A stretch of 60,668 bases of DNA from an uncultured Fluviicola sp. (GTDB lineage: Bacteria > Bacteroidota > Bacteroidia > Flavobacteriales_D > Crocinitomicaceae). How positions within the stretch are numbered: position 1 is the stretch's first letter; each line of letters begins with the position of its first letter. Positions 1-60,668 of this stretch are shown here, piece after piece. Both the position numbers and the translations under genes were made by a program. Under the pieces are notes generated by a model. It was not told the DNA's origin and made no database searches. It saw only the letters and a list, made by a program, of their open reading frames with translations. The stretch lies in contig NZ_CABHOL010000046.1 of the NCBI RefSeq assembly GCF_902168135.1, positions 1 to 60,668 of the forward strand, in the 5' to 3' direction.

Positions 1-1068
1 GTTGGAGTGATACTCTATGTGGTGAATATGCTTTTATTCGGTGCAGTTGTAGGGAAAATCCGTGATGAGATCGGAAAAACCGAACGAATTGGTGCGGCTC
101 TCCGGGCTTACAGCGAAATGCTCCGGTTGATCGAAAACAGGGAATGGAAGTCTGCCAGATTACAAGAAATCCATTCAAAAGTCCATTCGAAAAACCAGGC
201 AGCAAGTGCATTACTGAAAGAAGCTTCCAAAATCTATGAAAATATGGACAGCATCAACAATGGCATGGCTGTTTTCTTATTGAACGGCACCATTCAATTC
301 CACGTGCATATTTTCCGACAGCTGGTCAAATGGAAAAAGAACCACCGCGAATCGATCAGTCAGTGGATCGAGCAGATTGCAGAAGTGGAATGCATACTTT
401 CATTTAGCAATTTCCGGGTCAATAATCCTGAATACTGTTTCCCGGATTTAAACAGCGATCAGATTTCTTTCGAAGAATTGGGACATCCGTTAATCTCAAA
501 AGACAAACGTGTCTGCAACTCCATTGCCTTCGACCAGGAACGCTTCGTTATTCTTACCGGATCAAATATGTCGGGGAAAAGTACCTTCCTCAGAACACTT
601 GGAATTGGAGTGATTCTTTCCAATGCAGGTTCGGTTGTTCCTGCTAAAAGTGCGCGGTTCTACCCCATTCCATTATTGGTTTCCATGCGTTTGAGCGATT
701 CACTGGAAGAAAGTACTTCTTATTTCTTTTCCGAAGTAAAGCGTTTGAAATTGATCATCGATAACCTGAACCAGGGTCCGGCTTTTGTTCTGCTGGATGA
801 GATTCTGCGTGGAACGAACTCAGACGACAAGCAAAACGGTACAATCGGAATCGTGGAGCAAATGGTGCGTTTGAATGCAATTGGAATGATTGCTACACAC
901 GATTTGGAGGTTTGTGAAACCACCCGTTCACATCCGGCGTATTTAAAAAACAAATGCTTCGAAGTAGAAATCAGGGACAACGATTTGTTTTTTGACTATA
1001 AACTCCGGGATGGAATTTGTAAAAATAAAAGTGCTACATTCATCATGAAAAAATACCAGGTAATTTGA
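1..1068 (+). CDS. MutS-like DNA mismatch repair ATPase (5'-truncated)
   Basis: This is the C-terminal ATPase part of a MutS-family protein, whose members bind mismatched or branched DNA and couple recognition to ATP hydrolysis. The frame is open to the window edge, so the N-terminus is missing; the GTG at 7 is only the first internal start-like codon. The visible part holds a short hydrophobic stretch at its beginning, a helical lever region, and then the ABC-type ATPase. That has a Walker A (GSNMSGKST, about visible residue 187), a Walker B (FVLLDEIL) and the ATHD switch histidine. The hydrophobic start suggests the membrane-anchored MutS-like paralog of Bacteroidota rather than canonical MutS or MutS2; no Smr domain follows. 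The next gene's TTG start overlaps this stop codon, so the two are probably co-transcribed. The family is sure; the specific role is not. Confidence 0.85.
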   Translation, partial: VGVILYVVNMLLFGAVVGKIRDEIGKTERIGAALRAYSEMLRLIENREWKSARLQEIHSKVHSKNQAASALLKEASKIYENMDSINNGMAVFLLNGTIQFHVHIFRQLVKWKKNHRESISQWIEQIAEVECILSFSNFRVNNPEYCFPDLNSDQISFEELGHPLISKDKRVCNSIAFDQERFVILTGSNMSGKSTFLRTLGIGVILSNAGSVVPAKSARFYPIPLLVSMRLSDSLEESTSYFFSEVKRLKLIIDNLNQGPAFVLLDEILRGTNSDDKQNGTIGIVEQMVRLNAIGMIATHDLEVCETTRSHPAYLKNKCFEVEIRDNDLFFDYKLRDGICKNKSATFIMKKYQVI

Positions 1069-2024
1069 AAACAAAACTTATACTTTCGCTGCTGCTCTTC
1101 CCTATTTTAGGAAATGCCCAATTAACAGATATTACAGCTCAGATCACTCAAAATCCGGGGAACCTGAACGCCTATGTTCATGAACCGATCAATAAACCAA
1201 CGAAGAAGGTTCCGCTGGTATTGGTACTTCACGGCTGCAACCAGGATGCCGCTGAAATCTCAAACGGATCCGGTTGGAACAAACTGGCAGATTCATTGAA
1301 CTTTTTTGTCCTTTATCCGGAGCAAAAAAACGCCAACAACATGCTAAGATGCTTCAATTGGTTTTCAAAAGAGGACCATGAAAAAGACAAAGGTGAAATT
1401 GCCAGTATCCATGAAATGGTAAACTATGCGGTTTCTCATTATTCTGTTGATCCTGCGAAAATCTATATTTACGGTGTCAGCGCAGGTGCAGCAATGAGTG
1501 TTAACTACATGGCTTGTTATCCGAATACAATCAAATCGGGAGCAATTTTGGCAGGGACCGCTTACAAACAGGTTGAATCCGTAGGAAAATCTTTTTCAGA
1601 AATGAAGCAGCCAACCATGTTCAGCGACTCGATACTTCGTAAGCGTTTGTACTCCCAGGATTCGCTTTACAAAGGAGAATTCCCCCAACTGATTGTTGTT
1701 CACGGAACCGATGACAAAGTAGTTCAATACGGGAACGGAGAAGTATTGATCAAACAGTGGAAAACAGCATTCAATGTTACCTCCGAATCAATGAAACAAA
1801 TGTCAGGCGGGCCAGCTACACCGACCATCATGCGCACCGACTACAAAGATACAAAAGGCCGCTCGGTGATTATTTTGTACAAAGCCAGCAAATGGGGGCA
1901 TTATTTAATGATCGATCCGGGACCCGGTATCAACCAGGGTGGAGAAGTTTCCAAACATGCAAAGGACGGTGATTTTTTCAGCACCTACCAGATTGCAAAA
2001 GACTGGGATTTAATTAAAAAGTGA
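1065..2024 (+). CDS. secreted PHB-depolymerase/feruloyl-esterase-family hydrolase
   Basis: This is a predicted secreted alpha/beta hydrolase of the LpqC/PHB depolymerase (CE1-like) group, which cleaves polyester or feruloyl/acetyl ester bonds. A signal peptide covers about residues 1-19 (hydrophobic LILSLLLFPILG, then NAQ). The oxyanion motif HGCNQ is at 56-60, the nucleophile Ser139 lies in GVSAG, the acid is Asp216 or Asp217 in HGTDD, and the catalytic His279 is in WGHY. The length of 319 residues fits the family. The start is TTG at 1065, sharing bases with the upstream stop; no ATG gives as complete a signal peptide. The substrate cannot be read from the sequence; polymer side-chain or xylan-linked esters are typical for the family. 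Confidence 0.8.
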   Translation: MKTKLILSLLLFPILGNAQLTDITAQITQNPGNLNAYVHEPINKPTKKVPLVLVLHGCNQDAAEISNGSGWNKLADSLNFFVLYPEQKNANNMLRCFNWFSKEDHEKDKGEIASIHEMVNYAVSHYSVDPAKIYIYGVSAGAAMSVNYMACYPNTIKSGAILAGTAYKQVESVGKSFSEMKQPTMFSDSILRKRLYSQDSLYKGEFPQLIVVHGTDDKVVQYGNGEVLIKQWKTAFNVTSESMKQMSGGPATPTIMRTDYKDTKGRSVIILYKASKWGHYLMIDPGPGINQGGEVSKHAKDGDFFSTYQIAKDWDLIKK

Positions 2025-2257
2025 AAAGTTAAAATTGAAAAAGAGAGAAAACTTCGCTTCCGTTAAACATCAGGCATCAACACCGTTTCTCTTCAATTCC
2101 CGCCTTTCAATTATCACTTTCAGATTAACAAGTTATTAACCTTTGAATCAAAGCAATAACAAGCAAATCAAAGCGTTAAGAAGGTTTAAACGAAGCATTT
2201 GTTCTTATTCTGTTAATATTTATACTGAAAAAAGGGTGAATTTTTGACGGATACATG
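2025..2257. other. intergenic region with imperfect inverted repeats
   Basis: There is no gene between the esterase and the pckA promoter. Just past the esterase stop are two AT-rich, partly self-complementary tracts (about 2022-2055 and 2088-2125: AAAGTGAAAAG with AATTGAAAAAG, against TTCAATT with ATCACTTTC). They could form an extended imperfect hairpin and act as a weak terminator. I see no conserved RNA fold in the rest. Confidence 0.35.
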
Positions 2258-2265
2258 TACTTTTG
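2258..2265 (+). promoter_or_regulatory. candidate -7 element of pckA promoter
   Basis: TACTTTTG matches the Bacteroidota -7 consensus TAnnTTTG exactly and lies 75 bp before the pckA ATG. No TTG is found at the usual 17-23 bp upstream, so the -33 element is absent or degenerate. Confidence 0.5.
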
Positions 2266-2280
2266 CACCGAAATAAGTTA

Positions 2281-2314
2281 GCCTTTACGCTTTCGCAGTA
2301 GCTTCAGCGAAGGC
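2281..2314 (+). promoter_or_regulatory. hairpin in the pckA 5' leader
   Basis: GCCTT-TA-CGCT pairs with AGCG-AAGGC (2306-2314), giving a stem with a two-base bulge close to the expected 5' end of the pckA transcript. It may stabilise the mRNA or be a repeat remnant: the word AGCTTCAGCG (2300-2309) recurs inverted downstream of pckA at 4085-4094. Confidence 0.4.
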
Positions 2315-2340
2315 ACAAGGGCAAAACAAAAAGACATTTT

Positions 2341-3951
2341 ATGAATGAATTTGGTAAACGAGGAAAAAACGCCGATTTAAAAGCAACTATCGGATTAGAA
2401 AATCTCGGTAACGTATTTTGGAACTTAACGCCAGCAGAACTAGTAGAAGACACTATCATCAGTGGTCAGGGTGTGTTAACGGACACCGGGGCAATCGCTA
2501 TTGAAACAGGTGAATTCACTGGTAGATCTCCGAAAGATCGTTTTGTTGTTCGCGATGCTAACACAGAAAACAGTGTTTGGTGGGGTGATGTTAACATTCC
2601 TGTTTCTACAGAACAATTCGATGCGTTATACAACCGCATGAAGGCTTATTTGATCGGGAAAGACCTGTATGTGCGTGATGCATATGCTTGTGCTGACGAC
2701 AAATTCAGAATGAACATTCGTGTAACAACCGAGTTCCCATGGTCAAACATGTTTGCATACAACATGTTCCTTCGTCCGACAGATGCTGAGATTGAAAACT
2801 TTGACGCTGAGTGGAACATCGTTTGTGCTCCGGGATTCAAAGCTGATCCTGCAATCGACGGAACACGCCAGTCGAATTTCGCAATTTTGAACTTCACTCG
2901 TAAAATGATCATTATCGGTGGTACGGGATATACAGGTGAAATCAAGAAAGGTATTTTCTCTGTATTGAACTACGTATTGCCACACGAGAAAAATGTACTT
3001 TCCATGCACTGCTCTGCAAACGTAGGAGAGAATGGCGATACAGCAATTTTCTTTGGGTTGTCAGGAACAGGAAAAACAACTTTATCTTCTGATCCGAACC
3101 GTCGTTTGATCGGTGACGATGAGCACGGCTGGTCTGATAATACGGTATTCAACTTCGAAGGAGGTTGTTACGCAAAAACAATCGATCTTTCCAAAGAAAA
3201 AGAACCGCAGATTTACGATGCAATCAAGTTTGGAGCAATTTTGGAAAACATCGGTTTCCACGAAGGTACTTCAACTCCTGATTACACAGATGGTTCTATC
3301 ACAGAAAACACACGTGTTTCCTACCCTATCGATTACATCGACAATATCATGAGTCCGTCTATCGGGTCAGGACCCAAAAATATTTTCTTCCTTACAGCTG
3401 ATGCATTCGGTGTATTGCCTCCGATCTCCCGTTTGACGAATGAGCAGGCTATGTACCACTTTATGTCGGGATATACAGCTAAAGTTGCAGGAACTGAGGT
3501 TGGTATTACAGAACCGACAACAACGTTCTCTGCTTGTTTCGGAAAAGCATTCTTACCGCTTCACCCTGCGAAATACGCAAAATTATTGGGTGAAAAATTA
3601 GAAGGTACAGACATTAAAGTGTGGTTGATCAACACAGGTTGGTCAGGTGGTTCTTACGGAGTTGGAAGCCGTATGAAATTATCTTACACACGTGCAATGA
3701 TTACAGCTGCATTAACAGGGAAATTGGATAACGCAGTTTACGAAACATTGCCGGTATTCGAATTATCATTCCCTACTTCTTGTCCGGAAGTTCCAAGCGA
3801 GATCCTGAATCCGCGTGAAACCTGGGCAGATAAAACAGCTTATGACAAAACTGCCAACCATTTGGCTGATCAGTTCGTTAAGAACTTTGAACAGTTTGCG
3901 GCAGAAACATCAACAGATATTTTAGCAGCAGCTCCTAAGGTTACTGTTTAA
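2341..3951 (+). CDS. pckA: phosphoenolpyruvate carboxykinase (ATP)
   Basis: This enzyme converts oxaloacetate and ATP to phosphoenolpyruvate, ADP and CO2, the cytosolic entry step of gluconeogenesis. The 536-residue length is typical. The ATP-type signature is clear: the P-loop GLSGTGKTT at about residues 239-247, followed by RRLIGDDEHGW with metal-binding acidic residues, and FEGGCYAKTIDLS. The substrate-binding GRSPKDRF lies near the N-terminus. The ATG at 2341 begins right after an A-rich stretch with no Shine-Dalgarno sequence. The gene stands alone between a promoter-like motif and a strong terminator, so it is probably monocistronic. Its product could also feed the PEP-using ComA homolog encoded at 44.0-44.8 kb; that link is an inference. 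Confidence 0.97.
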   Translation: MNEFGKRGKNADLKATIGLENLGNVFWNLTPAELVEDTIISGQGVLTDTGAIAIETGEFTGRSPKDRFVVRDANTENSVWWGDVNIPVSTEQFDALYNRMKAYLIGKDLYVRDAYACADDKFRMNIRVTTEFPWSNMFAYNMFLRPTDAEIENFDAEWNIVCAPGFKADPAIDGTRQSNFAILNFTRKMIIIGGTGYTGEIKKGIFSVLNYVLPHEKNVLSMHCSANVGENGDTAIFFGLSGTGKTTLSSDPNRRLIGDDEHGWSDNTVFNFEGGCYAKTIDLSKEKEPQIYDAIKFGAILENIGFHEGTSTPDYTDGSITENTRVSYPIDYIDNIMSPSIGSGPKNIFFLTADAFGVLPPISRLTNEQAMYHFMSGYTAKVAGTEVGITEPTTTFSACFGKAFLPLHPAKYAKLLGEKLEGTDIKVWLINTGWSGGSYGVGSRMKLSYTRAMITAALTGKLDNAVYETLPVFELSFPTSCPEVPSEILNPRETWADKTAYDKTANHLADQFVKNFEQFAAETSTDILAAAPKVTV

Positions 3952-3975
3952 TCTAGTTTTATTATTTAGCTAAAG

Positions 3976-4009
3976 GCTCTTTCCGCTGTGGCGGAGGGAG
4001 CTTTTTTTT
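3976..4009 (+). terminator. Rho-independent terminator of pckA
   Basis: An 11-bp stem (3976-3986 with 3991-4001, two G-T pairs) with a TGTG loop is followed by eight T residues, starting 24 bp after the pckA stop. Confidence 0.85.
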
Positions 4010-4060
4010 CTTTGTTCTACTAATTGCGAGAAGCTCATGGTGTTTTTTTGCGCGCGGAAC

Positions 4061-4114
4061 GCTTACGCCTTAGCTATGCGCCTACGCTGAAGCTCCGGCG
4101 TAAGCATAAGCGTT
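4061..4114. repeat. REP-like imperfect palindrome downstream of pckA
   Basis: GCTTACGCC (4061-4069) pairs perfectly with GGCGTAAGC (4097-4105), and a further AGCGTT (4109-4114) can pair with AACGC at 4058-4062. The region is GC-richer than its surroundings, and its word CGCTGAAGCT occurs inverted in the pckA leader. No other copy was noticed in the window. The rest of 3952-4286 holds no gene that I can support. Confidence 0.5.
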
Positions 4115-4286
4115 GGCGCATCTCACAGATTACGCGGAAATTTGAATTATTAGAACTTCGTTAGCTCAGTTAAGTTAGTTCTAAAAAAGCACAAAGAAGA
4201 TGTTTTAGAAATTGATAAAAAAGTTTAATTATTCATTTAACAGCAAACTTTCAGCTAATTTTCCATCCTTAAATTTTAAACGTTCA

Positions 4287-4841
4287 ATGAACCAAACTTC
4301 AACCACCCTTGTAATCAATGAGGGAAAAACTTTAAACTACCTGATCCCGTTAATTTTCTGTGCCCTGGGCGCATTAATCAGCTTAGTACTTTTCTGGCCT
4401 CTGGGAATATTATTTTCGGCAATTGCTATCATACTTGGATTGATCGAAACCGGGTTAGAATTTAACCCGCAAACAATGGAGTACCGCAAGTACAAATCGT
4501 TATTTGCTTCAAAATGGGGCGAGTGGAAGAAAATCCCGGATCCTGACAGCTTTCATTTGCGCTTATCCGTTGAAAGTCATACCTACCGAACTTACGCAAT
4601 GGGAGCAAGCCCCAATTATTATGGAAATGGAAATGGTCGGTCAACTTCCAAATCTATTACTTACGACATCATGGTGAAGACCAAAAATGAGCAGTGGATC
4701 ATTCTTTATGAATTCCTAAGTTATAAACTTGCTCTCAACTTTGTAAAACACATGCGGGAACTTGAATCCTTTGAAATCACGGATCACATAGCTTTAAAAC
4801 TGGAAGAAAATCAGCAAAAACGCATGAATCGCATGAGATAA
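4287..4841 (+). CDS. two-helix membrane protein of unknown function
   Basis: I do not recognise a named family. An open frame extends back to a TTG at 4214-4216, but the ATG at 4287 gives a more natural protein of 184 residues. Two adjacent hydrophobic helices (YLIPLIFCALGALISLVLF, then GILFSAIAIILG) form a hairpin, followed by a soluble domain with conserved-looking aromatic and basic residues and a Gly/Asn-rich loop. The shape resembles Bacteroidota membrane proteins with a PH-like cytosolic domain, but that is only a shape comparison. It sits just before the metallo-beta-lactamase gene (18 bp gap) and may be transcribed with it. Confidence 0.6.
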   Translation: MNQTSTTLVINEGKTLNYLIPLIFCALGALISLVLFWPLGILFSAIAIILGLIETGLEFNPQTMEYRKYKSLFASKWGEWKKIPDPDSFHLRLSVESHTYRTYAMGASPNYYGNGNGRSTSKSITYDIMVKTKNEQWIILYEFLSYKLALNFVKHMRELESFEITDHIALKLEENQQKRMNRMR

Positions 4842-4859
4842 ATCTGTAAGTTTACATCT

Positions 4860-5603
4860 ATGAAAGCGCTTCTTTTTTCACTGGTTTGCATCGTTTCATT
4901 CGGAGTAAATGCACAGTTGGATTTCACTAAATTATCCGACAGTTCTTACGTTTTTACCACTTATCAGACTTACAAAGACGTACGTATCTCGGCTCATGGT
5001 TTATTGAAAATTACTTCCGGCAGTTTGGTCATGATCGATACTCCCTGGGACACTACTCAATTTCAGCCCCTTCTCGATTCGATTGACCTTAAATTCCATA
5101 AAAAAGTATCATTGGTGATCTGCACGCATTGGCACGAAGACCGATCGGCCGGATTGGAGTTTTACAAGAAAAAGGGAATTGCAACTTACAGCACTTACGC
5201 CACTAAAAATTTATGCGCTGAAAATCATTTCCCGCAGGCTGAATATACTTTCGAGAGCGACACTACTTTCCGCATCGACAATACCGTTTTCGAAACATTT
5301 TACCCCGGAGCCGGGCATTCTTCAGACAATATTGTCGTTTATTTTCCCGCTGATAAAATCCTGGTCGGCGGCTGTTTTATCAAATCCGTGGAAGCAGAAG
5401 ACCTTGGAAATCTATCCGATGCCAATATTGGCATGTGGCCTGTTGCTGCCAAAACACTGATCAAAAAATACCCGAAGGTCAAAATTGTGATTCCGGGACA
5501 TCAAAAAATCGCTCCCGGGAAAAAAGCCCTCAAGCACACCTTGAAATTGGCAAAGCAGAAATACAAAGGTCGGAAACAGGATAAGAAAAAGGCAAAACAT
5601 TAG
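4860..5603 (+). CDS. subclass B1 metallo-beta-lactamase
   Basis: This is a periplasmic zinc hydrolase that opens beta-lactam rings, with carbapenems as likely substrates. A signal peptide spans residues 1-18 (ending VNAQ). All zinc ligands of subclass B1 are present: His90, His92 and Asp94 in HWHED, His153 in GAGHSSDN, Cys172 in GGCFIKS, and His214 in PGHQK. The cysteine in the second site separates B1 from B2 and B3. GGC.IKS resembles the chromosomal BlaB/IND enzymes of Flavobacteriales. The length of 247 residues is normal, with a lysine-rich tail. No mobile element is near, so it looks resident. The stop is 4 bp before a Crp/Fnr gene. Activity and spectrum cannot be inferred from the sequence. 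Confidence 0.9.
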   Translation: MKALLFSLVCIVSFGVNAQLDFTKLSDSSYVFTTYQTYKDVRISAHGLLKITSGSLVMIDTPWDTTQFQPLLDSIDLKFHKKVSLVICTHWHEDRSAGLEFYKKKGIATYSTYATKNLCAENHFPQAEYTFESDTTFRIDNTVFETFYPGAGHSSDNIVVYFPADKILVGGCFIKSVEAEDLGNLSDANIGMWPVAAKTLIKKYPKVKIVIPGHQKIAPGKKALKHTLKLAKQKYKGRKQDKKKAKH

Positions 5604-5607
5604 TTCC

Positions 5608-6183
5608 ATGTCCCAAATCTTCAAAGAACACCTTCAAAAGTTTATTTCCGTTTCAGACGAAGAGTTTGAAAAAATCCTGGGCTATTTCAAGATTATACAG
5701 GTAAAGAAAAAAGAAATCCTGCAGCACGAAGGAAAATTATGCAGACATCAATATTTCGTTCTTACAGGATGCCTTAGAAAATACCTGCTCAATGAAAAAG
5801 GCATCGAAGTAACCACCGAATTCGCTCTTGAAACCTGGTGGATCTCCGAAAACCGGGCTTTTGAATTCCAAACGGAATCTTTATTCAGCATTCAGGCAGT
5901 TGAAAATTCAGAAATATTGACCATTGATTTTCAATCAATGGAGAAACTATACACCGATTTTCCGATCATGGAACGTTATTTCCGGTTTGTTTATCAGCGT
6001 GCATTCGCAGCTTATCAAATGCGGATCAAATTTCTGTACACCATGTCCAAAGAGGACTATTTCTTCCATTTTTACGATTTGTACCCCGAGTTCGTGCAAC
6101 GCGTTCCTCAATACCTGCTCGCTTCTTTCCTGGGACTCACTCCGGAATATCTCAGTGAACTCAGAAGAAAAAAGCGTTCTTAA
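5608..6183 (+). CDS. Crp/Fnr-family transcriptional regulator
   Basis: This regulator of 191 residues has an N-terminal cyclic-nucleotide-binding-like beta-barrel (about 10-115, with a V.TGCLRKYL strand pair) and a C-terminal winged helix (about 145-191). The latter ends in a recognition helix, LTPEYLSELRRKK. This is the short Bacteroidota type that usually lacks the cAMP-contact residues of Crp, so the ligand is unknown. It starts 4 bp after the metallo-beta-lactamase stop and is followed by an AhpD-like gene. Crp/Fnr regulator plus carboxymuconolactone-decarboxylase-family neighbours are common in this phylum and suggest a stress-response unit. Whether it controls the beta-lactamase gene is an open inference. 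Confidence 0.85.
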   Translation: MSQIFKEHLQKFISVSDEEFEKILGYFKIIQVKKKEILQHEGKLCRHQYFVLTGCLRKYLLNEKGIEVTTEFALETWWISENRAFEFQTESLFSIQAVENSEILTIDFQSMEKLYTDFPIMERYFRFVYQRAFAAYQMRIKFLYTMSKEDYFFHFYDLYPEFVQRVPQYLLASFLGLTPEYLSELRRKKRS

Positions 6184-6250
6184 ACCAGTTTAAGTTTTTT
6201 CAGTTGGTTGTTCCTGAACTTTGCTCCATCATTATTTAAAGATCAAACAC

Positions 6251-6694
6251 ATGGAAAAGAGAATCAACATTTTGGAGACAGAACCGGCAGCGACAAAAGC
6301 CATGTACGGTTTACAGGGGTACATCGAGAAAAGCGGGTTAACGAAGACACACCAGGAACTAATCAAAATAAGAGCTTCTCAGATAAACGGCTGTGCTTTT
6401 TGTATCGACATGCATACAAAAGACGCTTTGAAACATGGGGAAACAATCGATCGTATTGTTTTATTAAATGCATGGAGAGAAGTGAATGACCTGTACACCA
6501 AAGAAGAACGCATTGTTTTAGCATTGACAGAAGCGGTAACGTTAATCAGTCATGAAGGAATTCCTTCCGGGCTTTACAAAGAAGCCAGCGAAACATTCGA
6601 CGCCAATTATTTGTCGCAGATCATTGTAGCTATTGTAGGGATCAACTCCTGGAACCGGATCGCAATCAGCGGATTGTTCCAGCCGGCGAAATAA
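6251..6694 (+). CDS. carboxymuconolactone decarboxylase/AhpD-like protein
   Basis: This is a small all-helical protein of the AhpD fold, probably a thiol peroxidase or disulfide reductase. The signature E-x11-C-x2-C-x3-H is exact: Glu36, Cys48, Cys51 and His55 (GCAFCIDMH). The frame opens at 6221, but the ATG at 6251 begins at the conserved N-terminus, giving 147 residues. It lies about 70 bp after the Crp/Fnr gene in the same direction and is closed by a terminator at 6717. The physiological reductant is unknown. Confidence 0.85.
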   Translation: MEKRINILETEPAATKAMYGLQGYIEKSGLTKTHQELIKIRASQINGCAFCIDMHTKDALKHGETIDRIVLLNAWREVNDLYTKEERIVLALTEAVTLISHEGIPSGLYKEASETFDANYLSQIIVAIVGINSWNRIAISGLFQPAK

Positions 6695-6716
6695 AAGAAC
6701 AAATACCAATAGCCAA

Positions 6717-6745
6717 AGCTCCTGGTTTTAAATCAGGGGCTTTTT
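6717..6745 (+). terminator. terminator after AhpD-like gene
   Basis: AGCTCCTG (6717-6724) pairs with CAGGGGCT (6734-6741, one G-T pair), followed by five T residues. Confidence 0.75.
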
Positions 6746-6810
6746 AAACAACCAGTCTATTTGAAATTTTATACTTGAAGATATAAATAAGCTTGGCGAA
6801 GCTGTAAATT

Positions 6811-6840
6811 AAAAATCCCCCTCAGCATAACCGAGAGGGA
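6811..6840 (-). terminator. terminator of the ECF sigma factor gene
   Basis: On the minus strand, TCCCTCTC (6840-6833) pairs with 6823-6816 with one mismatch, followed by a T run opposite 6811-6815. It begins 26 bp past the stop of the sigma factor gene. Confidence 0.65.
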
Positions 6841-6865
6841 CTTTATTTTATGTGGTAGCTAACAA

Positions 6866-7489
6866 TTAATCGAGATCTGTAACTAACTGATGTTTCTCGA
6901 TTAATTTCCTCAAATTAATTAACGCATAACGCATTCTTCCCAATGCAGTATTGATCGAAATATCTTCCATTTCAGCAATATCCTTGAAGGACAGATCCTG
7001 GAAAATGCGTTTTTCAATGATTTCTTTTTGACTTTCCGGTAAATGCTGGATCAGTTCGATCATTTGTTTTTCCAATTCTGTTTTGGAAATACGCTGTTCG
7101 ACATTCAGATCTTCCATTTTCAGGATAGAAAAAATATTAAAGTCCTCGCTCTTCGCATTGCGTTCACTTACCAGTTTCATTCTTCCGTGCTTACGAAAAT
7201 AATCGATCACCAGGTTTTGTGCGATACGCATGGCCCAGGGCAGGAATTTTCCTTCCTCGTTGTAATTCCCAAGCTTTAAAGTTTGGATAATCTTCACAAA
7301 TGTTTCCTGGAAAATATCTTCAGCGATCTCACGCTCACGGATCTTATGATAAATGGAACGGTATATTTTGTCTTTATGACGCATCAACAAAACTTCAAAA
7401 GCTTGTTCGTTTCCTTCTAAATAATAATGAATAAGGACTTGATCGTCTAGGAATTTCATAGCCATAATTCTACTCTTATACGGGTGCAA
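6866..7489 (-). CDS. ECF-type RNA polymerase sigma factor
   Basis: This is a sigma-70-family extracytoplasmic-function factor. The region 2 core covers about residues 28-95 (YHKIREREIAEDIFQETFVK, then LPWAMRIAQNLVIDYFRK). Region 4 covers about 140-200 (LPESQKEIIEKRIFQDLSFKDIAE, then INTALGRMRYALINLRK). The length of 207 residues fits. ATG codons at 7465 and 7459 (residues 9 and 11) are plausible alternative starts; MKFLDD begins at the latter. No anti-sigma gene is next to it, which in this phylum is typical of the broadly conserved stand-alone ECF factor. Target promoters are unknown. Confidence 0.9.
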   Translation of the reverse strand: MHPYKSRIMAMKFLDDQVLIHYYLEGNEQAFEVLLMRHKDKIYRSIYHKIREREIAEDIFQETFVKIIQTLKLGNYNEEGKFLPWAMRIAQNLVIDYFRKHGRMKLVSERNAKSEDFNIFSILKMEDLNVEQRISKTELEKQMIELIQHLPESQKEIIEKRIFQDLSFKDIAEMEDISINTALGRMRYALINLRKLIEKHQLVTDLD

Positions 7490-7745
7490 CCCAGTTGTTT
7501 ATTAACAGTTTAAAGTAGAATTTTCTCTATAGGCTCTATGAATTATTTTCGGAAAGATAGAATTATTTCAACTAATATCAAAAAAAAACTTAAAAAATTA
7601 CGAATGCCGAATTCTTAATTACGAATTTGAGGTTTATTAATCCTGGCTATAACTAGTGTTGTTGCTAAAAATAGAACCCAATAAATTCATGTATAATTCG
7701 GCTTCCGGAACTCGTAATTCGGAATTAATTACCGAAATTTGTACT

Positions 7746-10532
7746 ATGTCTGAGAGATACATTCACATCAAAGGCGCACGCGTCAATAACCTTAAAAATC
7801 TGGAAGTTAAGATCGAACATGGTAAGTTTACTGTTATCACAGGACTGTCCGGTTCCGGGAAATCTTCCCTGGCATTCGATACCCTTTATGCAGAAGGACA
7901 AAGACGGTATATCGAAAGTTTATCTTCCTATGCGAGACAGTTCCTTGGGAAATTAGACAAACCAGAAACGGATTTCATCAAGGGAATTGCCCCTGCAATT
8001 GCTATTCAGCAAAAAGTAATTACTAATAATCCGCGATCAACAGTTGGTACAACAACAGAGATCTACGATTACCTGAAAATATTATTCGCACGGATCGGAA
8101 AAACCTTCTCTCCCATTTCCGGAAATGAAGTCAGAAAAGATTCCGTGACAGATGTCATCAATTACATTTCCAGCCTGGAAAATGACATCCGCTTGTTGAT
8201 TACAGCTCCTTTTCCCTCCCTGGAAAAATATGGCGTTGAAAAAACGTTAAAACTACTGAAAGAACAAGGTTATGTCCGTGTCATGCACAACCACGAACTC
8301 AAGCAGCTGGAAGATCTCCAGGCAAAAGACCTGAAAGTTTCCGATGCTATTCAGATTGTTATTGACCGGATCGTAACCCAGGAAATGGATAATGATTTCT
8401 CCGGGCGGTTAGGAGATTCCATTCAGCTTGCTTTTATGGAGGGTCACGGAGATTGTTCGGTGATCCACATGGGAAGCATGGAAGAACGAACTTTTTCCAA
8501 TCGGTTTGAATTGGATAACATGACGTTTGTAGAACCATCTCCTCACCTCTTCACCTTCAACAATCCATTCGGCGCGTGCAAAACCTGCGAAGGCTACGGA
8601 TCCATTATCGGGATTGACCCGAATTTAGTGATTCCTGATCCGAGTTTAAGTGTTTACGAAGGTGCGGTTGTTCCCTGGAAAGGCGAAGTAATGGGTGAAT
8701 ACAAAGACGAATTGGTAAGAAATGCCCGGAAATTCGATTTCCCGATCCATCGTCCGGTGGAAGAATTAACGGAAGAACAATTGGAATTGCTGTGGAACGG
8801 TAACAGTCACTTCGCAGGAATCAACGGTTTCTTCAAATTCGTGGAGAGCCAATCCTATAAAATTCAGTACCGTGTACTGCTTTCCCGCTACAGGGGAAAA
8901 ACGCTTTGCCCGGAATGTCACGGAACACGCCTGAGAGAAGACGCGAACTACGTAAAGGTCGGCGGAATCAGCATCAAAGAATTGGTTTTAATGCCCATAG
9001 AAAACGCTTTGAAATTCTTTGAGAACCTGGAAGTCGATCCCCTGGAATTAAAAATAACGAACCGTATTTTGCCGGAAATCACTCAGCGGCTTTCCTTCCT
9101 GACAGAAGTCGGACTTGGCTACTTAACATTGAACCGTGCTGCAAATACGCTTTCGGGAGGGGAATCCCAACGGATTAACCTGGCAACATCCCTGGGAAGT
9201 AGTTTGGTAGGTTCCATGTACATTCTTGATGAGCCGAGTATCGGGCTTCACCCAAGAGACACGGAGCGATTGATCGGGGTTTTGAAAAAACTGCGCGATA
9301 TCGGGAATACCGTAATTGTAGTAGAACACGAAGAAGACATGATGCTTCATGCAGATGAGATCATCGATATTGGTCCGGCTGCCGGAAAGTTCGGTGGAGA
9401 AGTCGTTTTCCAGGGGAAATTTGATGCACTCAAAAAAAACGACACCAGTCTTACCACTCAATACTTAACAGGAGTGCGTGAAATTCCTGTTCCTGCAAAA
9501 CGCCGCAATGGAAAGAACAAGATTTCTGTTATCGGGGCAAAAGAGCACAACCTGAAAAATGTTTCGGTTGACTTCCCGTTGAACCGAATTGTAGCAGTCA
9601 CCGGAGTCAGTGGTTCCGGGAAATCCACATTGGTGAAAGAGATCCTTTACCCGGGAATCCGTAAGTACCTCGGACAATTCGGTGACCACCAGGGAAATGT
9701 GAAACGCATCGAGGGAGATCTTTCCAGTATTGCCGAAATCGAATTGATCGACCAGAATCCGATCGGGAAATCTTCCAGGAGTAACCCGGTAACTTATGTA
9801 AAAGCATTCGACGATATCCGTGAATTATTTGCCAAGCAAAATGCAGCAAAGCACAATGGTTACAAACCCGGATTTTTCTCTTTTAACGTAGAAGGAGGCC
9901 GCTGTGAAATGTGTGAAGGAGAAGGTGTTGTAACAGTGAGCATGCAGTTCATGGCCGATGTACATTTGGTGTGTGAAACCTGTGGCGGAAGCCGTTACCG
10001 CCAGGAAGCCCTCGAAGTCCTCTACCGTGACAAGAATATTTCAGATATTCTGAATATGGATATATCTTCCGCCCTGGCATTTTTCAAGGAAGGAAAAGAC
10101 AAATTGGAAGAAAAGATCGTGCAGAAAATCCAGCCGCTGGAAGATGTTGGTTTGGGTTACCTGCAAATGGGACAATCCAGCAGTTCATTGAGCGGTGGTG
10201 AAGCACAACGCGTGAAACTCGCTTCTTTCCTGATCAAAGGCGCACAGAAAAGCAATAAGACCTTATTCATTTTTGATGAACCTACAACGGGACTGCATTT
10301 CTTCGATATCGAGAAATTACTGATCGCTTTCAATCGCCTGGTTGACGACGGGCATTCCATTATCGTAATCGAACATAACATGGATGTAATTAAAGCAGCG
10401 GACTGGATCATTGACATTGGTCCGGAAGGTGGAATCAATGGCGGGAACATTCAATTTACAGGTACTCCGGAGGAATTGGCAGCAGTAAAAGACAATTATA
10501 CCGGAATGCACTTAAAGCATAAATTGAAGTAA
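7746..10532 (+). CDS. uvrA: excinuclease ABC subunit A
   Basis: UvrA is the damage-recognition ATPase of nucleotide excision repair; it works as a dimer and loads UvrB. Two ABC cassettes are visible, with Walker [10 protein letters not shown] near the N-terminus and GVSGSGKST near the middle. ABC signatures ([20 protein letters not shown]) and Walker B strands (YILDEPS, FIFDEPT) follow. Zinc-site cysteine pairs are CKTC, CPEC, CEMC and CETC. The frame extends to a TTG at 7656, but the ATG at 7746 gives the conserved [18 protein letters not shown] start and 928 residues, the usual length. The gene stands alone. Confidence 0.97.
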
Positions 10533-10682
10533 AATCAGCGCTTGAACCGATTCAAAATCATTACTTAAAGCATTTCTTTAAGTGACACTTATTAATCGAT
10601 GAAACAAGTATTTTACCCGACGAAAACTACAAGAAACAGAAACCTTGTTGAGAAAAAAAAGAGAATAGCTTACCTTAGTCGT

Positions 10683-10886
10683 ATGATTTCAAGGTTAAAA
10701 ATATTTTGCTTCACACTATTCATTATTAACGGGTTACAATCCTGTTCTACTGAATCAGAAGTGCACGATCAGAACGTTTCTCCGCTTTCCGTTAAGGACT
10801 ATATCGCCGAAGGAGAAAACGATGATTACACAGCTTCGGCTGAAGATTTAAAAGTGCAGTTCCACGGTTGTAAAGCGCATCAATAG
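10683..10886 (+). CDS. small predicted lipoprotein
   Basis: This is a 67-residue protein with a short basic start, a hydrophobic segment (IFCFTLFIINGL) and a lipobox LQSC (cysteine about residue 21), then an acidic tail. The frame opens at 10599, but the ATG at 10683 places the lipoprotein signal correctly. I recognise no family. It sits alone, and a bidirectional hairpin closes it at 10961. Its function is unknown. Confidence 0.55.
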   Translation: MISRLKIFCFTLFIINGLQSCSTESEVHDQNVSPLSVKDYIAEGENDDYTASAEDLKVQFHGCKAHQ

Positions 10887-10960
10887 AACCTTAACCATTG
10901 CTTGTGCTGAGCTTGTCACTTCAAGCCGTGTCATACGCAACAGCATGGGCACAAAGAATT

Positions 10961-10998
10961 AAAAAACGACGGATAACTTGGGTTATTCGTCGTTTTTT
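10961..10998. terminator. bidirectional terminator overlapping a stop codon
   Basis: A long stem (10961-10977 with 10982-10998: AAAAAACGACG against CGTCGTTTTTT, extended by ATAAC/TTAT with small mismatches) has T runs on both strands. On the minus strand the hairpin contains the last codons and the stop of the symporter gene. Confidence 0.8.
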
Positions 10999-12536
10999 GC
11001 TACAATAAGTTCTCCCTCGCTTCTGGCTATAACTGCTGATGCCAGGCAATTTCCAAGCACATTAACGGAAGTCCGGGCCATATCCATCAAAGCATCTATA
11101 CCCAAAATAATACCGGCCTTTTCTACGCTGATCCCTAAATGCTTGTAATCCATCAAAGTTGTAGTCAAGATCACAAAAGAGGCTCCGCGAACTCCCGCCA
11201 CACCTTTACTCGTAAGCATCAGGGTGAGGCAAATCGCAATCTGTTGGCCAATAGTCAGGTCCACTCCGCTCATTTGAGCTACGAAAACGGTTGCCATAGA
11301 TAAGTACAAGGTTGTCCCGTCCAGATTAAACGAATACCCCGTCGGAATTACAAACCCTACTATTTTTTTAGGAACACCGAAACGTTCCATATTCTCCAAT
11401 GCTTTAGGCAAGGCTGCTTCACTGCTGGCAGTTGCAAACGCAATAGAGATCGGCTCTGTTACGGCTTTGAGGAATTGGCGTATCGGTACTTTTGACAGCA
11501 ATGCTATCGGAAGGAGTACCACCAATACAAAAATGATCAGCGTTACGTATAATGTTGCCACCAGTTTCATCAGATTCCCCAACACCTCCGTTCCGGAATT
11601 GGCGACCGTATAAGCAATGGAACCAAAGACCGCCAGCGGTGCCACATACATGACCAGGTCTGTAAACTTAAACATGACTTCCGACAAACTTTCCATCCAG
11701 TTGAGCATTGTTTCTTTATGCTTCAGGTTTTGTACCAAACTCAAAGCAATGGCAAAGATCAATGAGAAAATTACGATCTGAAGCACCTGGTTCTCCACAA
11801 TTGACTTGGCAAAGTTCTCCGGGAAAATATCCACCAAATGGTCTTTCGGTTTTTCCAATTGAGCTAGCAGATCAGCAGATTTTTCTTTCATTTTTTCAGT
11901 GACTTCAACCTGCTGCACTCCCTTCCCTGCCTGGGAAATATTGATTGCCGCCAATCCAAGGAAAAGCGCAAAAGTGGTTACAATCTCAAAATAAATGATA
12001 CTCTTTAAACCGATACGTCCAACTTGTTTTAAGTTTCCGTGTCCGGCAATTCCTACAACTAAAGTCGAGAACAGCAATGGAGCAACCAGTGTTTTGATCA
12101 GACGCAGGAAAATGTCTCCGAAACGTTTCAATTCCAACGACATTTCCGGGAAGTCGAGACCGAAAGAAACACCGATAATCATGGATGAGAAGATCCAAAG
12201 CGACAGTTTCTTGCTGCGCATGGAATAGGCAATCAACCCGCCCATAAGTATGATTTTCAAAAGGAATGCACTAAATGCAAGTGAATCCACCAACATTCTT
12301 TCCAGGTAAAGCAAACCGGCAACGGCGAGATACATTGCCAGGTAGTAAACCAAATTTCTTTTGGCCCTGAAAAAGTACAATCCGGCAACCACGCCGCCAA
12401 CAAAAGTCCCGACTAAGGTCCCAAGGATCAATAATCCGACAGGATCTACCTCATGATTAAATATTCGGACCAGGAATAAGATGGTATAAAACACAACCAA
12501 CGTAAGAAGCAGGGTAATTAATTTCTTGTTTTTCAT
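10983..12536 (-). CDS. dicarboxylate/amino acid:cation symporter (SDF/DAACS family)
   Basis: This is a secondary transporter that takes up glutamate, aspartate or C4-dicarboxylates with Na+ or H+. The hallmark hairpin-loop motif SSEAALPKAL and the cation/substrate motif FNLDGT are present. It has the helices of the GltPh fold, plus about 120 extra residues at the N-terminus forming further hydrophobic helices. This makes it 517 residues, against about 420-450 for GltP. The insert between about residues 205 and 240 is charged and helical. It is monocistronic, converging on the small lipoprotein gene through a shared hairpin. Substrate preference is not determinable here. Confidence 0.9.
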   Translation of the reverse strand: MKNKKLITLLLTLVVFYTILFLVRIFNHEVDPVGLLILGTLVGTFVGGVVAGLYFFRAKRNLVYYLAMYLAVAGLLYLERMLVDSLAFSAFLLKIILMGGLIAYSMRSKKLSLWIFSSMIIGVSFGLDFPEMSLELKRFGDIFLRLIKTLVAPLLFSTLVVGIAGHGNLKQVGRIGLKSIIYFEIVTTFALFLGLAAINISQAGKGVQQVEVTEKMKEKSADLLAQLEKPKDHLVDIFPENFAKSIVENQVLQIVIFSLIFAIALSLVQNLKHKETMLNWMESLSEVMFKFTDLVMYVAPLAVFGSIAYTVANSGTEVLGNLMKLVATLYVTLIIFVLVVLLPIALLSKVPIRQFLKAVTEPISIAFATASSEAALPKALENMERFGVPKKIVGFVIPTGYSFNLDGTTLYLSMATVFVAQMSGVDLTIGQQIAICLTLMLTSKGVAGVRGASFVILTTTLMDYKHLGISVEKAGIILGIDALMDMARTSVNVLGNCLASAVIARSEGELIVAKNDE

Positions 12537-12788
12537 GAAGAATCTTTAAACCGAATTTCGCGGTGACCACAAATTTAGCAGTATAATGAAGAAAACAAAA
12601 CGGTTTTTTTCAATCCGGCATTCACTTCAAAGCCTAATTTAAGTTATAAAAGATCATTTTTTTTGAAAAAAAACAAATTCATAGTGCTTGTCTAAGGAAT
12701 ATTTGTAATATTGCAACATCGTTATTAAAATCACATTGCATTTTCGCAAGTATTCAGTCGAATACAAACAACTAGTCCAAAATTTTAT

Positions 12789-14624
12789 ATGAATAAAAAA
12801 GACTTAGACGGTAAGTTATTACCAGAATTAAGGGAAATTGCTAAATCTCTGGGAGTAAAGAAAGTAGAATCATTCAAGAAAAATGAATTGATCGAACAAA
12901 TCCAGGCAAATTCAGCAAGCACTACAACTACTGAAACCGAAAAGGCTCCGGCTAAACCGAAGGCAAAGAAAGCTGCTGAATCGAAAGCACAAGCTCCTGC
13001 CACTGATTTATTTTCTACAGAGACTCCGGAAACCGCTAAAACTGAACCAACGGAAGTTAAGCAGGAAACACCGGTATCAAAGGAAAAACGCAAACGCATT
13101 TCAACACCTGAGGCAGCCGCGACGGAAATCAAAGCAGAACCGCTAACGGAAGAGAAAACAGAAGCTCCGAAAGTCGCAGAATCAGGAACTCAGGAGGATA
13201 AAACTGCCGATAAACCCAAGCCTTTTGAACGTTTATTGAATAAAAAGCCGCAAAACCAAAATCAGCAGAATCCGCAGAATCAGCGCAACCAAAATCAAAA
13301 TCGCCAGAATCAGCAAAATCAAAATAGTCAGGGCGAAAACCAAAATACTCAGAACAATCCTCAAAACCAGGAGCGTCAGAACAATAATAATCAGCAGCGC
13401 AACCAGAACAATGGCAATCAGCGCAATCAGAACCAGAACCAAAATCGCCAGCAGCATCAAAATCAGGCTCAGCAAGAAGAAAAAGTGGATGAAGAAGCTT
13501 ACAACTTAGTTGGGATTGTTACAGCTGAGGGTGTTTTGGAAGTAATCCAGGATGGATACGGGTTTTTGCGTTCTTCCGATTATAACTACCTGCCGTCTCC
13601 GGATGACGTGTACGTTTCTCAAAGCCAGATCAAATTGTTCGGTTTGAAGACCGGAGATACGGTTAGAGGGACAATCCGTCCGCCAAGAGAAGGTGAAAAA
13701 TTCTTCCCGCTGGTAAAAGTAGATTCAATCAACGGAAGAGATCCGGGTTACATCCGCGATCGCGTTCCATTTGAATACCTGACACCTTTGTTCCCGGACG
13801 AAAAGTTCAAATTAACGGGACATAAGGACGAATCCATGTCGACACGTGTAATGGACCTGTTCGCTCCTATCGGTAAAGGTCAGCGCGGAATGATCGTGGC
13901 TCAGCCTAAAACAGGTAAAACCATGTTATTGAAAGATGTAGCGAATGCAATTGCTGCGAATCACCCGGAAGTTTACCTGATTGTTTTATTGATTGACGAA
14001 CGCCCGGAAGAGGTTACGGATATGGCCCGAAGTGTAAAAGCAGAAGTAGTTGCTTCTACTTTTGACGAACCGGCTGACCGCCACGTAAAAGTTGCCAACA
14101 TTGTATTGGAAAAAGCAAAACGAATGGTTGAATGCGGTCACGATGTAGTGATCCTATTGGATTCCATCACACGTTTGGCTCGTGCATACAACACGGTTTC
14201 TCCTGCTTCAGGAAAAGTGCTTTCAGGTGGTGTTGATGCAAATGCATTACACAAACCGAAACGTTTCTTCGGTGCTGCGCGAAAAATTGAGAACGGTGGT
14301 TCCCTTTCTATTCTTGCAACTGCATTAACGGAAACAGGTTCTAAAATGGACGAAGTAATCTTCGAAGAATTTAAAGGTACGGGTAATATGGAGCTTCAGC
14401 TGGATCGTAAGATCTCCAACAGAAGGATTTACCCGGCTATCGACATCATTGCGTCAGGAACACGCCGCGAAGATTTGCTGGTAGGGAGAGATGTACTTCA
14501 AAGAGTTTGGTTACTTCGAAAGTTCATTGCAGACATGAACCCGGTAGAAGCAATGGAGTTCGTAAAAGGACACATGGACAATACCCGTTCCAACGAAGAG
14601 TTTTTAGTATCAATGAATTCATAA
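12789..14624 (+). CDS. rho: transcription termination factor Rho with Asn/Gln-rich insert
   Basis: Rho is a hexameric RNA-dependent helicase that ends transcription. The order is a Rho_N (SAP-like) start (residues 1-40, [20 protein letters not shown]), a Lys/Ala/Glu-rich linker (40-148), an extreme Asn/Gln-rich tract (about 149-232), the cold-shock RNA-binding domain (about 240-310, [15 protein letters not shown]) and the RecA-type ATPase (Walker A QPKTGKT near 371-377, then [12 protein letters not shown]). The total of 611 residues exceeds the 420 of E. coli Rho entirely because of the linker and N/Q tract. Such inserts are known in Rho from several phyla. A 252-bp upstream region and a strong terminator show it is transcribed alone. 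Confidence 0.96.
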
Positions 14625-14631
14625 TATCTTG

Positions 14632-14662
14632 AATCCTTCCGGGCCAGCCGGAAGGATTTTTT
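14632..14662 (+). terminator. Rho-independent terminator of rho
   Basis: A perfect 11-bp stem (14632-14642 with 14648-14658), a five-base loop and a T-rich tail begin 7 bp after the rho stop. Confidence 0.9.
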
Positions 14663-14672
14663 CTTTTATCAC

Positions 14673-15245
14673 ATGCGCACATCAACAAAAATTGCATTAT
14701 TGTTTGCAGGTATTTGGTTTTTAGGAAAATACTGCTTCTTTTATTTCCAGGTACTTCAAACTACCGAAAAATATCCTATCCAGGTAATGTGGAATATCCT
14801 TTGCCTCCTTTTGGCAATGTCTATCGGAAGTATTATTGAGAAAAGAAAAGAAATCAGAAGTGAAAGCACCGCTTTGGGCGATATCAAATCCATTCTGGGA
14901 ATTGGAATGATTTATACCCTGGTTGTTGGCGGATTGATCTACCTGTATTATGCCAAAATTGATCCTGCATACAATGAGAACCAGATAGCAGTAATCCAGG
15001 AATCCATGGAAAAAATGGTTGAAAACCCGGAAGAACTGAAAAAATTCAAAGCGGAAAGACCGGAATTCGAAGCTTTCTCAAAAGAAGAAATCCTCGAAAA
15101 ATCTGCTGAAAGCATTCGTCCGTGGTATCAGGCAAGCACAGTAATGACCATCTCCCTTTTGGGAATGCTGATGCTCTCCGTAATCAATGCGCTTGTACTA
15201 ACAATTATCTATCGCAGGGTACTTTTCAGACAACCCAAACAGTAG
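14673..15245 (+). CDS. DUF4199-like membrane protein
   Basis: This is a predicted inner-membrane protein of 190 residues with four hydrophobic helices: about 7-25, 37-55, 75-95 and 160-182. A charged amphipathic segment (MEKMVENPEELKKFKAERPEF) lies between helices 3 and 4. This layout, including the small acidic stretch and a W-Y pair before the last helix, matches the DUF4199 family common in Bacteroidota, whose function is not known. It starts just beyond the rho terminator, so it needs its own promoter, which I could not identify. Confidence 0.7.
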   Translation: MRTSTKIALLFAGIWFLGKYCFFYFQVLQTTEKYPIQVMWNILCLLLAMSIGSIIEKRKEIRSESTALGDIKSILGIGMIYTLVVGGLIYLYYAKIDPAYNENQIAVIQESMEKMVENPEELKKFKAERPEFEAFSKEEILEKSAESIRPWYQASTVMTISLLGMLMLSVINALVLTIIYRRVLFRQPKQ

Positions 15246-15292
15246 TATCTGTATCTTTTTAAGATCAACTAATAATCCGCTTAATCTGCGGA

Positions 15293-15332
15293 AAAACAGT
15301 AGGGGCGGAAAATTTTCCGCCCCTACTGTTTT
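15293..15332. repeat. GTAGGGGCG palindrome, copy 1 (AAAATTTT core)
   Basis: This is a perfect 40-bp palindrome centred at 15312/15313: outer arm AAAACA, then GTAGGGGCGG, then the AAAATTTT core. It lies between the convergent ends of the DUF4199 and mpl genes. Confidence 0.95.
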
Positions 15333-15370
15333 AAATTCAATCGATGAATTAGAAATTACCGCTCGTTTAG

Positions 15371-16726
15371 TTATCCAATTAACTCATCCCCCAATTTCTC
15401 ATAATCAATCCCGTCGAAATTCCCCGATGACATCATCAAAAGCACCGAATTATCCCAATTCTTAGCACGAATAAAGTCCAACACTTCCTGTGTGTTGTTT
15501 ACGACCTTCACATTTCCTCCAAAAGCGTCCTGAACCTGCTTGATCGTCAAAGGTTCCAGTTTCTTATGCGCTACAACTGCCGGACTAAAATATACCAGTG
15601 CTTCATCTGCAGCGTTCATTGCGCCGTCATATAACGGTAAAAACTCCTTTCTCAAAGAAGAAAAAGTATGAAGTTCCATACAGGCAACTACATTCCGATT
15701 CGGATATTGTTCCTTAACAGCAGAGGTCGTAGCCTTTAATTTAGACGGAGAATGCGCAAAATCCTTAAACATTGTAAAAGAACCATTTTCTGCTACTTTC
15801 TGAAGCCTCTTCCCTGCTCCTTTGAATGTTTTGATTGCTGTCAGGAAATCGTGATTGGGAATATGCATCGATTCAGCCAAATGCATCGCACCAACAAGGT
15901 TTTGAAGGTTGTGCGCCCCGAAGACGTTCAACTCATATTCTTTTCCTTCGTAAGACATAATTGTTCCGGTTTCTGTTGTCCGGTATACCGGTGTCTGATA
16001 TGGTTTGGTTTCCAATTTAGAAGCAAACTCTTCTCCAAGGCTTTTCACCGCCGGATCTTCCGAGTTGTAGACCAATTTTCCACCTGGTTCAATCACTTCG
16101 CAGAATTTCCGGAACTGGTCCACGTAATTTTCCCACGTTGGAAACACATTGATATGGTCCCAGGCGATCCCACTAATTAAAGCAGTATCCGGTTTGTATA
16201 AATGAAACTTGGGTCTTCTGTCTATCGGTGAACTCAAATACTCATCACCTTCCAGGATCATAAACGCAGCATCTTCTGAAAGTCTCACCATGCAGTCGTA
16301 TCCTTCCAGCTGGGCTCCGACCATATAATCCACGTTCAAGCCTAATTCATTCACAACGTGAAGCAGCATAGAGGTAATAGTCGTTTTACCATGGCTTCCA
16401 CCAATTACAATACGGTATTGGTCTTTGCTTTGCTCATACAGGTATTCCGGGTAAGAATAGATCGGGATGTTCAATTCCTTTGCTTTCAACAGCTCCGGGT
16501 TATCTTCCCGGGCATGCATTCCAAGAATAACAGCATCCAAATCTCCGGTAATCTTTTCCGGGAACCAACCGATTGAAGCAGGCAGAATTCCTTGTTTTTC
16601 CAATCGGGTCCTTGATGGTTCAAATATTTCATCATCGGAACCGGTTACTTTCGCTCCTTTTCGGGACAAAGCAATCGCTAAATTGTGCATTGCACTTCCT
16701 CCAATTGCAATAAAATGAACATTCAT
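15371..16726 (-). CDS. mpl: UDP-N-acetylmuramate:L-Ala-gamma-D-Glu-meso-DAP ligase
   Basis: Mpl is a cytosolic Mur-family ligase that reattaches recycled murein tripeptide to UDP-MurNAc using ATP. Its N-terminal Rossmann motif is HFIAIGGSAMHNLA, the ATP loop is GGSHGKTT, and the central-domain motif is ILEGDEY. The C-terminal region has FKGAGKRLQKV and ELHTFSSLRKEFL, which mark Mpl rather than MurC. The frame extends to an ATG at 16774, but the start at 16726 (MNVHFIAIGG) fits the family better and gives 451 residues. It is flanked on both sides by copies of the palindromic repeat. Confidence 0.88.
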   Translation of the reverse strand: MNVHFIAIGGSAMHNLAIALSRKGAKVTGSDDEIFEPSRTRLEKQGILPASIGWFPEKITGDLDAVILGMHAREDNPELLKAKELNIPIYSYPEYLYEQSKDQYRIVIGGSHGKTTITSMLLHVVNELGLNVDYMVGAQLEGYDCMVRLSEDAAFMILEGDEYLSSPIDRRPKFHLYKPDTALISGIAWDHINVFPTWENYVDQFRKFCEVIEPGGKLVYNSEDPAVKSLGEEFASKLETKPYQTPVYRTTETGTIMSYEGKEYELNVFGAHNLQNLVGAMHLAESMHIPNHDFLTAIKTFKGAGKRLQKVAENGSFTMFKDFAHSPSKLKATTSAVKEQYPNRNVVACMELHTFSSLRKEFLPLYDGAMNAADEALVYFSPAVVAHKKLEPLTIKQVQDAFGGNVKVVNNTQEVLDFIRAKNWDNSVLLMMSSGNFDGIDYEKLGDELIG

Positions 16727-16777
16727 AGACCTGCTATTTAAATTTAGGTCGAAATTAGTGGAATTGAAAGACAATAA

Positions 16778-16815
16778 AACAAGTAGGGGCGGAAAATTTT
16801 CCGCCCCTACTTGTT
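16778..16815. repeat. GTAGGGGCG palindrome, copy 2 (AAAATTTT core)
   Basis: This is a perfect 38-bp palindrome centred at 16796/16797: outer arm AACAA, then GTAGGGGCGG, then AAAATTTT. It lies between the end of the giant TPR gene and the start of mpl, both on the minus strand. Its arms match copy 4 and its core matches copy 1. Confidence 0.95.
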
Positions 16816-16834
16816 CATAATAATAATAACTGTT

Positions 16835-19800
16835 TTAATAATTACGCTTCAATTTTGCGTCCTGTGTCTCTTTTTGCCAAACCAATTCCGTAGTAGGCTC
16901 ACCGTTTTTTTGGTATGTTACCATATTCATGGTCTGTGTTCGAATGTAAACATTCGCCTTTCCGTCAATCACAACAACTCTTCTGGTAACAATTGCAGAA
17001 ACAAGTCCGTCCGATCCCATTTGATCAAACTGCTCCTGGTTAACTCCTTCTTTGTATTTAGTCAAATCCACTTCATAAGCTCCTGTTGTTACTTTAACAG
17101 GTTGTTTCGACTCAATTTCATCAATCGACTTTTTAGCTGCCACAGCTCTCTCATCACTTTTTTCAGCGATAATTTTACTCGATGTTCCTAATTCTTTAAC
17201 AGAATTCTTAAGCAACAAATCATTTTCAGTAGAATGACTGTTTTGACCCGCATTCTCGTTGACCTGTTTTTGGGCGCTGACGATTTTGCTGTTATTCTCA
17301 ACTATTTTCTGATCATTTACTTTTTGCTGGTCTTGCTGAGATTGATTGTTCGCATTCTGAATTTCTACAAAGTTCTTTTTGTTATCAGCCGCGGCAATAG
17401 ACGGCAGTTCTGCTCTTTTTTCAACCTCCAGGGCTTTCTCATTCAAAATCTTCTTATTCTCAATATTTTTCACATACGCTTTATTGTAATCAGCTCTGTC
17501 GATTTCTGTTTTTTCATCTCTTTTACGCTCAACAATTTCAATATTGTCTTTATGAGCGTCTACTCTGCTGGCGACAGCCTCTGCAACAACCTTGGTAGTT
17601 TCTTCATTTTTATCTGCAAAACGCTGTAAATTCTCGGCATGAGCTTTATCATTATCAAGCTTCTTTTCAGAGTGGACCTTCTCGATCTCCTTCATTTTTT
17701 CATCATTGTTAAAAGAAAGCTTTTTATCTTCAACGGTTTTAAGTGCAACATTATTCTCCACACCTTTCAGGATCTCCTTGGTTTCAACAGTTCTTTCTGC
17801 GGCCTGTTCCGAATTTTCACGCATCAGATCAGACTGTACAATAGAAGCATCTTTTACTTTCTTTTCTTCAGCAAGGCGTTCCTCGAAGTCATCGATCCTG
17901 TTTTTCTCCAGGTCCAATCGAATTTCCGTAAAGGCTTTGTCATTTTTTGTAATATCGGAATAGGATTCGTTAGACTTTTCGACTTCAGTAGCATTCAAAT
18001 TTACGGAAGACTTTTTGAGCACCTCATTATTATCAACAGCAGCTCCGTCCAAAGCACTATTGGAAACAATCACAGCCTGTGTTGCTGCCTCCAGTTGCTG
18101 TTTCTGGTTCACGATATTCAACTGATTGATCATGCTGTTTTCCTCGTTGCTTTTCGTCAGTGTCTTCTCTTTTTCGACCATCAAATCAACGTTATTCTGG
18201 ACTTTTACATACGCTGCAGCGTCACGAGCACTGTTATCAACTCTGATTTCACCCAAAACACTATCTGCCGATAAAGCCTGGCTATTTTGTTTTTGACTTA
18301 GTTCACCGGTTCTATCCGTAGTACCTCTTAGCTTCTCCGTCATTTTATTCGTACGTTTCGCTTTCCGTGTTTCAGATGTTTTCTGCAATCTTTTAGCTCC
18401 CTCAATCAATGAATTGTCCGTTTCCTCACCTAAACTTGCTAACTCAATTTTATTAGACTTCGGTTCAGTTGTCGTCTTACTTGCTACCGGCTGAGTCGTA
18501 ATATTCTGAATTTCTCTCAGACGCTGTTTCGGATAAGGATCAGAAGGTCTTAGTCCGGAAGCACGCTCATAAAGTTCTTTTGCTTTCGTATAATTCTTGT
18601 TATCAAATTTATCGTCCGCACCGCTGATAATATTTCTGTAAGCACGCTCCTTGTCGGCATCTGCCTCTTCCCTCAGTTTAATTTCACACTTCTTCGACTG
18701 CTCATACGCATAAGCATTCGAAGGGAATTTGGTAAGAATATTATCATAAGCAGATTTAGCTGCAGACCATTTACTGTTATTGAACTCCTGGTCGGCCGCA
18801 GCAATTAACCCCTGAAGCTCTTTATTCACCGCATTTTCTTTGGCAATATCATCCAGGATTTGACGCATTTCAGCAATTTTATTCTGAGCAGTCTGATCTT
18901 TTGCTTTGTGTCTTAAAGCTTCTTCATACTGAGTGATTGCACCGTTGTAATCTTTATTTGAAGCAGCATTATTTCCTCTGTACATCGCCGCGTCGTATAG
19001 TTTTTGCTCTTCCGCAGCAGGATCTACTTTATTAGCAAGTAATGCCTGTAATTCGGCAATTTTTTGATCCGGAACAATGTCATCCGGTTTGATCGTTTTT
19101 GCTGCCTTGTAAGCATTGATTGCATCTTCCAGTTTATTAGCTTTCGCCAATCCATCAGCTTCGGCCATCTTTTTGGCAAACAGGTTTTGTTGATCTAAAG
19201 CCTGCTTTTCTGCCTTTTCAATATCCGCAATTTCCTGCAATTTTTGTTTCGGGTACTGGTCAGCCGGTCTGAAATTGATAGCACGGTTGAACATTTCCTT
19301 CGCTTTCACATAATTCTTTTCGTCAAAAGCCCTATTTCCTACATCAATAATCTTTTGATATGCCTGATCACCATCGAATGTTTCCTGTTCAGCCAGCTTT
19401 TTCGCTGCATCTGCTTTTTCAACCGGTAGTTTCTCATAAGGCTTGAGCACCAAAGCAGAATTGTAAGCCTGGATTGCATCCGTATATTTTTTTGCCAGGA
19501 CCAGGTCATCTCCTTTTTTCAAAGCAGCCTGGTATTCTTCTTCCACTTTCTGCTGCTCGGCATTTTGAAGTTTTAATGCTTTGATTGCTTCAATGCGGTT
19601 CTTCGGTTCCTGCTCATTGCTCTTTACCGCCAAAGCCTCCCCGTATTTCACGATTGCCTCGTCGTATTTTTTGGCTGCCTCCAACTCTTTTGCTTCGGTT
19701 AGAACAGCGTTGTACTTTTTATTGAGTTCAGCATCTTTGAGCTCTTCTGCAATTTTCTTATCACACCAAATAATTGCTTTCGCTACCTCGTCGTCTTCCT

Positions 19801-22213
19801 TGATTGCTTTCGCTTCCAGGTATTTTTGCTTTGCTTCTACATATTTATTTTGGTTCTGGAACGCCATTCCTTCCCCTTTAAGCTTATCAAAAGCAGCTTG
19901 TTTTTGAGCTTCGCTTGCCTGATCATTTTCCAGCTTCAGGATCTCAGTCATTTTTTCAGAAGCAGTATTATTCGATGGATCCAAAGCCAGTACCTGCTGG
20001 AATTTTCCTCTTGCTCCGTTCAGGTCTTTTTTGGACAAAGCAGCAGAACCCTCCGTCAACAATTGGTTAATTTGCTTTTCCTTGTCTGCTTTTGCCATCA
20101 ATCCGTCAATTTCCTGGATTTTTTCTTTCGGAAGTGTTTGTGCCGGATCTAAAACAGAAGCTTCTTCAAATTTCTTCTTTGCTTCTGCCAGCTTGTTTTG
20201 CCCCAATAAATCGGTCCCCGCTTTCACAGCGGCATCGTATTTATCTTTCTGAGCAGCGGCCTGCGCATTATCAGCAAGGATCTTGGTTACTTCATCCAGC
20301 TTATCTTTTGCCTCTTTCTTCGTATTATCAATCGTAGTTGCTGCAAGGAATTTCTCTTTAGCCGTCGTGTAATCCTTTGAACTCAACGCTGCCATACCCG
20401 CATTAAATGCATCCAGGTATTTTTGGTTCTTATCTTTCTCGGCATTCGCAGCGGCCTCTTTTTTACCAAGTTCGATCAGTTTTTGTTTTGGAACTTGTGA
20501 AGCGGCATCCAGCAGTTGAGCTTCTTCATACTTCTTTTTAGCTGTTTCAAAGTTCGAAGCCGTCAAAGCAGCATCACCATCCGCAATTGCCTGATCAAAT
20601 TTCGCCTTATTCTCAGCTTTCTTGCTTTCTGCCAGAATTTTTGCATCCACAGCATCAATCTTAGCCTGAACAGCCGCATCCGGGATCAAAGCAATCGATT
20701 CTTGGTATTTTGCTTTCGCATCGGTATACTTCATGGTTTTGTCTAAAGCATCACCTTCTGCTACCAATTGTTTGGCTTTTGCAATTTTCTCCGCATTTGC
20801 CTTTTCAAATTCCAATTGTTTATTAACCTCTTCTATTTTTGCCTTCGCCTCAGCATTATCTTTATCCAAAGTCAAAACCTGCTCGAACTTAGCTTTTGCT
20901 CCCGGATATTGTTTTGCGGTAAGAGCCGTATTTCCTTCCGCCAGTAATTTGGTGATTTGCTCTTTCAGGGCATTTGCTTTCGCAATTTCATCCAGCTTGA
21001 CTTTTGCCTCTGCGATTTTATCTTTCGGGTAAGTTGCCGAAGCTTCAAAAGTCAAAGCTTCCTGGTATTTGGCAACTGCCTCAGACCATTTTTCTTCTCC
21101 CATTAAAGCATCACCGGCTGCAACTGCATCGTTGTATTTTTGTTTCTTGTCCTGTTCTGCTTTTTGTGCATTCAGTTTACCTTCCAAATCAGCCAGTTTC
21201 GCAGTAGCTGTAGCATCACCCGGTCTGATCTTTAACGCTTCTTTGTATTTATCGCGTGCAGCCATCCAGCTTTTTTGACCATAAAACCCGTCTCCGGCTT
21301 TCATTGCTGCATCGTATTTCGCTTTGTTTTCTTCGTCTTTCTTAGCAGTTTCAATGGCTAGTTCTGCTTTCACAATTTCATCTTTCGGATACTGTTCCTG
21401 CTTTTTCCCCAGTGCTTCATTGTACCTCGCAATAGCTTCCGTATATTTTTTCTGGTCTCTTAATGCATCAGCTGAAGCAATCAAAGCCTTGTACTCACTA
21501 TCCAACTGCGCATTTGCAAGATTGGCGGATTTCGCAGCTTTTAAAATTCCATCAATTTCAATAATTCGATCATTCGGATGTTTTTCAGCTTCTTTCCCTT
21601 TGATTTTTGTAGCTGCCTCATACTGAGTTAAGGCTTCTTCGTATTTCTTAGCTGTAAACAGGGCATCTGCCTGCTTGATAATCGAATTATAATTAGCTTC
21701 CCCCTGTTTTTGAGCACCTTCCGCATCTTTCATGATTTTCTCGATCTTCTTCGCCATTTTATCGGCAAGGATCTGGTCGTACTGCAAAACGGTATTCTGA
21801 CCGTCAAAGTAGAATTCCGTGATCGGGTTGGTTTTGACGTAGCTGTAATCGACATTCGGTTGTTCATCGAACAGGGAAATTTGTGCCTGACCTTCCGGCT
21901 TGGATGTTCCCTGGAGTAATTCGTCGTTTACATTGGAAACGTTGATATTCAACAAGCGGGAAACCTTACCGGCTTTTGATACTTCGACTTTATACTTCTT
22001 CCCGGCTTTGAGCAATAACTTCACTTCACCTGAAGCGTCTGTAGTCATGGTTGACACAGTACTTGAGCCCTCCATTAGCTTTACTGTAACACCGGATTCC
22101 TTCTTACCTGTGGTATAGTTGGTAGTTTTAATGAAGAAATTCATATCAATCTGTCCAAAAACCAGGTTGGTCAGAAAGAAAAAGGAAATTAAAATAAGGA
22201 GTTTCACTCTCAT
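16835..22213 (-). CDS. giant secreted TPR-repeat protein (1792 aa)
   Basis: This very long exported protein has no known function. A signal peptide spans residues 1-20 (LLILISFFFLTNLVFGQ). A beta-sandwich-like domain resembling carboxypeptidase-regulatory or CNA-B modules lies at about 25-100 (TTDASGEVKLLLKAGKKYKVEVSKAG). Then come about 18 tandem units of 55-62 residues (about 165-1180). Each has a TPR helix pair (pattern A-x-G-D-x-L-x3-K-K-Y-x-E-A-x3-Y-x2-A) followed by a charged linker with P-K-x-K-I-x-E-I. Residues about 1200-1700 are Asn, Lys, Glu and Asp-rich predicted coiled coil. A compact C-terminal domain (about 1700-1792) has TRRVVVIDGKANVYIRT. A similar C-terminal pattern occurs, as I recall, in other large Bacteroidota proteins. 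It is alone between divergent and tandem neighbours. Confidence 0.85.
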   Translation of the reverse strand: MRVKLLILISFFFLTNLVFGQIDMNFFIKTTNYTTGKKESGVTVKLMEGSSTVSTMTTDASGEVKLLLKAGKKYKVEVSKAGKVSRLLNINVSNVNDELLQGTSKPEGQAQISLFDEQPNVDYSYVKTNPITEFYFDGQNTVLQYDQILADKMAKKIEKIMKDAEGAQKQGEANYNSIIKQADALFTAKKYEEALTQYEAATKIKGKEAEKHPNDRIIEIDGILKAAKSANLANAQLDSEYKALIASADALRDQKKYTEAIARYNEALGKKQEQYPKDEIVKAELAIETAKKDEENKAKYDAAMKAGDGFYGQKSWMAARDKYKEALKIRPGDATATAKLADLEGKLNAQKAEQDKKQKYNDAVAAGDALMGEEKWSEAVAKYQEALTFEASATYPKDKIAEAKVKLDEIAKANALKEQITKLLAEGNTALTAKQYPGAKAKFEQVLTLDKDNAEAKAKIEEVNKQLEFEKANAEKIAKAKQLVAEGDALDKTMKYTDAKAKYQESIALIPDAAVQAKIDAVDAKILAESKKAENKAKFDQAIADGDAALTASNFETAKKKYEEAQLLDAASQVPKQKLIELGKKEAAANAEKDKNQKYLDAFNAGMAALSSKDYTTAKEKFLAATTIDNTKKEAKDKLDEVTKILADNAQAAAQKDKYDAAVKAGTDLLGQNKLAEAKKKFEEASVLDPAQTLPKEKIQEIDGLMAKADKEKQINQLLTEGSAALSKKDLNGARGKFQQVLALDPSNNTASEKMTEILKLENDQASEAQKQAAFDKLKGEGMAFQNQNKYVEAKQKYLEAKAIKEDDEVAKAIIWCDKKIAEELKDAELNKKYNAVLTEAKELEAAKKYDEAIVKYGEALAVKSNEQEPKNRIEAIKALKLQNAEQQKVEEEYQAALKKGDDLVLAKKYTDAIQAYNSALVLKPYEKLPVEKADAAKKLAEQETFDGDQAYQKIIDVGNRAFDEKNYVKAKEMFNRAINFRPADQYPKQKLQEIADIEKAEKQALDQQNLFAKKMAEADGLAKANKLEDAINAYKAAKTIKPDDIVPDQKIAELQALLANKVDPAAEEQKLYDAAMYRGNNAASNKDYNGAITQYEEALRHKAKDQTAQNKIAEMRQILDDIAKENAVNKELQGLIAAADQEFNNSKWSAAKSAYDNILTKFPSNAYAYEQSKKCEIKLREEADADKERAYRNIISGADDKFDNKNYTKAKELYERASGLRPSDPYPKQRLREIQNITTQPVASKTTTEPKSNKIELASLGEETDNSLIEGAKRLQKTSETRKAKRTNKMTEKLRGTTDRTGELSQKQNSQALSADSVLGEIRVDNSARDAAAYVKVQNNVDLMVEKEKTLTKSNEENSMINQLNIVNQKQQLEAATQAVIVSNSALDGAAVDNNEVLKKSSVNLNATEVEKSNESYSDITKNDKAFTEIRLDLEKNRIDDFEERLAEEKKVKDASIVQSDLMRENSEQAAERTVETKEILKGVENNVALKTVEDKKLSFNNDEKMKEIEKVHSEKKLDNDKAHAENLQRFADKNEETTKVVAEAVASRVDAHKDNIEIVERKRDEKTEIDRADYNKAYVKNIENKKILNEKALEVEKRAELPSIAAADNKKNFVEIQNANNQSQQDQQKVNDQKIVENNSKIVSAQKQVNENAGQNSHSTENDLLLKNSVKELGTSSKIIAEKSDERAVAAKKSIDEIESKQPVKVTTGAYEVDLTKYKEGVNQEQFDQMGSDGLVSAIVTRRVVVIDGKANVYIRTQTMNMVTYQKNGEPTTELVWQKETQDAKLKRNY

Positions 22214-22317
22214 GTTTTTAGTTTATTCTAGTCGTAGTACAACCGAAATTGATTTTGGTTTAAATTCGCTGCGTATATTCATACAAATATCGGTAAAAAA
22301 AGTTCATTTTCACTGCA

Positions 22318-23454
22318 ATGATTCAATTTAAACAACTCAGTTTTTGGGAAAAAGTTACGCTTTTGGAAAATATTGATTTCCTGATAGTTGGAAGCGGGAT
22401 AGCAGGCTCTGCATGTGCTCTGGAACTGAGAAGGAGAAATCCGGATGCAAAAATTGCGGTCCTTGAACGCAGTTATCTGCCCCTCGGGGCCAGTACAAAA
22501 AATGCCGGATTTGCGTGCTTCGGAAGTGTAACAGAACTTTTGGACGACCTCGAAAACGTTTCTGAAGAAAGCGTTTGGAACACGGTAAAATTGCGCTACG
22601 AAGGCTTGGAACGCTTGCTCCAACGCTTTTCAAAAGAAGATTTGAATTATGAGAATTGCGGTTCTTATGACCTGATTACCGAAGAAGAAGATTTAGCCGT
22701 TTATCATCCGAAACTGGATTATTTGAACCGGCAAATCGAATTTATAACCGGTCAAAAAAATTGTTATTCCTTCGAGAAAAATGTAAACGGGAAATTTGGT
22801 TTCAAAAGTTTTAAAGGCGGTTATTTCAATCGGCTGGAAGGTGCGATTGATACCGGAAAACTACTTTTAGCAACCCAAAAAGACCTGGCAAAAAACGGGA
22901 TTATTGTATTAAACGGAATTGAGGTTCTTCAAATCCATTCCGATCAAAACGAGGTAATTCTTGAAACAAATTACGGGGAAATCCGATCAAAAAAAGCAGG
23001 AATTACCATCAATGGATTCGCTAAAAAACTGTTGCCGCAATTAGCTGTGGAACCAGCGAGAGCACAGGTCTTAGTTACTTCTGAGATCCAGAACCTTCCG
23101 GTAAAAGGAACCTTCCATTTAGACAAAGGCTATTATTACTTCCGGAATGTTGGGAACCGTATTTTATTCGGCGGGGGAAGGAACCTGGACTTCAAAGCGG
23201 AAAACACCTTTGATTTAAACCAGTCAAACCTGATCCAAAACGCTTTGGAAAAACTGCTCAGAGAGCAAATTATCCCGGATACAAAGTTTTCGATTGACTA
23301 CAGATGGTCCGGAACAATGGGAGTTGGAACAGAAAAAGGGCCTATCATTGAGAAAATCGGACAAAACACTGCTGTTGGTGTACGTCTTGGCGGAATGGGC
23401 GTTGCAATCGGCTCATTAATAGGCGAAAGACTTGCCCACATTCTGAACGACTGA
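22318..23454 (+). CDS. FAD-dependent oxidoreductase (DAO family)
   Basis: This is a flavoprotein of the glycine/D-amino-acid oxidase fold, 378 residues and cytosolic. The dinucleotide-binding motif VGSGIAGSACALELRRR sits at about residues 23-39, with ERS ending the second strand. The second conserved block (GASTKNAGFACFGS) and the C-terminal FAD contact (GVRLGGMGVAIGSLIGERLA) are clear. The ATG at 22318 starts about 20 residues before the Rossmann strand. The substrate is unknown; sarcosine-, glycine- or D-amino-acid-like amines are the family range. It is divergent from the giant TPR gene with a 104-bp gap. Confidence 0.85.
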   Translation: MIQFKQLSFWEKVTLLENIDFLIVGSGIAGSACALELRRRNPDAKIAVLERSYLPLGASTKNAGFACFGSVTELLDDLENVSEESVWNTVKLRYEGLERLLQRFSKEDLNYENCGSYDLITEEEDLAVYHPKLDYLNRQIEFITGQKNCYSFEKNVNGKFGFKSFKGGYFNRLEGAIDTGKLLLATQKDLAKNGIIVLNGIEVLQIHSDQNEVILETNYGEIRSKKAGITINGFAKKLLPQLAVEPARAQVLVTSEIQNLPVKGTFHLDKGYYYFRNVGNRILFGGGRNLDFKAENTFDLNQSNLIQNALEKLLREQIIPDTKFSIDYRWSGTMGVGTEKGPIIEKIGQNTAVGVRLGGMGVAIGSLIGERLAHILND

Positions 23455-23531
23455 AAAATCCATGTATTTCAACGAAATGGTCAGTCAGATTTTCATTTTA
23501 TTCTTGTATTTTCGAGCCAAATTAAACTCTT

Positions 23532-24071
23532 ATGAACGCAGCACATTCGCACTTAATTATTAACCATTTTCCGATTATCGGATTAATTCTTGGAATCATT
23601 GTTCTTCTAATCGGAATACTTGCAAAATCCACCGTTACAAGGAGAGTCGGGTTATTGCTTTTTATCATAGCAGGGATCACTGCCCAAATTTCGGACGCAA
23701 CCGGTGAAGGTGCCGAACACTTTGTGGAAGAAGCCGTAGAACAGCGTACCATTTCTCAGGACTGTCCGGATGCCATTCAGCAGACTCTTGAAAACACCGA
23801 AGAAACCGAAACATTGATCCATATCCACGAAGAACATGCGGAAGAACTAATGCCGATCATATGGGGAATCATGGCTTTATCCATTATTGCACTATTCCTG
23901 GAATTTAAGAAGAAATCAATGGCAATGCCCGCATCTATTATTGTGCTGATTATTGGTGTTATTGCAGCTTATTTTGCAAAAGAAGTGGGGAATTCGGGCG
24001 GCGAGATTTCTCACCCGGAAATCCGAAAAGACTTCAAGTTGAAGGAAAACACCTACCAGGACGAAGACTAA
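23532..24071 (+). CDS. DUF2231-like histidine-bearing membrane protein
   Basis: This is a 179-residue membrane protein with four hydrophobic helices: about 13-30, 36-53, 108-122 and 132-149. The N-terminal HLIINHFPIIG pattern matches the family usually labelled DUF2231, whose histidines are thought to bind a metal or heme. More histidines occur in the loop (HIHEEHAEE, about 97-105) and tail (SHPE). An acidic loop lies between helices 2 and 3. It follows the oxidoreductase by 77 bp and could be in the same transcript. The function is unknown. Confidence 0.6.
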   Translation: MNAAHSHLIINHFPIIGLILGIIVLLIGILAKSTVTRRVGLLLFIIAGITAQISDATGEGAEHFVEEAVEQRTISQDCPDAIQQTLENTEETETLIHIHEEHAEELMPIIWGIMALSIIALFLEFKKKSMAMPASIIVLIIGVIAAYFAKEVGNSGGEISHPEIRKDFKLKENTYQDED

Positions 24072-24083
24072 GAAATAATTATA

Positions 24084-24125
24084 TAATACAGTAGGGGCGC
24101 GATTAATCGCGCCCCTACTGTATTA
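24084..24125. repeat. palindrome, copy 3 (CGATTAATCG core)
   Basis: This is a perfect 42-bp palindrome centred at 24104/24105: outer arm TAATACA, then GTAGGGGCG, then CGATTAATCG. It lies 12 bp after the DUF2231-like stop and 27 bp before the DUF1851 gene. The inner arm ACAGTAGGGG is shared with copy 1, while the core is different. Confidence 0.95.
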
Positions 24126-24152
24126 AACCAAATATTAGCAATTCATAAAACC

Positions 24153-24719
24153 ATGCTCGAAAAATTCAACGCTTACTACCAGCCCGATGCAGATTGTGTT
24201 CCTGCATCCGCAGAAACCATCGAACGCTACCAGGACAAGGTCCCGGAATCCTTGATTGAGATCTGGAAAACCAGCGGATTCGGAAAATACAACAACGGAC
24301 TGATCGAATTTGTGAACCCGGCAGATTTTGAAGACAGTTTATGGACATGGCTGGGAAGAGAAGTTTCGAATTACGTCCCGTTTGCAATCAGCGCATTCGG
24401 TGAACTGTTCTATTACCGGAGACTGACGGAAGTAGATGAAGATGTCTGCATCATTGATATTCAGTACCGTGAGATCAAAACGCTGATTTGGAGCATGAAG
24501 GGTTTCCTGGAAGATCTTTTACCGGACGAAGAAGACCGCTCTGTTTGGCTGCGCGAAAAACTCTTTACCGAAGCATTCAAACAACTTGGAAAACTGGAAA
24601 AAAACGAAGTATTTACTTTTGTTCCCATTCTGGCATTCGGAGGAGCCGAAGAAGTCGAATATCTTCAAAAAGGAAACGCACAGGTTTACCTGGACCTGGT
24701 ATTCCAGATGACAAGTTAA
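24153..24719 (+). CDS. GAD-like/DUF1851 (Tdi1-type immunity) protein
   Basis: This is a 188-residue cytosolic protein. The N-terminal half (about 1-95) resembles the GAD-like domain (SLIEIWKTSGFGKYNNGLIEFVNP, then FAISAFGELFYYR). The C-terminal half (about 105-185) resembles DUF1851, with LFTEAFKQLGKLEKNEVFTFVPILAFGG. In Agrobacterium this pair forms Tdi1, the immunity protein for the type VI DNase Tde1. No toxin, Rhs, VgrG or PAAR gene is nearby, so the role here is uncertain; it may be an orphan immunity gene. It is framed at both ends by CGATTAATCG-core palindromes, at 24084-24125 and 24723-24762. Confidence 0.75.
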   Translation: MLEKFNAYYQPDADCVPASAETIERYQDKVPESLIEIWKTSGFGKYNNGLIEFVNPADFEDSLWTWLGREVSNYVPFAISAFGELFYYRRLTEVDEDVCIIDIQYREIKTLIWSMKGFLEDLLPDEEDRSVWLREKLFTEAFKQLGKLEKNEVFTFVPILAFGGAEEVEYLQKGNAQVYLDLVFQMTS

Positions 24720-24722
24720 TAG

Positions 24723-24762
24723 AAACAAGTAGGGGCGCGATTAATCGCGCCCCTACTTGTTT
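24723..24762. repeat. palindrome, copy 4 (CGATTAATCG core)
   Basis: This is a perfect 40-bp palindrome centred at 24742/24743: outer arm AAACAA, then GTAGGGGCG, then CGATTAATCG. It lies 3 bp after the DUF1851 stop and 14 bp before the tatA stop, at a convergent junction. Its arms match copy 2 and its core matches copy 3. Confidence 0.95.
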
Positions 24763-24776
24763 ATTGTTGCAATATT

Positions 24777-25196
24777 TTATTCCTGCGCCAAATCTTTTTT
24801 CGGTTCTTCAACCGGTTGGTCCAGTGTTGGATTTTCATCCGGTACATCGACTGCCGGTGATGAGGGATTTGGCATCCCGAAAGGCTTGGAAAATTGGGTT
24901 GGAGTTTGAATAATCTGATCCATTTTCACGGATTCTTCCAAAAGCGGTTTTTCGATAATATCTGTTGTTTCCCGAACCATTTTCTGAAGATCAAAATCAG
25001 TCTTCACGTCACCTGCTGATTTTTTAATCTCATTTTGAACGTCTTGTGAAGCCTGCCTGATCTGATGCATCGTTTTACCCATAGTACGGGCGATTCCCGG
25101 GATGCTTTTAGAACCAAAAAACATCAATATAACCAGTAAGATCAAAACGATTTCAGAACCGCCGACATCACTAAGAAATAAGGGTAAAACTGTCAT
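24777..25196 (-). CDS. tatA: Sec-independent translocase protein TatA/TatB
   Basis: This is a component of the twin-arginine pathway, which moves folded proteins across the inner membrane. It has the standard shape: a short N-terminus, one transmembrane helix (about residues 14-27, IVLILLVILMFFGS), a hinge KSIPGIARTMGK, an amphipathic helix (about 38-60) and a long acidic, proline-rich tail to residue 139. The hinge and amphipathic helix are diagnostic of TatA/B, and the IPG element favours TatA. Bacteroidota often encode several, so the exact paralog is uncertain. TatC is not in the window. It is divergent from efp. Confidence 0.85.
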   Translation of the reverse strand: MTVLPLFLSDVGGSEIVLILLVILMFFGSKSIPGIARTMGKTMHQIRQASQDVQNEIKKSAGDVKTDFDLQKMVRETTDIIEKPLLEESVKMDQIIQTPTQFSKPFGMPNPSSPAVDVPDENPTLDQPVEEPKKDLAQE

Positions 25197-25290
25197 AATG
25201 ACAACAAAAGTAATCGATTTAATTGAGCTATCCTAGCAGATTGTCTTAGGAAACGTTAATTTTTAATCGTTTTTTAGATGATAATTTGGT

Positions 25291-25298
25291 TATATTTG
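25291..25298 (+). promoter_or_regulatory. candidate -7 element of efp promoter
   Basis: TATATTTG matches TAnnTTTG exactly, 26 bp upstream of the efp ATG. No good -33 TTG is visible at the expected distance. Confidence 0.5.
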
Positions 25299-25323
25299 CG
25301 CCCGAAAACATTAAAAAAGAAGC

Positions 25324-25890
25324 ATGGCAACTACCGCAGATATTCGAAACGGACTGTGTATCAGATTCAACGACAAAATCAGTCAGATCATTGAATTCCA
25401 GCACGTAAAACCTGGTAAGGGACCGGCTTTCGTTCGTACGAAAATGCGTGTGATCGAATCCGGAAAAGTAATTGACAATACATTCTCTGCCGGTCACAAA
25501 ATTGACATCGTTCGTGTAGAAAACCGCGAATACCAGTACTTGTACCAGGAAGATGACAACTTTATCTTCATGAATAACGAAACGTTTGAACAAGTTCCTA
25601 TTCCTACAAAAATGGTGGAAAAACCTGCTTTCTTATTGGAGGGAATGATCTGTAACATTTTATATGATGCAAACGATGAAGTTCCATTAGTTGTTGAATT
25701 ACCGATGTACTTGATTTCCGAAGTAACTTACACGGAGCCGGGAGTTAAAGGAGATACAGCTACAAACTCTATGAAAGCTGCAACCATTGCAACCGGTGCA
25801 GAGGTGAAAGTTCCTTTATTCATCGATATGGGAGAAGTTATTAAAATCGACACCAGAACAGGTGTTTATGTAGAGCGTGTAAAGAACTGA
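25324..25890 (+). CDS. efp: elongation factor P
   Basis: EF-P binds the ribosome E site and relieves stalling at polyproline. The length of 188 residues is standard. The N-terminal KOW-like domain carries the tip loop KPGKGPAFVRTK, whose lysine is at the position modified in other bacteria. The two OB domains follow, ending with VIKIDTRTGVYVERVKN. No epmA, epmB or earP is nearby, so the modification state is unknown. It has its own promoter-like motif and terminator, so it is monocistronic. Confidence 0.97.
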   Translation: MATTADIRNGLCIRFNDKISQIIEFQHVKPGKGPAFVRTKMRVIESGKVIDNTFSAGHKIDIVRVENREYQYLYQEDDNFIFMNNETFEQVPIPTKMVEKPAFLLEGMICNILYDANDEVPLVVELPMYLISEVTYTEPGVKGDTATNSMKAATIATGAEVKVPLFIDMGEVIKIDTRTGVYVERVKN

Positions 25891-25907
25891 TACGAATATT
25901 TAATTTT

Positions 25908-25941
25908 AAGGAAAAAGGAGATCTGCGGGTTTCCTTTTTTT
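25908..25941 (+). terminator. terminator of efp
   Basis: AAGGAAA (25908-25914) pairs with TTTCCTT (25930-25936), with a T run to 25941, starting 17 bp after the stop. Confidence 0.7.
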
Positions 25942-25954
25942 GTAGATGGATTAC

Positions 25955-25984
25955 GGTAGGGGTGGAAAATTTTCCGCCCCTACC
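25955..25984. repeat. palindrome, copy 5 (AAAATTTT core, degenerate)
   Basis: This is a 30-bp palindrome centred at 25969/25970: GGTAGGGGTGG, AAAATTTT, CCGCCCCTACC. It has one G-T mismatch (25963 with 25976) and no outer arm beyond GG/CC. It lies between efp and the hydrolase gene. Confidence 0.9.
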
Positions 25985-26003
25985 TGCATAACAAAATGGA
26001 AAA

Positions 26004-26786
26004 ATGGAAAAAATCATTCGCTTAGGAGCCAAAGAAATCAATATCCAATGGATCAATCCGGGTTCCGCCATTGATTCCAAACCCGTTTTGATATTCCTTC
26101 ATGAGGCATTGGGCAGTATTATCCAATGGAAGAGCTTCCCAACCGAATTATGCCGTTCATTAAACCTTCCGGGAGTCGTTATTGAACGAACAGGACACGG
26201 GAAATCAAGTGGATTATCCGGAAAACGTGACATTCATTACCTGCACAATTATACAGACGAAACACAAGAAGTTCTTAAAGAAATTCTGAATCCGGACCAG
26301 AAAATCATTCTTATCGGGCACAGTGACGGCGGAAGCATTGCCCTGCTTCTTGCTTCCCGGGAACTAAAAAACCTGCTGGCTGTTGTTACAATAGCTGCAC
26401 ATACCTTTGTAGAAGAGGAAACGTTGGCGGGAATTCATCCGGCAATTGAAGCATTTGAAGCCGGGAAACTGGATGGATTATTCCGCATTCACGGAGATAA
26501 AACAAAAGAACTATTCTACGCCTGGTCAGATACCTGGCTGGAGCCATCCTTTAAAAGCTGGGACATCCGCCATGAGATCCAATCTTTTCGAATTCCTGCA
26601 ATGGCCATGCAGGGAAAAAACGACCAGTACGGAACCGAAGAGCAAGTCAACTCGATAGTTTCAGATCGTAAAAACCGAAAAGGAAGCATGATCCCCGGCT
26701 GTGGTCATCACCCGCATTTGGAAAAGAAGGATTGGGTTATTACCGAGATTGAAAACTGGATCAACACCATGCTTTTCAAGCAGTAA
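26004..26786 (+). CDS. alpha/beta hydrolase
   Basis: This is a cytosolic serine hydrolase of 260 residues. The oxyanion strand is LIFLHEALGS, the nucleophile elbow is GHSDGGS (Ser about residue 114), and a late acid and base are suggested by GKNDQYG and CGHHPH. The HEALGS block is typical of hydrolases in the MhpC/pimeloyl-esterase group. The substrate is unknown. The start ATG at 26004 is preceded by an in-frame ATG-free region, and no signal peptide is present. It stands between copy 5 of the palindrome and the polyamine operon. Confidence 0.8.
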   Translation: MEKIIRLGAKEINIQWINPGSAIDSKPVLIFLHEALGSIIQWKSFPTELCRSLNLPGVVIERTGHGKSSGLSGKRDIHYLHNYTDETQEVLKEILNPDQKIILIGHSDGGSIALLLASRELKNLLAVVTIAAHTFVEEETLAGIHPAIEAFEAGKLDGLFRIHGDKTKELFYAWSDTWLEPSFKSWDIRHEIQSFRIPAMAMQGKNDQYGTEEQVNSIVSDRKNRKGSMIPGCGHHPHLEKKDWVITEIENWINTMLFKQ

Positions 26787-26941
26787 CAAACCAAATCAAA
26801 AAAAGGATTTAATTCCATTACCACCAAAAAAATCTCCTTTTAACGAATGATCCGACAATAGCAATTTGCAATTCAAAATTCGCAATTATTACGGAATCGT
26901 TATTTTTTCAAATAAACATGCTCTAAACCATCTAAAACCAG

Positions 26942-26949
26942 TAACTTTG
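26942..26949 (+). promoter_or_regulatory. candidate -7 element of the polyamine operon
   Basis: TAACTTTG matches TAnnTTTG, 32 bp before the ATG of the fused AdoMet decarboxylase/spermidine synthase. No clear -33 element is seen. Confidence 0.5.
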
Positions 26950-26981
26950 CGCTCGTTTTTATAATTTATACTGAATAGCTA

Positions 26982-28265
26982 ATGAGTAATGCATTGGGGA
27001 ACCATATTCTGGTTGAGTTTATGGGGTGCGATCCGCACATTATGAATGATGTATCTTCGATCGAGCGCGACATGGTAGACGCGGCTTTGAAAGCAGGTGC
27101 AACTGTGATTAACTCTACATTCCACCATTTTTCTCCCTATGGAGTTTCCGGTGTAGTGGTAATTCAAGAAAGCCATTTGGCAATTCATACATGGCCGGAA
27201 TACGGTTATGCTGCAGTGGATTTGTTCACTTGCGGGGAAATGGATGCCTGGATTTCATTTGATTATCTGAAGGAGTGTTTTGGTGCCAAGAACTATTCTG
27301 CTTTGGAAATGAAGCGTGGAGCAGTTCAGTTATTAACAAGAAATGACTTCGATATTTCATCTATGCGCCAGAAAGCAGGCGAATGGACAAATCCTGAAAT
27401 GTATACACGCAACGTGTGGTTTACAGATAAGGACGACAACCAGGCATTGTCTCTTCGCTACACAGGTGAAGTATTCTATGACGTTCAGTCGCCATTCCAG
27501 CGCGTACGCATCCTGGAATCTCCGAAATACGGGAAGTTGCTGACTTTGGACGATATGTTCATGACCACTGAAAAAGATGAGTTTCATTACCACGAAATGA
27601 TCTCCCACCCTGCTATGTTTACACATGGGAATGCTAAGAACATTTTGGTGATCGGTGGCGGTGACGGTGGAACTGTGCGTGAATTTTTACGTCATGACAG
27701 CGTTGAAAAAGTAACCATGGTTGAAATCGACGGTGAAGTAATCAAAGCATGTAAAGAACACCTGCCGGGAATCGCTGCTTCTTTCGACCATCCGAAACTG
27801 AACCTGATCGTTGGTGACGGGATTGCTTTTGCAAAAGAAGCTGCCGACGAAACGTATGACCTGGTAATCGTAGACGGATCGGATCCGGTGGGTCCGGCAG
27901 AAGGATTGTTCTCCGTAGAATTCTACAGAAACTGTCACCGTATTATGAAACCGGGCGGGATTTTGGTAGCTCAGGGAGAATCACCGAAATTCAACGAGCA
28001 GGCATTCACGGAATTAAACATCACATTACAGCATATTTTCGGAAAAGAGAACGCTCCTGTTTCTTTATTCTTCGTTCCAACATATCCAACAGGAATGTGG
28101 AGCTTCCAATACGGATTAAAAGGAAGTGCTCAGCCGAAATCAATTACAAACGATACGGAAATTGACCAGTTTGTAAGCGCTAAAGGATTGAAATACTACA
28201 ATGCTGACATTCACAAAGCAAGTTTCGCTTTACCTAATTTCGTGAAAAATCTGATTAATGGATAA
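26982..28265 (+). CDS. fused AdoMet decarboxylase-spermidine synthase
   Basis: One 427-residue chain joins two consecutive steps of spermidine synthesis. Residues 1-130 are a prokaryotic-type S-adenosylmethionine decarboxylase: Glu63-Ser64 ([14 protein letters not shown]) is the self-cleavage site that makes the pyruvoyl cofactor, with His69 and Cys84 matching the processing and catalytic residues. Residues about 140-427 are spermidine synthase, with [10 protein letters not shown], the AdoMet-type loop [14 protein letters not shown] and [14 protein letters not shown]. Self-cleavage would leave a 63-residue beta fragment and a pyruvoyl chain still attached to the synthase. Such fusions have been described in a few bacterial lineages. 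The stop overlaps the next gene by 8 bp. Confidence 0.93.
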
Positions 28266-29310
28266 TTCAAAGAAATTTGATCCGAACGGAGTTGGTATTG
28301 CAAACGGGAATATTTTCGGATTTCCGGTTGAAGAACAGCATGCGGATATTGTCATTATTCCTGTGCCCTGGGATGCAACAGCATCTTACGGAAAAGGAAC
28401 CAGTGACGGACCAAAAGCTATCCTGGATGCCAGCACGCAGTTAGACTTTTACCATCCGCAGTTGCCGGAAGCATGGAATACGCAGGTTTTCATGACACCG
28501 ATTTCCGTAGAAATGAAACAGATCAACGACCAGATGTGTATTGATACGGTTCAGTACATCGGTTTCCTGGAAGAAGGTGGCGAACTGGATGAAAACAGTC
28601 CGTTTAATGAAGTACTTGAGAAAGTAAATGCAACTTCGGACCTGTTGAAAAACAATCTGAAGGAACGCGCAAAAAAACTGCTTGGTGAGCATAAAATTGT
28701 GGCCGTTTTGGGCGGGGAACACAGTACTCCGTTAGGTTTAATGGAAGCTTTAAATGACCAGGGACAACCATTTGGCATTCTTCAAATTGATGCTCATGCC
28801 GATTTGAGAGAAGCATACGAAGGTTTCCAGCAATCACACGCTAGTATCATGTACAATGTATTACAATCCTGTAACAACCTTGAGAAGTTAGTGCAGGTTG
28901 GAATTCGCGATATTGCACATTCGGAAGTACAACTCTCAGATTCAGACCCGCGGGTAAAGACATTTTACGACTGGGACCTGAAAAAAGGACAGTTTGAAGG
29001 CCAGACATGGAAAGAACAGGTTGCCATGATCTTAAACGAATTGCCGCAACGGGTTTACATTTCTTTCGACATAGATGGATTGCTTCCTTCTCTTTGTCCG
29101 AATACAGGAACTCCGGTTGTAGGCGGATTCGAATTGGAGCAAATCAATTACTTGTTCTTCCAGCTTGTAGAATCGGGAAGGAAGATCATTGGTTTCGACC
29201 TGAACGAAGTTGCCCCGGGAAAAGAGGGTGACTGGGACGCTAACGTAGGCGCCAGAGCCTTGTGGAATCTCGTTTGTGCAACGGAAAAAAGCCGTAAGTT
29301 AAACTACTGA
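28258..29310 (+). CDS. ureohydrolase (agmatinase/arginase family)
   Basis: This is a binuclear Mn enzyme of 350 residues. Metal ligands are His155 (GGEHS), Asp178, His180 and Asp182 (DAHAD), and Asp271 and Asp273 (SFDIDG). Agmatinase, making putrescine for the upstream spermidine synthase, is the natural reading, since the genes overlap by 8 bp. Two features are unusual. An acidic insertion at about 95-140 ([14 protein letters not shown]) precedes the metal domain, and DIDGLLP has Leu where DIDGLDP is usual, although that position is not a metal ligand. Arginase or formimidoylglutamase activity cannot be excluded. Confidence 0.82.
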
Positions 29311-29335
29311 TATTTCACTTCAAACAGTGAAGGGA

Positions 29336-29370
29336 ACACCTGAAGAAAAATAAGCTTCAGGTGTTTTTTT
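29336..29370 (+). terminator. terminator of the polyamine operon
   Basis: ACACCTGAAG (29336-29345) pairs perfectly with CTTCAGGTGT (29355-29364), followed by T residues to 29370. Confidence 0.9.
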
Positions 29371-29402
29371 ATTTATATATTCGTATCGTATAAAGGAAAG
29401 AA

Positions 29403-32400
29403 ATGTTGAAAAACAAGCTGGTACTCTTATTGATTCTTTTTACTGTTCATTTTGCGGCACTTTCCCCTGCTCAGAACATTACCTTACAAGGAAGGATCAA
29501 TACGAAGCACTTTTCGATCAATGACTATGGAAGCGCCGGACAGATCTGGACGGGATTGCAGTCAGCCAATGGGAATGTGCTTTTCGGAAACAGACAGGAT
29601 ATCCTTTCTTTTAACGGGATTGAATGGTCTAAAATCAAAACCGATAAGGAGAAAACAAAGAAAGCCATTCAGGAAAGCTGCACAGACACCTATGTTTCCA
29701 AATTATATTTAGCTTCTGACGACCGCGTTTACGTGGGGCGCGATAACAATTTCGGTTACCTGGATTACTCCAGCAAAGGTGAATTGGTTTATTACCCGGT
29801 TTTTTACGGCGGACTCAAAAACAATATCGGTCAGGTATGGAATATTTTTGAGCTGGGAGACAATTCCGTTCTTTTCGCAGCCGAAAAAGGATTGTTTGTT
29901 TTCAAGAACGGGAAAGCCACTCAACTTCAATTGCCAGATACCTTCCAGGAATTGGAGTGCAGAACATCCTGCCGGGTGCTAAATGGTGTTTTATTAACTT
30001 TTCAATCAAAAGCCGAGTTCAAATCGCGGGTTGAGAATTACCTGTATTACGACGTTGTAAACTCAAAGCTGAAAGAAATCAAACTACCGCTTTCGGTGCA
30101 CATCAAAAATATCCGAGGAAGCTTCCAGATAGATAACATTTGGTACGTTGTGGATGCGCGAAGTAAAATTTACAGTGTTAGCAATTCTGCCGGAAACATA
30201 CAGCGCTGGGATTCCGTGCCGCGAACGAAATTCCCTTGTTTGAGTAAATATTTCGTAAATACCGTAACAAAAGCCGGCAACTATCTTTTGGTAAGTACGG
30301 AAAACAACGGTTTGGTGATCGGGGATCTTTCCGGTAAAATTATCCGGGAATACAACCTGGAAGATGATTTGGCGAACCTAACGATCAATCAATCATTCTT
30401 CGACAACGATTTCAACCTGTGGTTGTGCCTTGGGAATGGTATCCAGTTTATCGAGACAGGTTCTCCTCTCTCCTACTTCCATAAAAATGAAGGGGTCACC
30501 TCTCAGATTGAGACCATTGATTTTAACTCCGGAATTCCTTTGATCGGAACCCATAATGGAGTTATTTCTCCGCTAAGGAACGAATCTGGAACAAAACTGG
30601 TCCCTTTCGGATCATTGAATGAAATTATTTTCGACATCGAAACGATCAAAACCCGTGAAGGAAATAAATCCATGGTTATCGGGTATAACGGTGTTTTCGA
30701 TCTGAATACTTTATCTGGCAAACATATTTCGGCATCCTATCAATACGCAATTGCCTTTGAAAAAAATCCAAAAGACCCGAATTCCATTTACCTCACGCTG
30801 GAAGGCGGTCTGGCAAAATTAAACCTGCTTCCGAACGGAAAATGGGAATACGAAGAATTGGTTGGAGATGCCGGTGGTGAAACAGTGAGTTTAGCCTATT
30901 TGAATAATAAAGTTTTCTTCAGTATCCGTTCAAAAGGAGTTGGAATCTATGATCTGGCTGCAAAGAAGTTTAAAACGGTAACCATACCAAGTCTCAGCAA
31001 AGAGGATCAGAACAATAACTTTTATGTAGAGGAGTTTAAAGGCCAGTTATTTGTCGGAACAGCAAACGGGATGTTCGTTTACAATGAGAAAACGGGTAAA
31101 ATTGATCCGTTTGAGCCATCGAAAGTATTCAAAACCAGGAATTACAAGAACACCATTCACCGTATTGTCAACGTTAATAATGAACAGCTTTGGGTGGTTA
31201 TTTACCAGGATAAGAAAGACGGGAAGTTTGAAAACATCTTCGGTTGGTTTGAAAAACGTGGTTCCGAATGGAAATGGACATCCTGGCCGCTAGCAGGCCT
31301 GAAAAATGCCGGATTGGTTTTCGCAGTGGAAAAAAATCCATTAGCAAATGAAGTATGGATCGGAGCTAACGACGGTTTGTTTATTTTAAACCTGGATGCG
31401 ATCCGTAAAAACAGGAATCCGTTTAAGGTTCAGATCGACCGCCTGGAAGTAAACGGGAAAAGTTTCCTGTTCGATGTTTCCAAAAGCAAGAAACTGGAAG
31501 GATTGGATTATGCTCAAAACTCCTTCAAACTGATCTTTCATGCGAATTCTTTCTCTTGTTTGGGACCAACAACTTTCAGTTACAAGTTAGAAGGATTTAG
31601 TGATCAATGGTCACAGTGGTCTCCGCTGAACTTCGCCAACTTCGAAAAAATCCCTGAAGGAACTTACACTTTCAAAGTAAAAGCGAAATCAGCATATGGT
31701 ATTGAAAGTGAAATCCTGACTTACGAAATCGTAGTGCTCCCACCCTGGTACAGAACAGTCTGGGCTTATATTTTCTACGTAATCCTTTTGATATTCCTGA
31801 TCTATTTTGTTGTTCATCTTTCTACCCAGCGTGTAAAAAGACAAAATCAGAAACTGGAGGAAATTGTACAGCAGCGTACCAAGGAAATTGCGGAACAAAA
31901 TCACCAGCTGGAAATTCAGAAAGAGGAGATTACCGCTAAAACAATGGATATTTTGGACAGTATCCATTACGCCAAACGTATCCAGTCGACCATCCTGCCT
32001 ACCACTTCCCGTTTGAACGAACTATTCAGACAGCACTTTGTGTTCTACCGCCCGAAAGATATCGTTTCCGGAGATTTTTACTGGGCTCGTGAAGTTCAGG
32101 GTAAAGTAATTTTCTCAGCGGTCGATTGTACCGGACACGGAGTTCCCGGAGCCTTGGTAAGTATTGTCGGTAACAACGGCTTGCTTCGTGCTATCAATGA
32201 GTTTAAACTGACCGAACCGAATGACATCCTGAACAAACTGCGTGAGATCGTAATTGACGCTTTCCGTGCAGAAGGGCAATCGGACGTGAAAGACGGAATG
32301 GATATTGCACTTTGTTCCATTGATCAGCAGACGGGAATTTTAAAGTTCTCAGGAGCAAACAATGAATGTGTGATTATCCGTCAGGGAGAAATCATTGAAT

Positions 32401-32714
32401 TAAAACCCAACAAACAGCCTATCGGTCAATTCATCGATGCAAAACCATTTACTTCCGAAGAATTCCAATTGCAGCATGGAGACTGCGTTTATCTGTATAC
32501 GGACGGGTACGTGGACCAGTTTGGGGGCGACCGTTTGAAAAAGTTCAAATCCAGACCTTTTAAGTCCTTGCTGGCAACGATCTATCACCTGGATATGAAC
32601 GAACAATACAAAGAAATCCAACGAACTTTTGATACCTGGAAACACGATGTTGACCAAGTTGATGATGTATGTGTATTTGCAGTAAAATATATAAACCCTT
32701 CGCATGAGAGCTAA
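29403..32714 (+). CDS. periplasmic propeller/Y_Y_Y sensor with SpoIIE-type phosphatase
   Basis: This is a transmembrane receptor of 1103 residues. The signal peptide is at 1-23. A two-component-regulator-like beta-propeller fills about 30-690 (repeated W.G..NG.LLF-type strands such as VWIGANDGLFILNL). A Y_Y_Y domain lies at about 695-775 (FSYKLEGFSDQWSQWSP). One transmembrane helix is at about 782-806, a coiled coil at 810-850 and a PP2C/SpoIIE phosphatase at about 855-1100. Metal motifs are SGDFYW, VDCTGHGVPGA and YTDGYVDQF. The layout is like hybrid two-component sensors, but the kinase is replaced by a serine phosphatase, which would act on an anti-sigma-antagonist-type partner. None is encoded here. 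The next gene overlaps by 11 bp. Confidence 0.9.
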   Translation: MLKNKLVLLLILFTVHFAALSPAQNITLQGRINTKHFSINDYGSAGQIWTGLQSANGNVLFGNRQDILSFNGIEWSKIKTDKEKTKKAIQESCTDTYVSKLYLASDDRVYVGRDNNFGYLDYSSKGELVYYPVFYGGLKNNIGQVWNIFELGDNSVLFAAEKGLFVFKNGKATQLQLPDTFQELECRTSCRVLNGVLLTFQSKAEFKSRVENYLYYDVVNSKLKEIKLPLSVHIKNIRGSFQIDNIWYVVDARSKIYSVSNSAGNIQRWDSVPRTKFPCLSKYFVNTVTKAGNYLLVSTENNGLVIGDLSGKIIREYNLEDDLANLTINQSFFDNDFNLWLCLGNGIQFIETGSPLSYFHKNEGVTSQIETIDFNSGIPLIGTHNGVISPLRNESGTKLVPFGSLNEIIFDIETIKTREGNKSMVIGYNGVFDLNTLSGKHISASYQYAIAFEKNPKDPNSIYLTLEGGLAKLNLLPNGKWEYEELVGDAGGETVSLAYLNNKVFFSIRSKGVGIYDLAAKKFKTVTIPSLSKEDQNNNFYVEEFKGQLFVGTANGMFVYNEKTGKIDPFEPSKVFKTRNYKNTIHRIVNVNNEQLWVVIYQDKKDGKFENIFGWFEKRGSEWKWTSWPLAGLKNAGLVFAVEKNPLANEVWIGANDGLFILNLDAIRKNRNPFKVQIDRLEVNGKSFLFDVSKSKKLEGLDYAQNSFKLIFHANSFSCLGPTTFSYKLEGFSDQWSQWSPLNFANFEKIPEGTYTFKVKAKSAYGIESEILTYEIVVLPPWYRTVWAYIFYVILLIFLIYFVVHLSTQRVKRQNQKLEEIVQQRTKEIAEQNHQLEIQKEEITAKTMDILDSIHYAKRIQSTILPTTSRLNELFRQHFVFYRPKDIVSGDFYWAREVQGKVIFSAVDCTGHGVPGALVSIVGNNGLLRAINEFKLTEPNDILNKLREIVIDAFRAEGQSDVKDGMDIALCSIDQQTGILKFSGANNECVIIRQGEIIELKPNKQPIGQFIDAKPFTSEEFQLQHGDCVYLYTDGYVDQFGGDRLKKFKSRPFKSLLATIYHLDMNEQYKEIQRTFDTWKHDVDQVDDVCVFAVKYINPSHES

Positions 32715-33213
32715 ATGGCCCGCATTACTGGCATGGGTGTTTTTAGCACTTATGATCTTACTTTTTTTAGGATGGAGTGAATTTTCCTGGAGACTGACCA
32801 GGGTTCTTCCGTTTTTTATAAGCTGCCTGTTCCTGTTTTTCCAGGTATTGACGGTTAGTAAGATCAGTTCGGGAACATTTCGCCTGATCAACATTTCCTT
32901 ACTGATTATACAGGTTTTGTTTCTGGTTTCATTTTTACTTTCATTGGTAGAAATCTCACAAATCTGGAAATTAAATATGCTGTTCCTGCTCGCGGCAACA
33001 CATGTTTATCTATTAGACCTGAATAACCGTTTTATTCAAAGAAGGTTTTTTTCCAAATGGCTGCTCCTGATTTTACTGGTAATAAGCCTCGTTGCATTCT
33101 TATTCATAGAGAAATCACCGTACTTAATGAACGTCGGATTTATCAGTGCAATTATTTCCGGTTTGGTGGTTTTAATGAATATCTTTTTATTCAATCCGAA
33201 GAGGGAATTATAA
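32704..33213 (+). CDS. multi-pass membrane protein of unknown function
   Basis: This 169-residue protein is almost entirely hydrophobic, with about six helices: about 6-20, 32-48, 56-76, 88-104, 119-136 and 141-160. It has no motif that I recognise. It overlaps the sensor-phosphatase gene by 11 bp, so the two are translationally coupled and it may be a partner of that receptor. It has a short basic C-terminus (NPKREL). Confidence 0.65.
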   Translation: MRAKWPALLAWVFLALMILLFLGWSEFSWRLTRVLPFFISCLFLFFQVLTVSKISSGTFRLINISLLIIQVLFLVSFLLSLVEISQIWKLNMLFLLAATHVYLLDLNNRFIQRRFFSKWLLLILLVISLVAFLFIEKSPYLMNVGFISAIISGLVVLMNIFLFNPKREL

Positions 33214-33264
33214 ATTTTATAATTATCAAGACTTTGTCTTCCTATCCTTGATAATTGATAATTA

Positions 33265-34176
33265 TTATTCCCCTTTTACATACGTCCCGATCGCATACAA
33301 GCGCTTCAGCCAGTATTCAGAATCTTCAATATTCGTAATAATCACACCTTTACTTGAACTGGCATGAATCATCGTCAGAGGTTCTCCTTTTGCAGAAACA
33401 ATAATTCCAACATGTGAAATTCCCGAACCATTATTAAAGAACACCAAATCTCCTTTTTGCGCATTTTTCTGTTTCACTTTCACAGACGCATTGTATTGGT
33501 CTTCTGCCCTTCTGCTTAAAGCAACTTTAAATTCTTTCATCACAAAACTGGTGAATCCGCTGCAGTCAAATCCATTAGCATCAATTCCTGCCCATTTGTA
33601 TGGAACTCCGATGTATTTTTTGGCATACTTAACAATTTTCTCACGCTCTTCAGAACTAGCAGGCGTTTCCTTAATTTCAGGTGCGTCTACAGCCGGCGGT
33701 TGAATTTCTCCGGGAACATCCAGGTCCGGAATGCGGTCGAACAGTCCAAACAGGATTTGCTGAACCTCGTCATACTTTGCCTGTTTTCCTTCGGATTTGT
33801 AAGCCAGCGCTTTTTGAACCAGGTCGCGTTTCAATTGTGAAACATGATTCAGATGCGTATTGAATACTTTGATTCCATCCGGAGAAGCCAATACCTGGCT
33901 GAATAATTCACGTGCCTCCTGTAATGCTTTCGGATGGAACTCACCCCACAATCCCTTGTCGGCCAACTGAAAAAGCGCCAGGCTTTTGTAAAATTCAGGT
34001 TTGAATGAATAATCGTAATCCGGTTGATCCAATAGTCTATTCGCTTTCCGCAGGACCATATTATAATGTCCCTGATCGTACAATACTTCCAGCTTATCTA
34101 ATGCTTTTACCTGCCCGAAAGAAGTGAGTGAAACAAAAATAAGGGCGGTCAATAAAAAGATTTTCGAGTGCTTCAT
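33265..34176 (-). CDS. NlpC/P60-family cell-wall peptidase
   Basis: This is a secreted or periplasmic gamma-D-glutamyl-DAP-type endopeptidase of 303 residues. The signal peptide is at 1-21 (LLTALIFVSLTSFGQ). An N-terminal helical region (25-150) with TPR-like character and a proline-rich linker (155-175) lead to the C40 peptidase domain (about 176-300). The catalytic triad is Cys205 (FDCSGF), His255 (SHVGI) and His271 (IHASS). The N-terminal module is not typical of E. coli NlpC and may mediate localisation. The gene is monocistronic on the minus strand, divergent from ctpA. Confidence 0.88.
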   Translation of the reverse strand: MKHSKIFLLTALIFVSLTSFGQVKALDKLEVLYDQGHYNMVLRKANRLLDQPDYDYSFKPEFYKSLALFQLADKGLWGEFHPKALQEARELFSQVLASPDGIKVFNTHLNHVSQLKRDLVQKALAYKSEGKQAKYDEVQQILFGLFDRIPDLDVPGEIQPPAVDAPEIKETPASSEEREKIVKYAKKYIGVPYKWAGIDANGFDCSGFTSFVMKEFKVALSRRAEDQYNASVKVKQKNAQKGDLVFFNNGSGISHVGIIVSAKGEPLTMIHASSSKGVIITNIEDSEYWLKRLYAIGTYVKGE

Positions 34177-34446
34177 AACTGAACTATACGCTTTAAAATT
34201 ACAAAAAGCACCTGTTTGTTGGATGAATAAAAGACCAACAGCGAATTGTTGATAAGAGAACGGGATACGGAATGAGAATGAGGAATGGATCTTAATTCGA
34301 ATCCGGATTTGTTCTTAAGGAACTATATACTCATTCTCCGCTCTCGTACTCATTTTGTTTTTTTTAACATGAAACGTGAACTTAGACTGTTTCTAACAAG
34401 TCGATTGAACGTTTTATCCTTATATTAGTATTCTTAAGAAAATTGT

Positions 34447-36060
34447 ATGAAATACCATGTCTTTTTGTTGATCCTTGGATTAAGCTTCAACTCTTTTACA
34501 TCCTCCGCCCAAAAAGTTCCTGCTGAACCAAAAACTCCTACAAACGGTCAGCGCCTGGATGAAATCTTCACTTATGTAGACAAATTATACGTTGACCCGG
34601 TTAACGACAAAGAATTAATGGATGCAGCAATTATAGGCATGCTGGAGAAACTGGACCCGCATACGGTTTATATCCCAAAAGATGAAGTAGATGCTGCAAA
34701 CGTGGCTATCGACGGAAGCTTTGTGGGAATTGGGGTTCGATTCCAAATACTGAAAGATACTTTAATGGTTGTTGAAACAATTGTCGGAGGTCCGTCTGAA
34801 AAATTAGGAATCCGTGCAGGTGATAAAATTGTTGCCATTGACGGACAAAGTGTTGCTGGTATCGGTTTGAAAAATGCCCAGGTTCGCGAAAAACTCCTTG
34901 GAGAAGCCGGCACAAAAGTGAAAGTCGATATCATGCGTAAAGCACAGAAAAAATTAATAAACTATGTCATTACACGAGACAAGGTTCCGGTAAATTCGGT
35001 TGATTGTTCATATATGATCAGCCCGAAAATCGGTTATTTGAAACTAACTTCCTTCTCGCGCAGTTCTCATGACGAGATCAAAAAAGGCCTGGATAAACTG
35101 AAGTCCCAGGGAATGGAAAGCCTGATTCTGGATTTGCAGGGAAATGGAGGCGGATTGCTTTATGCCGCTCAATTAATTGCCGATGAATTCCTGTCAGATA
35201 ATAAATTGATCGTATACTCGGAAGGACGCGCGCAGCCTCGCCAGGATCTAAGTGCAGGACGAAATGGTTCCTGGGAAAAAGGAAAAGTAATCGTTTTAAT
35301 CGATGACAATTCTGCGTCTGCTTCCGAAATCCTTTCCGGGGCAATCCAGGATTGGGACCGTGGACTGATTGTTGGCCGACGAAGCTATGGGAAAGGGCTG
35401 GTTCAACGACCGATCGACCTTTCGGACGGATCTCAGATGCGTCTGACAATTGCCCGTTACTTCACTCCTTCCGGGCGCTTTATTCAACGTCCGTATGAAA
35501 ATATCGATGATTACAAGAACGAATACATGCGTCGCTTCATGCACGGTGAATTTTCTCACATCGACAGCATCAAACTTCCGGATTCTTTGAAATTTGAAAC
35601 CCGCGTAACCAAAAGACCTGTTTATGGCGGCGGCGGAATCATGCCTGATTTCTTCGTTCCGATTGATACTTCCGAAATCACGGACCTTTACCGAAATACT
35701 GTTCAAAACGGAGCTTTCACGAGCTTCCCTTTAACTTATGTGGATAAAAACCGGGATGAATTACACAAAAAATATGAAACTGTAGAACAGTTCATCGCTA
35801 ATTTTAATGTCGACAAAAAACTGATGGACGAATTCTTTGCTTATGTGAAGAAAGAAAACAAAGATTTTGAGTTCAACGAAGAGCAATATAAGCAGAGTAA
35901 AGACATTATGGAATTGAGATTAAAGGCAACCATTGCCAATGATTTATATGGCATTGAAGCTTTTTATATGATCTACAACCAAAAGAATGAAATCCTGCAA
36001 AAAGCAATTCAATTGCTTGAATCAAATGAATACGACAAACAAAAACTGGCATTAAACTAA
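34447..36060 (+). CDS. S41-family C-terminal processing peptidase
   Basis: This is a periplasmic Ser/Lys protease of 537 residues. The signal peptide is at 1-21 (ending SSAQ). The N-terminal region is helical, the PDZ domain lies at about 90-175 (GIGVRFQILKD, then GIRAGDKIVAIDGQ), and the S41 catalytic domain at about 190-360. The active site is visible in DDNSASASEIL (about residues 283-293) and the lysine in SYGKGLVQ about 25 residues later. A C-terminal helical extension runs to 537. Family members trim C-termini or control cell-wall hydrolases. The next gene starts 2 bp after the stop. Confidence 0.92.
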   Translation: MKYHVFLLILGLSFNSFTSSAQKVPAEPKTPTNGQRLDEIFTYVDKLYVDPVNDKELMDAAIIGMLEKLDPHTVYIPKDEVDAANVAIDGSFVGIGVRFQILKDTLMVVETIVGGPSEKLGIRAGDKIVAIDGQSVAGIGLKNAQVREKLLGEAGTKVKVDIMRKAQKKLINYVITRDKVPVNSVDCSYMISPKIGYLKLTSFSRSSHDEIKKGLDKLKSQGMESLILDLQGNGGGLLYAAQLIADEFLSDNKLIVYSEGRAQPRQDLSAGRNGSWEKGKVIVLIDDNSASASEILSGAIQDWDRGLIVGRRSYGKGLVQRPIDLSDGSQMRLTIARYFTPSGRFIQRPYENIDDYKNEYMRRFMHGEFSHIDSIKLPDSLKFETRVTKRPVYGGGGIMPDFFVPIDTSEITDLYRNTVQNGAFTSFPLTYVDKNRDELHKKYETVEQFIANFNVDKKLMDEFFAYVKKENKDFEFNEEQYKQSKDIMELRLKATIANDLYGIEAFYMIYNQKNEILQKAIQLLESNEYDKQKLALN

Positions 36061-36062
36061 AC

Positions 36063-36560
36063 ATGAAAAAGAGAAGTTTCTTTATCGGCCTTATACTCTT
36101 AGGCGGACTGACCGTTGCTTGTTCAGGCAATACCGAAAAAACAGAAAGCGAAAGCACTGCAATCATGGAAGTTGCGGACGATCCGGAAACGATCAAAGCA
36201 AATGAACAAGCATTAAAGGAATTAAAAGAACAACAGCGCATTGAAGCTGAATCCAGCACATCGATGAAAATCGATAAAGAAATCCATGATTTCGGGAAGG
36301 TAGTGGACGGAGTAGAAAATCATTGTACGTTTACGGTGACAAACACCGGAGACAAGCCTTTGGTACTATCAGATGTAAAAGCAAGCTGCGGATGCACCAC
36401 TCCAAGCAAGCCGGAAGGCCCTATTGCCCCGGGGAAATCAGACAAGATTGAAGTCGGTTTCAAACCCAGCGGAAAAGGAGTCAGCGAAAAAACAATTACA
36501 ATAACTGCAAACACATATCCTCGAATTACCGTGGTAAGAGTGAAAGCAGACGTCCAATAA
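36063..36560 (+). CDS. DUF1573 lipoprotein
   Basis: This is a predicted lipoprotein of 165 residues with the lipobox LTVACSG (Cys about residue 20). A charged linker (25-65) is followed by a single DUF1573 Ig-like domain, HDFGKVVDGVENHCTFTVTNTG, then ASCGCTTPSKPEGPIAPG. The SCGCT motif is typical of the family. DUF1573 domains are common in Bacteroidota envelopes and their role is unknown. It is 2 bp from ctpA, so the two are co-transcribed. Confidence 0.85.
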   Translation: MKKRSFFIGLILLGGLTVACSGNTEKTESESTAIMEVADDPETIKANEQALKELKEQQRIEAESSTSMKIDKEIHDFGKVVDGVENHCTFTVTNTGDKPLVLSDVKASCGCTTPSKPEGPIAPGKSDKIEVGFKPSGKGVSEKTITITANTYPRITVVRVKADVQ

Positions 36561-36573
36561 TTGAAATTTATGC

Positions 36574-36615
36574 AAACATGTAGGGGGTGCGATTAATCGC
36601 ACCCCCTACATGTTT
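36574..36615. repeat. palindrome, copy 6 (CGATTAATCG core)
   Basis: This is a perfect 42-bp palindrome centred at 36594/36595: outer arm AAACAT, then GTAGGGGGTG, then CGATTAATCG. It lies at the convergent junction between the DUF1573 gene (14 bp away) and the next minus-strand gene (2 bp away). The GGGGG/TG change is mirrored on the other side, so pairing is preserved. Confidence 0.95.
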
Positions 36616-36616
36616 A

Positions 36617-37084
36617 TTATAATAGGTTTTTCAAAGAAGCAGATTTCTTAGCATACGATTCAATCGCTGCCTTTGTAGATTCTTTCAACTTGCTGTAACC
36701 GCTCACAATACTAACAACATCTTCCTCAATATTTCCGTTGTATTTCAACTGCTTCGGTGCGTTTTCCTGGATCAGTAAACGCAAAAACCGGTATTCTGCA
36801 TTCCCGTCATTCGATTTGATCTCAGATTCCAATAATTTTTTACCAATACTGAACAGGCTCATTTTGTCCTTAGGCGTTTTTTGGAATTGGGCTGCTTTCA
36901 TTTGCAATGCACCTTTAAAGGCCTTTACCTCAGATGACTCTTTCATGTTTATAATCCCGTCCAATTGTTTCTGAACAATATCTTTCGAATCACTGGCAAG
37001 TGCATTATAAATAGCTTTTCGATCCAATTGAGCCTGCGCATTCAATGTTAGAACAGTAATGAAAATGAAAGTCAGAAATTTCAT
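36617..37084 (-). CDS. small exported helical protein of unknown function
   Basis: This is a 155-residue protein with a signal peptide at 1-19 (FLTFIFITVLTLNAQAQ) and a mostly helical mature part rich in Lys, Ser and Ala. The frame extends up to 37267, but the ATG at 37084 places the signal peptide at the start. I recognise no named family. Similar short exported helical proteins are frequent in Flavobacteriales. It is divergent from the YrdC-like gene, and palindrome copy 6 lies at its 3' end. Confidence 0.65.
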   Translation of the reverse strand: MKFLTFIFITVLTLNAQAQLDRKAIYNALASDSKDIVQKQLDGIINMKESSEVKAFKGALQMKAAQFQKTPKDKMSLFSIGKKLLESEIKSNDGNAEYRFLRLLIQENAPKQLKYNGNIEEDVVSIVSGYSKLKESTKAAIESYAKKSASLKNLL

Positions 37085-37273
37085 AGCGTTTATTTTGTAC
37101 AAAGATACTTTGTTAACTCCAGAATGATGAGTTCTAAATGCAAAAACTACACCAAAACCAGCTACGAAAGATCCAAAAACTTCTGCATGCTGCCGGTTCT
37201 CCGGCACACCGGGATTCAATATTTGCATTCGGCAGCGAATTTTGTTAAATTTATACTTACAAATCATTCAAAG

Positions 37274-37891
37274 ATGTTCATAGAAATTAATCCGGATAAT
37301 ATTGACAACCGTCTCATTCAGCAAGTTGTGGACGAATTGAAAAAAGGAGGAATTATTATTATTCCTACTGATGCGGTTTACGCAGTTGCTTGTGATGTCA
37401 TGAACAAAAAGGGATTGGCAGAACTTGCCCGATGGAAGGATGTGAAACTGTCAAAAGCAAACTTTTCCATCATTTGTTCGGACATGAGCCAGGTTTCGGA
37501 ATATGTAAAGCAGCTAGACAGAAACACTTTCCGTTTATTGAAACATTACCTGCCCGGACCTTTCACATTCATTTTGGATGCCACCAACGAAGTTTCCAAA
37601 CTGTTTGATTCCAGTAAAAAAGAGATCGGTATTCGTATTCCCGACAATAAAATTGTGCAGGCAATTGTAGAGCGTTTGGGAAATCCGATGGCTGTTACCT
37701 CACTTCATGATTCCGAGGATGAAATCATGGATTATTTCGTGGATCCGGCATCTATCTATGAGCGCTACGACGATGAAGTAGCTGTTATTATTGATGGCGG
37801 TCCGGGGAAACTGGATGCTTCAACCATTGTAGATTGCACAAACGGAAATGCTGAAATCATCCGTCAGGGAGTTGGCCAAATAGATTTATGA
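37274..37891 (+). CDS. YrdC/Sua5-family L-threonylcarbamoyladenylate synthase
   Basis: This enzyme makes threonylcarbamoyl-AMP from threonine, bicarbonate and ATP for the t6A modification of ANN-decoding tRNAs. The domain covers the whole protein, with KKGGIIIIPTDAVYAVACD, then PGPFTFILDAT and IGIRIPDN. The frame runs back to 37124, but the ATG at 37274 (MFIEINPDNID) is the natural start, giving 205 residues. This is the short YciO/YrdC type without the Sua5 C-terminal domain; a non-TsaC paralog is possible. The start of the next gene overlaps its stop (ATGA). Confidence 0.85.
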   Translation: MFIEINPDNIDNRLIQQVVDELKKGGIIIIPTDAVYAVACDVMNKKGLAELARWKDVKLSKANFSIICSDMSQVSEYVKQLDRNTFRLLKHYLPGPFTFILDATNEVSKLFDSSKKEIGIRIPDNKIVQAIVERLGNPMAVTSLHDSEDEIMDYFVDPASIYERYDDEVAVIIDGGPGKLDASTIVDCTNGNAEIIRQGVGQIDL

Positions 37892-38454
37892 TTGTCATTA
37901 TAGACTGCGGAAGTTCGAAAACGCCTCTCATTGAATCCATCATTTATGAATTCATGGACACGCGGATTGTTCCTCTTTTTGAATTCCAAAGAGAGCTTCA
38001 CAACGACGCGCTTGGCTTTGTGATTTCCGGAGCTCCCATTCTTATTACGGAAGTTGATACGGAACCATACCTGAAACAATTCGAGTGGCTGAAAACAGAG
38101 ACACTCCCCGTTTTAGGAATTTGTTTCGGCCACCAGATGCTTGGACTAACTTTCGGAGCACTTTCCAACAGGCAGCGAGAAGACCGTGACTGGCAAATTA
38201 TCGAGGTGATTACAGACTGCCCGCTTTTCGACAAACTTCCAACGGAGATCGAATTGATGGAAGATCATTGCGAAGCAATCAGTATTCCTGCGGATTTTAT
38301 CCACACAGCCGTTTCTGATGCGACCGTAAACGAAGGAATGATGCACAAAAGCCTTCCGCTTTACGGCGTACAATTCCATCCGGAAGTATCCGGGAATCAC
38401 GGCGTTATTATTCTTGAAAACTTTGTTCATATTTGTGAACGCCATTCGAAATAG
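37888..38454 (+). CDS. class I glutamine amidotransferase-like protein
   Basis: This is a stand-alone GATase of 188 residues, like the amidotransferase half of GMP synthase. The catalytic triad is intact: Cys79 (GICFGHQ), His164 and Glu166 (FHPE). Normally such a domain passes ammonia to a synthetase partner, which is not encoded next to it. It overlaps the YrdC-like gene by 4 bp (ATGA). A role coupled to that gene is possible but not known. It is soluble, with no signal. Confidence 0.82.
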   Translation: MIVIIDCGSSKTPLIESIIYEFMDTRIVPLFEFQRELHNDALGFVISGAPILITEVDTEPYLKQFEWLKTETLPVLGICFGHQMLGLTFGALSNRQREDRDWQIIEVITDCPLFDKLPTEIELMEDHCEAISIPADFIHTAVSDATVNEGMMHKSLPLYGVQFHPEVSGNHGVIILENFVHICERHSK

Positions 38455-38482
38455 AAGCACAATAATTTCCGATTTTTGATTC

Positions 38483-39715
38483 ATGGTATTGAATCGAGTT
38501 TGGATTGGGATGTTCGTCATCGCAATCATTATGGGGTTTTCAAAACTTCTGTTTTGGCAGGATACTTTCATTCTTCAAAAAATGATGGATGCACTGTTTG
38601 AAGCCGCTAAGTCTGCATTTGAACTTGCACTGTACATGACAGGAATTCTTGCACTCTGGATGGGGTTGATGAAAATCGGTGAAGATAGTGGTGCGGTAAA
38701 CATACTTTCACGCATGGTCTATCCACTCTTTTCGAAATTATTTCCTGACATCCCTAAAAATCACCCTGCAATGGGAAGTATTATGCTGAATTTCTCTGCA
38801 AACATGCTCGGATTGGATAATGCCGCTACACCTGCAGGATTGAGAGCGATGCAACAATTACAGGATATCAATCCGGAAAAAGAAACTGCATCGAATGCCC
38901 AAATCATGTTCCTGGTGTTGAACGCTTCCGGATTAACGATCATACCCGTATCCATTCTTGCTACGCGTGCAGCTGAAAATTCTCAAAATCCGGCATCTGT
39001 TTTCATTCCTATCTTGCTTACAACCTATTTTGCTACGTTAGGCGGGCTAATTTTCGTTGCTATTCGTCAAAAAATCAATCTGTTTCAAAGAAATATCCTG
39101 CTCTACATCGGAGGTTTAACAACATTAATCATCGGATTGCTTTGGTACCTCAACGGACACCCTAAGGAAATTGATACTATTTCCAGAGTTCTCAGTACAA
39201 CGATTATTTTCGGATTCATTACCTTTTTTATCGTTATGGCTCTTAAGTCTAAAATTCAAGCCTATGAGTCATTTATTGAAGGAGCAAAAGGTGGATTTCA
39301 GGTTGCGCTGAATATTGTTCCCTATTTGGTTGCGATGCTCTGTGCAGTTGCCCTGTTTCGTTCCTGTGGAGCTCTGGAAGATCTGATAAACAACGCGAAG
39401 TACCTGCTAACAATCGCTGGCATAAAAGCGCTGGAGTTTGTCGATGCACTTCCTGTAATACTCATGAAACCCTTCTCAGGATCCGGAGCACGCGGATTGA
39501 TGGTAGAAAACATGAAAGCTTTCGGGCCTGATTCATTTGTCAGCAACTTATCGGCAACTTTCCAGGGAAGTACAGAGACTACTTTTTATGTTTTATCCGT
39601 ATATTTCGGTTCGGTAGGGATCAAAAAGACTCGCTACGCGGCAACAGCAGGATTATTCTGCGATTTAGTAGGTGCCATAGCAGCCGTATTGATCGCTTAT
39701 TTATTTTTCTCATAA
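38483..39715 (+). CDS. SpmA-SpmB fusion, nucleoside-recognition membrane protein
   Basis: This is a 410-residue membrane protein with about ten helices and two Gate (nucleoside-recognition) domains. The N-terminal half (about 1-220) resembles spore maturation protein SpmA (IGEDSGAVNILSRMVYPLFSKLFPDIPKNHPAMG, with LDNAATPAGLRAM). The C-terminal half (about 240-410) resembles SpmB (KPFSGSGARGLM, with ATFQGSTETTFY and YFGSVGIKKTRYA). In Bacillus these are separate and act in spore-cortex dehydration. The organism here does not sporulate, so the role must differ; transport is the general guess. It lies in a tight forward cluster. Confidence 0.88.
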   Translation: MVLNRVWIGMFVIAIIMGFSKLLFWQDTFILQKMMDALFEAAKSAFELALYMTGILALWMGLMKIGEDSGAVNILSRMVYPLFSKLFPDIPKNHPAMGSIMLNFSANMLGLDNAATPAGLRAMQQLQDINPEKETASNAQIMFLVLNASGLTIIPVSILATRAAENSQNPASVFIPILLTTYFATLGGLIFVAIRQKINLFQRNILLYIGGLTTLIIGLLWYLNGHPKEIDTISRVLSTTIIFGFITFFIVMALKSKIQAYESFIEGAKGGFQVALNIVPYLVAMLCAVALFRSCGALEDLINNAKYLLTIAGIKALEFVDALPVILMKPFSGSGARGLMVENMKAFGPDSFVSNLSATFQGSTETTFYVLSVYFGSVGIKKTRYAATAGLFCDLVGAIAAVLIAYLFFS

Positions 39716-39716
39716 T

Positions 39717-40217
39717 ATGAATTGGTTTAAACGCATATTTGGAAAAGAGCCTTTAGAGGAAAAGAAAAAGGTGGAGGTGAAAAAGGCAGACATTGCGTTC
39801 GCGGAGTTTAATTATCCGACCAAAATTATCCTTGCCTGGATCAAAGCACTTGAAGGACATAAGGAACTGGAAAAATTTCTTTACGACAACGGTTACGAAG
39901 AAATCTTCTTTCTAAATCAGGCACTCACTCTCAAACAGGAAGCCCGGGATTGGCTGCTTGCAAACGGATATCCGCACTTAATGGCTTTCGTAAATGCCGC
40001 CGAGGGAAATGAAAGCGCCCAGCACTGGCTCCAGGTTCACGGATTTGAATTCCTATACCACGCCGCAATGGCTGTAGACGGTGAAGAAACCAGTTTTAAA
40101 TGGCTGAACCTGAATACCGATGAATTCACTTTCGGGCTGATCAAAACTATTAAAAATGTAAAAGACAAGATCGAATTCAATCACAACGATATGTATTCTT
40201 TCGGAAAAGATCTCTAA
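39717..40217 (+). CDS. soluble repeat-containing protein of unknown function
   Basis: This is a 166-residue soluble protein with no family that I recognise. After a basic start (MNWFKRIFGKE) it shows about three related helical units built around W-L-x3-G-Y/F (LEKFLYDNGYEEI, RDWLLANGYPHL, QHWLQVHGFEFL), each followed by a helix. It starts 1 bp after the SpmAB stop and ends 1 bp before the GNAT start, so it is clearly part of that transcript. Confidence 0.65.
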   Translation: MNWFKRIFGKEPLEEKKKVEVKKADIAFAEFNYPTKIILAWIKALEGHKELEKFLYDNGYEEIFFLNQALTLKQEARDWLLANGYPHLMAFVNAAEGNESAQHWLQVHGFEFLYHAAMAVDGEETSFKWLNLNTDEFTFGLIKTIKNVKDKIEFNHNDMYSFGKDL

Positions 40218-40218
40218 T

Positions 40219-40719
40219 ATGATTCACATTCGCTTAGCCGAAAAAAAGGATGTTACTTCCATATGGGAAGTTGCTGAAAAAACCTGGCCCGTTTCTTACA
40301 AAGATGTTATTTCTGCGGAACAAATCCGGTATATGCTCGATCTCATGTATAGTGCAGAAAAAATTGAAGCGGCGATCAACGATCCATCCCAGGCTTTCTG
40401 GCTTGCTGAAGAAAATGGGAAAGTCCTTGGTTTTTGCGGGATCGAACACGGATACCCTGAATCCCGAGTTACACGCATCCATAAGTTGTACATCCTTCCT
40501 GAAACACAAGGTTCCGGAATTGGTAAAATCCTGGTTGATCACGTGGCAAAAGAAGCGCTGAAATGCGGTTGTACAAAACTTCACCTTAACGTGAACAAAC
40601 GGAATACTGCAGTCGGATTCTATCAAAAGAACGGTTTTGTTACTGATCACGAAGAAGTCCTTGATATCGGTAACGGATATGTGATGGATGATTTTGTGAT
40701 GGTAAAAGAATTGAATTGA
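40219..40719 (+). CDS. GNAT-family N-acetyltransferase
   Basis: This 166-residue acetyltransferase has the acetyl-CoA motif A at about residues 92-106 (LYILPETQGSGIGKIL, with Q-x-x-G-x-G/A) and motif B with the typical Asn and Tyr (NVNKRNTAVGFYQKNGF). The substrate is unknown; the shape suits small amines or ribosomal/polyamine-type targets. It begins 1 bp after the preceding gene. Confidence 0.88.
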   Translation: MIHIRLAEKKDVTSIWEVAEKTWPVSYKDVISAEQIRYMLDLMYSAEKIEAAINDPSQAFWLAEENGKVLGFCGIEHGYPESRVTRIHKLYILPETQGSGIGKILVDHVAKEALKCGCTKLHLNVNKRNTAVGFYQKNGFVTDHEEVLDIGNGYVMDDFVMVKELN

Positions 40720-40748
40720 TTTTTGTAACTTGTTAAAAAAAGAACACC

Positions 40749-41084
40749 ATGAACTATCTGTTTTCAGGAATCATATTGTCCCTTGCTCTTGCCTCCTGCA
40801 TGGGAAACAACGTAGTGAAAAAAAAACGTAACCTGAAGTTTGAATGTACCAATGACTTTCAGGTATCTTTTTCAGAAGATATTACTTTCCTGAATGGTGA
40901 CAGCACCGGTAAAATTACCGTAAGAGTTCGGAGTCCGCGATTAGACGGAGAATACCAAATGGAACAAGCACCTGCAGCAAGTGGTGTGAAATACGTATCT
41001 AAAAACGGAAAATACATTTTCTGGGAGCACCAGGGAGAGTTTAGCTTTGGAACGGAAGACTCTACTTACTGTTTGTGTAAATAA
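40749..41084 (+). CDS. small predicted lipoprotein
   Basis: This 111-residue protein has a lipoprotein signal (FSGIILSLALASC, lipobox LASC, Cys about residue 17) and a small beta-rich domain with many charged residues. I recognise no family. It ends the forward cluster; the convergent gene ends 4 bp beyond its stop, so transcription from both sides meets here without a visible terminator. Confidence 0.65.
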   Translation: MNYLFSGIILSLALASCMGNNVVKKKRNLKFECTNDFQVSFSEDITFLNGDSTGKITVRVRSPRLDGEYQMEQAPAASGVKYVSKNGKYIFWEHQGEFSFGTEDSTYCLCK

Positions 41085-41088
41085 AAGT

Positions 41089-41607
41089 TCAACTTTTATT
41101 TGGTTTTCGAATAAAGATCTGAAGGATTAAAAATGGAAGTATCGCTGCCAGGATAAACAGCACATCGAAATAGAACCTAAAAGGTGGAAAAACAGCATAG
41201 CCTGGTAAAAAAGGATTAGCATCTTTTAATGAGCTTGGTAATGAGAACATCCATTCAAAACCCAGCAAACAAATCAGGACTAAAAAACAAAGCATTGTGG
41301 TTAATATCATCAAATAAGGGATAAACCCACGTTGCTGAAAACGCCTCTTCCAAAGATAGAATGCAGTAATAGCAGTACTTGAAATCGAAATTGCTGCAAT
41401 CAGGGAATGTAATTCAAAACCTATGACATACCTTGTCCGGAACGAAAAGTACTTACTGATTAAATGGATAATATCTGAAAAACAAAGTAAACTGAATACA
41501 AATGCGAGCAGAAAAAGTGAACGGGCAACGACTTTAACAACAGGATCGCTTTTCTGCTGTGCAGTCGGATGAATCACATTTAAATCATCAATCGGATTTT
41601 CTTCCAT
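41089..41607 (-). CDS. four-helix membrane protein of unknown function
   Basis: This is a 172-residue membrane protein. A polar start (1-25) is followed by four helices at about 28-48, 65-82, 93-115 and 148-166, with a periplasmic or cytosolic loop between helices 3 and 4. It has no recognised motif. It is the last gene of a minus-strand cluster, 6 bp after the Smr gene. Confidence 0.65.
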   Translation of the reverse strand: MEENPIDDLNVIHPTAQQKSDPVVKVVARSLFLLAFVFSLLCFSDIIHLISKYFSFRTRYVIGFELHSLIAAISISSTAITAFYLWKRRFQQRGFIPYLMILTTMLCFLVLICLLGFEWMFSLPSSLKDANPFLPGYAVFPPFRFYFDVLFILAAILPFLILQIFIRKPNKS

Positions 41608-41613
41608 AAGAAA

Positions 41614-42159
41614 TCACCAATTCGGGTGAAATTCAATAGCAGTTGCTCCTTTGCCGTATTCCAGGAAATCAGCATCATAGACTTCAATTTGGTCTTGCTG
41701 TGCCAAATAGGTACGGATCTCATTTTTGAGCACTCCTTCTCCTACTCCATGAATAACAACTAATTTGTGAACGGATTGATTCTTTGCCTTCTTGAAAGTC
41801 GCACGAAATTCAGCCATTTGCTTTAATAGGATTTCCGTATTCGACAGGCCTTGTGTGGACTCCAGGATTTCTTCAATGTGCAGGTCGATTTCCCAAACGG
41901 TACGTGGTTTCTTTACTCCAGTGCGCTCCTGAATCACCCGGAAAGTTGTTTCAGGCTCCAGGTCTTCTTTGGAGATCGTTATTTCATCATCTGCATACTT
42001 TTCAGAATGGATAAAAACCAATTCATTCAAAGGAAACCAACGGTCAAAGCCGGAGTCATCCGTAACCTGCGCACGGTTTTTCTCCAAACTCAAAATTACA
42101 CCATCTCCTTTTTCATACAAAAAAGAAACTTTCTGCCCGATCTTAAACATAAAAACCAT
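41614..42159 (-). CDS. Smr-domain protein (DUF2027-like)
   Basis: This is a 181-residue protein with an N-terminal beta-barrel-like domain (about 1-65, FKIGQKVSFLYEKGDGVILSL) of the DUF2027 kind and a C-terminal Smr domain (about 95-178). The Smr hallmarks are EIDLHIEEI (LDxH-type) and VVIHGVGEGVLKNEI (HGxG). Smr domains nick or bind nucleic acid, and ribosome rescue or DNA roles are known for relatives. The start may be the ATG at 42150 (MFKIG). The annotated start overlaps the site-2 protease gene by 17 bp. Confidence 0.88.
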   Translation of the reverse strand: MVFMFKIGQKVSFLYEKGDGVILSLEKNRAQVTDDSGFDRWFPLNELVFIHSEKYADDEITISKEDLEPETTFRVIQERTGVKKPRTVWEIDLHIEEILESTQGLSNTEILLKQMAEFRATFKKAKNQSVHKLVVIHGVGEGVLKNEIRTYLAQQDQIEVYDADFLEYGKGATAIEFHPNW

Positions 42160-43090
42160 TAAATACTCCCCGACTCCACATCAGGTAAATCGGGCCAAAA
42201 ATAGCCAAAATCCAGGCAATAATTACGATTACTTTCATAAACGCATTCACATCCTGGGTCATTGGAGGAACCAACATATTCTTAACCTCATTGGCAACAA
42301 CCGTTTTGGTATCCTCTCCTTCCATGTTCTCTACAAAACGGCGAAGTCCCGGTGTGTTTTCAAGTACATGGTTCTTTACAAAATGATAAGAACGGTCCGA
42401 AAGATTATCGTATGTCGAATTAAAATTCACTTCATCTTCTTTCAGTCCTTTATGGATCAGGTAACGACGGTGCAGACTTCTAACCTGGAATCCCATCAGG
42501 AATCCAAATAACATAATCACATAGAATTCAAAGAAATAACCGATCGCTATTAAAGCCATGGATGAAATGAATGAGAAAATGACCTGGAACAATTCAATGC
42601 GCTCAAAAAATAAAATACTCAGCATACGACCGCCGTCCAAAGGAAGAATCGGAAGCAGGTTCAAAATATTAACTGCAAAGAGAATCATGGCTGTTTCGAC
42701 CATCCAATGAATTTCGTAGTGAAACCCTAAAAGCCATAAAGCTATTCCGACAATAATTCCCGGAAGCGGTCCTGCCAGTATCACCATTAAACTTTCCCGC
42801 TGGCGGTAAGATTCTTTATGTCCGTGGACAAAAGCCCCCATTAATGGAAGGAACAGCATGCGAACATTCTCATACCCGTACAATTTCATAAACAGGTAAT
42901 GCCCGCCTTCATGCAGGATCAGAACAGCAACTAATTCTATCAGGAAGACAAACTGGTTATCGAAAAAAACCAGGAAACTCAAAACAAAAAGCATCAAAGA
43001 GAATACCGTTACGGCAATGTGTCCTTGCCTGATAGGCTCCTTTTCCAAAAATGGTTTTGGCGGATAGAGAGAATTAAAGTCGTTGTCCAT
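42143..43090 (-). CDS. site-2 protease family (M50) membrane metallopeptidase
   Basis: This is a 315-residue intramembrane zinc peptidase with about six helices. The zinc-binding HEGGH is at about residue 60 (LILHEGGHYLF), and the third ligand is the Asp in NLLPILPLDGG (about 147). No PDZ domain is seen. Family members cleave anti-sigma factors or other membrane proteins within the bilayer. It lies in a minus-strand cluster between WD40 and Smr genes, and its substrate is unknown. Confidence 0.87.
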   Translation of the reverse strand: MDNDFNSLYPPKPFLEKEPIRQGHIAVTVFSLMLFVLSFLVFFDNQFVFLIELVAVLILHEGGHYLFMKLYGYENVRMLFLPLMGAFVHGHKESYRQRESLMVILAGPLPGIIVGIALWLLGFHYEIHWMVETAMILFAVNILNLLPILPLDGGRMLSILFFERIELFQVIFSFISSMALIAIGYFFEFYVIMLFGFLMGFQVRSLHRRYLIHKGLKEDEVNFNSTYDNLSDRSYHFVKNHVLENTPGLRRFVENMEGEDTKTVVANEVKNMLVPPMTQDVNAFMKVIVIIAWILAIFGPIYLMWSRGVFNGFYV

Positions 43091-43124
43091 AATGACACTA
43101 ATTTACAAAATAACTTTCTCAGAA

Positions 43125-44018
43125 TCAATTATCGGAATGTAAAATTACGGGGGCTTTTTTCCAAACAACGATTTTTTTATCATCGCCGTAACTGACAAAG
43201 GTTTGGTTGTCTACAAATACTAATCCGTTAACAGAGCGATTGTGACCGCCGTCTTTGAACTCAATGCGCTGATCCACTTTTGAAAAATCCGGACTCCAAA
43301 TTTTTATCGTTTTATCCATAGAAGCCGTTACAAATTGATTTCCAACACGAATCAATCCATAAATCGTTTGATAATGAGCCGGGATTCTTTTAATGATCTC
43401 GTAAACTGAATTGCTGATTACAAGATGCGCATCTCTCCCACCGGTAATCAATTCGTTTTTTTGCATGTCTGCATAAAGCACATTGCTCCCTAGTTCATTG
43501 GGTTCCCAGGATGCCAGTTCATTCCAGTTCTCACAGGAAAAAACAAGTACACCGATCAATTGTGTGCTGACGTAACAATTATTGTTTACAATACTCAGTG
43601 TCCGGATCTTTCCGGCAGCCAAAGGAAGGTGCAAAATCCGTTTTCCGGTCTGCAGTTCCAAAACCACCAGGTTTCCTTCGGAATCGCCCGCTACCAACCA
43701 ACCATGTTTTGTATCAATTGATAAAGAAAACCACGCATTGCCGAAGAAATTGTGTTCCCAGGCCATATTTTTGGTTTCGGTGTCAATCCCCAACAAAGTA
43801 CCGTCAGTACATCCGATAAAGCAAAACCCTTCACCGGCCTTCAATGCATAAGCCGCATGCTCTAATTTTACAGTAAATGAAGAATCCTGTAATCCTTCGG
43901 TAAGATCCCAGCGTGTCACATATTTATCACCGGAAGAGCTGTATAAAAAATTTCCATCCCAGGAAGCCGCATAAATCGGTCCTGCATGTCCGTTCAATAC
44001 AACTTTAGCCTGGAACAT
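43125..44018 (-). CDS. WD40-repeat protein
   Basis: This 297-residue protein has about seven beta-propeller blades with recognisable HxGPIYAASWDGNFLYSSSGDKYVTRWDL and VTASMDKTIKIWSPD patterns (the GH-WD spacing is loose in the middle blades). It is probably a soluble scaffold. Its ATG shares a base with the comA stop (TAATG), so the two are translationally coupled. Its partner proteins are unknown. Confidence 0.85.
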   Translation of the reverse strand: MFQAKVVLNGHAGPIYAASWDGNFLYSSSGDKYVTRWDLTEGLQDSSFTVKLEHAAYALKAGEGFCFIGCTDGTLLGIDTETKNMAWEHNFFGNAWFSLSIDTKHGWLVAGDSEGNLVVLELQTGKRILHLPLAAGKIRTLSIVNNNCYVSTQLIGVLVFSCENWNELASWEPNELGSNVLYADMQKNELITGGRDAHLVISNSVYEIIKRIPAHYQTIYGLIRVGNQFVTASMDKTIKIWSPDFSKVDQRIEFKDGGHNRSVNGLVFVDNQTFVSYGDDKKIVVWKKAPVILHSDN

Positions 44019-44839
44019 TATGCTTCTTCTTCCTCTTCAGGATCGTCTGAATCGACCTGTTTTAAGCGCTGTGCGTAATCGTCCGGAAGGAATTCAAAGA
44101 AAGTATCCCCGCGCAGTCCCAAACGAAGGCATTCCAACGGAATTACTTCATTCGGTGCTATATTTCCAAGATTTACATTTGCTCCGAACAGTTTGATGAA
44201 CCAAACCTGCTGATTTTTTTGCGGTGCTTCCCACAGGATATCTTCCGGTTTCACTTTCGCAATGATCTTATTGATCAACATGGTATGAGCTGTTCCGTTA
44301 GGACGGAAAACACCAACGTTCCCTGCCTCACGACCTTCTGCGATCACTTTCCAGGAACCTGCTTCCAATTCGGAGCTCATCATTTTGATCCACCTTCCCG
44401 GACTGATCAAAATTCCGGAATCTTTCGATCCTACTTCTGAAAGTACTGTTCTTGTTTTAGCCAAACGCTGGATCAATTCCAACTTTTCATCGTGATTGAT
44501 GATTATGGACCCATCCGAAATCTCCGCAAGGTCCAAATTGTACTTATCCAATAAACGCAGGTAGTCCTCAAAACGTCCGCGAGCATAGAAAGCTTCAAAA
44601 AGAGTTCCTCCGAAATAAGGCCTTAAACCTGCAGAGCGGTATAATTTGAGTTTTTCTTCGAGGTTGTTTGTAACAAATGCGGTTCCGAAACCAAACTTTA
44701 CAATGTCCGTTAAGTGACCGTTTGCCTGGATAAAGTTCTCGGCTTCATTTAAGCTCAGGCCTTTATCCATCATCATTGTAATCCCGTTATTACGCGGCTG
44801 TTGTGTACGTTCCGGAATATGTGGTAAACTAAAATTCAT
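44018..44839 (-). CDS. phosphosulfolactate synthase (ComA family)
   Basis: The family joins sulfite to phosphoenolpyruvate, giving (2R)-phospho-3-sulfolactate, the first step of archaeal coenzyme M synthesis. Conserved blocks match the TIM-barrel family: GITMMMDKGLS, DIVKFGFGTAF, YFGGTLFEAFY, EISDGSIIINHDEK, EVGSKDSG, VIAEGREAG, EAPQKNQQVWFI and ECLRLGLRGDT. The length of 273 residues is close to archaeal ComA, with an acidic tail. No comB or comC is adjacent. In Bacteroidota the product may feed another sulfonate pathway, for example sulfolactate or sulfonolipids, but this is inference. Confidence 0.88.
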   Translation of the reverse strand: MNFSLPHIPERTQQPRNNGITMMMDKGLSLNEAENFIQANGHLTDIVKFGFGTAFVTNNLEEKLKLYRSAGLRPYFGGTLFEAFYARGRFEDYLRLLDKYNLDLAEISDGSIIINHDEKLELIQRLAKTRTVLSEVGSKDSGILISPGRWIKMMSSELEAGSWKVIAEGREAGNVGVFRPNGTAHTMLINKIIAKVKPEDILWEAPQKNQQVWFIKLFGANVNLGNIAPNEVIPLECLRLGLRGDTFFEFLPDDYAQRLKQVDSDDPEEEEEA

Positions 44840-44883
44840 TCTTTGATAAATTGAGTACTATCGACAAATGTCAAACTATAGCT

Positions 44884-46284
44884 CTAAGAGCGAGTCAAAT
44901 TTACTAATTCTTGGACATCTGCCAATTCAGGATAGCGAATAAAAACTTCTTTTGTTTTTTCAGGATCTTTATTCAGGGACTCAACTAACACAAGCTTAGC
45001 ACCTTCCTGATTTTCAGCTACCCAATTCAGGTAAATAATCGGTAAGATGGAGAAAAACAATTGATGCTTTAAAATGTAATTTTCCACGAAAGTTCTCGCT
45101 TCACCCACCTTGTGTTCCAACAGGAAATCCACATAGTCGAAGAAACAATCCTCATTTTCCGGGTCTAAAGTGAGGCACGCCAGGTATGCTTCTTCCGCTT
45201 CGGGCAAAAGTTCCGCGTTTTCAAGTGCACCTGCATAAACGTGATAATAGCCGTCCATATTTGGTTCCAGCTCCAAAGCTCTTTCAATGTAGTGAAGGCT
45301 TTCCTTCGGCTGTCCCTGCAAATCCTTCACGATTCCCAGTCCAAGCCATGCTTCGGCCAGAGTCGGAGACATAGACAATGCTTTTTGATAAAAATCCCAG
45401 GCAATGGTCAGATTATTCAACTGTTCATTTGCTTCCCCCAGGTAACAATAAGTTAAAGGGTCATCTCCGTCAATTTCAATGCAGCGTTCAAACGATTCGA
45501 TCGATTCTTTGTATTGCTCAATCGTTAGCTGGGCATTTCCCATATTGAAATAAGCAGGAGAAAAACGGTCATTGATTGCTACACAATATTCGTAAGCCGT
45601 AATAGCATCATTGAACTTCTCTTCTTTCGAATAAGTATTCCCGAGGTTGTACCAGGCAGTAAATGAATACGGATTATCGTCCAAAAAGCGTCTGTAAGTT
45701 TGAATCGCACGGGCATTATTCCCGAGCTGATCAAAACAGAATGCCAATTCGTATAAGGCTCCCTCGTTCTTTGGATTCGAGCGCATGGCTTCTTCCAATA
45801 CTTCTACAGCCCCTTTAAAGTCTTTTAACTGCTCTAATTCGGTTGCCAGGTCCAGGAAAATCTCGTCTTTTTCTTCCCGGTCTGCCAATTCCAACGCACG
45901 ACGGAAAAAATTCACAGCCCTTTTACTGTCTCTCAGCTGACTGAAAATAGTTGCTTTGGTCAGGTAAAGCTCCATGGATTCCGAATCAATCTGCTCAGCG
46001 GCATCCAGCAATTCCAGTGCTTCTTTCAGCTTTCCCAATCCCGACATGGCCTGAGCTCTGCGGATCTGGAATAAAGTATTGAATGGATATTGTTGTGTTC
46101 CGATTTCGGCAGCCAATTCTCCTTTGGAATAATTACCGTTCATCAGGTAATGATCGATGATCGCTTCTAAACGATCACTATCAAAAAAACCCACCGAGTT
46201 GGTAGCCAATTGTGATTCGAATTTAGCCAAATCATCATTCAGGTGGTTTTCAAAATTGTCGTTATCGTCTTCCCAATCAAACAT
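44884..46284 (-). CDS. tetratricopeptide-repeat protein
   Basis: This is a 466-residue soluble protein with about ten canonical TPR units from residue 60 to 430 (for example FTAWYNLGNTYSKEEKFNDAITAYEYCVAIN and PAYFNMGNAQLTIEQYKESIESFERCIEID). The N-terminus is acidic (MFDWEDDNDNFENHLNDD). Such proteins scaffold complexes. It is the first gene of the minus-strand cluster leading to comA, 44 bp upstream of it. Confidence 0.85.
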   Translation of the reverse strand: MFDWEDDNDNFENHLNDDLAKFESQLATNSVGFFDSDRLEAIIDHYLMNGNYSKGELAAEIGTQQYPFNTLFQIRRAQAMSGLGKLKEALELLDAAEQIDSESMELYLTKATIFSQLRDSKRAVNFFRRALELADREEKDEIFLDLATELEQLKDFKGAVEVLEEAMRSNPKNEGALYELAFCFDQLGNNARAIQTYRRFLDDNPYSFTAWYNLGNTYSKEEKFNDAITAYEYCVAINDRFSPAYFNMGNAQLTIEQYKESIESFERCIEIDGDDPLTYCYLGEANEQLNNLTIAWDFYQKALSMSPTLAEAWLGLGIVKDLQGQPKESLHYIERALELEPNMDGYYHVYAGALENAELLPEAEEAYLACLTLDPENEDCFFDYVDFLLEHKVGEARTFVENYILKHQLFFSILPIIYLNWVAENQEGAKLVLVESLNKDPEKTKEVFIRYPELADVQELVNLTRS

Positions 46285-46554
46285 ACGCTGTAGTTGTGTT
46301 TCTATAAAATTAGCGAAAATCGGAGGCCTAGTGAAAAGTTTTAGGAAAGTTTATGAACAGGTTATTAAACAATTTCCAATTACTAATGCCTAATTACGAA
46401 TTAGTTAAGCACCTACCACCCACTGAATGAATCCTTTACTAAAAACGAAATTGTTTGCAGGATATTATACGTGGTTTTACCAAACAACATAAGGGCGAAA
46501 TTTTTTTTCACACTTCCAATCATCGTTTAAAATGATTCTTAAACGAGATTACCA

Positions 46555-47202
46555 TTAATTGTCCTTAATCGATTTCAGTGCCACTTTAGCAATCGCACTA
46601 TTGGAAACAGTTGTTTCCTGCGAATCGATAATTTGCGAAAGCAATTGCTTCGCAGTTTCCTTATCTCCTCTTTCATTGAAAACCATCGCTTTATTCAACA
46701 GTAAAATTCCCTTGGTTTCACGATCCGGATTTCCGGCAAGCCCCTGCTCAATAGCGTACAAACGTTCTTCAGGATCTGTCTGTAAATAGACAATCTCTTT
46801 CCAGGCCGGAGCAAACAAAGGCACATTATCCACAATCTGTTTAGCAATGCTGTATTTCTTTTCGGGTTCCTCCGTCCACTCGATCTGCATGTAAAAAGTA
46901 TACAATCCTTCGGGGAACAATCCCGCCTTCTCTCCTTCCAGTGTATAAATGGCTGTTTTGGTTGTGAAGAAACCATCCGGTTCGATAGCATCCGTTTCCC
47001 GGTAATATTTTAAAGCGTTGTCAAAATCCCCCATCAACAGATAGGTAAATGCAAGATCATAAACCGGATAAGCCCATAATGGTTCGATCCTCATAGCTTC
47101 CAGCAATTTTTCAACTGCTACCTGATAATTTCCCGCCTGACCGGCTTCTCTCGCTTCTAAGTGTAATAAATTCGCTAATTCGTTAATAGGTCCAGTTTCC
47201 AT
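46555..47202 (-). CDS. small tetratricopeptide-repeat protein
   Basis: This is a 215-residue soluble protein with two clear TPR units in the first half (GNYQVAVEKLLEAMRIEPLW, then LLMGDFDNALKYYRETDAIEPDG) and one near the C-terminus (MVFNERGDKETAKQLLSQII). It has no signal peptide and appears monocistronic. A different protein lies on each side with about 120-270 bp gaps, in which I see no gene. Confidence 0.75.
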   Translation of the reverse strand: METGPINELANLLHLEAREAGQAGNYQVAVEKLLEAMRIEPLWAYPVYDLAFTYLLMGDFDNALKYYRETDAIEPDGFFTTKTAIYTLEGEKAGLFPEGLYTFYMQIEWTEEPEKKYSIAKQIVDNVPLFAPAWKEIVYLQTDPEERLYAIEQGLAGNPDRETKGILLLNKAMVFNERGDKETAKQLLSQIIDSQETTVSNSAIAKVALKSIKDN

Positions 47203-47326
47203 TGATTGTTTTGAGTTTAGTTTGCGAACATGAACTTAATCAATTCGCTTGAATTATGAGCGGGTTTCTCGAAATTCTTCATTTCTTTGGCTCTTAAAAG
47301 GCATTTTATCCCATTTTCATGTAAAA

Positions 47327-48052
47327 TTAATTGACTGCCCTTAAAAGGTTCCGAAATTGTTTTTTCAGCCTGGTTTCATTCTTCGAAAGGGTGTCAAATT
47401 TCGGAGACGAACAGTTTATCAAATAGTAACTTCTCCATTCATCAATTGTGTGATCGGTGGTATCTTCTACTTCGTGATTGTATGAACTATAATCGTAAAC
47501 CAAAGACTGGAATTGCTTGTTTTTTGCTTTAAAAAGCCAGGAAGTGCGCTGAGCCGCATCACCAGCATCACCAAAACTTATTGAAAGATTAAAATACTCT
47601 TTCAACAGCTGATCTTTTTTGCGGTCGAAAATAAAGAACCCAACCGTTGTTGCTTCATATTCGCCAGGAATTCGTGCAATTAATCCTATATGGGACGAAT
47701 CAATCGGAAATTGATAACAAGCATATGCTCCGGACAACTTTCCGAAATAATTATCTGTCAAGCCAATAGGCAGTATTTTGGCTTCTTTGAGCGTTAATTC
47801 CTCTCCTTTGAACCTCTTGTCTTTGCTGTCATAATAATATTCCACTCTTAGCGTATCGAACGAAATAAGTTTGAATTTACTAAGGAATTCCGCATATGCA
47901 CTTTCTTTTTCCCTGAAAGAAGAATCGTTTTTTTGGACAACTACCTCTTTCTCCGGCTGCTTTTCAGAGTTATTTTTACCTCCACAAGCAATTAAAAATC
48001 CGCAGAGAAAAATGACAGGAATAACGGGAAATTGATTTTTAAACATGAACAT
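47327..48052 (-). CDS. predicted lipoprotein of unknown function
   Basis: This 241-residue protein has a lipoprotein signal (IPVIFLCGFLIACGG, lipobox LIAC, Cys about residue 23), a Lys/Glu/Ser-rich spacer and a beta-rich mature domain. I recognise no family. It is 35 bp upstream of the end of the LLM oxidoreductase gene, on the same strand. Confidence 0.65.
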   Translation of the reverse strand: MFMFKNQFPVIPVIFLCGFLIACGGKNNSEKQPEKEVVVQKNDSSFREKESAYAEFLSKFKLISFDTLRVEYYYDSKDKRFKGEELTLKEAKILPIGLTDNYFGKLSGAYACYQFPIDSSHIGLIARIPGEYEATTVGFFIFDRKKDQLLKEYFNLSISFGDAGDAAQRTSWLFKAKNKQFQSLVYDYSSYNHEVEDTTDHTIDEWRSYYLINCSSPKFDTLSKNETRLKKQFRNLLRAVN

Positions 48053-48087
48053 TGATTTGCTCCGAATCTAACCAATTTTCCCGAAAT

Positions 48088-49092
48088 CTAAGACAAATTA
48101 ATGGCGTTAAAAACTTCTGCCAAAATGCCGTAGGACCTCAATCGTTTCTCGTTGTCGAAAATATTTCCGGTGATCATCAGTTCATCTACTCCGTGTTCAT
48201 CAATAAAACGGCTAAACTTTTCAATCAGCGTGTCTTTATCTCCGACAAATGTACAGGCTGTCATTTCCCGAACGGCATCCAATAACTCTTGCGGCCAGGA
48301 ATCCAGTAAGTTTGGAATGGGCGGAGACAGTGGCTTTCTGGAATTTGTCAGGATGCCTGAAAACATTTGATACAAGCTCATGGATAACAATTCTGCTTCT
48401 TCATTGCTATCAGCGGCAATCCCGTTCACGCATGCCAATACATAAGGTTTATCCAGGTATTGAGAAGGTCGGAAATTATTGCGGTAAATCTGCACAGCAA
48501 TTTTGAATTGTCTGGGTGCAAAGTGTGAGGCAAATGCATACGGCAGTCCCATTTCTGCAGCCAAATAAGCGCTGTCTGTGCTTGAACCAAGTATCCAGAT
48601 TGGAATATTCAATCCTTCACCGGGAAAAGCGCGTACCGAAGCCGTTCTGTTACTTTCACTAAAATAGGTTTGCAGCGCAGTCACATCTTTTGGAAACTGG
48701 TATGCTGTATTCAGATCTCCTCTTCTCAAAGCCGTGGCTGTTTGCTGATCCGTTCCGGGAGCCCTTCCCAATCCCAGGTCAATGCGCGAAGGATAAAGGG
48801 TTTCTAGTGTTCCGAATTGCTCTGCAATTGCTAACGGGGCATGATTTGGAAGCATGATTCCTCCTGATCCAACCCGGATACTTTTCGTTTGAGAGGCCAC
48901 ATGACCGATCAGAACAGAAGTTGCAGAACTGGCTATAAACTCCATATTATGGTGCTCTGCCAGCCAAACGCGTTCGTACCCTAATTCTTCTGCCTTTTTT
49001 GCTAAATCTACTGTTCTTTTAATGGCTGTTGCGGCATTGCCGTCCTTGGTAATCACGGATAAATCCAGGACGGAATATTTGATTTTTTTCAT
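48088..49092 (-). CDS. LLM-class flavin-dependent oxidoreductase
   Basis: This is a luciferase-like monooxygenase of 334 residues, using reduced FMN (or F420 in other phyla). The TIM-barrel family pattern is clear: [28 protein letters not shown], then [42 protein letters not shown], matching the YhbW/LuxA-like group with a short specific type 1 domain. The substrate is unknown. The start ATG at 49092 gives the conserved KYSVLDLS strand. Confidence 0.88.
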
Positions 49093-49235
49093 GGGTTAAA
49101 ATTACGGATTGAAGAGGCAAAGACAAATTGGAATACGTTAAATTTTGTAGTTGGTTTCCTGGAAGAAACCAGGTAAAGCTTATCATCCGGAGATCACAAA
49201 TCAATAATTGAGATACTGTGAAAAAATGCAGAACA

Positions 49236-49263
49236 TTGATGTAAATTTGTACTGTTAATTTTG
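49236..49263 (+). promoter_or_regulatory. candidate promoter of the Kdp response-regulator gene
   Basis: TTG (49236-49238), a 17-bp spacer and TAATTTTG (49256-49263) fit the TTG-N17-23-TAnnTTTG rule. An overlapping TAAATTTG is at 49242-49249. Use of the first box would start transcription at or next to the GTG start codon at 49268. Confidence 0.5.
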
Positions 49264-49267
49264 TGCC

Positions 49268-50605
49268 GTGAAAAATATCCTGATTATAGATGACGAAGAA
49301 AAGCACCGATCTTTACTTGCCCGAATTATCCGTTCGGAAGGATATGAAGTCTGTGAAACCGGCGATTGTGCTTCCGGACTAAAAAAGCTGGCCCAAAAAC
49401 CAATAAATGTCATTCTTTGTGATGTAAAACTCCCTGATGGAAATGGGATTGAGCTTGTTCCGAAAATTAAGGAACGCTTTCCGGATACCGAAATCATTCT
49501 CCTGACTGCATTCGGAAATATTGCTGATAGTGTACAATCCATGAAAGACGGCGCATTTGACTATATCGTCAAAGGAAATGACAACGACAAGATTATTCCA
49601 TTACTGTCGCGTGCATTTGAGAAAGTAGCACTCAGAAACCGTGTCCGCGACCTGGAAAAGCGTGTCGGTAAAAAATACACTTTTGATTCGATCATCGGGA
49701 ATTCCTCTGCCATTTTAAAAGCAATCGAACTGGCCCGAAAGGTTTCTGTAACAGATGCAACCGTTTTACTTACAGGAGAAACGGGTACCGGAAAAGAAGT
49801 TTTCGCAGAAGCCATCCATTTGGCAAGCAGCCGGTCGAACAATAGCTTCGTAGCACTCAATTGCAGTGCTTTTAGCAAGGAAATCCTTGAAAGTGAGCTA
49901 TTCGGGCACAAACAGGGATCATTTACAGGTGCTGTCAAAGATCAGAAAGGACTCATTGAGGAAGCAAACGGCGGAACACTTTTCCTGGATGAAATCGGAG
50001 AAATGCCCTTGGAATTACAGGCAAAACTTTTAAGATTATTAGAAACTTCCGAATATTTAAAGATTGGTGACACCAAACCAAGCCACTCCAATTTCAGGCT
50101 GATTGCTGCTACCAACAGAGACTTGAAAAAAGAATCGGAAGAACAGCGTTTTCGATCAGATCTGTATTTCAGGCTAAACGTTTTTCAGGTAGAACTACCT
50201 TCTTTAAAAAATCGTGTAAAGGATCTTAAGCTGCTAACGAAGCATTTTGTAGAGCAATTCTCTGCAAAGTCTAACCGAAAAACCTTAGGTATTGACGAGA
50301 GTTTCCTGGAAAAACTGAGCTTGTATTCCTGGCCGGGAAATATCCGTGAATTGAAGAATATTGTAGAACGCGCGGTTATTTTGGCCGACAATGATGTTCT
50401 TACAGTTGATGACCTTCCACCCGAAATTCAATTTGTTCACGAACAAAAGAATAACACCTTATCCGCATTCTCCATGGCGAGCGTTGAGAAATTGCACATT
50501 TTAAAAGTCCTCAATCACACCAAGGGAAATAAAGCCGAAGCAGCACGCTTATTGGAAATCGGCATTGCAACCCTGTACCGGAAAATTGAAGAATACAAAT
50601 TATAA
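49268..50605 (+). CDS. NtrC-type sigma-54-dependent response regulator
   Basis: This is a 445-residue transcription activator. The receiver domain (1-120) has Asp8/Asp9, the phospho-acceptor Asp52 (ILCDVKLP), Thr80 and Lys102. The AAA+ domain (about 140-375) has Walker A GETGTGKE (about 170), the sigma-54-contacting GSFTGA (about 217), Walker B GTLFLDEIGEMP and the arginine-finger region (RFRSDLYFRL). A Fis-type HTH (about 410-445) ends AARLLEIGIATLYRKIEEYKL. The start is GTG at 49268, right before the first beta strand. It precedes the kdp genes and probably replaces KdpE as partner of the kinase encoded at 58.2 kb. Confidence 0.93.
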   Translation: MKNILIIDDEEKHRSLLARIIRSEGYEVCETGDCASGLKKLAQKPINVILCDVKLPDGNGIELVPKIKERFPDTEIILLTAFGNIADSVQSMKDGAFDYIVKGNDNDKIIPLLSRAFEKVALRNRVRDLEKRVGKKYTFDSIIGNSSAILKAIELARKVSVTDATVLLTGETGTGKEVFAEAIHLASSRSNNSFVALNCSAFSKEILESELFGHKQGSFTGAVKDQKGLIEEANGGTLFLDEIGEMPLELQAKLLRLLETSEYLKIGDTKPSHSNFRLIAATNRDLKKESEEQRFRSDLYFRLNVFQVELPSLKNRVKDLKLLTKHFVEQFSAKSNRKTLGIDESFLEKLSLYSWPGNIRELKNIVERAVILADNDVLTVDDLPPEIQFVHEQKNNTLSAFSMASVEKLHILKVLNHTKGNKAEAARLLEIGIATLYRKIEEYKL

Positions 50606-50629
50606 GTCATAAGCTATCATTTTGATAAG

Positions 50630-50656
50630 AGCCTATCATTTTGATAGGCTTTTTTT
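50630..50656 (+). terminator. terminator after the response-regulator gene
   Basis: AGCCTATC (50630-50637) pairs with GATAGGCT (50643-50650), with a six-T tail. A degenerate direct copy of the same hairpin word (AAGCTATCATTTTGATAAG) immediately precedes it. Confidence 0.85.
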
Positions 50657-50731
50657 ATACTCAAAATCCCCTCCGTTTTCTAAAACTCCTATTTATCAGC
50701 TCATTGAATCTGTGTGCCATTAATTGGAACG

Positions 50732-50745
50732 GCAATTGGCATTGC
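50732..50745. promoter_or_regulatory. candidate operator dyad upstream of the kdp transcript
   Basis: GCAAT-TGGC-ATTGC is a perfect 5-bp inverted repeat, 20 bp before the ATG at 50765. A wider GCCA/TGGC pairing lies around it (50716-50740). It may bind the regulator, but no strict sigma-54 -24/-12 element with the GG-N10-GC spacing is seen beside it. Confidence 0.35.
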
Positions 50746-50764
50746 GCATTTAAAATTTTAAAAA

Positions 50765-51043
50765 ATGATGCACAATAGAACCAATTACAGACGAATGAAC
50801 CATTTGGCTGAATTAACCAAACAGTATGTGTTGAAAGGAAATTTCAAACGCGTAAATGATTGCCTTGCTATCGCTGAACACCAGTTACGCACAGGAACGG
50901 CAGAAATGAGAAATGCTGTCATAAACGGTTTCCTGTTTTCCTACAGCTGTTTTATGGAAATGAACAGAACAGCTTTAAACATTCCTCTTCCGGAATTATT
51001 GGAGAAAGAGTACGTAAAGCAAGTAAATGCTTTCGGGGTTTAA
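50765..51043 (+). CDS. small soluble protein at head of the kdp operon
   Basis: This is a 92-residue helical, basic protein without a signal or membrane segment (start MMHNRTNYRRMNHLAEL). Cys41, Cys65 and His48 are the only metal-like residues I notice. I do not know its family with certainty. It is the first gene after the terminator, and the next genes follow at 10-bp and shorter gaps, so it belongs to the kdp transcript. It could be a regulator or adaptor of Kdp; this is inference. Confidence 0.65.
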   Translation: MMHNRTNYRRMNHLAELTKQYVLKGNFKRVNDCLAIAEHQLRTGTAEMRNAVINGFLFSYSCFMEMNRTALNIPLPELLEKEYVKQVNAFGV

Positions 51044-51053
51044 ACGGCTGTTT

Positions 51054-51137
51054 ATGGAAGCAACATTACTCTGTACAATAACACTCCTGCTCTTTTGGCT
51101 GTGTTACAAAGCCGTTCAATTTTTTGAAAAGGTATAA
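51054..51137 (+). CDS. 27-aa single-helix membrane peptide before kdpF
   Basis: This frame begins with ATG 10 bp after the preceding stop and encodes 27 residues, mostly one hydrophobic helix (ATLLCTITLLLFWLCYKAVQFF) with a charged end (EKV). It stops 2 bp before the kdpF ATG. Its position and size suggest a second KdpF-like subunit or regulator. It is too short to assign by similarity. Confidence 0.5.
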   Translation: MEATLLCTITLLLFWLCYKAVQFFEKV

Positions 51138-51139
51138 TC

Positions 51140-51217
51140 ATGACAGCATTATTTATTCTTGCGATAGCCGTGTTCATTTACCTCGGCTATGTACTTCTCA
51201 AACCTGAAAAATTCTAA
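51140..51217 (+). CDS. kdpF: K+-transporting ATPase subunit KdpF
   Basis: This is a 25-residue single-helix peptide (ALFILAIAVFIYLGYVLLKPEKF). The GYVLLKPEKF end is typical of KdpF, which lies at the KdpA-KdpB interface and stabilises the complex. It begins 2 bp after the preceding peptide gene and ends 3 bp before kdpA. Confidence 0.85.
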   Translation: MTALFILAIAVFIYLGYVLLKPEKF

Positions 51218-51220
51218 TCC

Positions 51221-52948
51221 ATGAATACCCAATTATTTGGCGTTATTGCCATGTTTATTCTTACCGTTGCGATCGCTATTCCTTTGGGAAGGTATATCGG
51301 GAAGGTTTACCTGGGAGAGAAAACCCTGCTTGATCCTGTTTTTAACCCGGTTGAACGCTTTCTCTTTCGTATCAGCGGTTTGGACGGAAACCGGGAAATG
51401 AACTGGAAGCAGCACATTTACGCGCTCCTGGGCATTAACCTGGTTTGGTTCTTTATCTGCTTTTTAGTGTTATTGAACCAAGGCTGGCTTCCATTGAACC
51501 CGGATCACAATCCTTCGATGTCACCTGACCTTGCATTCAATACAACCATTTCCTTTTTGGTGAATTGCAACCTGCAGCATTATTCAGGTGAAACAGGACT
51601 TTCCTACCTCTCACAAATTGGCGGCATTATGTTCCTGCAATTTGTGACAGCCGGAACAGGAATGGCGGCCTGCGCCATGGTTTTCAATGCCATGCGAAAC
51701 AGACAAAGCAATCAGCTGGGCAATTTTTACAACTACTTCATCAAAAGTTGTACACGTGTCCTACTGCCCGTTTCTTTTGTTGCCTCGGTTATCCTGGTTG
51801 TAAGCGGTACTCCCATGACCTGGGAAGGAAAACAAACAATCACAACGCTGCAGGGAGAAGAACAAATCGTTTCCCGAGGGCCCGCGGCCGCAATGGTCGC
51901 TATCAAACAAGCCGGTACAAATGGAGGCGGATTTTTCGGGGTCAACTCTGCCCATCCGCTGGAAAACCCAACTTACCTGACAAACATGGTGGAGAACATT
52001 CTCATTGTATTGATCCCGATCGCTATGGTTTTCGCATTGGGCTATTACCTGAAACGAAAGCGAATGGCTTGGATGATTATGGGAGTTATGACCGTTGGAT
52101 TTCTGGCATTGTTCCTTCCATCCATTACCAATGAGGTCAAAGGAAATCCGGCAATCACGGAAATGGGAATCGATCAATCAGCCGGAAGCATGGAGGGAAA
52201 AGAAGTACGTCTCGGAGCTGAAGCGTCTGCATATTGGGGAATTACCACCACCGTTACTTCCAACGGTTCCGTAAACTCCATGCACGACAGCTTTACCCCG
52301 ATTACCGGTGGAATGGCCATGCTCGGGATGATGGCAAACTCTTTTTACGGAGGGGTTGGTGTCGGATTCCTGAATTTCTACATTTTCATTATTCTGGCGG
52401 TGTTTATTTCCGGGTTAATGGTAGGCCGTACACCCGAATTCTTAGGGAAAAAAGTAGAAGCCCGGGAGGTGAAAATCGCAGCGTTCATTGCAATTCTTCA
52501 CCCACTGCTGATCCTTGCCGGAACAGCACTTTCATCCTGGCTGGTTTCCCACAACACAGCTATGGGATATTGGTACAACGGAAATGCATCCGCCTGGTTA
52601 AACAATCCAGGATATCATGGCTTTTCGGAAATGCTTTACGAATATACTTCCAGCGCTGCAAATAACGGAAGTGGTTTCGAAGGCTTGTCAGATAATAATC
52701 CTTTTTGGAATATTACCACCGGGATCGTCTTGCTGTTAAGCCGTTATTTACCGATCATCGGGCCACTGGCCATTGCCGGATTACTGGCAGGCAAAAAGCA
52801 CATCCCGGAAAGTGCAGGAACACTTCGAACCGACACACCGATTTTCGGAATTATGATTTTCGCTGTGATTTTCATTGTTGCTGCCCTATCCTTTTTTCCT
52901 GCACTTGCATTAGGACCATTCGCTGAATATTTCTCTCAAATTCATTAG
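51221..52948 (+). CDS. kdpA: K+-transporting ATPase subunit KdpA
   Basis: KdpA is the K+-selective channel-like subunit of the high-affinity KdpFABC pump in the inner membrane. The length of 575 residues and ten or so helices fit (E. coli 557). Selectivity-filter segments are recognisable: [46 protein letters not shown], and [17 protein letters not shown]. The C-terminus has [22 protein letters not shown]. It follows kdpF by 3 bp and precedes kdpB by 5 bp. Confidence 0.97.
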
Positions 52949-52953
52949 AAATC

Positions 52954-54993
52954 ATGAGTAATCAACAAATAGCTTTATTTGACAGACAACTTGTTAAAGA
53001 TGCTTTCAAAGAGTCTTTCATCAAGTTCAAACCACAGATTATGTGGAAAAACCCGGTCATGTTCACTGTAGAGATTGGAACAGCTGTCATGCTTGCAGTT
53101 TGCATTTCCATTCTTGCCGGAGCACAAAACCAGGGAAGTTTCGGTTACAACATTACCATCTTTCTGATCCTTTTCGCCACTTTGTTGTTTGCTAATTTTG
53201 CAGAAGCACTGGCAGAAGCACGCGGAAAAGCACAGGCAGACAGCCTGAGAAAAACCAGGGAAGAAACTCCGGCAAAACAACTATTGGAAAACGGTGAAAT
53301 TCGTTCGGTCAATTCCTCCGCCCTGCGCAAAGGAGATATTTTCATCTGCGAAACAGAAGATACCATCCCAACCGACGGAGAAATCATTGAAGGAATTGCA
53401 ACAATCGATGAAAGCGCCATTACCGGTGAATCTGCACCGGTTATTCGGGAGGCCGGCGGAGATAAGAGCAGTGTAACCGGCGGAACAAAGGTTTTATCGG
53501 ATAAGATCAAAGTGGTAGTGACCACAGAACCGGGTGAAAGCTTCCTGGATAAAATGATTGCTTTGGTAGAAGGTGCAAGCCGTCAGAAAACGCCCAATGA
53601 AATTGCACTGACAATTCTGCTTGCGGCTTTTACACTCATTTTTATCATTGTATGTGTTACTTTAAAACCATTCGCCGATTACGCTAACACACCGATAACA
53701 ATCGCTGCATTCATCTCTCTGTTTGTCTGCCTGATCCCAACCACAATCGGCGGATTGCTTTCTGCCATAGGGATTGCCGGAATGGACCGTGCACTGCGGG
53801 CTAATGTTGTAACCAAATCCGGAAAAGCGGTAGAAACTGCCGGTGATATAGACGTTCTGCTGCTTGATAAAACCGGTACTATTACCATCGGGAATCGCAA
53901 GGCAACGGCTTTTCATCCTTCCAATGACCGGGACAAGAAATACCTGATCAAATGTGCTGTTTTGTCTTCCTTGAAAGATGATACGCCGGAAGGGAAATCC
54001 ATTCTTGAACTGGCTCAGCAATTGGGTACAGATGTAGAAACGCTCCGCAAAAGTGCATTTTCTGCAACATTTATCCGATTCACTGCAGAAACCCGGAGCT
54101 CCGGAATACAATTAGAAGGAACCACGATTCGCAAAGGTGCTTTCGATGCTATTCGAAACATCGTAGAATCCGCAGGAAATATCTTTCCCAATGAGACTAT
54201 CACAGCCGTTACAACGATTTCCAGTAACGGTGGAACTCCCCTTGTTGTTTGTGAGAATAACCAGGTAATCGGAGTAGTTGAATTACAGGACATTATCAAA
54301 CCAGGAATCCTGGAGCGTTTTGAAAGACTTCGTAAAATGGGAGTTAAGACGGTGATGGTAACAGGAGACAATCCGTTGACTGCCAGATTCATTGCCGAAA
54401 AAGCAGGTGTAGATGATTTTATCGCAGAAGCCAAGCCGGAAGACAAAATGACTTACATCAAGAAAGAACAAGAAAGCGGGAAACTGGTTGCCATGATGGG
54501 AGACGGTACCAATGACGCTCCGGCATTGGCTCAGGCAGATGTGGGTGTAGCAATGAATAGCGGTACCCAGGCTGCCAAAGAAGCCGGGAACATGGTGGAT
54601 TTAGACAATGATCCAACAAAACTGATCGAAATCGTTGAAATTGGAAAACAGCTGCTGATGACACGTGGAACTTTGACGACTTTCTCTATTGCAAACGATA
54701 TCGCAAAATATTTTGCAATAATTCCTGCCTTGTTTATCGTGTCTATTCCATCGTTAGAGGGATTAAATATCATGCACCTCCACAGTCCGGAAAGTGCTAT
54801 TCTTTCTGCTGTAATCTTTAATGCATTAATCATTCCGGCATTGATTCCACTGGCTTTGAAAGGAGTTGCGTATAAACCAATAGGAGCCAGCGCCATTCTT
54901 CGCCGCAACTTGTTGATCTACGGGCTCGGAGGGGTTGTCATTCCTTTTGTCGGGATCAAATTACTCGATTTATTCATCTCACTCTTCATTTAA
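52954..54993 (+). CDS. kdpB: K+-transporting P-type ATPase subunit KdpB
   Basis: KdpB is the catalytic P-type ATPase of 679 residues. The actuator motif TGES ([11 protein letters not shown], about residue 155), the phosphorylation motif DKTGTIT (Asp about 305), the nucleotide-binding segment with [12 protein letters not shown], and the hinge motif [29 protein letters not shown] are all intact. The TGES serine is the site whose phosphorylation shuts the E. coli pump. The next gene starts 12 bp after its stop. Confidence 0.97.
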
Positions 54994-55005
54994 AAAATAG
55001 AAATC

Positions 55006-55581
55006 ATGATAAAGAAAATAATCTCTGTTAACATTTTTACTTTCGGGTGTATGATCCTGCTTTCCGTTGCCTACCCGCTCCTCATTTCAGGAATCGGGAA
55101 ACTAACTCCAGGCCAGGGAAAAGGCAGAACTGTTTCTTATAAAGGAAAAACCGTTGGATTCACGCAGGAAGGACAGCAATTTACTGATAACCGGTATTTC
55201 TGGGGAAGACCATCTGCTGTTGGTTATAATGGTTCAGGAAGCGGTGGCAGTAATAAAGGTCCTTCAAACCCGGTATATCTGGAGGAAGTTGAAAAGCGTA
55301 TTGACACATTCCTAATCTGTCATCCGTACCTGGAACGAAAAGAGGTGCCTGCGGAAATGGTTACAGCTTCCGGAAGTGGTCTGGACCCGCATATTTCTCA
55401 AAAAGCAGCGGAAGTGCAGATCAAACGAGTAGCCCGGGCAAGAGGATTGGACGAACAGGAAGTTCGGTCACTGGTCAAAAAACACATGGAACCTCCTCTT
55501 CTAAACGTCTTCGGGCCACAAAAAATCAATGTCCTGGAGCTAAACCTGGCATTGGAAAAGCATCAAACGAATAACCAATAA
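55006..55581 (+). CDS. kdpC: K+-transporting ATPase subunit KdpC
   Basis: KdpC is a 191-residue subunit with one N-terminal transmembrane helix (about 8-25) and a periplasmic domain that stabilises the pump. Typical family motifs are FWGRPSAVGYNGSGSGGSNKGPSNP (about 65-89), SGSGLDPHIS (about 121-130) and the RGL-type helix that follows it. Confidence 0.95.
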   Translation: MIKKIISVNIFTFGCMILLSVAYPLLISGIGKLTPGQGKGRTVSYKGKTVGFTQEGQQFTDNRYFWGRPSAVGYNGSGSGGSNKGPSNPVYLEEVEKRIDTFLICHPYLERKEVPAEMVTASGSGLDPHISQKAAEVQIKRVARARGLDEQEVRSLVKKHMEPPLLNVFGPQKINVLELNLALEKHQTNNQ

Positions 55582-55673
55582 AATTTCACCTATTAAACAC
55601 TCTCGAAGCAGAGGAGTTGTACAATTTCAGTAAAATAATCCAAGAAAACGGATACCACAAATAATAAAACAAA

Positions 55674-57032
55674 ATGAAAAAAATCACTACGTGTATTGCG
55701 GTTGCAATCAGTTTACAACTTGCTGCACAGCAAAATGAAACAGCAGAAAAAATTCCCTTCGACGGGATCGACATGACCTGGCATAATGGTGGAGATCGTC
55801 GGGATTCCGCTATCTGGACAAGTAAATATTTCACTCCGGTTATCATGATTGACGTGAATTACAATTATTCATTCAATAACCCGATTGATAACACTGTTGT
55901 AGGTTCTACAGCTATGGCCCGTCACAATGAAGTTCAGTTATCATCTGCAAATTTGGGCGCGGATTTTAATTATAAGGGTGCTCGTGGACGCATCGTTACC
56001 CAATTTGGCACAAGATCAACGGTTGTTCCAAGAAATGATTACAGCCCTTACAAAGGACAGTATGAATTGGCGAATGTCTACCGTTATTTGAGTGAAGCTT
56101 ACGCAGGTTATCATTTTAAAAAATGGTACGGAATTAATGTGGATGCGGGGATGTTCATGTCTTACATCGGATTGAACTCTTACTACCAGAATGAGAACTG
56201 GGAATACCAGGCTTCTTTTACCTCAGACAACACACCGTGGTTCTTTAATGGATTGAGAGTTCAAATCCACCCGTCAAAAACACTGAAGATCGAGCCGTGG
56301 CTAATCAACGGCTGGCAGAGTTATGGAAAATTCAATGCCATGCCAGGATTCGGAGCAAATATTACCTGGATTCCTAACAGCAGCGTGAAGCTTTTGACCA
56401 ATGATTATTACGGAACTGATGCAGCAGGATTGAAAGACCGTAAGCGTTTCCATTCCGACAATAGTTTATTAGTAAGGTACTACAACAGACCGGAATCAAA
56501 AGGAATCAGCCGCATGGCGTTCTCTCTGACCGGTGATTTTGGTTTCGAAAAAGGAGGCGGTGTAAACGGATTGAAAAACGGAGACAGTATTGAAGGACCA
56601 GCTCAGTACTTTGCCAGTCTCATGTTCTACAACAGAATCTGGTTCGGAAAGAATAAATTTGCATGGACAATCGGTGGTGGTGTTATGACAAACCCGGGGC
56701 GATACCTGGTACTTTACCCGACCGGACAAGCAAGTCCGCTTCCTAATCCAAACGATCCTACCCAAACTGCAGGAGCATATCCTTTCAGCGCGAATCCCGG
56801 AGATCAGTTCAAAGGCTGGGACATTTCAACCAATTTCGACTGGATGCCAAATCAGAGTATTACATTCCGCGCAGAGTTGATTCATCGTCAGTCGAGTGTT
56901 CCTTACTTTGCCGGGCACGGAGGTGTAACCTCTCCAACAGGTTACACCACTACACCGCTTCCTTCAGACTGGAGACCTGATCTTGTAAAATCAGAGACTC
57001 GACTGGTATTTGCTATCCTGTTCAGAATCTAA
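55674..57032 (+). CDS. outer-membrane beta-barrel porin in the kdp operon
   Basis: This 452-residue exported protein has a signal peptide at 1-19 (ITTCIAVAISLQLAAQ) and a mature part of alternating hydrophobic/polar beta strands with many aromatic and Gly residues. It ends in a strand with ETRLVFAILFRI. The shape is that of a Bacteroidota porin of about 16-18 strands. It sits between kdpC (92 bp gap) and the KdpD gene, so it may help K+ cross the outer membrane. The channel role is inferred from the barrel shape and the neighbours. Confidence 0.78.
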   Translation: MKKITTCIAVAISLQLAAQQNETAEKIPFDGIDMTWHNGGDRRDSAIWTSKYFTPVIMIDVNYNYSFNNPIDNTVVGSTAMARHNEVQLSSANLGADFNYKGARGRIVTQFGTRSTVVPRNDYSPYKGQYELANVYRYLSEAYAGYHFKKWYGINVDAGMFMSYIGLNSYYQNENWEYQASFTSDNTPWFFNGLRVQIHPSKTLKIEPWLINGWQSYGKFNAMPGFGANITWIPNSSVKLLTNDYYGTDAAGLKDRKRFHSDNSLLVRYYNRPESKGISRMAFSLTGDFGFEKGGGVNGLKNGDSIEGPAQYFASLMFYNRIWFGKNKFAWTIGGGVMTNPGRYLVLYPTGQASPLPNPNDPTQTAGAYPFSANPGDQFKGWDISTNFDWMPNQSITFRAELIHRQSSVPYFAGHGGVTSPTGYTTTPLPSDWRPDLVKSETRLVFAILFRI

Positions 57033-57105
57033 ACGAAAGTAGGTTATTATTGGTTTAAACAGTCGTATCTTTCCGGTGCGGCTGTTTTGAAGTTTACACT
57101 CGGTC

Positions 57106-58230
57106 ATGACAGAAAAGGAAAACAATGTAAAGCACTTTTTAGAGCTCATCCAGCGTTCCCGACGAGGAAAGTTCAAAGTATACATCGGTATGAGTGCCGG
57201 AGTCGGTAAAACATACCGTATGCTCCAGGAAGCACATTCCCTGCTACGAAATGGAATTGATGTAAAAATCGGTTACATTGAAACCCACGGACGTGAGGAA
57301 ACAGAGGAATTGGTAATTGGACTGCCTATTATCCCGAGAAAACAACTCTTTTATAAAGGCAAGAATCTCGAAGAAATGGATTTACAGGCAATTATCAACC
57401 TTCGTCCGGAGGTGGTAATTGTGGATGAATTGGCCCACACCAATATCGAAGGTTCCAAAAACGAAAAGCGCTGGCAGGACATCCTGGACATTCTGGAAGC
57501 AGGAATCAATGTTATCAGTGCCGTAAATATCCAGCACATTGAAAGTCTGAACGGAGAAATCAAGCAAATTACCGGCATTGAAGTTTCCGAGAGAATTCCT
57601 GACAGCGTATTGCAGCTCGCTGATGAGGTCGTAAATATAGATCTGACTTCCGACGAACTGGTAAACCGCTTAAAAGAGGGAAAAATATACACGGCAGATA
57701 AAATACAGCGGGCACTCACCCATTTCTTTAAGTCGGAAAACATTCTGCAGTTAAGAGAATTAGCCTTAAAAGAGGTTGCCAGCCAGGTTGAGCGTAAAGT
57801 AGAAGCCGAAATTGCCCACGATGTCTCATTCAGACATGAGAAACTACTGGCCTGTATCAGCAGCAACGAAAAAACAGCAAAAAAAGTAATCCGGAAAACA
57901 GCGCGTCTTGCGAATTATTATCACAGCAAATGGTTTGTATTATACGTTCAAATACCATCTGAAAGCAATGACCGCATACCTTTGGACAAACAACGTCATT
58001 TAATTAATAATTTCAAGCTAGCTACTGAATTGGGAGCACAAGTTATCCGACTCGAAGAACAAAATGTCACAGATGCCATTATGAAAGTTGCTGAAGAAAA
58101 AAAGATAACAACACTTTGTATCGGGAAACCCCATTTCAGTTTATTTAAAGTCATCATGGCAACCTCTGTTTTTAACAAATTACTCAATAAATTAGCCGAA
58201 ACGGATATAGATTTAATTATTCTTTCCTGA
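57106..58230 (+). CDS. kdpD: stand-alone KdpD input module (KdpD + USP domains)
   Basis: This 374-residue cytosolic protein equals the N-terminal half of KdpD, the K+/turgor sensor. The KdpD domain (about 20-230) carries Walker A GMSAGVGKT (residues 28-36) and Walker B VVIVDELAHTN. A universal-stress-protein-like domain follows (about 245-374, with LACISSNEKTAKKVIRKTARLA). The four-helix membrane domain, GAF and histidine kinase of classic KdpD are absent. A separate kinase gene starts 3 bp later, so this is a split sensor. Confidence 0.93.
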   Translation: MTEKENNVKHFLELIQRSRRGKFKVYIGMSAGVGKTYRMLQEAHSLLRNGIDVKIGYIETHGREETEELVIGLPIIPRKQLFYKGKNLEEMDLQAIINLRPEVVIVDELAHTNIEGSKNEKRWQDILDILEAGINVISAVNIQHIESLNGEIKQITGIEVSERIPDSVLQLADEVVNIDLTSDELVNRLKEGKIYTADKIQRALTHFFKSENILQLRELALKEVASQVERKVEAEIAHDVSFRHEKLLACISSNEKTAKKVIRKTARLANYYHSKWFVLYVQIPSESNDRIPLDKQRHLINNFKLATELGAQVIRLEEQNVTDAIMKVAEEKKITTLCIGKPHFSLFKVIMATSVFNKLLNKLAETDIDLIILS

Positions 58231-58233
58231 ATT

Positions 58234-59961
58234 ATGAAAATTAAAACAAAACTCACGCTTGGAGTCGGACTTCTCTTTCTATTGATCATCCTGTTATCAC
58301 TAGTTTCAGGCGGTTATATCCTAATGCTGAAAGCTGATACCAATAACATTTTGAAAGCCAACTACAACAGTTTGAACTATTCTCGCAAGATGTTACTATC
58401 ACTTGACGAAGAAACGGAAGATAAAACTGCGGAAAAACGTTTCAGAACGAATCTCCGGCTTCAGAACAAAAACATCACCGAACCCGGTGAAAATGAACTT
58501 ACCCAGCGTTTAAACGATCATGTAGCCGAAATGAATAACACCAGTAAAAACAGGGAACATTTCCGCAAATTAATCCGACAGGATATTCTGCAGATCATGC
58601 AGTTAAACATGACTGCTATCCAGCGAAAAAGCCAGCTTGCAGATCAATCATCCAATGATGCACTATTCTGGATCTTTTTAACCGGAAGTTCCTGTTTCAT
58701 CATTGCTTTCGTATTACTGGTTCAGCTACCCAAAAACATCGCAAAACCAATAAAAGAGCTCACGAATAGTATCCGTCAGATTGCTTCCAGAAACTACAAG
58801 CAACGAGTAGCTTTTGAAGGGCACAGTGAATTCGGAGATCTTGCGAAATCGTTCAACAGCATGGCAGAGAAGCTGGATGAATACAACAGCACGCAACTGG
58901 CAGAAGTATTGAATGAAAAGAAGCGGATCGAAACCCTTATCAATAATATGAATGATCCGGTGATCGGTTTGGATGAACAAGGAAAGATCATGTTTGTAAA
59001 CAACGAAGCGATTCACATCCTTAATCTTTCCAAATCCGAGTTAATGGGAGCTGCTGCAAAAGAACTTGCATTATCCAACGATTTGATGCGCACATTACTT
59101 CGTGATCTTCCGACGGAAACAAGTCCTCAAAAAACAGCCAATGCTATCACGATACTCAACAATGGTAAAGAACAATATTTCGAAAAAGAACTGATCACAA
59201 TTGCTACAACACATACTGAAGAAAGTGAGCAGCAGTCAATCGGAAACGTCATCATACTCCGAAATGTAACGTCATTTAAAGAACTGGAATTCGCCAAAAC
59301 GAATTTCATGGCTACCATTTCGCATGAATTGAAAACACCTATTTCTTCTATTAAAATGAGTCTTCAATTACTGGAGAGAAAAGATGTAGGAGCCGTTAAC
59401 GAAGAACAAATGAACTTAATCAATAGCATCCGTGAAGACAACGAACGCCTATTAAAAATAACGGGGGAATTACTGAACCTTACTCAACTAGAGACCGGGA
59501 ACATCAAATTATACATGCAGTCTTCGGATCCGTATCAAATAATTAATTATGCTGTCGAAGCAGTAAAGAAAGAAGCTGAACACTTTGGAGTACGAATACA
59601 AATCCTCACAGAGAAAAATCTTCCGAATCTATCCGCTGACACAGATAAAACACAATGGGTTTTAATCAATTTACTGGTCAATGCCATTCATTATTCACCT
59701 GCAGGAGAAACGGTCACGATTTCCTTAAAAGAATCCGGGAGCCAGCTGCGATTTGAAATAAAAGATCAGGGAGACGGTATAGCTGATGAATACACCTCAC
59801 GCATTTTTGACCGGTATTTCCAGGTTCCGGGGATCAGCAAACCCGGTACAGGTCTTGGACTTGCCATTTGCAAAGAGTTTATAGAAGCTCAGGGAGGAAC
59901 AATTGGTGTTGAAAGCAGTTGTGGTCAAGGAAGTACTTTCTTTTTCGTACTAGACCTCTAG
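58234..59961 (+). CDS. HAMP/PAS sensor histidine kinase of the Kdp system
   Basis: This is a 575-residue membrane kinase. Transmembrane helices at about 7-30 and 145-165 enclose a periplasmic helical sensor region. A HAMP domain (about 166-218), a PAS domain (about 230-345, PVIGLDEQGKIMFVNNEA), a HisKA domain with phospho-acceptor His364 (ISHELKTPISSIK), and an HATPase_c domain (about 450-572; VLINLLVNAIHYSP, GTGLGLAICKEF) follow. It starts 3 bp after the KdpD module and, with the upstream NtrC-type regulator, completes the signalling pair; the response regulator gene is at the other end of the block. The pairing is inferred from position. Confidence 0.92.
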   Translation: MKIKTKLTLGVGLLFLLIILLSLVSGGYILMLKADTNNILKANYNSLNYSRKMLLSLDEETEDKTAEKRFRTNLRLQNKNITEPGENELTQRLNDHVAEMNNTSKNREHFRKLIRQDILQIMQLNMTAIQRKSQLADQSSNDALFWIFLTGSSCFIIAFVLLVQLPKNIAKPIKELTNSIRQIASRNYKQRVAFEGHSEFGDLAKSFNSMAEKLDEYNSTQLAEVLNEKKRIETLINNMNDPVIGLDEQGKIMFVNNEAIHILNLSKSELMGAAAKELALSNDLMRTLLRDLPTETSPQKTANAITILNNGKEQYFEKELITIATTHTEESEQQSIGNVIILRNVTSFKELEFAKTNFMATISHELKTPISSIKMSLQLLERKDVGAVNEEQMNLINSIREDNERLLKITGELLNLTQLETGNIKLYMQSSDPYQIINYAVEAVKKEAEHFGVRIQILTEKNLPNLSADTDKTQWVLINLLVNAIHYSPAGETVTISLKESGSQLRFEIKDQGDGIADEYTSRIFDRYFQVPGISKPGTGLGLAICKEFIEAQGGTIGVESSCGQGSTFFFVLDL

Positions 59962-59984
59962 ATTAATTACGAATTCATTAGATA

Positions 59985-60054
59985 AACCGAAAAGAATAAA
60001 AGGGCGCGGAGTTTGGTATTTTATTTTCTCTGTGCACTTGCATTCTTTTCGGTT
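59985..60054. terminator. long inverted repeat downstream of the kinase gene
   Basis: AACCGAAAAGAAT (59985-59997) is the perfect complement of ATTCTTTTCGGTT (60042-60054), with a 44-base loop and a following A run. It lies between the convergent ends of the kinase gene and the GNAT fragment, so it may be a bidirectional terminator, or a repeat. Confidence 0.5.
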
Positions 60055-60063
60055 AAAAAAACA

Positions 60064-60411
60064 CTAAGCCCGCATAAGTTTAACATTTGCCCATAATTGA
60101 GGGGTCAGCTCGTACGTGATATACGGGTACTTTTTTCCTTTGATTTCCTTCATGAAGTGTTCCTTTTCCACTACTCCAAACCTGGAAGTCCCTATCTGAG
60201 AACGGATGTTTTGTTCTGCAATTTCAAAAATAATTTTGTCAACGAACTGAAATGCATAATCCAACACCAATTCTTTGATAGCAAAATTATAGCTTCCTCC
60301 CCAATGGGCGCGGTCTAAGAAAGTCCCTCCGATCTTAACGGAAGCATTATTCTCATCATAATCATAATAACGGGTACTCCCAAAAATCTTATTTGTTCCT
60401 TCTCCCCAGCT
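60064..60411 (-). pseudogene. GNAT acetyltransferase, 5' end lost at assembly junction
   Basis: The open minus-strand frame from about 60411 to 60064 encodes a C-terminal piece of about 115 residues of a RimJ/RimL-type acetyltransferase. Typical segments are WGEGTNKIFGSTRYYDYDEN, IGGTFLDRAHWGG, EIAEQNIRSQIG, and KGKKYPYITYELT. Beyond the SWGEG segment the frame meets a stop (60424-60426) and the sequence becomes plant-like. The N-terminal half of the gene is absent, so the loss follows from the junction and not from decay. Confidence 0.8.
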
Positions 60412-60668
60412 AACTTGTGTAAGTTAAATTTTGATGGTTCAAAACTTAATAATGGTAATGCTTCTTTAGGCTTTGTGATTAGAAATAGTGGAGGTGATGT
60501 CTTGTTGGCTGGCGCCAAAGCTCTAGGTCCGAATATTTCTATTATCCAAGCCGAGGCTTGGGCTATGAAAGAACGAATTAGGGGAGCTCTCTCGCGTAGT
60601 ATCTCGATCTCATCCTATCATTGAAGGAGACAATTTAGGAGTTATCATATCTATGCATAACTCTTGGC
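60411..60668 (+). mobile_element. plant non-LTR retrotransposon RNase H-like fragment (frameshifted)
   Basis: The plus-strand frame from 60415 reads LCKLNFDGSKLNNG, GFVIRNSGGDVLLAGAKALG and IIQAEAWAMKERIRGALS, which is the plant-specific RNase H-like (RVT_3) domain typical of LINE-derived sequences. After a net one-base shift near 60600 the next frame continues SHPIIEGDNLGVIISMHNSW to the window end. The three acidic catalytic positions are seen (FDG, QAEA, EGD), on two frames. No bacterial gene fits. Confidence 0.85.

Follow-up and report, generated by a model that had tools for sequence, protein, structure and literature searches.

Two kinds of published observation bear on the contig end described here. 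Chimeric contigs with a short span of other-kingdom DNA at one end of a clean contig are labelled 'TRIM' by FCS-GX in passages of PMC10898089, and passages of PMC7417191 describe chimeric contigs in Illumina assemblies in which plant-like DNA is joined abruptly to an unrelated genome. Plant Ta11-type L1 retrotransposons contain an archaea-like RNase H domain, which passages of PMC5348765 place at the C-terminal end of ORF2 with a CCHC motif upstream. The DNA that we analysed (the window) is the entire contig C46, 60,668 bases long and one of the 56 contigs of a Fluviicola-type draft genome of 4,379,353 bases, for which the computed estimates of completeness and contamination are 99.87% and 0.91%. 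At the right end of this contig a bacterial acetyltransferase gene of the GNAT family passes abruptly into a short foreign sequence with an RNase H-like domain. We conclude that this junction is most likely an ordinary sequencing or assembly artefact and not a real feature.

The junction and the cut GNAT gene

An earlier note, made from the window's letters, placed a bacterial-to-foreign junction near 60,410. The junction is real as sequence, and its precise site was found by column-by-column comparison with stretch L009 of a sister genome, G002. Window 60063-60401 was identical to L009:1501-1839 at 322 of 339 bases in an ungapped alignment. The change came immediately after ...GTTCCTT, and beyond it 66 of 267 bases were identical to the G002 continuation, again ungapped, which is the chance level. 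A search with window 59900-60668 in 40 genomes, the window's own among them, found matches in seven other genomes. The main GNAT match ended at query bases 498-502 (window 60397-60401) in six of these (G002, G008, G001, G013, G007, and G012), and the seventh, G003, gave two short matches only. Among the matches listed, none extended past query base 502. Because the G002 alignment breaks at this point and the matches of the relatives stop by query base 502, we place the joint at 60401/60402. The AGCT that had been proposed as the switch or ligation point has to be given up, as it occupies 60408-60411, entirely within the foreign part, and six bases separate it from the end of the bacterial match. 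At the right end of C46, homology to the relatives breaks off and the remainder is unrelated to the genome.

Table 1. Features at the right end of contig C46 (window coordinates)
Feature	Position	Strand	Basis or remark
GNAT-family acetyltransferase gene, 3' part (residues 72-182 of 182), genuine chromosomal sequence	60064..60401	-	95% identity to G002 L009:1501-1839; PF13302, E 6.2e-6
Junction	60401..60402	.	last base matching the relative / first foreign base; column-by-column comparison with L009
Foreign 267-base tail that dangles from the end of C46	60402..60668	+	no other genomic copy beyond short chance-level matches; 66/267 versus sister genome; lowest of 112 contig ends
N-terminal half of an RNase H-like RVT_3 domain (positions 1-60 in a profile of 123)	60427..60603	+	profile match; starts 26 bases past the break
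FDGS motif	60430-60441	+	RVT_3 frame
AEAW motif	60550-60561	+	RVT_3 frame
Apparent RNase H-like continuation, different frame	60569..60667	+	EGDN at 60623-60634

The minus-strand GNAT gene is cut internally, as had been noticed, since residues 72-182 of 182 are present and the first 71 are missing when it is compared with the intact sister gene. The minus-strand frame 60064-60423 is open and matches the GNAT family PF13302 (Table 1). The 182-residue gene of G002 (L009:1502-2050) is uninterrupted and matches the same family with E 5.5e-15. The G002 stretch L009 contains one GNAT-like ORF, and G008 contains two in tandem (L010, which is G008:C24, 627-1184 and 1290-1838).

The window's own genome was searched with a 3339-base G002 query that includes the intact gene and its surroundings. 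Query bases 252-1360 matched C46:48064-49172, bases 1501-1839 matched C46:60063-60401, and bases 2046-3339 matched C7:30463-29177. Contig C7 is 30,465 bases long, so this last match ends two bases from its right end. The flanks of the junction are thus adjacent in the sister genome, and a continuation of the GNAT gene exists on another contig. The 206 G002 bases between the C46 and C7 matches had no match in the assembly at E ≤ 1. Because the G002 gene resumes on C7 206 bases past the break, the right ends of C46 and C7 are probably next to each other on the chromosome, with a gap of about 206 bases between them that falls within the GNAT gene, and the foreign piece would be a dangling tail; this adjacency is based on synteny with one sister genome. 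The last two bases of C7 differ from G002, and no longer foreign stretch follows the match. These two bases were considered as a possible adapter start, which led nowhere: the first two bases of the mosaic end terminate 7 of the 82 contig ends that carry no whole mosaic end, where about 5 are expected by chance.

The G002 matches at 48064-49172 and 60063-60401 of C46 lie on either side of a K+ transport island (window 49268-59961), which has a luciferase-like monooxygenase gene on one side and the GNAT gene on the other. It contains a sigma-54 response regulator, KdpA, a P-type ATPase at the position of KdpB, KdpC, a BBP2 porin, a KdpD sensor domain, and a histidine kinase. The luciferase-like monooxygenase and GNAT genes are about 0.6 kb apart or less in G002, G001, and G012. 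Among the 8 genomes searched, K+-island-like stretches are found at other locations in G003, G008, and G013. The island looks like a relocated cassette.

Adapters and composition of the contig ends

We examined the outermost 600 bases of all 112 contig ends of the assembly. A whole, outward-facing Nextera mosaic end was present at 30 of them. A genome-wide search for the mosaic-end pattern, with at most one mismatch allowed, returned the same 30 sites, none farther than 77 bases from a contig end, and the reversed pattern used as a control gave 0 matches. Twenty-one of the sites continue into the i7-side adapter and eight into the i5-side adapter, and one stops at the mosaic end. Three more contig ends terminate in a partial mosaic end, of 7, 12, and 16 bases, and one more in 5 bases of it. 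As far as the barcode, the adapter sequences agree with those printed for NexteraXT in a passage of PMC3906532. An 8-base word was found in its full context at 20 of the 21 i7-side ends (six kinds) and at 6 of the 8 i5-side ends (two kinds). We take these words to be barcodes, and the identity that we give to the strings following them is likewise our assumption. Since 30 of the 112 ends carry outward-facing Nextera adapter with several barcodes, the contig ends of this assembly hold library artefacts. The assembly appears to combine pooled libraries whose adapters had not been fully trimmed. The right end of C46 is not among the 30, and no mosaic-end adapter was found there or in the tail. 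The adapter finding is therefore circumstantial for this end. Within the window, the mosaic-end search gave one match with three mismatches at 55130, as expected by chance.

The composition of the contig ends was scored with a 5-mer model of native sequence, for which window 1-59900 of C46 alone served as training data. The last 267 bases of C46 scored -0.102 bits per base, the lowest of the 112 ends and below all of 224 interior windows (mean 0.054, standard deviation 0.031, minimum -0.024 bits per base). The 267 bacterial bases that adjoin the tail scored 0.048 bits per base. A second foreign contig end was ruled out among the seven lowest-scoring ends. The second-lowest, C34R, consists of 23S and 5S rRNA, and the next five comprise four with a whole adapter mosaic end and C51R with a 16-base prefix of it.

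The foreign tail and the origin of the joint

The plus-strand RNase H-like sequence that the earlier note had read to the right of the junction is there. Frame 60319-60624 on the plus strand matched RVT_3 (PF13456) with 31.5 bits against a curated cut-off of 21.6 (E 1.8e-7). A Pfam search with the frame containing EGDN (Table 1), taken alone, gave no match; EGDN presumably also belongs to the RNase H-like domain. Because EGDN follows FDGS and AEAW in another frame, the coding sequence is frame-broken. In our reading, FDGS, AEAW, and EGDN correspond to the first three of the acidic positions in RNase H. A D-E-D series of RNase H is named in a passage of PMC5348765. In a profile search the tail was the sole RVT_3 match in the genome. 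A search of the tail against its own genome returned the tail itself and six matches of 15-25 bases with E of 1 or more. NCBIfam gave no match to the tail. Searches of solved structures gave no match at E ≤ 1, with three at E 1.2-9.1 that bear unrelated names.

Relatives of the tail were sought in several collections. Pattern scans that require a shared 8-residue peptide, and that reach close relatives only, gave 299 pattern matches in 84,980 species genomes and 72 in viral contigs, none of which was confirmed. In 395 Bacteroidota genomes sampled from a larger set, the tail matched two, its own genome and G174. The G174 match (52% over 29 residues, 21.2 bits) lies inside a long repetitive ORF and was judged to be chance. 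Searches of plasmid and phage DNA and protein gave short matches only, with E of 0.07 or more. Comparison of the tail by blastn with the collected loci, the seven own copies of the region being excluded, gave nine matches of 14-25 bases with E of 0.05 or more. Thus a close bacterial genome with the same terminal sequence, which would have spoken against a chimera, was not found in the 40 genomes, the species-genome collection, or the 395 Bacteroidota genomes. The residue pattern of the tail appears similar to that of angiosperm LINE-type RNase H. Because of this pattern, and because no close prokaryotic relative was found, the tail is likely of plant origin.

We consider it very probable that the end of C46 is a chimera, in which a foreign scrap, whose likeliest source is the LINE-type RNase H of a plant, would have been joined at an assembly gap by a chimeric library molecule or read. 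The genuine C46 sequence would stop at 60401, inside the GNAT gene and at the gap, and its chromosomal neighbour would most likely be the right end of C7, about 206 bases on; the flanks that adjoin in the sister genome would then adjoin in this genome too. GNAT sequence would most likely have been fused to the scrap in a library molecule or read rather than through a computational misjoin at a shared word. The assembler, using this chimeric fragment or read, would have extended C46 by 267 bases into nothing. That C7 is the probable true neighbour, and that the tail has no other copy in the genome beyond chance-level matches, supports the chimeric assembly that the earlier note had suggested. 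Of its interpretation this part is supported, and the AGCT ligation point and the contamination of a plant project are not.

The donor of the scrap may be questioned while the chimera is retained. The tail could be an RVT_3 sequence contributed by a second organism in the mixture, bacterial or otherwise not a plant. Several barcoded libraries seem to have been pooled in the assembly, which leaves room for other organisms. An RVT_3 match by itself is no proof of plant origin, because the family is common in prokaryotes (our control gave matches in 11 of 14 prokaryote genomes, 6 of them over the cut-off) and oomycete retroelements carry related RNase H domains, as stated in a passage of PMC5348765. 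However, no close prokaryotic or viral relative of the tail emerged from the close-relative scans, the plasmid and phage searches, or the 395 genomes of one phylum, and the frame is broken within the domain. A non-plant donor is therefore unlikely, and a plant would most likely be the donor.

Another reading is that plant or other eukaryotic DNA was really inserted into the GNAT gene and that its first 267 bases alone were assembled. A real insert combined with an assembly gap would also be expected to split the gene over two contigs with the intervening sequence absent. The 206 unassembled bases do not decide the matter, because a plain gap and a real insert with a gap would both leave them missing. 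However, apart from two differing bases the C7 end has no foreign sequence, the tail's coding frame is broken, and the tail is absent from all seven other genomes matching this stretch; a true insertion is for these reasons very unlikely. Library artefacts at many of the assembly's contig ends also speak against it. The narrower claim, that a Fluviicola-type bacterium received a plant retroelement fragment in its GNAT gene by true plant-to-bacterium transfer, is slightly more improbable still.

That the window is part of a plant assembly, with the bacterial sequence as contamination of a plant sequencing project, has a negligible probability: both kinds of sequence do occur on one contig, but this contig is number 46 of 56 in a 4.38 Mb bacterial draft that is 99.87% complete, and zf-RVT, RVT_2, and Photo_RC were unmatched in the genome at E ≤ 0.1, a weak point since the RVT_2 control gave no match and the zf-RVT control never exceeded the cut-off. 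The direction of contamination is opposite to that proposed, the plant-like part being a 267-base scrap, a trace of foreign DNA within an assembly of bacterial or metagenomic origin.

With the C46 end read as a chimera, the importance of the finding is one of quality control alone. The last 267 bases of C46 should be trimmed, and adapter tails should be cut from the 30 other ends. Without trimming, the frame-broken foreign RNase H could pass as a bacterial gene or as a plant-to-bacterium transfer. An abrupt end of homology, together with a neighbouring contig that resumes just past it, makes a usable test for chimeras.

Comparison with known systems

The Ta11-type L1 retrotransposons of plants (passages of PMC5348765) are possibly the source of the RVT_3 fragment. 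Compared with these elements, the C46 tail contains half a domain, is frame-broken, and has no reverse transcriptase; it is too short to show the upstream CCHC motif, and the oomycete elements carry similar domains. The joint at 60401/60402 is as abrupt as those in the plant-DNA chimeric contigs of PMC7417191. The chimeras in passages of that paper have a viral partner and had reads mapped to the contigs, whereas the C46 chimera is known from the assembled sequence alone. In the FCS-GX test (passages of PMC10898089), 1-kb contaminants were added to contig ends, and the 267-base tail of C46 is shorter than these. Its arrangement is that of the 'TRIM' chimeric contigs, in which a short span from another kingdom likewise occupies one end of a clean contig.
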